Source of the DNA: Kofleriaceae bacterium
GTDB lineage: Bacteria; Myxococcota_A; Polyangia; Haliangiales; Haliangiaceae
Reading direction: 5' to 3'
NCBI GenBank assembly: GCA_022842285.1
Contig: JALHPV010000017.1
Span: 1 to 46,691 of the forward strand
DNA length: 46,691 nucleotides
Shown: positions 1 to 46,691 of the stretch, piece by piece
How the letters are laid out: every line of letters begins with the position of its first letter
Position numbering within the stretch: the first letter of the stretch is position 1
Notes under the pieces: generated by a model
Told to the model about the DNA's origin: nothing
Databases searched by the model: none
Seen by the model: only the letters and a program-made list of their open reading frames with translations
Made by a program: the position numbers and the translations under genes

Positions 1-15
1 CAGAAGCGCGCGCGC

Positions 16-2553
<2,538 letters not shown>

Positions 2554-2580
2554 TCACACCAAGTTTTGCGATCTCGGACG

Positions 2581-2586
2581 TACATT
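2581..2586 (+). promoter_or_regulatory. Candidate leaderless -10 box (TACATT)
   Basis: TACATT lies 7 bases before the GTG at 2594 and there is no Shine-Dalgarno sequence between them, so transcription would start at or within a base or two of the start codon. No convincing -35 is seen. The same architecture recurs at several other first genes in this window. Confidence 0.4.
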
Positions 2587-2593
2587 CAGCACG

Positions 2594-3016
2594 GTGATCG
2601 GAGCCCCTGTCGCGTTCCCTCGAATCGAGGCTCCCGCGGACTGGATCGCGGAGGTGCGCGGGCCGCAGAGACACCTCACGCCGCCCACGGCCGACGGGCG
2701 CATCACGGTCATGCCGGTGCAGGTGTTGCCGCCCACGGGGCTCGCGCAGTTTCTCGAGTGGGTGCTGGTCCAGGAGGACGTGCGGCCGCTCAAGCGAGGA
2801 CCGCTCTCGCCGCTCGAGTCGCTCGCGGGCACCCCCGGGCTCTGGCTCGACGTCGTGGAGCTCGACGAGCACCAGGAGCCCGTCGCCTGGCGCTCCTATG
2901 CCGCGTTCGAGCTGCCAGCCCGCCGCGTGGCCCTGCTGGTCCTCACGGCCGCGCCGGCGGCGTTTCCGGCCCTCCGCGAGGTGTTCGGCCGGGTCGCGCT
3001 GTCACTCGTGCCCTGA
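2594..3016 (+). CDS. Hypothetical protein, 140 aa
   Basis: I do not recognise this protein. It starts with GTG and has no signal peptide or transmembrane segment. The middle is Trp/Leu/Pro rich (PPTGLAQFLEWVLVQED), and the C-terminal part alternates hydrophobic strands and a helix (VALLVLTAAPAAFPALREVFGRVALSL). That tail resembles the end of small PsbP/DUF1795-like folds, but this is only an impression. The residue composition looks like a real soluble protein and a -10-like TACATT sits just before the start. It is divergent from gyrB and convergent with the next gene. Sits inside the usually tight recF-gyrB interval. Confidence 0.6.
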   Translation: MIGAPVAFPRIEAPADWIAEVRGPQRHLTPPTADGRITVMPVQVLPPTGLAQFLEWVLVQEDVRPLKRGPLSPLESLAGTPGLWLDVVELDEHQEPVAWRSYAAFELPARRVALLVLTAAPAAFPALREVFGRVALSLVP

Positions 3017-3043
3017 GGCCTCGGGCGTCCGTCCCTGGACGGG

Positions 3044-4258
3044 CTACTCGGCGAACGGCGACCAGCGCCGGACCTGGTCCATGGTCGGGAAGCTGGGGAT
3101 GGCGGGCATCGACGGCAGCGTTCCTGGTAGCGACGGCAGCGACGGCATGAGCGGCATGCCGATCCCCGCATCCTCGAGCATGCGGCCGATCCGCGGCGCA
3201 TACGGGATATCGGGGAGCGTTGGCATCTGAAAGTCGGTCGGATCGGAGGTGTTCACCGGCAGGCCGGGCAAGCCCGTGTCGGCGTTCCCCGCGAAGCGGC
3301 GCATGTCGCGGCGCATGGCGTCGGGATCGCCCTCCTCGCGGGCCCGGTAGTCGGCGAGCATCCGGCGACTCCAGGCGACGCGCTGCGAGCTGTCACCGAT
3401 ATCGATGTCCTCGCCTGGCCGCGTGCGGTCGTTGAAGTTCGCGAAGCTCTCGCCGCCGGGGATCGGCGACACGAGGGCGGGCGAGATGGTGTCGAACACC
3501 TCGCGCGTGGCGGGGTCGCGGTCGTAGACGTTCTCCTGCGCGAAGATCGACTGCTCGTGGTGCAGGAGGGCTCCGTTCCCCGACCAGATGAGCTCCTGCG
3601 CGGCCTGGATGGCCGCCTCGTCGCCGCTGGCGCGGGCCGCCTCGAGAGCCGCCTGGCCCTCGGCGATCTGCTCCCAGCCCGCGAGCTGGGTGGCCGGCAG
3701 CTCGCCGCACTCGGCCGCTTCGCGCAGCGCCTCGATGCCTCCCTGCTGCATCGCGAGGTGTTGCCACATGAGGTCGTTGTAGATGCCGGCGTTGCCCTCC
3801 GCGAGGCGCGTTCCGAGCAGCTCCGTGTCGACGGCCCCGTTGATTCCATCTCCGATCGACGGCCCCAGGGGCGGCGACGGCATGAGGCCCGGTCCGATGG
3901 GGAGCGGAGCGTTCGTGGCCTGGACCCCCGCGATGCCGACACCGACGAGGTCGGACGCGTAGCTCGCCATCCCGGCCCACTTCATCGAGTCCGGATCGGA
4001 CAGGTACATGTTCGCGTACTGGCCGGTGATGAGGGTGTTGCGGATCCGCGGATCCATCGCGTTGAACTCCTCCTCGGAGCTCACGCCGATGCGCGCAAAG
4101 GCCTGCGCCCGGTACCGGTCACGAATGCTGCCTTCTCCACACGCGAGCGAGGCTGGCTGCGACGTGGGACCTTCCTCGAGCATCGAGACCGGGGTGGCGA
4201 GCATGTTCGGCGCCTGCCGCTCCCGGACCTCCTCTACCAGTGTGCCCATATGGTCCAT
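3044..4258 (-). CDS. Hypothetical protein, 404 aa, Pro-rich C-terminus
   Basis: Function unknown. There is no signal peptide and no clear membrane segment. The N-terminal 250 residues look like a folded helical domain with conserved-looking stretches: MKWAGMASYASDLVG, DLMWQHLAMQQGGIEAL and ALLHHEQSIF. This pattern weakly recalls DUF2515-type proteins; I would not transfer a name. The last 90 residues are low complexity, with repeated P-x-x-P (MPLMPSLPSLPG...). Internal ATG codons at residue 4 or 19 could be the true start. It ends 27 bases from the convergent 140-aa gene and begins 27 bases after the end of recF, so it may be transcribed with dnaN-recF. Confidence 0.65.
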   Translation of the reverse strand: MDHMGTLVEEVRERQAPNMLATPVSMLEEGPTSQPASLACGEGSIRDRYRAQAFARIGVSSEEEFNAMDPRIRNTLITGQYANMYLSDPDSMKWAGMASYASDLVGVGIAGVQATNAPLPIGPGLMPSPPLGPSIGDGINGAVDTELLGTRLAEGNAGIYNDLMWQHLAMQQGGIEALREAAECGELPATQLAGWEQIAEGQAALEAARASGDEAAIQAAQELIWSGNGALLHHEQSIFAQENVYDRDPATREVFDTISPALVSPIPGGESFANFNDRTRPGEDIDIGDSSQRVAWSRRMLADYRAREEGDPDAMRRDMRRFAGNADTGLPGLPVNTSDPTDFQMPTLPDIPYAPRIGRMLEDAGIGMPLMPSLPSLPGTLPSMPAIPSFPTMDQVRRWSPFAE

Positions 4259-4285
4259 CTTACGTCGGGAGCGTGGGGAGTTTCC

Positions 4286-5383
4286 TCAGGACTGGATCTG
4301 GCCGTTCTGAATGCGGAAGTCCGCGCGATCACGGGACAAGAGGACATGGCTCGCGGCCGTGGTGGTGATGAAGCACTGGCCGGCCAGGGTCGCGAGGTGG
4401 TCGAACAGGTATTCGTTGCGGGAGGGGTCCAGCTCGGACGAGACGTCGTCCAGCAGCAAGATCGGCGCGTCGCCATGGGTCGCGCCCAGCACGGTCAGCT
4501 CCGCCGTCTTCCACGCGAGCATGATGGCGCGCAGCTGCCCCTGGGACGCGAAGCTGCCCGCCTCGCGGCCCTCGAGCTCGAGGGTCACGTCGTCGCGGTG
4601 GGGCCCGAGCAGCGTGGATCCGACGGCGAGATCCCGGGCCCGGCCCTCGGCGAGCTGGCGCTCGATCGCAGCGGCCGGCACCCCGACCAGCTTCGATGCG
4701 TAGCGCGCCCCGGCGGCCAAGCCTGTCCGGGTGATCGCGGCGAAGGCCTGCGAGAGCTCGGGGCCCAGGCGCTCGAGGAAGCGCACGCGCGCCGCCACCA
4801 CCGTCTCCGCGAGCCGGGCGAGCTGGGCGTCGTACACGGCCAGCATGTCGGCGACCTGCCCCGGGTTGATGCGCCCCTCCCCGGCCTGCTTGAGCACGCT
4901 GTTGCGGCTTCGCAGGACCTTCTCGTAGTCGGCGGCCGTCCCGAGGTAGCTCGGATCGAGGTTGAAGACGCCCCGGTCCAGAAAGCGCCGCCGGTCCCCG
5001 GGCGCTCCCCGCGGCAAGGCGAGGTCCTCGGGCGTGAACACGACCACGTTGAACGCCCCGAAGTAGCGAGCGAGCGGCCGGGCGGCTTTGCCATCGAGCC
5101 GGACCCGCCGACCTCCCTGCCCCAGATCGACCTCGTACACGCGCACCAGGTCGTCCTTCTGCACCCGGGCCCCGAGCTTCGCCTCGGGCCGGCCAAAGGC
5201 GACCAGGTCGGCGAGGCGCGACGTCCGGAACGACCGCAGCGTGGCCACCACGAAGATGGCCTCGAGCAGGTTCGTCTTGCCCTGACCGTTGTCACCGACG
5301 AAGACGTTGAAGCGCTCGCGGGGCTCCAGCGTCAGCGGCGCCAGGTTGCGGATACCGTCCGCGACGAGCGCCAGGATCTTCAC
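4286..5383 (-). CDS. recF: DNA replication and repair protein RecF
   Basis: SMC-like ATPase that loads RecA on gapped DNA together with RecO and RecR. The 365 residues (family usually 355-375) begin with a GTG codon. The Walker A motif GDNGQGKT is at residues 30-37. A Walker B/D-loop segment LLLDDVSSELD lies near residue 310, and a signature-like segment (FASQGQLRAIMLA) precedes it. It lies 41 bases downstream of dnaN on the same strand, in the standard dnaA-dnaN-recF order, and is probably co-transcribed with dnaN. Confidence 0.96.
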   Translation of the reverse strand: MKILALVADGIRNLAPLTLEPRERFNVFVGDNGQGKTNLLEAIFVVATLRSFRTSRLADLVAFGRPEAKLGARVQKDDLVRVYEVDLGQGGRRVRLDGKAARPLARYFGAFNVVVFTPEDLALPRGAPGDRRRFLDRGVFNLDPSYLGTAADYEKVLRSRNSVLKQAGEGRINPGQVADMLAVYDAQLARLAETVVAARVRFLERLGPELSQAFAAITRTGLAAGARYASKLVGVPAAAIERQLAEGRARDLAVGSTLLGPHRDDVTLELEGREAGSFASQGQLRAIMLAWKTAELTVLGATHGDAPILLLDDVSSELDPSRNEYLFDHLATLAGQCFITTTAASHVLLSRDRADFRIQNGQIQS

Positions 5384-5424
5384 GCCAGTTCAGCCTTACG
5401 TCGTCGGCGAGGCCCGCAGGCTCG

Positions 5425-6522
5425 CTAGATTCGCATCGGCATGACGACACCGAGGTAGTCGTCGCCGGTCAGCGGGCGAATCAGGCCCGGGTCGAGCTCG
5501 CCGCCGAGGGACAGCGTGACCTGGTCAGAGGACATCTGGCCGAGCAGCTCGACGACGTACTTCGGGTTGAAGCCAATCGCGATGGCCTCGCCGTTGTACT
5601 CGGCATCCAGCTCCTCGCGGACCTCGCCCACGTCCGGGTTGTCGCTCGTGATGGTGATGCCGTTCGTGCTGGCGGCGACCTTCACGCCGCGCGTCTCCGA
5701 CGACATGAGCTGCGCCCGCTTCATGGCCTCGATGAACCGACCGCGGTCGACGGTGATGACCCGCTTGTGGTCCTTCGGGATGACCTGCTCGTAGGGCGGA
5801 AACTGGGCGTCGATGAGCTTCACGGCCAGCGCGATGTCATCGGCGACGAGGAACAGGTGCGGCGTCTTGATGGCGAGCTTGCACGTGCCGCCTGCCTCGA
5901 GCACGCGCCGGATCTCCGAGAGGCCCTTCTTCGGGATGATGATGCCCGCCGAGAGCTTGGGACCGTTCGGGATCGTGCGCTCGACCTTGCTCAGGCGATG
6001 GCCGTCCGTCGAGACCATGCGGCTCTTGCTGCCGTCACTCTCGAAGTACACGCCGTTCAGGTGGAAGCGCGTCTCGTCGTTGCAGACCGAGAACATGGTG
6101 CGCTCGATCATCTCGCGGAGGACGCCGCTCTCGACGGTGGAGTACTGGGCCTCGCGATGGTCGGGGACCTTCGGGAAGTCGCGGTCGGGCATGCCGACGA
6201 TGCGATAGGCCACCTTGCCGCTCTTGATCTCCGCCCAGTGGTTGTCCGCCTTCTTGAGCGAAACCTCGTCGCCCGGAGCGTTGCTCACGAGGTCGTACAG
6301 GTTCTTCGCTCCGAGGGTGATGCCACCGTCGCTCGCGTTCGTGCTCTTGAGCTCGGCGGTGAGCGAGACGTTCAAGTCTGTCGCGGCGACGAGGAGCTGA
6401 TTCTTCCCCTGCGTGCGAAGCAGGACGTTCGCGAGCATCGGCATCGTGCTCTTGCGGTCAGCGATGCCTGACGCGAGGCGCAGTCCGCGCAGGAACTCCT
6501 GCTTTGCGATCTTGAATTCCAT
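5425..6522 (-). CDS. dnaN: DNA polymerase III sliding clamp (beta)
   Basis: Ring-shaped processivity clamp of the replicative polymerase. The 365 residues are close to the 366 of E. coli and divide into three repeated clamp domains (N-terminal MEFKIAKQEFLRGL; C-terminal DYLGVVMPMRI, the usual M-P-M-R/K ending). The ATG at 6522 is preceded by GAGGGGACC, a good Shine-Dalgarno sequence. Its 5' region contains the candidate origin-unwinding element at 6554-6618, so clamp expression and origin activity share one intergenic region. Confidence 0.98.
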   Translation of the reverse strand: MEFKIAKQEFLRGLRLASGIADRKSTMPMLANVLLRTQGKNQLLVAATDLNVSLTAELKSTNASDGGITLGAKNLYDLVSNAPGDEVSLKKADNHWAEIKSGKVAYRIVGMPDRDFPKVPDHREAQYSTVESGVLREMIERTMFSVCNDETRFHLNGVYFESDGSKSRMVSTDGHRLSKVERTIPNGPKLSAGIIIPKKGLSEIRRVLEAGGTCKLAIKTPHLFLVADDIALAVKLIDAQFPPYEQVIPKDHKRVITVDRGRFIEAMKRAQLMSSETRGVKVAASTNGITITSDNPDVGEVREELDAEYNGEAIAIGFNPKYVVELLGQMSSDQVTLSLGGELDPGLIRPLTGDDYLGVVMPMRI

Positions 6523-6553
6523 GGTCCCCTCGTTCGCTCGTGCTCGGTCTGGA

Positions 6554-6618
6554 TCTTTAAGAGAAATAAGATCTTTGTAGAAGTAAGATCTAGTAGCAGC
6601 TGTGGATGCTGTGGGTAG
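6554..6618 (-). promoter_or_regulatory. Candidate oriC basal unwinding element: tandem DnaA boxes, TAG trio, AT-rich DUE
   Basis: Seen on the plus strand: two adjacent DnaA-box-like nonamers, TGTGGATGC (6601-6609) and TGTGGGTAG (6610-6618), each 7/9 to TGTGGATAA. Next to them is TAGTAGCAG (6591-6599), a run of trinucleotides like the DnaA-trio. Then come about 37 bases (6554-6590) with roughly 73% A+T, containing the near-repeat TAAGATCTTTGTAGAAG / TAAGATCTAGTAGCAG. The order box-box-trio-AT matches the basal unwinding system described for Bacillus subtilis oriC, which also lies between dnaA and dnaN. The assignment to strand opening is inference. Confidence 0.6.
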
Positions 6619-6708
6619 CGTTGTAACCGGCCGCTACGACACCGGGAGCGCCGAGGCTCGCTGTGCGCTCTGTCCGATCGTCTAGGCGAGGACGGTGTGC
6701 GGCGTAGA

Positions 6709-6717
6709 TGTGGACAA
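6709..6717 (-). promoter_or_regulatory. DnaA box-like site (8/9)
   Basis: The plus-strand sequence TGTGGACAA matches the DnaA box TGTGGATAA at 8 of 9 positions. It lies 67 bases from the dnaA stop side and about 90 bases from the tandem boxes, in the same intergenic region. Confidence 0.5.
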
Positions 6718-6783
6718 GTCCCGTCGGGGAATTCGTCCACCGAACGTCCACAGCTGGGAGCACAGACTTGTTCACGGGCCCGC

Positions 6784-8190
6784 TCACTTCAAAAACAGCC
6801 CTTCCACGGCGTGGATCTCGGACCGCAGCGAAGGCTCGTTCTTCACCTTCTCTTCGATCTTCTGGACGGCCGAGATGACGGTGGTGTGGTGCTTGCCGCC
6901 AAAGGCGCGGGCGAGGTCCGGGTAGCTGTCTTTGGTGTGGTGTCGCGCGAGGTACATGGCCACGGCGCGCGGGCTGGCGACGGACTTGTGGCGTCGCTCC
7001 GACTTGATGTCGGCTGGTTTCAGGCCGTAGTAGCCCGCCACGGCCTTGATGATGGTGTCGACGGTGATGATCTCCTTGGGGCGCGTGATCGCCGCTCCGA
7101 GCGTCTCCTGCGCGAATTCGAGGTCGATCTCGCGCTTGGACAGCGACGCGTAGGCGAAGAGGCGGATGAGCGCGCCCTCGAGCTCGCGGACGTTGCTCTT
7201 GATGGACGACGCGATGTAGAGCGCGACGTCGTTCGGCAGGTCCAGGCCCTCGACGGCGGCCTTCTTCATGAGGATCGCCATGCGGACCTCGAGCTCGGGC
7301 GGCTCGATGTCGGCGAGGAGGCCCCAGGCGAACCGCGTGCGCAGTCGGTCGGCGATGTCGGAGATCTCGTGCGGCTTGCGGTCGGCGGTCAGCACGATCT
7401 GCTTGTGCTGCTCGTGGAGCGCGTTGAACGTGTGGAAGAACTCGTCCTGCGTGGACTCCTTGCCGGCGAGGAACTGCACGTCGTCGACGAGGAGGACATC
7501 GATGCCCTCGCGGTAGTTCCGACGGAACTCGTGCATGCGGCCGGTGCGGACGGCCTGCACGTACTCGTTCATGAAGCGCTCGCTCGAGATGTAGACGATG
7601 CGCGAGCCCGGCCGGTTGATGAGCTGTGTGTGACCGATGGCGTGGAGCAGGTGGGTCTTGCCGAGGCCGACGCCACCGCAGACGAAGACAGGGTTGTACT
7701 TGGGTGGGTACGACGAGGCGGCGGCCTGCGAGGCCGCGAAGGCGAGCTGGTTCGACGGACCGGCGACGAACGTCTCGAAGACGTAGCGCGGGTTGAGCGT
7801 CGCGGACTCGGGCGGCGCGATCTCGATCTCCTGCGGGGGCGCCTGCTTGATGACGGCGGCCGCGGTGACGATCTCGGGCGGTGGGGCGGCGATGGGCATG
7901 TCCATGGAGCTGGCGGCGATGGGCTCGGGGGGCTCCAGAAGGTCGGCGCTCGGGCCGTCCGGCTCGAACTCGACCGTGATGTGCTGGCCGAGGTCCTCGA
8001 GGTCGGCCTTCAGGTGGGCCAGGAAGTGCGTCTGGAACCAGTTGCGGACGTACTCGTTGGGGGCACGGAGGCGCAGGGTGCTGCCATCGAACGAGGTCAT
8101 CTCGATGGGCCGAAGCCACATGTCGAAGTACTGCGGCGATACGCGCGTGCGGAGCCGGTCGACTGCTTCATCCCAGATCTGTTGGGTCAT
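6784..8190 (-). CDS. dnaA: Chromosomal replication initiator DnaA
   Basis: AAA+ initiator that binds DnaA boxes, opens oriC and loads the helicase. The 468 residues show domain I (IWDEAVDRLRTRVSPQYFDMWLRPIE), a Pro/Ala/Glu-rich linker at about 80-130, and an AAA+ core with Walker A GGVGLGKT at 172-179 and Walker B VLLVDDVQF at 232-240. Domain IV carries the DnaA signature around SPRAVAMYLARHHTKDSYPDLA and GGKHHTTV. ATG at 8190 is preceded by GCAGGACAA, a short-spaced Shine-Dalgarno-like sequence. DnaA boxes lie on both sides of the gene, so autoregulation is likely. Its order relative to dnaN, recF and gyrB is the classic one, inverted relative to the window. Confidence 0.98.
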   Translation of the reverse strand: MTQQIWDEAVDRLRTRVSPQYFDMWLRPIEMTSFDGSTLRLRAPNEYVRNWFQTHFLAHLKADLEDLGQHITVEFEPDGPSADLLEPPEPIAASSMDMPIAAPPPEIVTAAAVIKQAPPQEIEIAPPESATLNPRYVFETFVAGPSNQLAFAASQAAASSYPPKYNPVFVCGGVGLGKTHLLHAIGHTQLINRPGSRIVYISSERFMNEYVQAVRTGRMHEFRRNYREGIDVLLVDDVQFLAGKESTQDEFFHTFNALHEQHKQIVLTADRKPHEISDIADRLRTRFAWGLLADIEPPELEVRMAILMKKAAVEGLDLPNDVALYIASSIKSNVRELEGALIRLFAYASLSKREIDLEFAQETLGAAITRPKEIITVDTIIKAVAGYYGLKPADIKSERRHKSVASPRAVAMYLARHHTKDSYPDLARAFGGKHHTTVISAVQKIEEKVKNEPSLRSEIHAVEGLFLK

Positions 8191-8254
8191 TTGTCCTGCG
8201 GTATCGAGTGGTTGGAAGCGTCAGTCCACAGACAAAGGAAAGCTATTCCAGAGG

Positions 8255-8263
8255 TTATCCACA
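8255..8263 (+). promoter_or_regulatory. DnaA box (perfect TTATCCACA)
   Basis: Exact match to the DnaA box consensus TTATCCACA, 64 bases upstream of the dnaA start. It has the same orientation as the box at 8310, with 46 bases between them. Confidence 0.85.
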
Positions 8264-8309
8264 AGGATCCCTGGTCCCCTCCCCGGCCCGCGAATCGAAG
8301 CCGTCAGGC

Positions 8310-8318
8310 TTATCCACA
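8310..8318 (+). promoter_or_regulatory. DnaA box (perfect TTATCCACA)
   Basis: Second exact TTATCCACA in direct orientation with the first. Two perfect copies within 64 bases in a GC-rich genome, next to dnaA, strongly support this region as part of oriC. Confidence 0.85.
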
Positions 8319-8475
8319 GGCAGGAAGTTCAGGCTTGGTAACAGAACGCGATTTCACCCCGCAAGCAGAAACCATCGCCAAATGAACTCCGGAAACCTCG
8401 TCGAAAACGGACCGCTAAATGGGCTGCGAAACGACGCCGGAGAACCTCGTAGAGCAGACGCGGGCGCCGAGCTTC

Positions 8476-8504
8476 TTGACAGGTGGGAGGCACACGAGTA
8501 TCGA
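8476..8504 (+). promoter_or_regulatory. Candidate rpmH promoter
   Basis: TTGACA at 8476-8481 is a perfect -35 box, followed after 17 bases by TATCGA at 8499-8504 as a weaker -10. It lies about 25 bases before the rpmH start, leaving room for the GAGGAG ribosome binding site at 8517-8522. Confidence 0.55.
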
Positions 8505-8528
8505 TCCCCCTCCGCCGAGGAGTGACCT

Positions 8529-8681
8529 GTGTCGAAGCGTACCTATCAGCCCCACAATAAGAGCCGGAAGCGCACCCACGGTTTCCGCGCCCGTAAGAAG
8601 ACCCGCGGGGGCCGCGAGGTTCTGCGTCGCCGCCGCGCCAAGGGGCGCAAGCGCATCTCGGTGACGGCTGCCAAGAAGTGA
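8529..8681 (+). CDS. rpmH: 50S ribosomal protein L34
   Basis: Small basic protein of the large ribosomal subunit. The gene encodes 50 residues from a GTG start: [18 protein letters not shown], then [23 protein letters not shown], the diagnostic L34 sequence. GAGGAG at 8517-8522 is well spaced from the GTG. It opens the plus-strand origin module. Its TGA overlaps the GTG of rnpA (GTGA), so the two are translationally coupled. Confidence 0.97.
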
Positions 8682-9049
8682 GTTTGGCGGCGAGGCCATC
8701 GCTTGGAATCTCCAAGGCGATGCGGCTGCGACAACGCGCCGAGTTCCTCGCTGTCCAATCCAGTGGCATCAAGCTGCACGGACGCCATGTCCTCGCGATC
8801 GCCAAGCGTCGTGAGGACAGCGGCGCCGTCGGTCGCCTCGGAATCACCGTGACCAAGAAGGTCGGCAATTCGCCTGTCCGCAATCGCATCCGCCGCGTGA
8901 TCCGCGAGTGGTTGCGGCTGCATGGCTGGGTGCCGGCCGGCTGGGATCTCGTTGTGGTTGCCAAGGAGAGTGCGGCGCGGCAGGTTGCATCCGAAACGTT
9001 CGCAACCGACCTGGCGCGCGTGCAGCGCGAGCTCCTGGCGACTCCATGA
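8678..9049 (+). CDS. rnpA: Ribonuclease P protein component
   Basis: Protein subunit of RNase P, which matures the 5' ends of tRNAs. The 123 residues contain the family core [13 protein letters not shown] and the RNR motif with its surroundings ([21 protein letters not shown]). The GTG at 8678 overlaps the rpmH stop; the ATG at 8720 would remove the first 14 residues and is a possible alternative. Its TGA overlaps the ATG of yidD. Confidence 0.95.
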
Positions 9050-9315
9050 TCCTGTTCAAGGCGATTCACCGCGCAGTCGTATGGCTCGTCCTTGCGCCGG
9101 TGGTCGTCTATCGCAAAGTTCTCTCCCCGATGAAGACGGTACCCACGTGTCGGTTCCTGCCGACGTGCTCGGAGTACGCGCTCGAAGCGGTGAAGACGCG
9201 CGGAATTGTCGTCGGCGGCGCGCTCGCTACGTGGCGCGTCTGTCGGTGCAACCCATTCGGCGGTAGCGGATTCGATCCGGTCCCGCACGGCCCGGCCCGG
9301 GAAGGCGTGCACTGA
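9046..9315 (+). CDS. yidD: Membrane protein insertion efficiency factor YidD
   Basis: Small membrane-associated protein thought to assist YidC-mediated insertion. The 89 residues have an amphipathic/hydrophobic N-terminus ([28 protein letters not shown]) and the family signature with Cys residues: TCRFLPTCSEYALEAV and WRVCRCNPFGGSGFDPVP. ATG at 9046 overlaps the rnpA stop (ATGA), and its own TGA overlaps the yidC ATG by one base (TGATG). Confidence 0.95.
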   Translation: MILFKAIHRAVVWLVLAPVVVYRKVLSPMKTVPTCRFLPTCSEYALEAVKTRGIVVGGALATWRVCRCNPFGGSGFDPVPHGPAREGVH

Positions 9316-11135
9316 TGGAAGGCCAAGGCAAACGGCTCCTGCTCGCGGTGGCACTCGCGCTCGGCGTGATGCTCGCGTGGAACATGCTCTTCCCGTCGAA
9401 GGAAGAGCCGAAGAAGAAGCCCGTCGCCACGGCGACCGGCAGCGGCTCGGGCTCGGGCTCGGGCGCGACCGGAGTGGACGCGAAGGCCCCCGTCGAGGTG
9501 GGCGCGCCCTGCGTCGGCGAAGAGATCGCGTTCCCGTTCGAGAAGAAGTTCACCGCGACCCTCTCGGAGTGCGGCGCCGCGCTCGTCGGCTGGCAGCTCG
9601 CGGATCCGCGCTTTGCCGGTGATGCCACGAAGGGTCAGCTCCTCGCGTACGGCATTCCCGACGCGGGCAGCTTCCTCATCAGCTTCCCGCGGTCGCAGAT
9701 CGATGTCTCGCACCGCGAGAAGTGGACGCTCGTGTCCCGCACGGACACGGAGGCGGTCTTCTCGCTGACGACGCCGTACCTCGAGCTGAAGAAGACCTAC
9801 ACGTTCGCCCCCGCCAACTACCTCGTTCGGATGAACGTGGCGGTGAAGGCGACGAAGGTCGCGTCGGATCAGACGGTCGCAGTCTCGGTCTTCGCGTTCC
9901 AGAATCCGAAGGCGGACGTCGAGGGTAGCAGCCAGATCGCGGCGCGCGCGTGGTCGTCATCGACGCTGCGCTCCGACGGCGAGCACACCGTCGCGACGAA
10001 CCTCAAGGACCTGATCGTCTCCGCGCGGCACGAGCCCGCCATTCGCTTCACCGGCTTCGAACACCCGTATCTCCTCGCGGCCTACGCCCCGAAGCGCGAC
10101 GGCAAGACGGTCGAGAAGTGGTCCTACGCGATCCAGCCGGAAGGCTTGATGCGTACGGATATCGTCTTCCCGTCGGAGAAGCTCGAGGTTGGCGCCGTCC
10201 TGAACCGCGAGGTGGTCGCCTACCTCGGCCCGCGGCTCTACAAGGAGCTCCAGGCCGCCGAGGCGATCACCGGGTTCTCGCCGGGCCCGGGCTTCCACAC
10301 GATCGTCGACTGGGGCTGGTTCGGCATCATCGGCCGCCCGCTCCACTGGCTGCTGCTCCAGCTCCAGGGGCTCGTCGGCAACTGGGGCCTCGCGATCATG
10401 CTCCTGACGTTCATCGTCAAGCTCGTCACGCTCTACCCGGTCACCCGGTCGATGCGCTCGATGAAGGCGATGGCCGCGCTCGCTCCGAAGATGAAGGAGC
10501 TGCAGGAGAAGTACAAGGACGACAAGCAGCGCCAGCAGGCCGAGACCATGGCGCTCTACAAGCAGCACGGCGTGAACCCGATCGCGGGTTGCCTCCCGAT
10601 GCTGATGCAGATGCCGGTGTGGGTCGCCCTCTACCGCATGCTCTCGAACGCGGGCGAGCTGTACCGCGAGCCGTTCATCAACGGGTGGATCTCCGATCTC
10701 ACCGCGCCGGACCCGTATCACATCCTGCCGGTGGTCCTGACGGTGACGATGTTCATCCAGGCGCGTCTGACGCCGGCCACCGGCACGTCCGGTCAGCAGA
10801 AGATGCTGCAGTACGGCATGCCGCTCGGCTTCGGTGTGATGTCGTTCTTCTTCCCCGCCGGGCTGACGATCTACATCTTCACGAACACCGTCCTCGGTGC
10901 CCTGCACTCGATCTACATGAACAAGTACGACCGCAAGTCGAAGGAGCTCGTCGCCAAGATGCAGGCGGGGATGGCCGCGACGGTCGAGAGCAAGGACAAG
11001 GAAGCGAAGAAGTCGGCCGCGAAGCCGGTCATCGATGCCGAGGCGGTCGAGAAGACGGCCCCTGCCGATGCAGACGCGCCCAAGCCCAAGCGCCCGAATG
11101 CGGGTGGCGGCGGCTCGAAGAAGAAGCGGCGCTAG
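9315..11135 (+). CDS. yidC: Membrane protein insertase YidC
   Basis: Inner-membrane insertase (Oxa1 family), acting with or without SecYEG. The 606 residues start with a membrane anchor ([20 protein letters not shown]). A Gly/Ser linker and a large periplasmic beta domain (about 70-330) follow, then the conserved helical core: [31 protein letters not shown] with the groove arginine, [19 protein letters not shown], and [14 protein letters not shown]. The tail is Lys-rich. This long form with a periplasmic domain is typical of Gram-negative bacteria, so the cell has an outer membrane. Confidence 0.97.
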
Positions 11136-11158
11136 ACGATTTTGATGGAGGCACGCTG

Positions 11159-11671
11159 ATGGAGACTGCAACGAAGGTTGGACCCCGCGCCGCGGGCTCA
11201 GACACCCGTGAAGACCTCGCCGAGAAGGCGTCCGAGTTCCTGCTCGGCGTCCTCGAGCGGATGGGCGTCACGGCGGATATCGACATCAAGGACGACGAGG
11301 ACAAGACCACGCTCGAGATCCAGACCAAGGACACCGAGGTCGTCATCGGACGCCGCGGCGTCGTGATGGACGCGCTCCAGCACCTGGTCAACAAGGTCGT
11401 CTACCGCGACCGCACGGGCGATCGCGCCAAGCCGCTCGTCGTCGACGCCGGTGGCTTCCGCGACAAGCAGCTCGAGCGCCTCCGGACCCTCGCCCAGCGC
11501 ATGGGCGCGAAGGCTCTCGAGACGAAGCAGATCGTCCCGCTGCAGCCCATGTCTCCGCACGATCGCCGCATCGTCCACATGGCGCTGGCGGAGATCCCGG
11601 GCGTGAGCAGCCGCTCCGAGGGTGAGGGCGATGACCGCCACATCCTCGTCGTGCCGGCCGGCCTCGAGTAA
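11159..11671 (+). CDS. jag: KH/R3H RNA-binding protein Jag (KhpB)
   Basis: RNA-binding protein encoded next to yidC in many bacteria. The 170 residues contain a type II KH domain ([24 protein letters not shown]) and a C-terminal R3H domain ([27 protein letters not shown]). The Jag-N domain of longer homologues is absent. ATG at 11159 is preceded by GGAGG at 11147-11151 with 7 bases of spacing; the reading frame is open far upstream but lies inside yidC. Confidence 0.93.
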
Positions 11672-11687
11672 CCGAACCCTTCGTCCC

Positions 11688-13073
11688 GTGACCGACACGA
11701 TCGTCGCCATCGCGACGGCCGCGGGCATGGGCGGCGTCGGCATCGTTCGGATCAGTGGTCCGCGCGCCGTCGAGATCGGCGAGGCGCTCGCAGGACGAGC
11801 CCTGGACCGCACCGTGCGACTTGCGCGGGTCGCGGGCGATGACGTCATCGCGTTCGCGATGCGGGCGCCGAAGAGCTTCACCGGCGAGGACGTCGTCGAG
11901 CTGCAGGGGCACGGCGGTCCCGTGAACCTCGGGCGCATCGTCGCCGCCGTGGTGGAGCGCGGGGCGCGCATCGCCGAGCCGGGCGAGTTCACGCGGCGGG
12001 CCGTGCAGAACGGCAAGCTGGACGTCGCGCGCGCCGAGGCCCTGCTCGAGGTCATCGGTGCGGGCAGCGAACGCGCATGGCGCATCGCGCAGGCGAACCT
12101 CGCCGGTCGGCTCGGCGAACGCGTGGCGACCCTCGAGGGCCGCGCGCTGAAGGTGCTGGCCGAGCTCGAGGGCACCATCGATTTTCCCGATGAGGACCTC
12201 GAGCCGCAGAGCGCGGCCTGGATCGGCGACGAGCTGGCCGCGCTCGAGACAGCCTGTGGCGCCCTCGCGGAGACCTGGACCACGGGGCGCGCGCTGACGA
12301 ACGGCCTCGTCGTAGCCCTCGTCGGGCCGGTGAACGTCGGCAAGAGCTCGCTGCTGAACGCGCTCGTCGGGACCGAGCGGGCGCTCGTTGCCTCGACGCC
12401 GGGCACCACGCGCGACTGGCTCGAGGTGCAGACGGTCTGGAACGGCGTCGCCGTGACCTTGATCGATACCGCGGGCCTTCGCGACGCCACCGACGAGGTC
12501 GAGCAGCGAGGCATCGCGATGGGGGCCGAGCGCGTCGCGAGTGCGGACGTGGTCCTGGTCGTCGATGACCAGCCGGCCTCGGGCGCGCCTGGCGTTGACT
12601 ACGGTGCCCGCGCCATCCGCATCCGTAGCAAAGCTGACCTCGCCCCCTCCCCTGCCCTGCCCTCATTCGCGTCATCGAACATGGGCACGTCGGCCCTGGA
12701 CCCCGCGCCGGCGTCTGCTCCGAGCACGCTGCGCCCAGACGGTGCGCCCGCCGGCCCACCTGTCCTGGCCACGTCCGCAAAGACGGGCACCGGACTCGAC
12801 GAGCTCAAGGCGCGCGTGCTCGAGATGGCGGGCGTCGCCGAACGCGAAGGCAGCGAAGACGCCGTCGTGACCACCTCGCGCCAGCACGGTCTCGTCACCG
12901 AAGCCCGCACCGCGTTCTCCGTCGCTCGCGACGCCTGGACCGCCCGTCGGCCTCCGGAACTCGTGGCCGTCGACCTCCGTGCCGGCGCCAGCGCCCTCGC
13001 CCAGCTCCGCGGCCTCGAGGTTCAGGAGCGCGTGCTCGACGAGCTGTTCGCCCGCTTCTGCATCGGCAAGTAG
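11688..13073 (+). CDS. mnmE: tRNA modification GTPase MnmE
   Basis: GTPase that, with MnmG, modifies U34 of certain tRNAs. The 461 residues begin at GTG 11688 (TDTIVAIATAAGMGGVGIVRISGP). The folate-binding domain comes first, then the helical domain with the inserted G domain: G1 GPVNVGKS at 213-220, TPGTT at 237-241 and DTAG at 260-263. The C-terminus is the catalytic CIGK. Two oddities: the G4 motif is SKAD (314-317) rather than NKxD, and about 40 Ala/Pro/Ser-rich residues (318-358) separate G4 from the G5 motif TSAKTG, some 25 more than usual. Confidence 0.96.
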   Translation: MTDTIVAIATAAGMGGVGIVRISGPRAVEIGEALAGRALDRTVRLARVAGDDVIAFAMRAPKSFTGEDVVELQGHGGPVNLGRIVAAVVERGARIAEPGEFTRRAVQNGKLDVARAEALLEVIGAGSERAWRIAQANLAGRLGERVATLEGRALKVLAELEGTIDFPDEDLEPQSAAWIGDELAALETACGALAETWTTGRALTNGLVVALVGPVNVGKSSLLNALVGTERALVASTPGTTRDWLEVQTVWNGVAVTLIDTAGLRDATDEVEQRGIAMGAERVASADVVLVVDDQPASGAPGVDYGARAIRIRSKADLAPSPALPSFASSNMGTSALDPAPASAPSTLRPDGAPAGPPVLATSAKTGTGLDELKARVLEMAGVAEREGSEDAVVTTSRQHGLVTEARTAFSVARDAWTARRPPELVAVDLRAGASALAQLRGLEVQERVLDELFARFCIGK

Positions 13074-13076
13074 GGC

Positions 13077-13095
13077 TGACCCACGCGGGTCGGCG
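13077..13095. repeat. Palindromic repeat copy 1 upstream of bioF
   Basis: TGACCCACGCGGGTCGGCG, starting within 4 bases of the mnmE stop. It is 18/19 identical to the copy at 13181-13199. Its core GACCC...GGGTC is an inverted repeat, and a partial copy (CCACGCGGG) occurs at 13141-13149. Confidence 0.6.
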
Positions 13096-13180
13096 GTCGC
13101 TGGAGCTCGTGTCTGGCCTGTCCGGCCTCTGTTCGGACCTCCACGCGGGCGCCGGCCGGTTCTGGAGCAGGACGTCGGGT

Positions 13181-13199
13181 TGACCCACGTGGGTCGGCG
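13181..13199. repeat. Palindromic repeat copy 2 upstream of bioF
   Basis: TGACCCACGTGGGTCGGCG; bases 13182-13195 are a perfect 14-base palindrome. It is possibly an operator, or a remnant of a dispersed repeat. Confidence 0.6.
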
Positions 13200-13204
13200 C
13201 CACA

Positions 13205-13219
13205 TGACCAACGTGGGTC
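13205..13219. repeat. Palindromic repeat copy 3 upstream of bioF
   Basis: TGACCAACGTGGGTC, one mismatch from the palindromic core at 13181. A further relative (TGTCTAACGTGGGTC) lies at 16856-16870, just beyond the other end of the biotin cluster. The rest of 13074-13312 shows only GC-rich direct repeats (CAGTCCGGGC) and no gene. Confidence 0.55.
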
Positions 13220-13278
13220 CGACCCAGTCCGGGCCCCAGTCCGGGCAGCCGGTGAACCGGCGTGCGGGCACTCCCGGC

Positions 13279-13306
13279 TTGGGCTTCGACGACGGATCGG
13301 TATAGT
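13279..13306 (+). promoter_or_regulatory. Candidate leaderless bioF promoter
   Basis: TATAGT at 13301-13306 is a strong -10 box. TTGGGC at 13279-13284, 16 bases upstream, is a partial -35. Only 6 bases separate the -10 from the bioF GTG, so the transcript should begin at or near the start codon. No Shine-Dalgarno sequence is present. Confidence 0.55.
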
Positions 13307-13312
13307 GCGCGC

Positions 13313-14440
13313 GTGAATCTCGACGACGAGGTCCGCGCCGAGCTCGCGGCACTGGAGGCCGCACATCGGTTGCGCGTGCCCCGGGTCGTCGACGGTCGCC
13401 AGGGCGTGGTCGTGCGGGTGGACGGCCGCGAGGTCGTCAGCTTCGCCTCGAACGATTACCTGGGACTGGCAGGCGACAAGCGCATCGCGGATGCCGCCGC
13501 GGAGTCGCTCGAGCGCGATGGGATGGGCGCCGGGGCATCGCGGCTGGTCGTGGGGAACCATCGCCAGCACGTCGAGCTCGAGGCAGCGGTCGCGGACTGG
13601 ATGCGCCGGCCGGGCGTGCGGCTCTTCAACGCGGGCTACGCCGCGAACATCGGGGTCATCACGACGCTGGTCGGGGTGGGTGATGTCGTGTGCTCCGACG
13701 AGCTGAACCACGCGAGCATCATCGATGGCTGCCGGTTGTCGCGGGCCCGGATCGAGGTGTTCCCACACCGTGACGTGAGTGCCCTCGACAGTGCGCTCGC
13801 CCGGAGCAGCGGCCGGCGGAAGCTCGTGGTCACGGAATCACTGTTCTCGATGGATGGTGACGAGCCGGACCTCGTCGCGGTGGCGGAGGTCTGCAAGCGT
13901 CACGGAGCCGTCCTGCTCGTCGACGAGGCGCACGCGATCGGCGTCGCCGGCGACGAGGGCCGGGGCTTGTGCGCGGCGGTTGGCGTCGTGCCGGATGTGC
14001 TTGTTGGTACCTTCGGCAAGGCACTCGGCAGCTTCGGAGCGTTCGCGGTCTCGTCGGAGAGCGTGGCCGCGTTGCTCTGGAATCGCGCCCGCCCGTTCGT
14101 GTTCTCGACCGGCTTGCCGCCGAGCGTAGCGTCCGGAAACCGGACAGCCGTAAGGATTGTCCGGGAAGCGGACAGTCTTCGGCGCAACCTGCATGCACGT
14201 GCAGCGCAGCTGCGGATGCAAGCCAATGTCGGGGGAGCGGGCGTGAGCCCGATCGCGCCGCTCGTCGTCGGAGATGACGCCGCCGTGATGCGTAAGACCG
14301 AGGAATTGCTGGGGAAAGGGCTGTACGTGCAGGGCATCCGGCCGCCGACGGTCCCCGAGGGCACGGCCCGCCTCCGGATCAGCCTGAGCGCGTCCCACAC
14401 CGAAGAGCAGGTCGCTCGATTGGCGGCAGCATTGTCATGA
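13313..14440 (+). CDS. bioF: 8-amino-7-oxononanoate synthase
   Basis: PLP enzyme that condenses pimeloyl-ACP/CoA with alanine in biotin synthesis. The 375 residues have the alpha-oxoamine synthase landmarks: [11 protein letters not shown] near 43-53, [11 protein letters not shown] near 129-139, DEAHAIG at 204-210 and PLP lysine Lys236 in [12 protein letters not shown]. The chosen start is GTG 13313; a longer open frame upstream crosses the promoter and is rejected. The stop overlaps the bioA start (ATGA). Within the gene, two short inverted repeats occur (14131-14145 and 14158-14174). Confidence 0.95.
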
Positions 14441-15723
14441 CTCGCGAACCAACCCTCGAGGCGCTCGACCAGCAGGTCCTCTGGCATCCCTTCACGCAGA
14501 TGGGGGAGTGGGATCCGCTCGTCATCGACCGCGGCGAGGGGAACTACTTGGTCGACAGGGCAGGGCGCCGCTACCTCGATGGAGTCAGCTCGCTCTGGTG
14601 CAACGTCCACGGTCACAACCACCCGCGGCTCAACCGAGCTCTCGCGGACCAGGCCGCCAAGCTCGCCCACTCGACGTTCCTCGGCCTCACTCACGAGCCA
14701 GGCATTCGGCTCGCGGCTGCGCTCGTCGCCGTCGCGCCGAGGGGACTGACCCGCGTCTTCTACTCGGACTCGGGATCGACGGCGGTCGAGATCGCGCTCA
14801 AGCAATCCTTCCAGTACTGGCAGCTCGTCGGCCGCCCCGCGAAGCAGCGCTTCCTGCGGCTCGGCGAGGCCTATCACGGCGACACGCTCGGCGCGGTCGG
14901 TGTCGGCGGCATCGACCTGTTCCACCGCATCTTCGGACCGCTCCTCACCCGCAGCATCGCGATTCCCCGGCCCGACGAGGACCACGAGCATTCACTCGCG
15001 GTGCTCGAGGAGGTCCTCGCTCGGCAGGCGGGTGAGATCGCGGCCTTCGTCCTCGAACCGCTGGTCCAGGGCGCGGCGGGGATGCTGCTCCAGAACCCCG
15101 GGTTCGTTCCACGTGTCGCGGAGCTCTGTCGCGCCCACGAGGTCCACCTCATCCTGGACGAGGTCGCGACGGGGTTCGGGCGTACGGGGTCGATGTTCGC
15201 GAGCGACCGGCTCGGCGTCTCCCCCGACTTTCTTTGCCTCGCGAAGGGGATCGCGGCGGGTTACCTGCCGCTGGCGGCGACCCTGGCGACGGAGGAGATC
15301 TACTCGGCGTTCCTCGGCCGCCGCGCCGACCTCAAGCACTTCTTCCATGGCCACACGTTCACCGGGAACCCGCTGGCGTGCGCGGTCGGCATCGAGTCCC
15401 TCGCCCTTCTACAGTCCGAGACCCTCCCCAGCATGCACAGGGTCCTCCCCGCCCTGACCGCTGCCGTCGACCGCATGTCCGAGCTCCCGGGGGTCGTCTC
15501 CACCCGGCAGTGTGGCTTCATGATCGGCATCCAGCTCGCGTCGCGCGCCGACCGCTCGGTGGGGGTCGACGTCTGTGCCGTGGCGAGGAACCACGGAGTC
15601 ATTCTCCGGAACCTTGGCGACGTGGTGGTCTGGATGCCGCCGCTATCCCTGGCGTCCGGGGACGTGGAGCTGCTCGAGTCAGGGACGCGCGAGGCCATTC
15701 TCCACGTGCAACACCCCGGATAG
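14437..15723 (+). CDS. bioA: Adenosylmethionine-8-amino-7-oxononanoate aminotransferase
   Basis: Class III PLP aminotransferase that converts KAPA to DAPA with S-adenosylmethionine as amino donor. The 428 residues match the family in length and motifs: WHPFTQM near 16-22, [13 protein letters not shown] at 51-63, [11 protein letters not shown] at 241-251 and PLP lysine Lys270 in [12 protein letters not shown]. It overlaps bioF by 4 bases and is followed by bioD after 3 bases, so the three form one operon. bioB and bioC are not in this window. Confidence 0.96.
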
Positions 15724-15726
15724 GTT

Positions 15727-16341
15727 GTGCCGAAGTACTTCGTCACGGGGACCGACACAGGGGTGGGGAAGACGCACGTGACCTGTGCGTTGGCGCGGCT
15801 CGGGGTCGCGTCTGGGAAGCGCGTGTTCGCGTTCAAGCCCATCGAGACGGGGGTCGTGGGAGCGGAGGGCGACGACCAGACTGCGCTCTGTTCGGCGGCA
15901 GGTGGCTGGCAGCGAGGCTCGCTGCGTGGGCTCTACTGCTTTTCCAAGCCCGCAGCTCCGTTCGTGGCCGCGACCGAGGCCATCGACATCGAGCTGGTGG
16001 CGCGCACCGCGAGTGAGCCAGCCGACCTTACCCTCGTGGAAGGAGCGGGTGGGTGGCGGGTACCGGTGACGGAGTCGGCGGACATGGGAGGGCTCGCCAA
16101 ACGTCTTGGGTTCCCGGTCATCCTCGTCGCGCGAGGTAGCCTGGGCACGATCAACCACACGCTACTCTCTATCGAGGCCATCGAGCGGGATGGGTGCGCC
16201 TTGGCAGGTGTGGTCCTGTCAGTTCGGCCCAACGAGGATGCTGAATTCGCGCGTTCAAACGCCGCCGAGATCCGCCGGTCTTGGTCTGGTCCAGTTGAGT
16301 TGCTGCTCGATTCGGTCGCCGTTCTTCAGCGTTTCATGTGA
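15727..16341 (+). CDS. bioD: Dethiobiotin synthetase
   Basis: ATP-dependent carboxylase that closes the ureido ring of dethiobiotin. The 204 residues start at GTG with the P-loop GTDTGVGKT (8-16); FKPIETGV and VEGAGGWRVPV are the next family motifs. It is slightly shorter than E. coli BioD (225), mainly at the C-terminus, which ends in VELLLDSVAVLQRFM. The base composition becomes less GC-rich over the last 30 codons. The stop lies in the left arm of a perfect inverted repeat (16338-16367) at the junction with a homing endonuclease gene. Confidence 0.94.
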   Translation: MPKYFVTGTDTGVGKTHVTCALARLGVASGKRVFAFKPIETGVVGAEGDDQTALCSAAGGWQRGSLRGLYCFSKPAAPFVAATEAIDIELVARTASEPADLTLVEGAGGWRVPVTESADMGGLAKRLGFPVILVARGSLGTINHTLLSIEAIERDGCALAGVVLSVRPNEDAEFARSNAAEIRRSWSGPVELLLDSVAVLQRFM

Positions 16342-16367
16342 AAATGTTCTAGTGGAAACATTTTCAC
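16338..16367. repeat. Perfect 11-base inverted repeat at the bioD / homing endonuclease junction
   Basis: GTGAAAATGTT (16338-16348) and AACATTTTCAC (16357-16367) are perfect complements around an 8-base loop. The arms are A/T rich, unlike the surroundings. The left arm contains the bioD stop and the right arm is inside the first codons of the endonuclease gene. No T run follows, so it is not a standard terminator. It could be an element boundary or a symmetric endonuclease target. Confidence 0.7.
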
Positions 16368-16807
16368 GGGGAACACTCGACCCCTGGTTCGTAACAGGCT
16401 TTACCGACGGCGAAGGAACCTTCACGTACAGCCAAACCGGAACGAACATGCAGCTGTACTACGCCCTCAAACTGAACGCGGCCGACACCGGCCTGCTCGA
16501 GAGGGTTCAGTACTACTTCAATGCTGGAAAGCTCTACAACGTGAAGCCCCGCGCTCCGGGGCCGCGGTCTGGTGCAACGAAGCGAGCAACCTACTTCCGC
16601 ATTAGCCAGGTCGGGGAGTTGGGGCGCGTGGTTGTCCACTTCGACGAGTACCCGCTGCAGTCGGTCAAAGCGAAGTCCTACGAAATCTGGCGCGAAATGG
16701 TGATCGAGAAGATGTCCTTCCGAAAACCGAACCTGCTGAAGCTGAGGGACCTCGCTCAGCGGCTAAGTGCGGCCGCGGTCCGCCGTCAGCCCTGGACTTC
16801 AGAATGA
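16352..16807 (+). CDS. Free-standing single-motif LAGLIDADG homing endonuclease
   Basis: Probable site-specific DNA endonuclease of a selfish element. The 151 residues carry one LAGLIDADG motif at 12-22 (WFVTGFTDGEG, with Glu21 at the catalytic acidic position). The family C-terminal half follows: HFDEYPLQSVKAKSYEIWREMV at 96-117 and a helix similar to the usual eGL-x-x-I segment (NLLKLRDLAQRL). One motif implies a homodimer cutting a pseudo-palindromic site. Start is taken as GTG 16352, 10 bases after bioD. No host intron or intein is visible around it. Codon use is less GC-biased than in neighbours, consistent with recent acquisition. Confidence 0.85.
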   Translation: METFSRGTLDPWFVTGFTDGEGTFTYSQTGTNMQLYYALKLNAADTGLLERVQYYFNAGKLYNVKPRAPGPRSGATKRATYFRISQVGELGRVVVHFDEYPLQSVKAKSYEIWREMVIEKMSFRKPNLLKLRDLAQRLSAAAVRRQPWTSE

Positions 16808-16830
16808 GCCCGATGCAGAGCTCGGCGAGC

Positions 16831-16864
16831 TGTCGACCTGTCTAACGTGTCGACCTGTCTAACG
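16831..16864. repeat. Two-copy 17-base tandem repeat
   Basis: TGTCGACCTGTCTAACG is present twice, back to back (16831-16847, 16848-16864), and runs directly into GTGGGTC. It lies 24 bases after the homing endonuclease stop. The rest of 16865-16947 contains a TCCACGTGGA palindrome (16916-16925) and no gene. Confidence 0.8.
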
Positions 16865-16947
16865 TGGGTCATCCGCCCGCCCACGGGACGCCTGGCAGGG
16901 CGGCAGACCACATCGTCCACGTGGAACGGTTGCGCGAGCCAACGCGC

Positions 16948-17556
16948 TCAAGCCGACACGGCGCGATGGAGGGCAGCGAAGAGCGTGGCCATGACGGCCG
17001 GTGGGTGATGGGTGTTGAGACCGGAGGGGTTGGGCAAAAGCCAGATGCGTGAGGGACCGAGAAGCTCGGGCTGAAGGCCGACCTGGGCCTTGGGGCGCGC
17101 GTATGCCGCACGATAGGACGTGAGGCCCACGAAGGCGACGAACCGCGGGCCGTAGCGGCGGGCCTTCCTTTCGAGGATGTGGCCGCCCTCGATGAGCTCG
17201 TCCTTGGTGAGCTCCTCGGCGGTGGCGGTGCAGCGGGCGACGAGATTGGTCAGGCCGTAGCCGAGGTCGAGGAGGAGGGGACCTTCGAACGCGGAGAAGA
17301 GCCGGGGAGTGAAGCCGGCCTTGTACATCGCCGGCCAGAAGCCGTTTCCGGGTCCCGCAAAGTGGTGCCCGACGGCCCCCGAGTACCGGCCGGGGTTGAT
17401 GCCGACAAAGAGGACATCGAGATCCTTCGCGATCACATCCGGAATCGTCGTGCCGACGGCGGCCGCGAGCTCCGTCTTGGAGGCGCGCCACGGCTGCTTG
17501 ATGCGACCGCCGGCGATGGCCGCCTCGACAGACGGCAGCGTGACGCGCTGCGTCAT
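16948..17556 (-). CDS. mug: Mismatch-specific uracil/thymine-DNA glycosylase (Mug/TDG family)
   Basis: Base-excision repair enzyme that removes U or T opposite G. The 202 residues show the family 2 UDG signature GINPG (52-56) followed by HHFAGPGNGFWPAMYKAG, and the second motif NPSGLN (176-181). ATG 17556 is chosen because it overlaps the rsmG stop (ATGA) and gives normal family length; the longer upstream frame is inside rsmG. It is the third gene of a larA-rsmG-mug chain. Confidence 0.9.
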   Translation of the reverse strand: MTQRVTLPSVEAAIAGGRIKQPWRASKTELAAAVGTTIPDVIAKDLDVLFVGINPGRYSGAVGHHFAGPGNGFWPAMYKAGFTPRLFSAFEGPLLLDLGYGLTNLVARCTATAEELTKDELIEGGHILERKARRYGPRFVAFVGLTSYRAAYARPKAQVGLQPELLGPSRIWLLPNPSGLNTHHPPAVMATLFAALHRAVSA

Positions 17557-18086
17557 GTTTGCTTGATGACGATCGCGCGTGGCTTGCCGTCGAGCGAGTA
17601 GGCATGGCGGGTGACGTCGGTGACGTCGGCACGGTGGATGGCCTCGAAGCCGATCACGCGGCCTCCTGGGCGGATCTTCGTGGCGCCGATGGCGAGCCAC
17701 TCGCCGAGGTCGAAGGTCGCGCGGGACATGGCGATGTCGTAGTCGGACGCGTCGTGGTCCTCGACCCGGGAGGCGTAGGCGGAGAGGTTGGCGAGGCCGA
17801 GCTCGCGGGCCGCGGTGCGGAGGAAGGCGTGCTTCTTGTGGACGGGCTCGAGGGCGACGAAGTTGATCGCGGGGAGCGCGGCGGCGGCGATCAGGACCGG
17901 AAAGCCGCCCCCGGAGCCGACGTCGAGGACCCGCGACGCACCGTCGAGGTGCGGGATGACGTGGAGGCTATCGCGGACGTGCTCGTCGACCTCGGCCGGG
18001 GAGCGCGCGGCGGAGAGATTGATCTTGTCGTTCCACTTGGCGAAGAGCGCCTTGAACTTCGCGAGGGTCGTGTCGAGCTCGGTCAT
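17553..18086 (-). CDS. rsmG: 16S rRNA (guanine-N7) methyltransferase RsmG
   Basis: SAM-dependent methyltransferase for the conserved G527 position of 16S rRNA. The 177 residues (shorter than the 207 of E. coli) keep KWNDKINLSAARSPAEVDEHVRDSL at the N-terminus, the SAM loop DVGSGGGFP at 55-63 and a catalytic-region SRATFDL. The C-terminal part is compact. Start ATG 18086 overlaps the larA stop by 4 bases. rsmG is often near the origin, but here it sits behind a larA-like gene rather than mnmG. Confidence 0.93.
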   Translation of the reverse strand: MTELDTTLAKFKALFAKWNDKINLSAARSPAEVDEHVRDSLHVIPHLDGASRVLDVGSGGGFPVLIAAAALPAINFVALEPVHKKHAFLRTAARELGLANLSAYASRVEDHDASDYDIAMSRATFDLGEWLAIGATKIRPGGRVIGFEAIHRADVTDVTRHAYSLDGKPRAIVIKQT

Positions 18087-19255
18087 GCGGCCTCGATGAG
18101 GAGCTGGCTGGCGCGCGGAACGACGAGGAGCTGGCCGGGGTGCTCGTCGAGAAGCGCGGGCAGGGTGGCAGGGGTGAGCAGCGTGCGCGCGACGTCGGCC
18201 GAGGGCAGGCTGGACACGAGGCGAAGCGTTACGCCGGGCGCGAGCCGAGGCAACACGCCGATGCGAAAGATCGCCTCGTTCACGACCTCGAGCGGGCCGA
18301 TACCCTCGGGGCACTCGGCGACGAGGGCGAGGGTGCCACCGGGCGCGACGAGGGGCGCCATGGCGGCCGCGATCTTCGCCGCCTGATAGAGCGAGGCGGT
18401 CACGGGGAGGACGTCCGAGGCGATGACAAGATTGGCCGGGGCCACCGCCCGCGGGGCCGCGGGATCATGCGCGTCGAGCGCGCGGGGGGCGTACCAGGGC
18501 CGCGCGAGGGCGACGCCCGCACGGTGGGCCGCGATCGGATCCCCGGCGACGACGGCGCCGAGCTCGTGGTCGAGCGTGTTGACGCCGTTCAAGAGGAACA
18601 GCGGCGCCGGGAGCATCGCGACTGCTTCCTCGAGGTCGGCGCGGCACGGATTTCCGTCGACGACCCCCAGGCGCGAACCAGGCGCGGTCTTGAGCTGGTG
18701 GTTCGTACGGATCGCGGTCGCTTCACCGAGGCCAGGGAAGACGGCCTTCACCCCCGCGCTCCAGCCGGCGAAGTAGTGCGGCTGGATGCAGCCCGTGGCG
18801 ATGACGAGGTCCGCGTCGACGACGCAGCGGTGAACGCGCATGGGCGTGCCCCGTGCCGTCGTGCCCAGCTCGACGAGGTCGTGGCCCGCGTGGCCATCGT
18901 GATTCACGACCGTCGAAGGGAGTGGCATGCCGAGCGCGGCCAGGTCGGTGGGCCCGTGCGTTCCCGTCGCGACGGCGACGGTGAGTGACACGGCGGGGAG
19001 GTGGTGCAGGAGCCGCGACAGAAACTCCGCGCGCGGCTCGACGCGGGTGGCATCGCTGACGATGACGGTGACGCGGGCCCCCGGTCCGACGAGGGCGGCG
19101 AGGGGAGGGCGGCCGATCGGCGTCGCGAGCGCCGCATCGATAAGTGCGGCGGGGGCGCGCGGCGGAGGTTGCGGCGGCCCGACGAGGACGGTGGCAGGCC
19201 GAGCGCCGAGCTCGAGGGTCAACGGCGTGCGGCCATAAGGGAGCGCGAGCCGCAT
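18083..19255 (-). CDS. LarA-like nickel-dependent racemase/epimerase
   Basis: Member of the lactate racemase family, which uses a nickel pincer cofactor. The 390 residues retain SDATR at 67-71 and the active-site equivalents His100 (TGTHGP), His160 (PHYFAGWSAG) and Lys170 (GVKAVFPG), which correspond to His108, His174 and Lys184 of Lactobacillus plantarum LarA. The C-terminal domain is also present. The substrate is unknown because many LarA homologues act on hydroxy acids other than lactate. TAGGGT lies 6 bases before the ATG. No larB, larC or larE is visible here, so cofactor synthesis must come from elsewhere. Confidence 0.88.
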   Translation of the reverse strand: MRLALPYGRTPLTLELGARPATVLVGPPQPPPRAPAALIDAALATPIGRPPLAALVGPGARVTVIVSDATRVEPRAEFLSRLLHHLPAVSLTVAVATGTHGPTDLAALGMPLPSTVVNHDGHAGHDLVELGTTARGTPMRVHRCVVDADLVIATGCIQPHYFAGWSAGVKAVFPGLGEATAIRTNHQLKTAPGSRLGVVDGNPCRADLEEAVAMLPAPLFLLNGVNTLDHELGAVVAGDPIAAHRAGVALARPWYAPRALDAHDPAAPRAVAPANLVIASDVLPVTASLYQAAKIAAAMAPLVAPGGTLALVAECPEGIGPLEVVNEAIFRIGVLPRLAPGVTLRLVSSLPSADVARTLLTPATLPALLDEHPGQLLVVPRASQLLIEAA

Positions 19256-19261
19256 CGGGTC

Positions 19262-19267
19262 ACCCTA
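19262..19267 (-). promoter_or_regulatory. Candidate leaderless -10 box (TAGGGT) for the larA-like gene
   Basis: On the minus strand TAGGGT is followed by GACCCG and then the ATG, the TANNNT-N6-start arrangement seen elsewhere. There is no Shine-Dalgarno sequence. Confidence 0.35.
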
Positions 19268-19339
19268 CCGCGACGAACCCGGCAGGCGGGTTGCTGGCGA
19301 GGGGTAGGTTCCTCCGATACCATTTCGCGGGGCCTCGAC

Positions 19340-21781
19340 TTGTCGAAGCAAAGCTTGCTCCTGGTCGACGGGGACGTGCGCAGCATGCGCGTCCTCGAGG
19401 TGTCCCTGCGCAAAGCAGGGTTCACCGTCACGACCGCCACGTCCGTGCAGGACGGGCTCGACAAGCTCGAGCTCCACACACCCGATCTCATCATCTCGGA
19501 GACAACGTTCCCCGATGGCGATGGCTTCGAGCTGCGGCGCCGCGTGCGGTCCGCGCCTGACTGGGGCGAGATCCCCTTCATCTTCCTGACCGCCGAGGCG
19601 GCGATCGAGAACAAGATCAAGGGCCTCGAGCTCGGCGTCGACGACTACCTGACGAAGCCGATCTACATCAAAGAGATCGTCACGCGGATCAACATCCTCC
19701 TGCAGAAGCGCCAGCGGGCACGCTTCGAGGAGCGTCGCGACGGTCGCACGCGGTTCGCGGGTCGCGTGAGCGATATGCCGGTCGTCGACGTCATCCAGAC
19801 GATCGAGGTCTCGCGCAAGTCCGGGGTGATCCAGTTCGTCGGCGATCGCGGCCGGCAGGCGACCATCTACTTCCGCGAGGGCAACGTCATCGACGCGGAG
19901 TCGGGCACGCTGCAGGGCGAGGACGCCGTGTACCGCCTGCTCACGTGGAGCGAAGGCGAATTCGAGGTCGTGTTCCGCACCGTGCGGCGCCGCCGCGTGA
20001 TCGAGACGAGCTCGCAGGGCTTGCTCATGGAGGGCATGCGCCGCCTCGATGAGTGGTCGCGCTTGCTCGAGCAGCTCCCGCCCGTCACCCATCGGTTCGA
20101 GGTCGACGCCGGCGAGCTCTCGCGTCGCCTCGGCGACGTCCCCGACGACAACAACGGCATCCTGCGGCTCATCGACGGCAAGCGCACGTTGCTCGAGGTG
20201 ATCGACGCGAGCGATGTCGGCGACCTCGAGTGCTTGCAGGCGATCTCGCGGCTGTACTTCGAGGACATGCTCATCGACCTCGATCACGACGCCCCGGTGC
20301 GGCGTGACACGGGCAAGCCGATGCCGCTCGTGGAGGTGGAGTCGTCGTCGCCGATCGAGGTGGCCGCGTCCGCCGACAGCGGCGAGCACGAGTCACTGGC
20401 GACGCCCGTCGAGCCGCCGCCGCCCCCCGCGCCCGCGGCCGCGGACCTCGAGCCGCCGCCGGATCCGGGCGCGTCGATGCCAGGCGAGCTCATGGGGGGA
20501 TACCGTCCGTCGAGCTTGCGCTTGATCGACGAGGCGGTCGCGGCCGCGCAGGCGATCGAGCCGTCGTTGTTCGACGAGGTGCCGTCGCTGCGGCCGGAGC
20601 CGCCGAAGGTCGCGCCCGCGAAGCCCACCGCGCGCGAGGAGGGCTTCAGCTCGTTCGGGTCCGAGGAGCCGACGCAGCCGAGCCCGCTGCGCGCGATGGC
20701 GATGGCGGTCCCGTCGGCAGACCGCCCCGAGTCGGACAGCGTGCCCCAGGAGATCTCGGCCGACGAACCGCCCACGCCGCGCCGTCCGGCCCGCAACACG
20801 CAGCCGTCGAACCCGCCGCCGCGCCGCTCCGAGGACTCGGGGCTCCGCATGATCGGCTCGCACGGGCGAGACCGGGCCGAGGCCAGCGGTGAGCTCGGCA
20901 TCATCCCGAGGACGGTGAGCACGCCGCCCATCGAACAGCGCGAGCTGGTCACGATCCTGCCGCGTCGCACCACGCGCGAGGTCCCGGTCGTCGCGCCCGC
21001 CACCGAGCCGACGCCCACGCCCGCGGAGCCGCCGAAGCCGCAGCCCTCCCCGAGTGTCCGGCTCCCCGTCGTCGGCACCGGCACCTCCGTCGCGAAGGCC
21101 ACGGCCTCCGAAGATCTGCGGCGCGACCTGGCGCCGGGGGGGGAGCTTCACGAGCCGCACGGACCGGGGGCGGTCGCGAAGGTGCTGTTCGTGCTCGCCG
21201 CGCTCCTGATCGGACTCACCGTGTATCTGTGGGTCCGCGACCGCGCGACGGACGAGCCACGCGCGCGGTCCCCCCGCGAGCCAGAGGAACCGCTCGTCGT
21301 GATGACGCCCGAAGGAACGGATGCGGGCGTGGCCGCCGCGGGTGAGGATGGCGGACGGCTCGCCATGGGTGGCGACGGTGGGGTGGCGGCGCGTGACATC
21401 GACGCGGGGGTGGCGCCGGATGCAGGCACCGTCGATCAGTCGAAGGTGCTCCGCGAGCAGGCCGACGATGCGCTCCAGGAGGGCAACGCCGAGACCGCGC
21501 TGGCGCTCGCCGATCAGTCCATTCGCTTGCGCCGCACGGCGCGGGCGTACCTCGTGCGGGCGCAGGCCCTGCAGCGCCTCTCGCGCTTCGACGAGGCGTT
21601 CGATGCGACGCACGACGCCGAGGAGCAGGCGCCGCGCTTTCCGGCCGTGTTCGAGATCCGCGGCGCGATCCTCTGGCAGCAGGGCCGCTTCGACGAGGCG
21701 AAGGAGGAGTACCGGCGGTTCCTCGAGCTCGAGCCGAACGGCGAGAAGGCGGCGCGCGTGCGTCGCCGGATCGGTGACTGA
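19340..21781 (+). CDS. Pseudo-receiver / PATAN (DUF4388) / TPR membrane protein
   Basis: Multidomain signalling protein of myxobacterial type; partner unknown. From TTG 19340 it has 813 residues. The order is: CheY-like receiver (1-125); PATAN domain (about 134-215, SDMPVVDVIQTIEVSRKSGVIQF); a second helical region to about 320; a long Pro/Glu/Ser-rich linker; one transmembrane helix near 612-632 (VLFVLAALLIGLTVYLWV); and a C-terminal TPR segment (about 700-813). The phosphoacceptor Asp is replaced by Glu54 (IISETTFPDGDG), while Thr84 and Lys106 are kept, so it may be locked in an active-like state. The TTG start is the first in-frame start after a TACCAT box. The stop overlaps tsaD (TGATG). 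Confidence 0.85.
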   Translation: MSKQSLLLVDGDVRSMRVLEVSLRKAGFTVTTATSVQDGLDKLELHTPDLIISETTFPDGDGFELRRRVRSAPDWGEIPFIFLTAEAAIENKIKGLELGVDDYLTKPIYIKEIVTRINILLQKRQRARFEERRDGRTRFAGRVSDMPVVDVIQTIEVSRKSGVIQFVGDRGRQATIYFREGNVIDAESGTLQGEDAVYRLLTWSEGEFEVVFRTVRRRRVIETSSQGLLMEGMRRLDEWSRLLEQLPPVTHRFEVDAGELSRRLGDVPDDNNGILRLIDGKRTLLEVIDASDVGDLECLQAISRLYFEDMLIDLDHDAPVRRDTGKPMPLVEVESSSPIEVAASADSGEHESLATPVEPPPPPAPAAADLEPPPDPGASMPGELMGGYRPSSLRLIDEAVAAAQAIEPSLFDEVPSLRPEPPKVAPAKPTAREEGFSSFGSEEPTQPSPLRAMAMAVPSADRPESDSVPQEISADEPPTPRRPARNTQPSNPPPRRSEDSGLRMIGSHGRDRAEASGELGIIPRTVSTPPIEQRELVTILPRRTTREVPVVAPATEPTPTPAEPPKPQPSPSVRLPVVGTGTSVAKATASEDLRRDLAPGGELHEPHGPGAVAKVLFVLAALLIGLTVYLWVRDRATDEPRARSPREPEEPLVVMTPEGTDAGVAAAGEDGGRLAMGGDGGVAARDIDAGVAPDAGTVDQSKVLREQADDALQEGNAETALALADQSIRLRRTARAYLVRAQALQRLSRFDEAFDATHDAEEQAPRFPAVFEIRGAILWQQGRFDEAKEEYRRFLELEPNGEKAARVRRRIGD

Positions 21782-22794
21782 TGCGGGTCCTCGGGCTGGA
21801 GAGCTCGTGCGACGAGACCGCGGCCGCGATCGTCGACGGTGGCACCCGCGTGATCGCGGACGTCGTCGCATCGCAGCACGAGGTCCACGAGCGCTACGGC
21901 GGCGTGGTGCCCGAGCTCGCGTCGCGCGCGCACATTCGTAACGTCGTGCCGGTCGTGCAGGCGTGCCTCGATCGCGCCGGCTGCACGCTCGATGCGATCG
22001 ACGGCATCGCCGTGACCAACGCGCCGGGACTCATCGGGGCGTTGCTCGTCGGCCTGCAGACGGCGAAAGCGCTCGCCTGGGTGACGGGCAAGCCGCTGGT
22101 CGGCGTGCACCACCTCGAAGGCCATCTCTCCGCCGTGTTCCTCGAGCCGGATCCGCCGCCCATGCCGCACCTCGCCTTGATCGTCTCTGGCGGGCACACG
22201 TCGCTCGTGCGCGTGAACGATCATGGTCGCGTCATCGAGCTCGGCGCGACGCGCGACGATGCGGCCGGCGAAGCCTTCGACAAGGGCGCGAAGCTCCTCG
22301 GCCTCGGCTACCCCGGTGGCATCGTGATCGACAAGCTCGCGCAGACCGGCGACCCGACAGCCGTCAGCTTCCCGAAGGCCATGACCGCCAGCTCGACGGG
22401 CGCGGAGTTCTCCTTCAGCGGCCTCAAGACGGCGCTGCTGCATCACGTGCGCGCCCACGGCGTTCCGGAGGGGCAGGCCCTGTCCGATCTGTGCGCGAGC
22501 TACCAGGCCGCCATCGTCGAGGTGCTCGTGCGGAAGACGCGTCGCATTGCCCGCAAGGAGAACCTGACTCACGTGCAGGTCTGTGGCGGCGTGGCCGCGA
22601 ACTCCGAGCTGCGCAAGCAGCTGCGGGCCGCGGCCGCCGAGGACGAGCTGACGCTCTACATCCCCGCGCCGGCTCGCTGCACGGACAACGCAGCCATGAT
22701 CGCGGCCGCGGGCTACCACCGCCTCGTGCGCGGCGAGCGCGACTCGCTGGCCCTCGACGCCACCCCCAATGCACCGCTGCCGAGGTCCGCGTGA
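21781..22794 (+). CDS. tsaD: tRNA N6-threonylcarbamoyladenosine synthase subunit TsaD
   Basis: Transfers the threonylcarbamoyl group to A37 of ANN-decoding tRNAs, with TsaB and TsaE. The 337 residues match the family length. The metal-binding HHLEGH has His111 and His115 as in E. coli. The N-terminal GLESSCDETAAAIVD and the C-terminal CTDNAAMIA are typical ASKHA-fold signatures. It overlaps the preceding stop by one base and the rsmA start by 4 (GTGA), so it belongs to a translationally coupled group. Confidence 0.97.
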   Translation: MRVLGLESSCDETAAAIVDGGTRVIADVVASQHEVHERYGGVVPELASRAHIRNVVPVVQACLDRAGCTLDAIDGIAVTNAPGLIGALLVGLQTAKALAWVTGKPLVGVHHLEGHLSAVFLEPDPPPMPHLALIVSGGHTSLVRVNDHGRVIELGATRDDAAGEAFDKGAKLLGLGYPGGIVIDKLAQTGDPTAVSFPKAMTASSTGAEFSFSGLKTALLHHVRAHGVPEGQALSDLCASYQAAIVEVLVRKTRRIARKENLTHVQVCGGVAANSELRKQLRAAAAEDELTLYIPAPARCTDNAAMIAAAGYHRLVRGERDSLALDATPNAPLPRSA

Positions 22795-23648
22795 CCGAGC
22801 CGTTCCCCGATGCACGGCAGCTCCTGGACAAGCATGGCCTGCGCGCGAAGAAGTCGTTCGGCCAGAACTTCCTGATCTCGGAGCGCGCGTTTCGCGCGAT
22901 CGTCGATGCCACCGTCCGTGCCGAGGATGACTGGATCGTCGAGATCGGGCCGGGTCTTGGCACCCTGACGGCGCGCCTCGCCCAGCGGATCCCCGACGGG
23001 AAGCTCATCGCTCTCGAGCGCGATCCGGACATGGTCCGGGTGCTGAAGGCCGAGCTCGGTCATCACGACATCGTCGAGATTCACGAGGTCGATGCGCTGA
23101 AGTTCGACCTGCGCATGGTCGGCAAGTGGCGCGGTGACACCTTCGCCGTCTGCGGGAACCTCCCGTACCACATCGCCGCGCCGCTCATCTTCCGCATCAT
23201 CGAAGCGCGCGAGTACATCCATCGCGCGGTCGTCATGATCCAGAAGGAGATGGCCGACCGCATCCTCGCGCAGCCCGGGACCAAGGAGTACGGCGCGCTC
23301 GGGGTGATGGTGCGGACCTACGTCGATGTCGCGTCGGTGGCGAAGGTCGGCCCGGGCTCGTTCGTTCCGCCGCCGAAGATCGACTCCACGGTGGTGCGGA
23401 TGACGACGTTGCCCGGTGCGGCGCCGCGCGTTCCGATCGCCGACGAGAAGCACTACTCCACGGTCGTCCATGCTGCGTTCGGTCAGCGCCGCAAGACGCT
23501 GCGCAATGCGATCCGCGCGGTCTTCCCCGACGAGCATGTCGATGACGCGCTCACGAAGACGGGGCTCGACGGCGGCCGCCGCGGCGAGACGCTCGACATT
23601 GCGGAGTTCGCCGCCCTCGCCGCCGCGCTCCCGCGTGCTAGCTCCTAG
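22791..23648 (+). CDS. rsmA: 16S rRNA dimethyladenosine transferase
   Basis: Dimethylates two adjacent adenosines near the 3' end of 16S rRNA during small-subunit assembly (KsgA). The 285 residues from GTG 22791 contain KKSFGQNFL (20-28), the SAM motif EIGPGLGTLT (51-60) and the catalytic NLPY (123-126). The C-terminal domain has FGQRRKTLRNAI. A longer frame is open upstream but lies in tsaD; the GTGA overlap decides the start. Confidence 0.96.
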   Translation: MTEPFPDARQLLDKHGLRAKKSFGQNFLISERAFRAIVDATVRAEDDWIVEIGPGLGTLTARLAQRIPDGKLIALERDPDMVRVLKAELGHHDIVEIHEVDALKFDLRMVGKWRGDTFAVCGNLPYHIAAPLIFRIIEAREYIHRAVVMIQKEMADRILAQPGTKEYGALGVMVRTYVDVASVAKVGPGSFVPPPKIDSTVVRMTTLPGAAPRVPIADEKHYSTVVHAAFGQRRKTLRNAIRAVFPDEHVDDALTKTGLDGGRRGETLDIAEFAALAAALPRASS

Positions 23649-23651
23649 AGC

Positions 23652-24476
23652 GTGCCCGAGCTCCCGGAGGTCGAGACCGTTCGCCGGACGCTGACGCCCG
23701 CCATCGGGGCGCGGATCACGACGGTGTGGGACAGCGCGAAGGGGCTGCACATGCAGCGCAAGCCGCCGCGGGCCAAGCTGAAGACGCTCGCGGGGGCGAC
23801 CATCACGGGCGTCCGGCGCCACGGGAAGTATCTCCTCGTCGACACCGATGGTCCGTCGCTCCTCGTGCACCTCGGCATGACGGGGCGCTTCTGCATTCAT
23901 CGTGCGGGCGAGCCGCGCCACAATCACACGCACCTGGTCCTCGGCCTCGCCGACGGCCGCGAGCTGCGCTTCACCGACGCGCGGCGGTTCGGTCAGCTCG
24001 ACATCGTGGAGCGCGAGCGGGAGCGCGAGCACGCGGGGCTGGCGCTGCTCGGCCCCGACGCGCTCGTCGACGGCGTCGATCCCGACGCGTTGCTCGCCGT
24101 CGCGAAGCGGCGCAAGAGTCCGCTCAAGATCTTCGTCCTCGATCAGAGCGTCATCGCCGGCGTCGGCAACATCTACGCGTCCGAGGCGCTGTGGCGCGCG
24201 CAGCTGCGGCCGACGACCCGGGCGCACAAGCTGACCCTCCCCGCCGCGAAGCGGCTCGCCGCGGCGATCACCGAGACCCTGACGAATGCTCTCGAGAACG
24301 GTGGCACCACGCTCTCCGACTTCGTCGCGGCCGACGGGACCAAGGGCGATAACGTCGACTATCTCTGGGTCTACGAGCGGGACGGCGAGCCCTGTCTGCG
24401 TTGCAAGACGCGGATCAAACGGTCCGTCCTCGGGGGACGCGCGACGTACTATTGTCCGCGGTGCCAGACCGCGTAG
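23652..24476 (+). CDS. mutM: Formamidopyrimidine-DNA glycosylase
   Basis: Removes 8-oxoguanine and other oxidised purines (Fpg). The 274 residues begin with the catalytic PELPE (Pro2, Glu3 in this numbering), have the structural lysine in HGKYLLVD (Lys59), and end with a four-Cys zinc finger (CLRCKTRIKRSVLGGRATYYCPRC). GTG at 23652 is 3 bases after the rsmA stop. Its 3' end overlaps the next gene by 16 bases and contains that gene's candidate promoter. Confidence 0.97.
   Translation: MPELPEVETVRRTLTPAIGARITTVWDSAKGLHMQRKPPRAKLKTLAGATITGVRRHGKYLLVDTDGPSLLVHLGMTGRFCIHRAGEPRHNHTHLVLGLADGRELRFTDARRFGQLDIVEREREREHAGLALLGPDALVDGVDPDALLAVAKRRKSPLKIFVLDQSVIAGVGNIYASEALWRAQLRPTTRAHKLTLPAAKRLAAAITETLTNALENGGTTLSDFVAADGTKGDNVDYLWVYERDGEPCLRCKTRIKRSVLGGRATYYCPRCQTA
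24447..24452 (+). promoter_or_regulatory. Candidate leaderless -10 box (TACTAT) inside mutM
   Basis: TACTAT lies 8 bases before the GTG of the kinase gene, inside the last codons of mutM. It would give the kinases a promoter independent of the tsaD-rsmA-mutM unit. It could be a coding coincidence, since it encodes Tyr-Tyr of the zinc finger. Confidence 0.35.
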
Positions 24477-26308
24477 GGGAGGACCCGCTGCTCGGGACGA
24501 AAGCCGGCCGCTTTCGCCTGACGGAGCTGCTCGGCAAGGGCGGCATGGGGCGCGTCTACCTGGGCGTGCACGAGGAGCTGCGGAGTCGCGTCGCGATCAA
24601 GATCCTCGCCGACGAGTACGCGGAGGACGGCACGCTCGTGGAGCGCTTCCGCACCGAGGCCCTCGCGGCGTCGCTCGTGAAGCACGACGGCATCGCCCGC
24701 GTGCTCGACCTGGATCGCCTGTCCTCGGGCCGGCCCTACATCGTGATGGAGTATGTCGAGGGCAAGACCCTGCGCCAGCTCCTGCAGGCGAACGAGCTGA
24801 CCTATGACGCTGCGCTCTCCGCGATGGAGGACGTCCTCGGCGCGCTACAGGCCGCGCACGACGCCGGCATCATTCACCGGGATCTGAAGCCCGACAACGT
24901 CATCGTCACCGCGTCCGGACGGGCGAAGATCCTCGACTTCGGGATCGCGAAGCTCCTCGATCGCACCGCGCTCAGGACGGCCACCGGGATCACCCTCGGC
25001 ACGCCGCAGTACATGGCGCCCGAACAGATCCGCGCCCGTCCATGCGACGCGCGGACAGACATCTACGCGGCCGGGGTGATGCTCTTCGAGCTCATCACCG
25101 GCCAGCGGCCCTTCACCGGTGACACCGACTTCGAGGTCATGGAGCAGCACCTGCGAGCGGCCCGACCGTCGGCGCAGGCGCTCGCCGCGGCCGTGCCCGG
25201 TCACATCGAAGCGGCGATTCGCACGGCGATGGCCATCGATCCCGACGTTCGGTACGCCACCGCGGGCGCGATGGCCGCCGCCCTGCACCCTCCACTGGCG
25301 CCGCGCCGGTCGCGCGTGCCGCTCGTCGTCCTCGCGGTGGTGACGCTCGTCGCCGTCGTGATGGTCGTCTACGCGCTGCGCGGTGCGGGCAAGCCGGCGC
25401 CCGCGGCCACGGTCGCCCAGGTCGGGCCCGATGCCCCGGTGATCGCGCTCGACGCGGCCACCCAGGTAGTGACCATCACCGTCGATGCCGCGCCGGTGCT
25501 CGTCGACGCGCCGCCGGCGGCGCCGAAGGTCGCGGTGCGTCCCCGGAGCCCCGTGCATCGCTGCAAAACGGCGCGCGACTGCCCGCGCTATCTCTGCGAA
25601 TGCGCGCTCGACACCCCCTACATCGCACTCTGCGGCAAGGACACCTGCGTCGGGCCCGCCGAGGCGTGCAAGGACGTCTGCAAGTCGTACGGTGGTGGGT
25701 TCACTGGCACGTATCGCGTCCAGTACGCCATCACCGATGAGGACTGCCGAATTCAACCGGAATGCAAGACGCAAGGGGAGTGCAAGCGCCGCTACGACGA
25801 TAGCTACGGCGCGTACGTCTGCGTCACCGGATGCAGAGAGGTGTCTCAATGCAGGAAGGACGGGTGGTGCTCGGATGGGCCTGATGGCTCCTGTATCGCG
25901 ACGTCGGTGGAGGACTGCCAGAAGTCCGAGGCGTGCAAGCGCGCCGGCACCTGCACCCCGAAAGACGGGATCTGCGTGGCCACGGATGCGGCCTGCGTGG
26001 CCTCGGAGGACTGCGAGGCCGCCGGGATGTGTCGGGCCTCGGCCGACGGGCGGACCTGCGAGGTGGGCTCCGATGCCCAGTGCGCGGCGTCGAGCCTCTG
26101 CGCCAGCCACGGTAGCTGCAAGGCGGGACCGCAACGCTGCGTCCCGGAGAACGCCGAGGCCTGTACGAACGCCCCGATGTGCAAGGCGGCGGGCTACTGC
26201 ACCTTCACCCGAAGCGGCTGCGAGATCTCCGACGCGGGTTGTAAGGCGTCGACGGAGTGCACGAAGCACGGCCGCTGCCGGCTCGGGTACGGAGGGTGCA
26301 TACGATGA
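24461..26308 (+). CDS. Membrane Ser/Thr protein kinase with periplasmic Cys-repeat domain
   Basis: Eukaryotic-like (Pkn) kinase. From GTG 24461 it has 615 residues. The cytoplasmic kinase domain is complete: GKGGMG at 25-30, Lys47, HRDLKPDN from 139, DFG 159-161, APE 186-188. One transmembrane helix lies near 286-306. The exported part (about 366-615) has 36 Cys: eight in an N-terminal segment, then seven repeats of C-x5-C-x5-C-x(6-12)-C with a conserved Gly before the third Cys. This domain is probably disulphide-rich and may sense a ligand, redox or envelope state; no ligand is known. It overlaps mutM by 16 bases and the second kinase by 4. Confidence 0.9.
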   Translation: MPDRVGEDPLLGTKAGRFRLTELLGKGGMGRVYLGVHEELRSRVAIKILADEYAEDGTLVERFRTEALAASLVKHDGIARVLDLDRLSSGRPYIVMEYVEGKTLRQLLQANELTYDAALSAMEDVLGALQAAHDAGIIHRDLKPDNVIVTASGRAKILDFGIAKLLDRTALRTATGITLGTPQYMAPEQIRARPCDARTDIYAAGVMLFELITGQRPFTGDTDFEVMEQHLRAARPSAQALAAAVPGHIEAAIRTAMAIDPDVRYATAGAMAAALHPPLAPRRSRVPLVVLAVVTLVAVVMVVYALRGAGKPAPAATVAQVGPDAPVIALDAATQVVTITVDAAPVLVDAPPAAPKVAVRPRSPVHRCKTARDCPRYLCECALDTPYIALCGKDTCVGPAEACKDVCKSYGGGFTGTYRVQYAITDEDCRIQPECKTQGECKRRYDDSYGAYVCVTGCREVSQCRKDGWCSDGPDGSCIATSVEDCQKSEACKRAGTCTPKDGICVATDAACVASEDCEAAGMCRASADGRTCEVGSDAQCAASSLCASHGSCKAGPQRCVPENAEACTNAPMCKAAGYCTFTRSGCEISDAGCKASTECTKHGRCRLGYGGCIR

Positions 26309-27216
26309 GCGACGACGATCCGCTCCTCGGATCCCAGCTCGGACCGTACGAGCTGACGAAGCTTCTCGGACGGGGCGGCATGGGCCGCGTGTACCTCGGC
26401 GTGCACACCGAGCACGGGACACGCGTCGCGATCAAGGTGCTCTCCGAGAGCCTCGCCGACACCGCGGAGGCGCTCGAGCGGTTCGTCTCCGAGGCTCGCG
26501 CCGCGGCCCGCATCGATCATCCAGCGATCGTGCGCGTCCTCGATGTCGTGCGGGACGGTGGGCGGCCGCATCTCGTCATGGAGTACGTGGAGGGGCAGAC
26601 CCTGCGCGCACTCATGCCCACGCTCACGGTGCGGCGCGCGCTCCAGATCATGGCCACCGTGCTCGACGCGTTGCACGACGCCCACAGCGCCAACATCATC
26701 CATCGCGATCTCAAGCCTGACAACGTGATGATCACGGTGGGCGGCGATGTCCGCATCCTCGACTTCGGCGTCGCGAAGCTCCTCGATCGGATGACCCGGC
26801 TCACGGCCACGGGCGTCACCGTCGGGACGTCGGAGTACATGGCGCCCGAGCACATCCGCGGTCGGCCGTGCGATGGGCGCGCCGACGTCTACGGCGCCGG
26901 GGTGATGCTGTTCGAGCTCGTCACCGGTTCGCGCCCATTCGAGGCCAACACCGAGGCCGAGATCCTCGAGCTGCATCTCACCGCGCCGCGGCCGTCGGCC
27001 AAGCTGCGCAATCGCCGGCTCTCCGACGGCGTCGACGACATCATCAGGTATGCGATGGCCGTCGATCCCGCCGCCCGCTTCGCGTCCGCGCGGGCCATGG
27101 CCAAGGCGATTCGCGCGGGCCGGGTCGCCGCCCCGAACCGCGGCCCCCTCATCGCCCTCGTGATCGTCTCGATCGTCGCCATCGTGATGGCCACGCTCGC
27201 CCTGACCACGAAATAG
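26305..27216 (+). CDS. Ser/Thr protein kinase with C-terminal membrane anchor
   Basis: Pkn-type kinase of 303 residues. The kinase domain is intact (GRGGMG at 22-27, Lys44, HRDLKPDN, ILDFGVAK, YMAPEH). The last 24 residues form one transmembrane helix (LIALVIVSIVAIVMATLAL) with almost nothing beyond it, so there is no sensor domain. It shares most of its sequence with the preceding kinase and looks like a tandem duplicate without the Cys domain. ATG 26305 overlaps the upstream stop. The two may heterodimerise through their kinase or membrane parts (inference). Confidence 0.9.
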   Translation: MSDDDPLLGSQLGPYELTKLLGRGGMGRVYLGVHTEHGTRVAIKVLSESLADTAEALERFVSEARAAARIDHPAIVRVLDVVRDGGRPHLVMEYVEGQTLRALMPTLTVRRALQIMATVLDALHDAHSANIIHRDLKPDNVMITVGGDVRILDFGVAKLLDRMTRLTATGVTVGTSEYMAPEHIRGRPCDGRADVYGAGVMLFELVTGSRPFEANTEAEILELHLTAPRPSAKLRNRRLSDGVDDIIRYAMAVDPAARFASARAMAKAIRAGRVAAPNRGPLIALVIVSIVAIVMATLALTTK

Positions 27217-27349
27217 GGCCAAGGATTTCGGGCGGTCCGGCGTCGAAACTTTGCCCGTAAGTCCGCGACACGGCGCCCGTTCCATCCCCGAGCCCCGTGG
27301 CCCTGGGGTACTGTCGGGCCCGCCAGCGGGAGCGGACTGCCGGGCACCG

Positions 27350-27952
27350 ATGATCACGGACGAAGCCGACGAAGACCTGATGGTCCTGTACCAGAAGGGG
27401 GAGGTCCGCGCCTTCGAGATCTTGCTCTCGCGGCATCGTAAGCCCGTCTACAACTTCATCCTTCGCTTCGTGGGGGACCGCGAGACGGCGGAGGACCTCC
27501 TGCAGGAGGCCTTCATGCGCGTCATCAAGGGCGCCGAGGCCTACAAGCGGCAGGCGAAGTTTACGACCTGGCTTTACACCATTGCCCGCAACCTGTGCGT
27601 TGACCAGACCAGGAGGCGCAAGCACAGGAAGCATGCATCCCTCGATGCCCCCATGGATTCGAGCGAGGAGAGCGGGACCCTCTTGGACGTCCTGCCGGGG
27701 AGCGGCATGGCCAGCGACCGGCAGTCCGTGAACAAGCAGCTCCACGAGACGATGCAGCGCGCGATCGCCGCCCTGTCGGAAGAGCAGCGCGAGGTCTTCT
27801 TGATGCGCGAGTTCCTCGATCTGCCGTTCAAGCAGATCGCCGACGTCGTTGGTGTCCCCGAGAACACCGTGAAGTCGCGCATGCGCTACGCGCTCGAGAA
27901 GCTCCGCCTCGAGCTCGACGAGTACAAGGACCTCGCGAAGGTCGCGCCGTAG
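27350..27952 (+). CDS. RNA polymerase ECF-type sigma factor
   Basis: Alternative sigma factor of 200 residues. Region 2 (VYNFILRFVGDRETAEDLLQEAFMRV, TTWLYTIARNLCVDQTRRRKHRKH) and region 4 (LSEEQREVFLMREFLDLPFKQIADVVGVPENTVKSRMRYALEKLR) are both complete. ATG 27350 is preferred over an upstream frame in non-coding sequence. No anti-sigma gene lies next to it; the two kinases 134 bases upstream could be functional partners, but that is only proximity. The 133-base gap upstream holds a TACTGT at 27308-27313 and no gene. Confidence 0.92.
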   Translation: MITDEADEDLMVLYQKGEVRAFEILLSRHRKPVYNFILRFVGDRETAEDLLQEAFMRVIKGAEAYKRQAKFTTWLYTIARNLCVDQTRRRKHRKHASLDAPMDSSEESGTLLDVLPGSGMASDRQSVNKQLHETMQRAIAALSEEQREVFLMREFLDLPFKQIADVVGVPENTVKSRMRYALEKLRLELDEYKDLAKVAP

Positions 27953-27994
27953 CTCCGCCGGACGCCGGAACCGGTCGCGTCCCCCACGAGAAAC

Positions 27995-28696
27995 TTACGA
28001 GAACAGCTCCTGCTGCGGACCCTTGCGCTGCACATCGCCGAGGAGGTCGATGACGTAGGTATGGGGCCACGAGAGGCGGGTCTCGTCGGGGAGCTTGCCG
28101 AACTGCTCGGCGTACGCGCGGAGCCAGCGCCGGGTACCGGCGTTCGAGTAGCCGCCGCCGGTGATCGGGCCGACGTGGCGCTCGTAGCGCTTCGCGATCG
28201 CATGAAAGCGCTCGTCGCGGATGACCTTCGCGATCACCGAGGCGGCGGCGACGGAGGCGTGCTTCTCCTCGGCCTTGTCGTGGGACTCGAAGCGATCGAA
28301 GCGCTGCGCGAGCTGGAGGAACATGCGCTTGCCGTCGGCGATGATGCGGTCGAGCGCGACGTTGCGCTGCGCCTGCTCGATCAGGCGTACGGCGTGCTCG
28401 CGCTCGAGGACGTTCAGCTCGCCGCGGCAGACGCGCTCGTCGATCTCGGTGTGCTCGATCTCGACGGAGACGACGAACTTCGCGCGGGTGCGAATCAGCT
28501 TGGCGAGGTCGGAGCGGATCGCATGGGCCTCTTCGCCGGCGCCATAGGACTTGGAGTCGCCGAGCCCGGCGCGGGTGAGAGCGGCCGCGGCACGTGAATC
28601 GAGGGCCACGGCGGCCATCACCATCGGGCCGACCGACGGGCCGCGTCCTGCTTCATCGATACCGAGGGTCGTCCGGTTCGGGAACGGTGCCGCCAT
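27995..28696 (-). CDS. rnhB: Ribonuclease HII
   Basis: Removes ribonucleotides and RNA from RNA-DNA hybrids. The 233 residues have the DEDD-type active-site stretches: GIDEAGRGPSVGPMV (Asp14, Glu15), IIADGK near 120, and KHASVAAASVIAKVIRDE. The C-terminal GGGYSNAGTRRWL is also conserved. It starts 12 bases after the TPR-dynamin gene, so both are probably on one transcript. It converges with the sigma-factor gene. Confidence 0.94.
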   Translation of the reverse strand: MAAPFPNRTTLGIDEAGRGPSVGPMVMAAVALDSRAAAALTRAGLGDSKSYGAGEEAHAIRSDLAKLIRTRAKFVVSVEIEHTEIDERVCRGELNVLEREHAVRLIEQAQRNVALDRIIADGKRMFLQLAQRFDRFESHDKAEEKHASVAAASVIAKVIRDERFHAIAKRYERHVGPITGGGYSNAGTRRWLRAYAEQFGKLPDETRLSWPHTYVIDLLGDVQRKGPQQELFS

Positions 28697-28708
28697 CCGC
28701 GAGCCAAT

Positions 28709-31642
28709 CTAAACGACTCGATCGATCGCTGTCACTACCCTTTCGAGTGCGCGGCCGATGCCGACCTCCAGGTCGAACGCCTGCACGTCCACCACCGCGC
28801 CCCAGTGCGCGAGCCGCTCCGCGAGGGCCGTGAGCGTGTCCGTGGCGGCGCGGGCGAGCGGATCGCCGAGCTCGCGGTCGAGGTCCGGGGCGCCGCGCAC
28901 GAGCGCGTGATAGACGGCGTCCTCGGCCAGCTCGAGCCGTGGAACGTCGTTACGGAAGAACGCCTCGACATAGCCACCGTCGAGGAATCCGTGAAGGTAG
29001 GCGCGGGCGCGATCGAAGACGCGGGACATCGCGAGCCCGATGCGGTCGTTCGCGGTGCGCTTCAGGTCGCCGGCGACGTCGACGCCGAGGACCTCGCCGA
29101 GGGCGCGGGCGGCCAGGTCGGCGCGGCGACTCCGTGCGAGCAGGTCATCCGCCACGCGGCGCCGGCCCGCGTCGATCGCGGCATCGAAGCCGGACGAGAG
29201 CAGCGCGATCAGGTAATCGCGGTCGGCGGACGTGGCGGTGTGGGAGGAGAACGGCAGGCGGCGGGGCCGCACCAGGTCCAGCACTTCACGCGCCGCCCGG
29301 CGGAACAGACCCGCCGTCGCGTCGGAGAGCGCCTTGCGCTCGGCGAGCACCCCCGCCGTCGACAGCTCGCGCGCGCTCGCGGCCAGCTCGTCCCGGCCGG
29401 CGCGCGCGGCCTCGGCCGCCGCCGTGGCGCGCGCCTGCGCTCGATCGACCCACGTCGCGGCCTCGCCGCTCACCTGCTTCAGCACGCGGGCGCACGCATC
29501 CCGCTTGAGCTGCCGCGCCTGGCGGAAGAAGCGCTCCTCGAGCGCCTGCACCAGCGCGGGCCAGTTGCCGGTGGCCGGATCCTGCCCGGCCTGGCGCGCC
29601 GACACGGGGACGATCGCCTCGACGAGCGGGCCGAGCTCGCCGCCGATGAACGTGACGACCTCGGTCGTGTCCTCGGCGGAGAGCTGGTCGGCCTTGTTGA
29701 GGACGCCGAGGACGCGCTTGCCTTCCTCGGCGATGGACGCGAGCGCCTTCTTCTCGCTGGCCTTGCCGCCCTGCGCGGCGGTGAAGACCCACACGACGGC
29801 ATCGGCGCGCGCGATGAAGGCCCGGGCGGTGGCTTCATGCTCGGGTTGGATCGAGTTGAGGCCCGGCGTGTCGACGATGTTGATCTTCTCGAGCTGCGGG
29901 AGCGGGACGAGGATCTCGACGCGATCGAGCCCCTTCGCCTCCGCCGGCGACAGCGCCTTCAGGCGCTTCATCAGGTCATCCCAGCCGAGCTCCGTCACCG
30001 TGCCGTCGCGTCCGACGAGCCGACCGCCGCGCTCGCGCCCGTAGCGCACCACGTTGATCGTCGCCGTCGTCGGCGTGATGCCGGTGGGGGCGACATCGGC
30101 GCCGATGAACGCATTCACGAACGATGACTTGCCGCTCGAGAACTCGCCCATCACCGTGACGAGCAAGGGGGCATCGAGGTTCGCCGCCGCCCGCGAGACC
30201 TCACCGACGTGGTGACCGAGCTCGCGGCGCCCCTCGAGGATCCGTTCGAGCGTGCGTGCGACGTCGGCGATGTCGCTGTGCGGAGCGGGGTACAGGGCGC
30301 TGCGGGCCTCGGTGAGGATCTGTCGCGCCTGCGCGTGATGCGGATCCACGCGGAGCGCGGCGAGCGCCGCGGTGGCCGCCGCCCGGGGATCTGCGGCGAG
30401 CGCCAGGCGGGCCAGGGCCACATGCGCGTCGACGTCATCGCGTTGCGCGGCGACCTCGAACAGCGCCTTCGCCGCGTCGGGCTGGGCGGCGACCATCGAC
30501 ATCGCCCGCGCCACGACGGCCCGCCGATCATCGGGATCCTTGGCGAGCAGATCGCTGCTCCAGGCCGCTCCGCGGGTCGCATCGCCGGCCGCGATCGCCG
30601 TGTCGACGGCGGCCTTCAACACGGGCGTCCCGGCGCCCAGGCCCAGCGCGCGCTCGAAGCTCTGCAGCGCCGCGTCGAGATTGCCGATCAGGCGATGCGC
30701 CTCGGCCACGCGGGCGTGCAGAAGAGCGCGCTTGGGACCGTTGAGGAGCGAACGCTCGGACGCCGCATCGCCGGATGGCGACGCGGTGTGATCGAGCTGG
30801 AGCGCCTCGAGGAAGAACGCATGGGCGGCCATCGCATCGCGCGCCGAGAGCGCGGCATCGCCCTGCGCGGTGATCACGTCGAACCGGCGCATCGCGGCCA
30901 GCGGGGTCGGGTCGCCCTCGAGGAGGGCGCGCGCCTTGGCGAGGCGGTCACTGGCGATCGCGGGGCTGTCCTCGAGCAGCGCCACGCGGGCGAGGCCATA
31001 GTGCGCCAGCGCCGGGGCCGGCTCGGCCGCCGCGGCACGCTCGAGGTGACGCAGCGCCTCGGCTTTCCATACCGGCGACGACTCGCCCACGCGCTCGCCG
31101 GCGCTCGGGGCGCCCCCATCCGCGACGATGGCCTCCCCCAGCGACGCGCGGGCATCGAGGTCATCTCCATCCTCGGTGACGGCCTTGCGCAGCTCGCGGA
31201 TCGCCTTGTCGAGATCGCCGAGGCGTCGCCACGCGATGCCGAGCCCGCGGTACGCGTCGGCGAGGATGCCGCGATCACCGGCCGCCTCGTTCACGGCCCT
31301 GTTCAGCGGCGAGAGCGCCTGATCGAACTGGCCGAGGATCACGAGTGCGAGGCCCAGGCCGACGAGCGCCGCCGGATCGTTGGGCCGGAGGGAGACCGCA
31401 TCCTGGAAGGCATCACGAGCGGCCTGCGGCTCGCGCACGGACAGCCGCGCTTCGCCGAGCAGGATCATCGCCGGCCCGTGGTCGGGCTTGGCCTTCAGGA
31501 TCGCATCGAGGATGTCGATCGCGTCGCGGGCCTTGCCGGCGCGCAGCAGGTCCGACGCCTGCGAGAGCTGCGCGCGGTACTCCTCGACGAGCTCGTCCGC
31601 CAGGTTCCCCAGCCGACGCTGCACGCGCTCCCAGATCGACAC
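28709..31642 (-). CDS. TPR-dynamin-like GTPase fusion protein
   Basis: Large GTPase of 977 residues from GTG 31642. Residues 20-450 form an array of TPR-like helical repeats (for example AIDILDAILKAKPDHGPAMILLGEARL). The dynamin-type GTPase follows: P-loop GEFSSGKS at 499-506, switch segment PTGITPTT from 519, DTPG at 591-594 and NKAD at 649-652. The C-terminal 300 residues are helical, without a clear transmembrane segment. Its GTPase is related to the dynamin at 34153-35925. The fusion suggests a protein-recruiting membrane or filament GTPase; the substrate membrane is unknown. TAAGCT lies 6 bases before the start. Confidence 0.88.
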   Translation of the reverse strand: MSIWERVQRRLGNLADELVEEYRAQLSQASDLLRAGKARDAIDILDAILKAKPDHGPAMILLGEARLSVREPQAARDAFQDAVSLRPNDPAALVGLGLALVILGQFDQALSPLNRAVNEAAGDRGILADAYRGLGIAWRRLGDLDKAIRELRKAVTEDGDDLDARASLGEAIVADGGAPSAGERVGESSPVWKAEALRHLERAAAAEPAPALAHYGLARVALLEDSPAIASDRLAKARALLEGDPTPLAAMRRFDVITAQGDAALSARDAMAAHAFFLEALQLDHTASPSGDAASERSLLNGPKRALLHARVAEAHRLIGNLDAALQSFERALGLGAGTPVLKAAVDTAIAAGDATRGAAWSSDLLAKDPDDRRAVVARAMSMVAAQPDAAKALFEVAAQRDDVDAHVALARLALAADPRAAATAALAALRVDPHHAQARQILTEARSALYPAPHSDIADVARTLERILEGRRELGHHVGEVSRAAANLDAPLLVTVMGEFSSGKSSFVNAFIGADVAPTGITPTTATINVVRYGRERGGRLVGRDGTVTELGWDDLMKRLKALSPAEAKGLDRVEILVPLPQLEKINIVDTPGLNSIQPEHEATARAFIARADAVVWVFTAAQGGKASEKKALASIAEEGKRVLGVLNKADQLSAEDTTEVVTFIGGELGPLVEAIVPVSARQAGQDPATGNWPALVQALEERFFRQARQLKRDACARVLKQVSGEAATWVDRAQARATAAAEAARAGRDELAASARELSTAGVLAERKALSDATAGLFRRAAREVLDLVRPRRLPFSSHTATSADRDYLIALLSSGFDAAIDAGRRRVADDLLARSRRADLAARALGEVLGVDVAGDLKRTANDRIGLAMSRVFDRARAYLHGFLDGGYVEAFFRNDVPRLELAEDAVYHALVRGAPDLDRELGDPLARAATDTLTALAERLAHWGAVVDVQAFDLEVGIGRALERVVTAIDRVV

Positions 31643-31648
31643 CGCGAG

Positions 31649-31654
31649 AGCTTA
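31649..31654 (-). promoter_or_regulatory. Candidate leaderless -10 box (TAAGCT)
   Basis: On the minus strand TAAGCT-CTCGCG-GTG gives the same TANNNT-N6-start layout as bioF, with no ribosome binding site. Confidence 0.35.
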
Positions 31655-31760
31655 GCTCGCCCGCCAGATCGTCGGCACTTGTCACAACTCGTAACCTGGC
31701 GTGAAGGGCGCGTGAAGTGACATTGCGCGCCTGCCGCCCCGGCCGCAGATTCCGTGGCCT

Positions 31761-32363
31761 ATGAAGCTCGCCCTCGCGCTCGTCGCGCTCGCCGCCTGCG
31801 GTGGCTCGGCGGCCAAGCCCGCGCCTCCGCCGTCGGGAGACAACTGCAGCTCGCCCGATGGCGGCCGGCCGGTCTTCGGGATCGGAGACGCCCCGTCCGA
31901 CATGTACACGACCCTCCAGGGCCATGCCCCCGGCCACTGCCTCTTCGAGGCGGGGCCACATGCCGCGCGCGATGCCAGTCATGTGGTTCGCACGACCAGC
32001 TCGGGGTTCGTCTGGGGCACGTGCGGCAGCGCGCGCTATCAGTACCTCGTCAGCAAGCCGGCGACGCTCGCCTTCGAGGCCATGAGCCAGGACGCCCAGG
32101 TCACGCCGACCTCCGCCACGCTGGGCGTGGGCCAGAGCGTGAACATCTACGCCAATCGCAAGGACGCCTGCGGTCGCATGCTCGTGACGGCCGGACTCAC
32201 GTGGTCGCTCGGGACGTGCGACGGCAAGGTGAAGCTCGACGAGTACAGCCAGCTCGCTACCCCCACGGAGAACCTCGCGCTTGTTGGTGTCGCCCCGGGG
32301 ACCTGCGAGCTCGTCGCGAAGACGGGCGACGTGACCGCGACGTTCGCGCTGACGATCAGATAG
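31761..32363 (+). CDS. Putative lipoprotein, Ig-like domain
   Basis: Exported lipoprotein of 200 residues. The signal peptide is short, with lipobox LAAC (Cys13: MKLALALVALAAC). The mature part has several Cys pairs and ends with a segment resembling a bacterial Ig-like (Big2-type) strand pattern (LGVGQSVNIYA..., VAPGTCELVAKTGDVTATFALTI). It stands alone on the plus strand between two minus-strand gene groups. Function unknown. Confidence 0.8.
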   Translation: MKLALALVALAACGGSAAKPAPPPSGDNCSSPDGGRPVFGIGDAPSDMYTTLQGHAPGHCLFEAGPHAARDASHVVRTTSSGFVWGTCGSARYQYLVSKPATLAFEAMSQDAQVTPTSATLGVGQSVNIYANRKDACGRMLVTAGLTWSLGTCDGKVKLDEYSQLATPTENLALVGVAPGTCELVAKTGDVTATFALTIR

Positions 32364-32384
32364 CGCGCCCAAAGATCCGCGCGC
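32363..32384. terminator. Possible bidirectional terminator hairpin
   Basis: GCGCGC (32363-32368) and GCGCGC (32379-32384) can pair around a 10-base loop. It lies in the 39-base gap between two convergent lipoprotein genes. There is no T run, so support is weak. Confidence 0.3.
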
Positions 32385-32402
32385 GGCGGTCGCAGTGTCG
32401 CG

Positions 32403-32945
32403 TCAGGACGGCCCGCACCAGACGGCCTCGACGACCCCTTCGAGCCGGCCGGCGGGCAGCTCCAGGGTATAGCGCCCGGTCGCACCGACGCCTTCGGTGA
32501 ACGACTGGAGCTCGAGCTCGCCAGACGTCGGGGTCTCGCAGTGATCCGCCGCCGTGCATGACATCGCCTCGGCGAGGGAGGTTCCCTTCAGCGGCAGGGC
32601 GCGCGGAAGCTGGCGGGCCGCCGTGTCCGCGACGGTGAGGGTCACGTAGGGCCCGGTCGGAAACATGCGGGGGCGGCCCTCCTCGCCGTAGTGGCCAAAG
32701 TAGTCACAGCTCTCGGCCGCGATCGGTACCTGGCCGAGCGCGATCTGGTACCCGGGCCCATCATCCGGCCCCTCGCTCTTGAACACCACCATCGTCATCG
32801 GCGCCGCGGGCTTCGCCACCGCCACGGGGGCCGGTGGCATCGACGATCCGTGCGCGGAGCTGTCAGCGGTGATGCCAGAGCGGGCAGGGCTCGAGCATCC
32901 GGCGAGCGAGATCACGACGAGGACACTCCACAGCTTCGAGCGCAT
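32403..32945 (-). CDS. Putative lipoprotein, 180 aa
   Basis: Exported lipoprotein with lipobox SLAGC (Cys17: MRSKLWSVLVVISLAGC). The mature region has a Ser/Pro/Ala spacer to about residue 50, then a compact domain with Cys residues (CDYFGHYGEEG, SCTAADHCET) and a C-terminal beta-rich part (GRYTLELPAGRLEGVVEAVWC). I do not recognise the family. ATG 32945 is chosen for the signal peptide; the frame is open further upstream into non-coding sequence. It lies 59 bases after the preceding lipoprotein gene on the same strand. Confidence 0.78.
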   Translation of the reverse strand: MRSKLWSVLVVISLAGCSSPARSGITADSSAHGSSMPPAPVAVAKPAAPMTMVVFKSEGPDDGPGYQIALGQVPIAAESCDYFGHYGEEGRPRMFPTGPYVTLTVADTAARQLPRALPLKGTSLAEAMSCTAADHCETPTSGELELQSFTEGVGATGRYTLELPAGRLEGVVEAVWCGPS

Positions 32946-33004
32946 GGAACATCCCGACGCACGAGGGGGCCCAGATGATCTACGCCGGACGCCGTGACGT
33001 CGCT

Positions 33005-34033
33005 TCAGCGCGCGCCGGCGAACTCGGCGGGGGCGTAGCGGAGACCGAGGCCGATGTTCAGCTCGGCGTCCCACGTGCCGTTGATGATGCGGTCGCCGAC
33101 GCCGTCCTGGTCGTCGTCAACGAGGATGGCATCACCGGTCGCGAGGTGGAGTGCCTCGAGGCGGTGCGACGCCATCCGCTCGTGCGCGAAGTCGACGATG
33201 GCATCGAGGCCGCCGGTGCAGATCGACTCGAGCTCGGTCTCGTGGCCGACGCACGCGCCGAGCACGCACTTGTCGGCGATGGTGCGGGCGAGCGCGTCGC
33301 AATCGATGACCGAGCCGAGGGTGCCGCGCACATCGTGGCCCGTGACCGTCGTCGAGAGGTGCTCGATGCCCTGCCACGCGTACTCGCCGTAGTTGAGGCC
33401 GAAGTGCTGCTCGTCGAACCCGAGCGCGCCGGCGCCGCCGAGCGTGATGCTCGGGTTCTGCGTGAGGATGTCGCCCGCGAGGCCGTCGATCGGGAGCCTG
33501 AAGTCCAGGCCGGCGGGCGTGAGGTCGAGCGCGGTGATGCGATGCACCGCCGCGTGGCCGGTGATCTGGAGCTCGCTCTCGACCGCGAACTGCGTCAGCG
33601 CGATCTCGGCGTAGTTCGCCATCTCGCCCGCGTACTCGTTGATCGGGCGACCGTTGATCTTCACCTTCTCGATGTACTCGTTGATCCAGCCGTAGAGCTT
33701 GTCCTCGAGCACGCCGGGGAGCGCGCCGCGGATGAGGCCGACGGCCGGCACCCCCTGCTCCTCGGCGACGTCGAACAGCGCACTCGCCGGGTTCTCCTCG
33801 AACGCACGGAGGGTGGCGACCACGAGCGCGAGCTGCGGCGGCAGGATCGCTTCGATGGTGAAGTCGACGGTCGTCGTCAGCTTGTACGGCCCGGCCTCCG
33901 CCTGCTGCGGCGCGGGGTTCTCCGGCGTGCCCATGCCCTCGCCGTAGACCGTCTCGATGTCGTCCCCGTCCCCGCCCGGGACGGAGGAGCTACAGCCGAT
34001 GGCGAGCAGCGAAGCGAGAGCGACGAGCTTCAT
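33005..34033 (-). CDS. Putative lipoprotein, 342 aa
   Basis: Exported lipoprotein with lipobox AIGC (Cys14: MKLVALASLLAIGC). After an acidic spacer (GGDGDDIETVYGEGMG) there is a large domain without membrane segments. It contains a Cys-containing loop (CDALARTIADKCVLGACVGHETELESIC) and ends in a beta-strand pattern (IINGTWDAELNIGLGLRY) that could be a hydrophobic-ligand or barrel-like fold. An Asp-rich DDDQDGVGD resembles a calcium loop. Family not recognised; homologues are expected in myxobacteria. It starts 119 bases downstream of the dynamin gene and might be a distal part of that transcript. Confidence 0.8.
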   Translation of the reverse strand: MKLVALASLLAIGCSSSVPGGDGDDIETVYGEGMGTPENPAPQQAEAGPYKLTTTVDFTIEAILPPQLALVVATLRAFEENPASALFDVAEEQGVPAVGLIRGALPGVLEDKLYGWINEYIEKVKINGRPINEYAGEMANYAEIALTQFAVESELQITGHAAVHRITALDLTPAGLDFRLPIDGLAGDILTQNPSITLGGAGALGFDEQHFGLNYGEYAWQGIEHLSTTVTGHDVRGTLGSVIDCDALARTIADKCVLGACVGHETELESICTGGLDAIVDFAHERMASHRLEALHLATGDAILVDDDQDGVGDRIINGTWDAELNIGLGLRYAPAEFAGAR

Positions 34034-34152
34034 GGCAGGGCGGTAACAGCAAGGCCCTGGCCATGAGCTAACCCCCGAAGATCACGACGAACCGCCTGTC
34101 AGACGCCGGGGGTGGGATGGACACCGCTGCCCACGGTCCACCGCAGTGGGGA

Positions 34153-35925
34153 TCACGGGGCGGTGGGTTCGGACTCCGGGGTCCACAGCCCTTCGCGGAG
34201 CTGGCTCAAGGCTCGACGCAGTGCGCCGATCTGTTCGATCTGGCCGCTCGTGGACGACCGCATGTCGTCGACCTTGGAGCCCGCCTCGCGACGCTCGTGC
34301 AGCGTGCGGTCGAGGATCTCGCTGATGCCCTTGTAGAGGGTGTTCCCGGCGTTGGAGACGAACTCGGACAGGCGCTTCGCGAAGTCGTCGATGACCTTGT
34401 CGAAGTGCGGCTTCATCGCCTCGGCCGCGTTCAGCACGGCCGCCGGCACCTTCTCCTTGGCCTGGATGCGGATGTCGCCCGCGATCTTCGACTTGAGGAC
34501 GATGGCGAGGATCGGCGCGGCGAGCGTGAGCAGCCCGCCCGCGAGCGCGTTCACGAACAGCATCACCGTCGTGCCGAGGGCGCCGACGGCGTAGATGCCG
34601 ACGTCGTACTTGAAGCTATCGACGGTGATGTCGACCTGCGTGTCGCCCACGCCGAGGCGCTCCGAGAGCGAGGCCGCGGCCGCGGCGACGTTCTCGTTCG
34701 TGATCGCGATGACCTCTTCGGCGAGGTGCTCGAGCATGGCGGCGAGCTTCGCGCCCTCGAGCTCCGCCCACTCCTTGAACTTGTCCTCGATGAAGGCGGG
34801 CAGGTACGTCTTCACGTCATTCGCGTCGACCGCGTCGATCTGCGCGGGCAATGCCTGCACGAACAGCTTCGCGAAGGCCTCGAGGTCGAGGCCGATCTGG
34901 TTCTTGATCGACTGCGCGTCGGCATCGATGCGCACGTGCAGCTCGTCGAGCTTGCGCTTGGAGGTATCGAGTTGCTCGCGGACGGCCGCAATGCGCGTCT
35001 CGAGCTCGCCGAGGTCGAGGTCGTACGAGTGCATGCGCACGCCGAGGTTGTTCTCGACGTAGGCCGCCGTGCGCGCCGCATCGGCCGCCGCGTTGTCGAG
35101 GATGACCTGCGCGCGATCGCGGGCGAGGAATCGCTCGAGGTAGGCCAGCAGCTCGGGCATGCCGCTCTGGGGATCTGCGCTCTTCGCCCAGTCCTTCGCC
35201 GACAGCGGAAACACCACCGGCTCCGGCATCATCTTGCCGAGCCCATCCTTCACGTACTCGACGACGGCGGTGCGCTCGTCCGGTGACAGCATGTCCATCT
35301 TGCCGAGGACGAAGATGAGCCGGTCCCGGGCGCTCTCCAGCACGCGGCTGCGGAGGAACTCGCGCTCGCTGTCCTTCAGCGCCTGGCCGGCGTCGAGGAG
35401 AAACACGACCGCATCGGCGCGCGGCACGTAGCCGTAGGTCACCTCGGCGCGCTGCTCGTTGAGGTCGTTCACGCCGGGGGTGTCGACGAGCACGACGTTG
35501 TTCTTCAGCAGGTCGCTCGGGTAGCCGAGCTCGACGAAGCTGACCTCGCTCGCACGCCCGCCGGCGACGGTGACCCACTCCTTGAGCTGCGCGGGATCGA
35601 GGTACTTCGACTCGCCCGTCGTGAGCACCACGCGCGCGCTGGGCTGGGCCGCGTGCACCACGTGGTTGATCGAAGCCGTCGTCGGCGTGATGCCGGTCGG
35701 GAGGACATCGCTGCCGAGGAGCGCGTTCACGAACGTCGACTTGCCGTGATTGAACTCGCCGAGGACGACGAGGTGGAACCGCTCGGACTCGAGCTTGGGG
35801 ATCCGGGTCGTGCGGATGTCCCGCGCGAGCGTGACCATGCCGACAGCGTCGGCGACCTGGGCGAGCTGACCGAAGCGTTCGACGATCTCGCGCTTCGCCT
35901 GCTTGTGGTGATCGAGGAGGATCAT
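34153..35925 (-). CDS. Bacterial dynamin-like GTPase with membrane paddle
   Basis: Dynamin-family protein of 590 residues. GTPase motifs are GEFNHGKS (56-63), PTGITPTT (76-83) and DTPGVND (148-154). G4 is GKMD (208-211) instead of NKxD. A helical stalk follows (Leu/Glu-rich, about 270-430). The hydrophobic hairpin at about 443-478 (VGIYAVGALGTTVMLFVNALAGGLLTLAAPILAIV) is like the membrane-inserting paddle of bacterial dynamins. It starts 9 bases after the M48 protease stop, as the last gene of a five-gene unit. It probably remodels or stabilises membranes in that system. Confidence 0.9.
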   Translation of the reverse strand: MILLDHHKQAKREIVERFGQLAQVADAVGMVTLARDIRTTRIPKLESERFHLVVLGEFNHGKSTFVNALLGSDVLPTGITPTTASINHVVHAAQPSARVVLTTGESKYLDPAQLKEWVTVAGGRASEVSFVELGYPSDLLKNNVVLVDTPGVNDLNEQRAEVTYGYVPRADAVVFLLDAGQALKDSEREFLRSRVLESARDRLIFVLGKMDMLSPDERTAVVEYVKDGLGKMMPEPVVFPLSAKDWAKSADPQSGMPELLAYLERFLARDRAQVILDNAAADAARTAAYVENNLGVRMHSYDLDLGELETRIAAVREQLDTSKRKLDELHVRIDADAQSIKNQIGLDLEAFAKLFVQALPAQIDAVDANDVKTYLPAFIEDKFKEWAELEGAKLAAMLEHLAEEVIAITNENVAAAAASLSERLGVGDTQVDITVDSFKYDVGIYAVGALGTTVMLFVNALAGGLLTLAAPILAIVLKSKIAGDIRIQAKEKVPAAVLNAAEAMKPHFDKVIDDFAKRLSEFVSNAGNTLYKGISEILDRTLHERREAGSKVDDMRSSTSGQIEQIGALRRALSQLREGLWTPESEPTAP

Positions 35926-35934
35926 GGTTGCCTT

Positions 35935-36825
35935 TCAGAACACCGAGATGAGGTCGCCGACCTGCTTGTCGACATCCGCGAGGGTGGCCTTGCCCGCCGG
36001 GTCTTCTCCCTTGAGCTGCGCGAAGAGCGCCGAGCCGGCGAAGATCCGGAGCGCCTGCACGCGCTTCGGCACGTAGGGATGACTGCGGAAGAGCTCGGCG
36101 TAGCGCCCGATGCCGCCCTTCTTGCCGTCGGGGAGCGAGCGCAGATACTCGTCCGCGTCGAACGCCGTGCCCTTGTCGAGTCCGAGCTCGAGCTTCACGA
36201 GCGCGCGCAGGGTCTGGTCGAGGTCGCCGACAGCGAGGAGGGCCGCGCGGTCGCACGTGACCTCGGCGCGGCGCGACCAGGCCTGCAGCGTCATGATCGC
36301 GGGCTGCACGACCCAGCGGATGAAGAAGGCCGCGCTGTTATTCAGGTAGTGGAGCGCGGTCGCGAAGAGGATGTGACCGTTCTGCACGTGCGCGAGCTCG
36401 TGGGCGATGGCGGCGACGAGGTCCGTCTCGTCGAGCGACTCCGCGAGGTCGAGGTTCACGATCAGGTGCGGTGCGTCCTCGGTGCCGAGGATCTTCACCT
36501 TGAACGCCTTGTTCGGCGCGGCGAAGATCGGGGGCACGCGCACGCGCAGCCGCTCGCCTGCGATCTTCGCAGCCCGCCATACGCGCGGATACTGCGAATC
36601 GCTCACCTTCACCGCGGTGCCGAGGAGCTCGGTGCGGGCGACATCGCGCCAGAGGCGGGTGGTGGCCTCGAGGGCCATCGTGACCGGGCGCGCCATGGCC
36701 AACGTGCGGCGAAACGTGCGCTCGCCGACGTACGCGTACGTGGCTCCCTCGCGCGCTTGCTGCTCCATCGAGCCCCGGCGCGCCGCGATCCAGCGCGCGA
36801 GATCGAAATCGACGCCTACGGACAT
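35935..36825 (-). CDS. M48-family zinc metalloprotease
   Basis: Zinc peptidase of 296 residues with HELAH at 142-146 and the third ligand probably Glu188 (RRAEVTCDRAA). The region 155-185 contains moderately hydrophobic helices (NNSAAFFIRWVVQPAIM), as in HtpX/Ste24-type proteins, so it may be membrane-associated. There is no signal peptide. The ATG is 4 bases after the flippase-like stop. The upstream TATACT box overlaps that stop, so a local promoter cannot be excluded. In this operon it may process a membrane or envelope substrate. Confidence 0.9.
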   Translation of the reverse strand: MSVGVDFDLARWIAARRGSMEQQAREGATYAYVGERTFRRTLAMARPVTMALEATTRLWRDVARTELLGTAVKVSDSQYPRVWRAAKIAGERLRVRVPPIFAAPNKAFKVKILGTEDAPHLIVNLDLAESLDETDLVAAIAHELAHVQNGHILFATALHYLNNSAAFFIRWVVQPAIMTLQAWSRRAEVTCDRAALLAVGDLDQTLRALVKLELGLDKGTAFDADEYLRSLPDGKKGGIGRYAELFRSHPYVPKRVQALRIFAGSALFAQLKGEDPAGKATLADVDKQVGDLISVF

Positions 36826-36829
36826 GCCG

Positions 36830-37801
36830 TCAGTATAGCGGGGCAGGCTCGATGGGGCCGGCTGCGGCCCGCTTTCGCCTCGCGATTCGCGCGCGCGCGA
36901 CATAGAGACAGATGAGCCCCAGGGCCACGGCAAACCAGAGCGTCGCGAGCCGGGTCAGGAGCGTCGCGTCGATGGCGGTCGCGCGGTCCACGTGCTGCGC
37001 GCTATTCACCAGGAGTAGCGTCATCGCGCCCTCGGTGACACCTAGACCACCGGGCAGGAACGACAGCGCGCCCGCGATGCTGGTCGCGGCATAGATGACC
37101 ATCGCCATGCCGAGGTCGACGTGCGCTCCGGGGAAGGCCTTCACGATCTCGGCGAAGCCGATGCACTCGAGGCTCCACGCGGGGACGGCGATGGCCGTCG
37201 CCACGACGAGGAGCTTGGGCCGGCAGAGGGACGCGAGGTTCGTGTAGAGCTCGTGCAGGGGCGTGCGGAAGCGCTGGCTGAAGCGCGGCTTCGTGACGGT
37301 GTCGATGATCCAGCGCGTGGGTGCGGGCCAGGCGAGGAGGACGAGGCCCACTCCGATGACGATGCCGGCGCCGACCACGAGTGTGGTCTCGACGCCGTAG
37401 GCCGCCACGCCGATGATGGCGATGACGAGCAATGCGATGAGGTCCGTGACGCGCTCGGCGATGACGATGGGGGCGGTCTTCGTCGCGGGGATGTCATGCA
37501 GCTCGCGGAGCAGATAGCTCTTCACGAGCTCGCCGAGCTTGGCGGGCGTGATCGACAGCGAGAGGCCGGCGCCGAAGACGAGCGCACTCGAGCCCGCGGG
37601 AACCTGGACGCCCTGATGGCGAAGGTAGAGCTGCCAGCGGAAGAACCGCAGCACGTAGTTGCCGAGCGCGAGTCCCAGGGCGGCGACGAAGGCGAGCCAG
37701 GAGAAGTCGGTGAGGCGCTCGCCCAGCTCGCTCACGTCGCCGACCATCGCGAAGGCCGCCACCGCGATCACGGCGACGATCGCGAGCCAGACCCACTTCA
37801 C
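36830..37801 (-). CDS. Flippase-like (UPF0104/AglD2-type) integral membrane protein
   Basis: Polytopic protein of 323 residues from GTG 37801, with about eight hydrophobic helices. The family motifs are present: ITPAKLGELVKSYLLRE, IVIAERVTDLIALLVIA and LSFLPGGLGVTEGAM. These define the lysylphosphatidylglycerol-synthetase transmembrane-region family, members of which move or modify lipids. No aminoacyl-transferase domain follows, so MprF-type lysinylation is unlikely. It lies 5 bases after the response-regulator stop and 4 bases before the M48 start. Confidence 0.9.
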   Translation of the reverse strand: MKWVWLAIVAVIAVAAFAMVGDVSELGERLTDFSWLAFVAALGLALGNYVLRFFRWQLYLRHQGVQVPAGSSALVFGAGLSLSITPAKLGELVKSYLLRELHDIPATKTAPIVIAERVTDLIALLVIAIIGVAAYGVETTLVVGAGIVIGVGLVLLAWPAPTRWIIDTVTKPRFSQRFRTPLHELYTNLASLCRPKLLVVATAIAVPAWSLECIGFAEIVKAFPGAHVDLGMAMVIYAATSIAGALSFLPGGLGVTEGAMTLLLVNSAQHVDRATAIDATLLTRLATLWFAVALGLICLYVARARIARRKRAAAGPIEPAPLY

Positions 37802-37806
37802 GGTCG

Positions 37807-38217
37807 TTACTTGGCGGAGCCGGCGCCGACGAGCTTGCCGATCACGGACTCGAGCTTCTCGAACTCGAACGGCTTGTCGATGTGCGCGTCCGCGCCGTAC
37901 AGCGGCGAGGTGATCTCGTTCACCTGCTCGCCGATGGCCGTGACCATCACGATCTTGATGTCGCTGGTAACCGGATCCTGCTTGAGCGCGCGGGCGACTT
38001 CCCAGCCGGACTTGCCAGGCATCATCACGTCGAGCAAGACGAGGTCGGGGCGCTCGCGCTTGGCGAGCTCGAGGGCGCGGTGCCCGTCGCTGGCCGTGGT
38101 GACCGAGTAGCCACGCTTCGTGAGTCGCGTCTGCAGCATGGCGACGATCTCCGGATCGTCATCGACCACCAGGATGTTCGATCCCTTCACGGTGCTCGAG
38201 CCTGCTCCCTTGCTCAT
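37807..38217 (-). CDS. Stand-alone CheY-like response regulator
   Basis: Single receiver domain of 136 residues with no output domain. All key residues are present: acidic cluster VVDDD (18-22), phosphoacceptor Asp63 in LLDVMMPG, Thr in MVTA and Lys115 in DKPF. ATG 38217 is chosen after the FHA gene stop (13-base gap); the longer upstream frame overlaps that gene. No histidine kinase is adjacent, so its phosphodonor is elsewhere. It probably acts by binding a partner encoded in the same unit (inference). Confidence 0.92.
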   Translation of the reverse strand: MSKGAGSSTVKGSNILVVDDDPEIVAMLQTRLTKRGYSVTTASDGHRALELAKRERPDLVLLDVMMPGKSGWEVARALKQDPVTSDIKIVMVTAIGEQVNEITSPLYGADAHIDKPFEFEKLESVIGKLVGAGSAK

Positions 38218-38230
38218 GGGCTCGACGCTA

Positions 38231-40948
38231 TCACGAGCGCAGAAGCTTCGTGGCCTTGGCCGACCATTGGCTATCAGCACTCACCATGGTCTTGATGACG
38301 CGTAGCTTCTTCTTCGCCTCGTCGGGATCCGAGGCCATCAACGACTCGGCCTCGCCATAGAGCTGGCCGGCCGCCGCCTCGAGCTTGTTGCGCACGAGCT
38401 TCAGGGAATCGCTCTTCACCCCGATCGACTCGGCGAGGTTCATCGCGCCGTAGGACTCGGCGTAGTCCTTGCTGCCGAGGAACGTGACTGCGGCGCGCGG
38501 CGCGACATCACGCAGCTTCGTGTTGATCTCGTCCTCGTGATAGCCGCCGGCGGTGGCGTCGAAACTGCGAGCGCGCTTCAGGCTGCGGTACGCGTCGACG
38601 GGCTTCGCCCCCGACGCCATGCCTGTCTTGTAGGCATTGGCGACCTGCTCGTAGGCCGTGAACAGCTTCTTCAAGCTCGCGTCGCTCTTGGCGGCGCTCT
38701 TGATCGCGGCGGCGGCCTCGCTGAACTTCTTCTTCTTGTAGAGCTCCTCGGCCTTCTCCTTCGCGCCTGCTGTGCTTGTCGACGGAGTCTCGTCGATCGG
38801 CTTGAGCTCGATCGCGACCTGCGCGGCCTGTTCCTTCTTCTCGCGCTCCTTGCGCTCCTTGCGCTCCTTGTCGCGCTTCTCCTTCGCGATGCGAGCCTTC
38901 TCCGCCTGCTCGGCCTTCTCGCGCCGCTTCTTCTCGGCCTTGGTCTCCTTGCCCGGCTTGTCGTCGGGCGGAGGGGCTACCGCCACCGTGACCGGGGGCT
39001 TCACGGTGGGCGTGGTGGTCGGCGTCGGCTTGACCGGCGGCGGCGTGGCGACGGGCGGCGTGGCCGGCTTCGGGATGGCGGGCGTGGTCGCGACCGTGGG
39101 CGGGGTGGGCTTGCCGGGCGGCGTGGCCACCGGGGCCGTGACCGCCGGCGTCGGCTTCGTCGGGGGCGTGGTCTTCGTCGGGGTGACGGCCGTCTGCGGC
39201 TGGGGCTTCGTCGGGGGCGTGACCTGCGGCTTGTCGGACTTCTTCGACCCGTCCTTCGCGACGGGCTTCGCATCGTCCTTGGTCTCGACCGTCGCCGTCG
39301 AGTCCTTGCTCTTCGACGTGCCCTTGATGATCGCGACCGTGGCGAGCGCGGCCACGACCGACAGGAGCGCGCCGCCGAGCATCAGCTTCGCGCGCCGGGA
39401 CAGCGTGGGCGTCCCCTGGTGCGGTGTGCCGTAGGCGAGCGGAGCATACGCGCCGGGCGGCACGAGGCCCGTCGTCGTCGCATCACGTCCGACCATTCCA
39501 GGCGCGATCTCGATGCCGCTCTGGTTGCCCATGGGGGCCATGTGATGGGGCTGGCCCCACATCCCCTGCCCGTTGCCGTTCGGCGGCGGCTGCTGGAACA
39601 TCGGGTTCGAGCCCGGCGGCGGGGCGCCGTACCCTCCGCCGTTCGTGCCGTTGCCGTAGTAGTCGTACGGCTGCGACATCGGCGCGGGCGGCAGTGCACC
39701 CATCGGCGTGCCGGGGGGCGGAATCAGCGTGGGCGCCAACGCGGCGCCGTGCGGGGCGAGCCCGTTCGGCTGGTACTGATGCATGCCCTGGCCGGGCAGG
39801 GTGGTGTTCAGCGGCGGGCTGCCGATCACGAGCGGCTCGACGGCCGGCCCCATCCCCGAGCCGTGCCCCATCGGCATGCGGCCCGCCATCTGCGGCAGCG
39901 GCATCGTCGAAGCGGGCATCCCGGCCGTGGGCGGCGTCATCGACACGCTCATCGGCCCCATCGGCGCCGACATCGACGCCATCACCGCCGACGGCCCGAC
40001 GGGGACACTCGGCACGGCGTGCTGCGCCGAGTACACCGCCGACATCGAGGGGGCATTCGACTGCGTGCGCGGACGGGGGAGGGGCGGAGGCGGGGGCGCC
40101 GTCTTCGGGCGCTCGGTGCGCGGACGCTGAGCGGGTACGGCCGCCGACTTCGACACGATCACCGGCGTCGGAATGTCCTCGCCGCGGATCGGCACCTTAC
40201 CCGCCACCGTCGACGGTTCGTTCTCCTCGTCGAAGTTGACGTCGAGACCCGCCGTCGCCGACGGGCGTGCGGGCTCCGGGGCCAGTCGCGCGCCCTGCAT
40301 GTCGAACCGGAACGACGTGTTGCCGATCTCGATGGTGTCGCCATTGGCGAGCACGAACGGCTGGTCCTCGAACACGCCGTTCACGAGCGTGCCGTTGCCC
40401 GAGCCACGGTCGACGAGCACCCATGCGCCCGCCTCGTGGCGCAGGTCGAAGTGCTTGCGCGACACGGCGATATCCGTGAGCACGATGTCGTTATCGAGCC
40501 CGCGACCGATCGTGTACGACTTGCCCGGCCGCACCTCGAGCTCGGTGTCCTTGTCGTTACCCATCGTCACGACCAGCCGCCCATTCGACGGCGGCATGAT
40601 CATGGAGATCACCGCGTTCGCGCGCTGGTCATCGACGGTGAGCTCGTCGGAGATGATGGATCCGTTCGTCGACGTGATCCCGGTGCCGCCCTTGCGCAGC
40701 GGCGTGTCCGCCGAATCCGGTGCCGCCGCTTCCTTGCGCCGCGCCTCGAGCACGGGCGCCAGAGCGCGGATCTTTTCGGCTACTTCGCCCTGTTCGACGG
40801 TCGTGGACGCTTCGTCCTCCCAACCGGATTCGATCGTCGTCTTCTCGTCTTCGGGATCGGCGCGGCCCGGCTGCGCATAGGACGCAGCCTTCGGCACCAC
40901 GTGCGCAGATACGCGCTGTGGCGCTCCAGCGATTGGAGCACGGCCCAT
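38231..40948 (-). CDS. FHA-domain single-pass membrane protein
   Basis: Phosphothreonine-recognition protein of 905 residues. The N-terminus has Thr-rich acidic motifs (KTTIE, STTVEQ) like phosphorylated peptides of FHA partners. The FHA domain covers about 125-215, with GRG (148-150), SRKH (163-166) and NGTLVNG (185-191). A Pro/Met/Gly-rich region runs to 515. A transmembrane helix lies at about 522-542. A Pro/Thr-rich periplasmic stalk, a highly charged Lys/Glu coil (KKRREKAEQAEKARIAKEKRDK) and a C-terminal helical TPR-like domain follow. It is first in the operon and likely links the window's Ser/Thr kinases or others to the envelope genes that follow. Confidence 0.88.
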   Translation of the reverse strand: MGRAPIAGAPQRVSAHVVPKAASYAQPGRADPEDEKTTIESGWEDEASTTVEQGEVAEKIRALAPVLEARRKEAAAPDSADTPLRKGGTGITSTNGSIISDELTVDDQRANAVISMIMPPSNGRLVVTMGNDKDTELEVRPGKSYTIGRGLDNDIVLTDIAVSRKHFDLRHEAGAWVLVDRGSGNGTLVNGVFEDQPFVLANGDTIEIGNTSFRFDMQGARLAPEPARPSATAGLDVNFDEENEPSTVAGKVPIRGEDIPTPVIVSKSAAVPAQRPRTERPKTAPPPPPLPRPRTQSNAPSMSAVYSAQHAVPSVPVGPSAVMASMSAPMGPMSVSMTPPTAGMPASTMPLPQMAGRMPMGHGSGMGPAVEPLVIGSPPLNTTLPGQGMHQYQPNGLAPHGAALAPTLIPPPGTPMGALPPAPMSQPYDYYGNGTNGGGYGAPPPGSNPMFQQPPPNGNGQGMWGQPHHMAPMGNQSGIEIAPGMVGRDATTTGLVPPGAYAPLAYGTPHQGTPTLSRRAKLMLGGALLSVVAALATVAIIKGTSKSKDSTATVETKDDAKPVAKDGSKKSDKPQVTPPTKPQPQTAVTPTKTTPPTKPTPAVTAPVATPPGKPTPPTVATTPAIPKPATPPVATPPPVKPTPTTTPTVKPPVTVAVAPPPDDKPGKETKAEKKRREKAEQAEKARIAKEKRDKERKERKEREKKEQAAQVAIELKPIDETPSTSTAGAKEKAEELYKKKKFSEAAAAIKSAAKSDASLKKLFTAYEQVANAYKTGMASGAKPVDAYRSLKRARSFDATAGGYHEDEINTKLRDVAPRAAVTFLGSKDYAESYGAMNLAESIGVKSDSLKLVRNKLEAAAGQLYGEAESLMASDPDEAKKKLRVIKTMVSADSQWSAKATKLLRS

Positions 40949-40956
40949 CTGTTGAA

Positions 40957-40985
40957 ATTGTACGGGGCGGACCGTCGAGGATCAA
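40957..40985 (-). promoter_or_regulatory. Promoter of the FHA-RR-flippase-M48-dynamin unit
   Basis: On the minus strand TTGATC (40985-40980) and TACAAT (40962-40957) are separated by 17 bases, a good sigma70-type pair. Only 8 bases separate the -10 from the ATG at 40948, so the mRNA should have almost no leader. The divergent FAH gene starts at 41021 (or 40985), so regulation could be shared. Confidence 0.65.
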
Positions 40986-41007
40986 TGACAGCTCTCGGGA
41001 CCTATCC

Positions 41008-41013
41008 TACCTT
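41008..41013 (+). promoter_or_regulatory. Candidate leaderless -10 box (TACCTT) for the FAH gene
   Basis: TACCTT is 7 bases before the preferred ATG at 41021, with no Shine-Dalgarno sequence. This supports the shorter start over ATG 40985. Confidence 0.3.
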
Positions 41014-41020
41014 TCCGTCC

Positions 41021-41677
41021 ATGCAACTCCCTGTCGTCCGCGGCGACCGCACCGAGGCCTATGACCTGGTTCCGAGCAAGATCATCGGCATCGGGCAGAA
41101 CTACCGGGCTCACGCCGCCGAGATGGGGAAGGGTATTCCCGAGGAGCCGCTGATGTTCTTGAAGCCCCGATCGGCCCTCCTCCCCGACGGAGAAGCCATC
41201 GCCCGGCCCATGGAATACGACCAGGTTCACTTCGAGGGCGAGCTCGGGGTGGTGATCGGCCAGCGGACGCAGCGCATCTCCCGGGAGCGCGCGCTCGACT
41301 GCGTCATGGGCTTCACCTGCGTGAACGACGTCTCCGTCCGTGATCTCCAGAAAAAAGACGGTCAGTGGACCCGCGCGAAGGGTTTTGACACGTTCTGCCC
41401 GCTCGGCCCGCGCATCGTGGCCGGCCTCGACCCCTCGGATCTCCGGATCGTCACCCGCGTGAACGGCGCCATCCGGCAGGACTCGTCGACCAGCGATCTC
41501 ATCTTCGACGTCCCCACGCTCATCGCGTTCGTCAGCGCTCACATGACCCTGGAGATCGGAGACGTCATCTCCACGGGCACGCCCGCCGGCGTCGGCAATC
41601 TCGCGCCGGGTGACACCGTCGAGGTCGAGATCTCGGGCATCGGCATCCTCCGCAATCGCGTGATCGCGCGCGCATGA
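41021..41677 (+). CDS. Fumarylacetoacetate hydrolase (FAH) family protein
   Basis: Probable metal-dependent hydrolase or decarboxylase of small beta-diketo or oxo acids. The 218 residues from ATG 41021 show IIGIGQNYRAHAAEMGK, metal ligands Glu72 and Glu74 in HFEGELGVVIG, Asp103 in VNDVSVRD, and Lys120 in RAKGFDTFCPLGP. GTPAGVG near the C-terminus is typical. An ATG at 40985 would add 12 residues without family support. The exact substrate cannot be deduced. The stop overlaps the folK start (ATGA). Confidence 0.9.
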   Translation: MQLPVVRGDRTEAYDLVPSKIIGIGQNYRAHAAEMGKGIPEEPLMFLKPRSALLPDGEAIARPMEYDQVHFEGELGVVIGQRTQRISRERALDCVMGFTCVNDVSVRDLQKKDGQWTRAKGFDTFCPLGPRIVAGLDPSDLRIVTRVNGAIRQDSSTSDLIFDVPTLIAFVSAHMTLEIGDVISTGTPAGVGNLAPGDTVEVEISGIGILRNRVIARA

Positions 41678-42189
41678 TCGTCCTCGGGCTCGGCGGCAAC
41701 GTGGGCGGCGAGGAGGCGGTGCGCTCGCGATTCGTCCGCGCCCGCGAGTCGCTGGCGTTGCTCGGGTCCGTGCGCTCCGCCGCGATCTACCGCACCGCCC
41801 CCATCGGTCCCGCGCAGCCGCCGTACTTGAACACGGCGGTCGCGCTCGTCGCCGCCGACATGCAGCCCGACGAGCTGATGGCCATCGTCCTCGAGATCGA
41901 GCGCCTCCTCGGTCGCGATCGGCAGCGCGAGGAACGCTGGGGGCCACGCCCGATCGACCTCGATGTCCTCGTGTGGGACGCGCACGTGATCCGGTCCCCC
42001 TCGCTCGAGGTGCCGCATCCTCGCCTCGGCGAGCGTCGCTTCGCGCTAGCCCCGCTCGTCGAGCTTGTCGGCGAGGACTTCCCGATCCCCGGCATCGGCC
42101 GCGCCGGCGCTGCGCTCGCCCGCGTGAGCGATCAGAACGTCGAGTGCCTCGGCAGCACCTGGCTGGGCGACGAGGGGCATAGAGACTAG
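41674..42189 (+). CDS. folK: Hydroxymethyl-dihydropterin pyrophosphokinase
   Basis: Folate-pathway kinase transferring pyrophosphate to 6-hydroxymethyl-dihydropterin. The 171 residues contain LGLGGNVGGEE at the N-terminus, PPYLNTAVAL, ERWGPRPIDLDVL and PHPRLGERRFAL, the usual HPPK set. It overlaps the FAH gene by 4 bases. Its TAG stop is part of the left arm of the inverted repeat at 42186, so the final residues may have been set by that element. Confidence 0.94.
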   Translation: MIVLGLGGNVGGEEAVRSRFVRARESLALLGSVRSAAIYRTAPIGPAQPPYLNTAVALVAADMQPDELMAIVLEIERLLGRDRQREERWGPRPIDLDVLVWDAHVIRSPSLEVPHPRLGERRFALAPLVELVGEDFPIPGIGRAGAALARVSDQNVECLGSTWLGDEGHRD

Positions 42190-42351
42190 TCCTCCGACCG
42201 GGGCTTGATGAGCTCGGCGGGTGCGCGAGGCGCGCCGAGGGCGAGGCGCCGCCCCGATGCGCTACCGGGCGTACCGCGAGGACGCGGCAACGAAGCCATC
42301 GGCGATGGATCGCGCGCCCACGAGATCAGCAAGCCCCGGTCGGAGGACTAG
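42186..42351. repeat. Long inverted repeat between folK and plsY (30-base arms, 106-base loop)
   Basis: The arms at 42186-42215 and 42322-42351 are inverted complements with 28 of 30 matches, the outer 22 bases being perfect. Each arm starts CTAG, and that TAG is the stop codon of folK on one strand and of plsY on the other. The loop (42216-42321) is GC-rich, with smaller self-complementary stretches (GCGCGAGGCGCGCC, GGCGCCGCCCC) and no convincing gene. It could be a miniature inverted-repeat element or a bidirectional transcription-end structure. Confidence 0.85.
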
Positions 42352-42926
42352 CGATTGGCGTAGAGCTTCGCGAGGTTCGTGCGGTGCGTCCACACGAGCC
42401 AGGCGAACGTCGCCGCGGCCATCACCGCGTAGGGCCCGCGATCCCAGGCGACCTGGGCGACGAAGATCGTCGCGATGCCGACGAGCGAGCCGACGGCGGG
42501 CACCCGCGTGAGGCGCCATCCGACGACGAACGCGAGGACCGCGAGCCCGACGGCGTGCGGATCGATGACGAGGAAGACGCCGAGGGCCGTCGCGACGCCC
42601 TTGCCGCCCTTCCCGCCGAGAAACGGCGACAGACAATGCCCGAGAATCGCGACGAAGCCGACGAGCGCGACGAGCGCCGGGTGCGGCAGATACGTCAGGG
42701 CGAGGTACGTCGGGAGGGCTCCCTTCGCCGCGTCGAGCACGAGCACGGCGCCGCCGATGCGGAGGCCGAGCGTACGGGCCACGTTCGTGGCGCCGGTGTT
42801 GCCGCTGCCATGCTCCTGGATCTCGACGCCGCGCATGCGAGCGATCCAGACGCCGAAGGGCAGGGCGCCGAGGAGGTAGGCAAAGCCGACGAGGACGAAC
42901 GTCAGCCCGACTTCGCCTTCGCTCAT
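42348..42926 (-). CDS. plsY: Glycerol-3-phosphate acyltransferase PlsY
   Basis: Integral inner-membrane enzyme that acylates glycerol-3-phosphate with acyl-phosphate, the first step of phospholipid synthesis. The 192 residues have about five membrane helices and the family motifs GSGNTGATN (40-48) and LGHCLSPFLGGKGGKGVAT (about 95-113). ATG 42926 gives normal family length; the longer upstream frame is not coding. It is convergent with folK and ends within the inverted repeat. Confidence 0.95.
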   Translation of the reverse strand: MSEGEVGLTFVLVGFAYLLGALPFGVWIARMRGVEIQEHGSGNTGATNVARTLGLRIGGAVLVLDAAKGALPTYLALTYLPHPALVALVGFVAILGHCLSPFLGGKGGKGVATALGVFLVIDPHAVGLAVLAFVVGWRLTRVPAVGSLVGIATIFVAQVAWDRGPYAVMAAATFAWLVWTHRTNLAKLYANR

Positions 42927-43018
42927 ACGGGCACGATGGCATACGACCGCGGAATCACCACGGGCGGGCCCGCGATTTCGCCCGCGAGGCGGACGCGGCC
43001 GAAGCGCACCAACCGTGA

Positions 43019-43114
43019 CTACATCTGGAGGTGGAGGTGCGGGCCGCTCCAGGCCGAGTTGCCGCCACGGCGCTCGTCGATGACCGTGATGTCTCGCGAC
43101 CGCGCCGCGCCCAT
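43019..43114 (-). pseudogene. Possible remnant of an M23-type peptidase C-terminus
   Basis: A 31-codon frame starting 5 bases after the lipoprotein stop reads SRDITVIDERRGGNSAW then SGPHLHLQM, ending in TAG. GPHLHL is the last zinc-binding motif of M23 (LytM) peptidases. The same frame stays open beyond the TAG for about 30 codons (to about 42926). No other part of an M23 domain is present. This may be a decayed fragment or chance; the rest of 42927-43119 shows nothing else. Confidence 0.3.
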
Positions 43115-43119
43115 GAAGG

Positions 43120-44277
43120 CTACTCGGCGGGGGCGGCGTCGTCGGCCGCGGCGTCACACCACGGGAGCTTCAGCGTCGACTTCTCGGCGAGGGTCTTCTT
43201 GTCCATCACGGCGATCTCGCCGAGGCGCGGCCCGCGGAGGAGCACCACGAAGCTCTTCGTCCCGGCGAGCAGATCCGCCCCCGCGAGCGACGCGAAGTTC
43301 TTCGTCATGTACTCGGCGCACTTCGGCGGGAGGGCGTCGGTCTTGCCGGCCCAGTAGTCCGCCGTCTCGGTCGGCTTGCAGGGGGACTTGGGCAGCTTGC
43401 GGACGTGCTTCGTGCGCGAGCCGGTGGAGACCGTGTACTCGGTGAGCGTCGAGAAGCCCTGCTCGGAGATCGCGATGACGTCCTTGTCGATCACGACGAA
43501 GGAGCCCCCGTAGGTCGAGAGCGGCTTCGGATCCTTCTTGTCCATCGACTTGATGGGACCGCCGGCCGTGCCGTCGGGCTTGAAGACCCAAACGTTCGAG
43601 TTGGGGCCCTGGTCGGCGCCCTCGACGAAGATGCCGTCGCCGACCCAGTGGATGGCGATCGGGTCGTTGGTGACGCCGCCATCGCCGCGGATGCCGAACG
43701 TGGACTCGTGGGCCTTCGAGGCCGAGTCGAAGATGTGGACGTTGTCTCCGGCGAGGACGGCGACCTTGGCGCTGTCCATGCTCCACGCCATGTGAACGAC
43801 GGGGTCGCTCGGCTTGGCGTCGTCGGGGATGCAGTAGCCGCGGGCGCAGGCGCCGTCGAGGCGGACGGGGACGGAGTGCCCCGGCAGGGGCGAGCCCGAC
43901 ATGTACGAGAGGCTCGGCGCGCCCTCGAGGCCCACCTTCCAGCAGGCCACCGGGCCGAGGAGCCGGGTCGTGTCGATGTCCGTCGCACAGACCACGATCT
44001 GGCCGCCGACGTCGGCGAGCTCGAGCTTCGGGGCCCCGGTCTCGCGGAGCGCGGCCGGCAGGCAGGAGCTACCCTCGGGGACGATCGCCTGGGCGGCGGC
44101 GGCGCGCTTCGCCATGCGATCCTCCTCGGTCTCGGCCTTCGGCGGCGGATCCTTCTTCACGTTGCCGTCCTCGGGCTTCTTCACATCAGGCTTCTTCTCG
44201 CCGCCGCCACCACCACAGGCGGCGAGCAATGCCGTCGCGAGCCAAACGCACTTAAGCTTCGAGGATCCCTGGACCAT
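43120..44277 (-). CDS. Putative lipoprotein, 385 aa
   Basis: Exported lipoprotein with lipobox LAAC (Cys21: [13 protein letters not shown]), followed by a Gly stretch and a Lys/Asp/Pro-rich spacer. The mature domain has repeated beta patterns ([67 protein letters not shown]) that suggest a small beta-propeller, and several Cys residues. No specific function is recognised. It is divergent from hisB, with 42 bases between starts. TACAAA lies 6 bases before the ATG. Confidence 0.82.
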
Positions 44278-44283
44278 GCCGCG

Positions 44284-44313
44284 TTTGTACGATCGCTTCG
44301 CTTGCTGATACAA
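44284..44313 (-). promoter_or_regulatory. Divergent promoter region between the lipoprotein and hisB
   Basis: On the minus strand TTGTAT (44313-44308) and TACAAA (44289-44284) are separated by 18 bases, and the -10 is 6 bases from the lipoprotein ATG. The region is partly symmetrical (TTGTA...TACAA). The plus-strand signals for hisB are weak here. Confidence 0.45.
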
Positions 44314-44319
44314 GGTGGC

Positions 44320-44919
44320 GTGGCGCGCACGGCAACCGTCGAGCGGAACACCAAGGAGACCCAGATCCGGGTCGAGCTGGACCTCGATGGCACGGGCGCG
44401 CGTACCGTCGAGACCCCGGTCCCGTTCTTCTCCCACATGCTCGATGCAGTGGCCCGCCACGGCGTCTTCGACCTGACGGTCAAGGCCGCGGGCGACATCG
44501 AGATCGATGCCCACCACACCGTCGAGGACGTGGGCCTCGCGCTCGGCACGGCCTTCGAGCAGGCCCTCGGCGACCGGGCCGGCATCGTTCGCTACGGCTC
44601 CGCCACCCTCCCCATGGACGAGGTGCTGGCCACCGTCGCCGTCGACTTCTGCGGCCGCCCCGCCTTCGTCTGGAACGTCGCTGGCCTCGACGGCAAGTGG
44701 ATCGGCGACTTCGACTGCGAGCTGGCCAAGGAGTTCTTCGCCGCCTTCGCGACGCGCGCCCAGTGCAACCTGCACGTCCTCCTGCACTACGGCGGCAACG
44801 CGCACCACACCATCGAGGTCATCTTCAAGGCCTTCGCGCGCGCGTGTGATGCCGCCTCCCGCGTCGACCCACGCCTCGGTGGGGCGGTGCCATCGACGAA
44901 GGGCACGTTGACGACGTGA
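44320..44919 (+). CDS. hisB: Imidazoleglycerol-phosphate dehydratase
   Basis: Sixth step of histidine synthesis. The 199 residues from GTG 44320 contain the two metal-binding HHTVEDV and [10 protein letters not shown] motifs, with [13 protein letters not shown] near the N-terminus. It is the monofunctional form without the phosphatase domain of E. coli HisB. A short AAGG precedes the GTG with close spacing. The stop overlaps the hisH start (GTGA). Upstream his genes (hisG, hisD, hisC) are not in the window. Confidence 0.96.
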
Positions 44920-45608
44920 GCGCCAACCCCGCATCCCCCTTCGGGGCTGCTGCGCCCACGATCGCCATCGTCGACGTCTGCTCGGGCAACCTGCGATCGG
45001 TCCAGCGCGCCCTCGAGCAGGTCGGGGGCCGGGTGGTGGTCACTCGCGATCCCGATGTTGTCCGGCGAGCGGACAAGATCGTCGTGCCGGGTCAGGGCGC
45101 CTATGGCCCGTTCATGCGCGGCCTCGTGGAGCGAGGCCTTGGCGATGTACTCCGCGAGTCGATCGCGGCCGGCAAGCCCTACCTGGGCATCTGCCTCGGC
45201 CTCCAGGTCCTCTTCGAGTCGAGCGCCGAGTCCGGCTCTCCCGACGGGGCCGGACCCCAGGACAAGGAGACGGCGGGCCTGGGATTGCTGGCGGGGCGCG
45301 TCGTCCGGCTGACGCCCGCCGATCCGACCCAGAAGGTCCCGCACATGGGCTGGAACACGGTCACGCCGCCGCCGGGGGCCGGGGCCGAGCCCATGCTGGC
45401 CGGGGTGCCCGACCGGGCACACGTGTACTTCGTGCACTCGTTTCATGCCGTGCCGGACGACCCACGCATCGTCGCGCTCGTGGCGGATCACGGCGGACCG
45501 ATCACGGCGGCGATCCGGCGGGACAACCTGTTCGCGTGTCAGTTCCACCCGGAGAAGAGCCAGGCGGTCGGGCTCGCCATCCTGCGTAACTTCGTGGAGG
45601 CCTCGTGA
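44916..45608 (+). CDS. hisH: Imidazole glycerol phosphate synthase, glutaminase subunit
   Basis: Class I glutamine amidotransferase that feeds ammonia to HisF. The 230 residues have the nucleophile Cys93 in LGICLGLQ and the His-Glu pair in CQFHPEKS. Compared with the family start (IAIVD), it has an extra 14-residue N-terminus ([14 protein letters not shown]), encoded partly by a GC-rich hairpin sequence that recurs in hisF. Overlaps both neighbours by 4 bases. Confidence 0.95.
44935..44957 (+). repeat. Hairpin-forming repeat copy 1 (start of hisH)
   Basis: A 23-base GC-rich sequence with a CTTCGG loop, ending in CTGCGCCC; it encodes SPFGAAAP. A close copy occurs at 46357-46380 near the start of hisF. 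Confidence 0.5.
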
Positions 45609-46335
45609 AGTTGTTCCCTGCGATCGATCTGCTGGGTGGGAAGGCCGTCCGCCTCGAGGAGGGCGATCGGGCGCGGGCGACGGTCTTCCACGACCATCCG
45701 GTGGAGCTGGTGGCGAAGCTCGCGCATGACGGCGCGGACCGGCTGCACGTGGTGGATCTCGATGGCGCATTCGGCGAGGCGCCGCAGGCGGAGCTGGTCG
45801 CGCGGATCGTGAAGAGCTCGCCGATCCCGGTCGAGGTGGGCGGAGGGATCCGCGATCGAGCAGCCGTCGAGCGCGTGCTCGCCCTCGGCGCGCAGTTCGT
45901 GGTGCTGGGGACGGCGGCGGTGCGCTCACCGGAGCTCGTCGAGGAGGTGTGTCGGGCGTATCCCGGGCAGATCATCGTCGCCGTGGACGCGCGCGATGGG
46001 ATCGTGGCCATCGACGGCTGGACGGCGAGCGGCGGGGTCACCGCGATCGAGCTCGGAGGGCGGGCCGCGGCCTGGGGGGCGGCGGCGCTGCTGTACACGG
46101 ACGTCGCGCGCGATGGACTGCGGCGCGGACCGAACGTCGCCGCGACGTCGGCGCTGGCGCACGCGGTGTCGTGCGAGGTGATCGCGTCGGGGGGCGTCGG
46201 CGAGCTCGATGACCTGGTGCGACTGCGCGAGGCGAACATCGCGGCCGTCGTGGTCGGGCGCGCGCTCTATGACAAGCGCTTCACCGTCGCCGACGCAGTG
46301 CGCGCGGCCCACGGTGGTCACGGAACGGGCGTGCC

Positions 46336-46339
<4 letters not shown>
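45605..46339 (+). CDS. hisA: ProFAR isomerase HisA
   Basis: TIM-barrel isomerase of histidine synthesis. The 244 residues match the family: [17 protein letters not shown] with the catalytic Asp8, [26 protein letters not shown] with the second catalytic Asp near 127, and [14 protein letters not shown] 45605 overlaps the hisH stop, and its TGA overlaps the hisF ATG. Confidence 0.96.

Positions 46340-46691
<352 letters not shown>

Follow-up and report, generated by a model that had tools for sequence, protein, structure and literature searches.

The window analysed here (the whole 46.7-kb stretch) corresponds to contig C17 of a draft genome that totals 7.9 Mb and is split into 550 contigs. Its minus strand carries, in this order, dnaA, a gap of 261 bp, dnaN, recF and, farther along, gyrB, and a gene for a DUF2515 protein lies between recF and gyrB (3044-4258). 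On the plus strand, divergent from dnaA, are rpmH (recognized by hand translation) and yidC. An Rfam search of 5300-9400 gave no match. The description of the genome as myxobacterium-like agrees with a DnaA tree, in which Sorangium and Minicystis group with f14, a family of the class to which the window belongs. Coordinates of the features are collected in the table.

Features of the dnaA-dnaN region, with position in the window, strand and remarks
Feature	Position	Strand	Remarks
dnaN	5425..6522	-	365 aa; three DNA_pol3_beta domains
A/T-rich region	6553..6577		within the least stable DNA of the window
AGATCT	6569..6574		kept in nearly all genus members
Four trios in shifted register (from the boxes 3'-TAG AAT GAA GAT-5')	6578..6589	+	minus strand ATC TTA CTT CTA
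One-base register slip separating the two trio blocks	6590		minus-strand G
DnaA-trios 1 and 2, TAG TAG (3'-GAT GAT-5' from the boxes)	6591..6596	+	minus strand CTACTA
GC-rich spacer GCTG	6597..6600	-	contains the CAG originally taken as a trio
Proximal DnaA box GCATCCACA	6601..6609	-	2 mismatches to TTATCCACA; abuts the distal box, same orientation
Distal DnaA box CTACCCACA	6610..6618	-	2 mismatches to TTATCCACA
Single DnaA box TTGTCCACA	6709..6717	-	1 mismatch; 1.93 bits per column, the most conserved part of the gap
dnaA	6784..8190	-	468 aa; Bac_DnaA, Bac_DnaA_C and DnaA_N above Pfam cut-offs; initiator-specific motif
Perfect DnaA box upstream of dnaA	8255..8263	+	inside a conserved dyad
Perfect DnaA box upstream of dnaA	8310..8318	+	conserved in the genus
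Dam-family methylase	G000:C222:10067-10864		outside the window

Along the minus strand, the dnaA-dnaN gap has a pair of DnaA boxes that abut each other, followed by a GC-rich spacer of 4 nt, DnaA-trios and A/T-rich DNA; the last part of the gap, written in the sense of dnaA, is CTACCCACA-GCATCCACA-GCTG-CTA-CTA-G-ATC-TTA-CTT-CTA-CAAAGATCTTATTTCTCTTAAAGATC. Both the abutting DnaA-box-like nonamers and the A/T-rich stretch of about 37 bases described in the original prediction are present, the latter with 27 A+T among the 37 positions 6554-6590 and overlapping the minimum of duplex stability (of all 41-bp windows in the 46.7 kb, those starting at 6546-6560 are the least stable). The two perfect boxes that had been noted on the other side of dnaA were likewise found; the window has no other perfect boxes, and these two are conserved in the genus, so that two box clusters flank dnaA, the upstream pair and those in the dnaA-dnaN gap. 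A dyad, CCAGARG-N13-CYTCTGG (8248-8274), surrounds one of the upstream boxes, with 98.9% of cells pairing in 13 genomes (G-U pairs included) and with both partners of one pair replaced in five genomes; it may form a hairpin in the dnaA leader or serve as a dimeric operator.

By the rules of the 2021 survey (PMC8287927), the basal unwinding system (BUS) is recognized by a DnaA box with at most two mismatches to TTATCCACA, a tandem, co-oriented second box with at most four, and three or more 3'-NAN-5' trios no farther than 16 bp from a box. In the window, the two boxes lie abutting on the same strand with two mismatches each, TAG TAG CAG with a 1-nt spacer passes the loose rule as worded there, and the adjoining A/T-rich DNA includes the least stable 41 bp of the 46.7 kb. 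The base-capture residues of B. subtilis DnaA have been defined (PMC10721633); Glu183, Asn187 and Arg202 (B. subtilis numbering) are identical in the DnaA of the window, its pocket has Val for Ile at 190 and 193, and position 196 differs.

When the gaps of relatives are aligned, the same order and spacing are found, with trios, in nearly all relatives in the family, and the order and spacing recur in most families of the class, which bears out the proposed box, DnaA-trio and A/T-rich arrangement of B. subtilis at the same location. Within the genus, the boxes reach 1.40 bits per column, the trios 1.31 and the A/T region 1.25, with 0.81-0.82 in the neighbouring gap. The distal box of relatives is mostly nTATCCACA or TTAnCCACA. 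Their spacer is in most cases GGAC, GGCC, GCAC or similar and covers the position of the CAG, and the conserved trios are therefore TAG TAG, the slip and four more trios; of the trio array as first read, TAG TAG is conserved but the CAG falls in the relatives' spacer, which shifts the trio count. Counted from the conserved spacer, the array of the window consists of two trios and a central-T triplet, after which four trios follow in register +1. An array of two to four trios followed by a +1 run of three or four is seen directly in 8 of the 12 listed genus members (window included), and a ninth, G010, has a similar break once a spacer shorter by one base is allowed for. In genus g5 of the same family, most arrays have six to nine trios in a single register. 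Three trios are needed in B. subtilis, and at the conserved 4-nt spacer only two uninterrupted trios precede the central-T triplet (GAT); judged from the sequence, three are reached only by counting the CAG or by allowing the one-base slip. The 17-base near-repeat that had been pointed out in the A/T-rich DNA exists in the window's genome but is absent as a conserved repeat in relatives: its first copy derives from trio-3 sequence peculiar to this genome, and relatives lack AGATCT there, keeping only the second AGATCT (6569-6574).

The element also stands out against chance. A position profile was trained solely on 18 Bacillota origins, none close to the window; these, and the gammaproteobacterial controls, were taken from the scan for relatives and are mostly distant genera among the matches listed. 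With this profile the element is the top-scoring place in the window (13.1 bits), followed by shifted versions of itself (11.2 and 7.8) and by a single other place (0.7), and all remaining scores are -6.5 or lower. The score of the element is reached once when the gap is dinucleotide-shuffled 3000 times. Among the 29 gaps long enough for the shuffle comparison (window included), the real gap outscored at least 199 of 200 shuffles in 26, with the top-scoring place differing from the aligned element in at least one of these (L005); the exceptions are L018 and L019 (spacer one base shorter) and L033 (dnaA no longer beside dnaN). The 23-nt core pattern CCACANNNTCCACANNNNCTNCT has a single match in the 7.9-Mb genome, which is this site. 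Gammaproteobacterial origins lie outside the dnaA-dnaN gap, and gammaproteobacterial gaps gave no hits or weak scores, the best being 3.5 (L129).

Compared with the incC/BUS of B. subtilis (DnaA-boxes 6 and 7), the element shares its location in the dnaA-dnaN gap, a tandem pair of boxes in one orientation, a GC-rich spacer of 4 nt, 3'-GAT GAT-5' as the first trios and an A/T-rich region on the dnaN side; the Bacillus relatives read CTACTAGTACTTCTAC where the window reads CTACTAG-ATCT-TACTTCTAC. It differs in that the box pair is offset by 9 nt instead of 8, with both boxes two mismatches off, in that the trio run is broken after two by the central-T triplet and the one-base slip, and in the conserved AGATCT of its A/T region. 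In the B. subtilis model, as outlined in two papers (PMC8287927, PMC10721633), DnaA on the tandem boxes proceeds to the trio strand, captures bases in twos, and the A/T-rich DNA opens. By analogy, DnaA would bind the two co-oriented boxes at 6618-6601 as double-stranded DNA, a DnaA-ATP filament would load across the 4-bp spacer onto the trio-bearing plus strand, neighbouring pairs of protomers would each capture two bases of one trio, and the weak A/T stretch would then open towards dnaN for helicase loading. The steps of loading, capture and opening in this outline are borrowed from B. subtilis; the sequence, order, spacing and conservation of the element, the DnaA residues and the skew minimum of a relative come from the present analysis.

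GC skew of the window alone (46.7 kb of the 550-contig draft) does not locate the origin, which is thus not placed by skew in this genome, and contig C12 of G019 gave no usable skew signal. The informative case is G017, a member of the same family in which dnaA (586-588 kb) and dnaN (69 kb) lie 517 kb apart on one 683-kb contig (C10; loci L161, L033, L165-L199), a separation to be read with the draft state of this genome and its estimated contamination of 7% in mind. The element, TCATCCACATATCCAATGGTCCTACTTCTAATACTACTAAATT, is found at 69,037, just upstream of dnaN and recF, and yidC and two upstream boxes remain with dnaA. The cumulative GC skew reaches its minimum at 66,937, at a distance of 2.1 kb from the element, and passes the dnaA locus without switching, so that it points to the element beside dnaN rather than to the boxes upstream of dnaA. 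G017 provides a test beyond the single genome: dnaA moved away, and dnaN kept both the element and the skew minimum. With the relatives, the Bacillota profile and the skew of this split relative in agreement on a B. subtilis-type element for unwinding the origin, the dnaA-dnaN gap very probably holds the BUS of this chromosome's origin. The BUS is a known device, and the window is a further, well-supported example with a small variant, the trio slip. A literature search gave no paper joining the BUS or DnaA-trios with myxobacteria, a lineage in which the BUS is now detailed; the survey of 2021 (PMC8287927), which covered 2070 species, may contain some.

Three other readings were weighed. In a bipartite oriC, such as that of B. 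subtilis or H. pylori, dnaA is flanked by a box cluster on either side, and the window resembles it in having conserved boxes both upstream of dnaA and within the gap. It might accordingly be supposed that the rpmH-dnaA region is the origin, or that the two regions make up a bipartite oriC of which both are obligatory, so that the element beside dnaN would not be an origin by itself. The two perfect, genus-conserved boxes upstream of dnaA, like incAB in B. subtilis, and the weakness of the first boxes of the BUS here favour this, but in G017 the upstream boxes are 517 kb away with dnaA and the skew minimum is at the BUS beside dnaN, which makes a requirement for two clusters doubtful, and the upstream region is absent from the 15 least stable windows. 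We consider such an upstream or obligatory bipartite origin unlikely.

A little less likely still is that the region is the promoter or leader of dnaN, its boxes merely regulating dnaN or titrating DnaA, with the origin elsewhere. It lies directly 5' of dnaN, is A/T-rich like promoters, and is retained with dnaN in G017. Yet a scan of 6500-8550 limited to sigma-70-like promoters found none, the order of box, box, spacer and trios is that of Bacillota origins, the arrangement is found again across the class, where 82% of trio centres are A or C vs 27-35% in the other two registers, and the skew minimum of G017 lies close to the element. The least probable alternative is an origin control of the E. 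coli type, in which GATC sites of the A/T region would be Dam-methylated and timed by hemimethylation: a Dam-family methylase above the curated cut-off is encoded in 26 of the 28 genomes of the family (that of the window among them) and in 80 of 124 class genomes, and GATC is found 61 times against 18 expected beside the family's boxes, but it is equally enriched in class genomes lacking Dam (57 found for 18 expected, and 1.6 per genome against 1.7), and no SeqA turned up in any of the 28 family genomes in a search that detected the E. coli control. Sequestration of GATC of the Dam/SeqA type was consequently rejected, the enrichment being independent of Dam and the family without SeqA.

GATC and AGATCT are enriched beside the trios, and AGATCT is a single-strand DnaA site of E. 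coli according to a 2015 review (PMC4285127). The presence of AGATCT in unstable DNA beside a DnaA box is a likeness to the 13-mers of E. coli oriC and their single-stranded ATP-DnaA hexamers; unlike E. coli, the family has no SeqA, its GATC enrichment is unlinked to Dam, and the probable origin lies beside dnaN.

In trios 1-5 of 90 distinct arrays from the class, the centre is A in 57%, C in 26%, G in 14% and T in 3%, percentages in which genomes inside a family are not independent and for which the box was chosen by a scanner favouring regular triplets, with some boxes and spacers set by hand. The register was set by the 4-nt spacer (3 nt in ten genomes, set by eye), and the other two registers have A or C at the centre in 35% and 27%. 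In B. subtilis, a central C is nearly as good as A, and G or T is worse (PMC10721633). The class agrees with this tolerance of A and C, an agreement that was not sought beforehand: A and C are common, G is rarer and T very rare, as the B. subtilis biochemistry predicts. This is the most interesting by-product of the analysis and a pattern worth testing.

Central-C or mixed A/C arrays (3'-GCT-5', CGA in the sense direction) in the canonical register occur in f10, f14, f16 and f24 (examples are L238-L248, L249, L253, L255 and L275-L292). The arrays of f16 and f24 are TTA AGA CGA CGA CGA, those of f10 are xGA for the most part, TCA being their trio 2, and those of f14 mix CTA and CGA at the same positions, with trio 4 having 47% A and 47% C. 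A switch of the trio strand in some families was considered and dropped in favour of the simpler reading of the same register with a central C, which is preferred since mixed arrays like CTA CGA CGA CGA and CTA CTA CGA CGA keep the spacer and the register, and DnaA keeps Asn187. It is reasonably probable that the origins of the class keep the register of box, spacer and trios and swap the trio centre between A and C by family (with one family mixed), as if DnaA reads the shared amino group, and that the genus of the window adds a tolerated one-base slip.

No recognizable unwinding element was found upstream of dnaN in f8 and f11 (L049-L053, L293-L296), and the origin of these families may lie elsewhere than in that region. 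The 13.2-Mb genome of G127 has central-C trios and dnaN at 12.49 Mb. Within a stretch of 400 kb, its cumulative skew reaches a minimum some 85 kb from dnaN, and the skew switches the other way at 5.6-6.2 Mb, on the far side of the chromosome, which fits an origin in the neighbourhood of dnaN.
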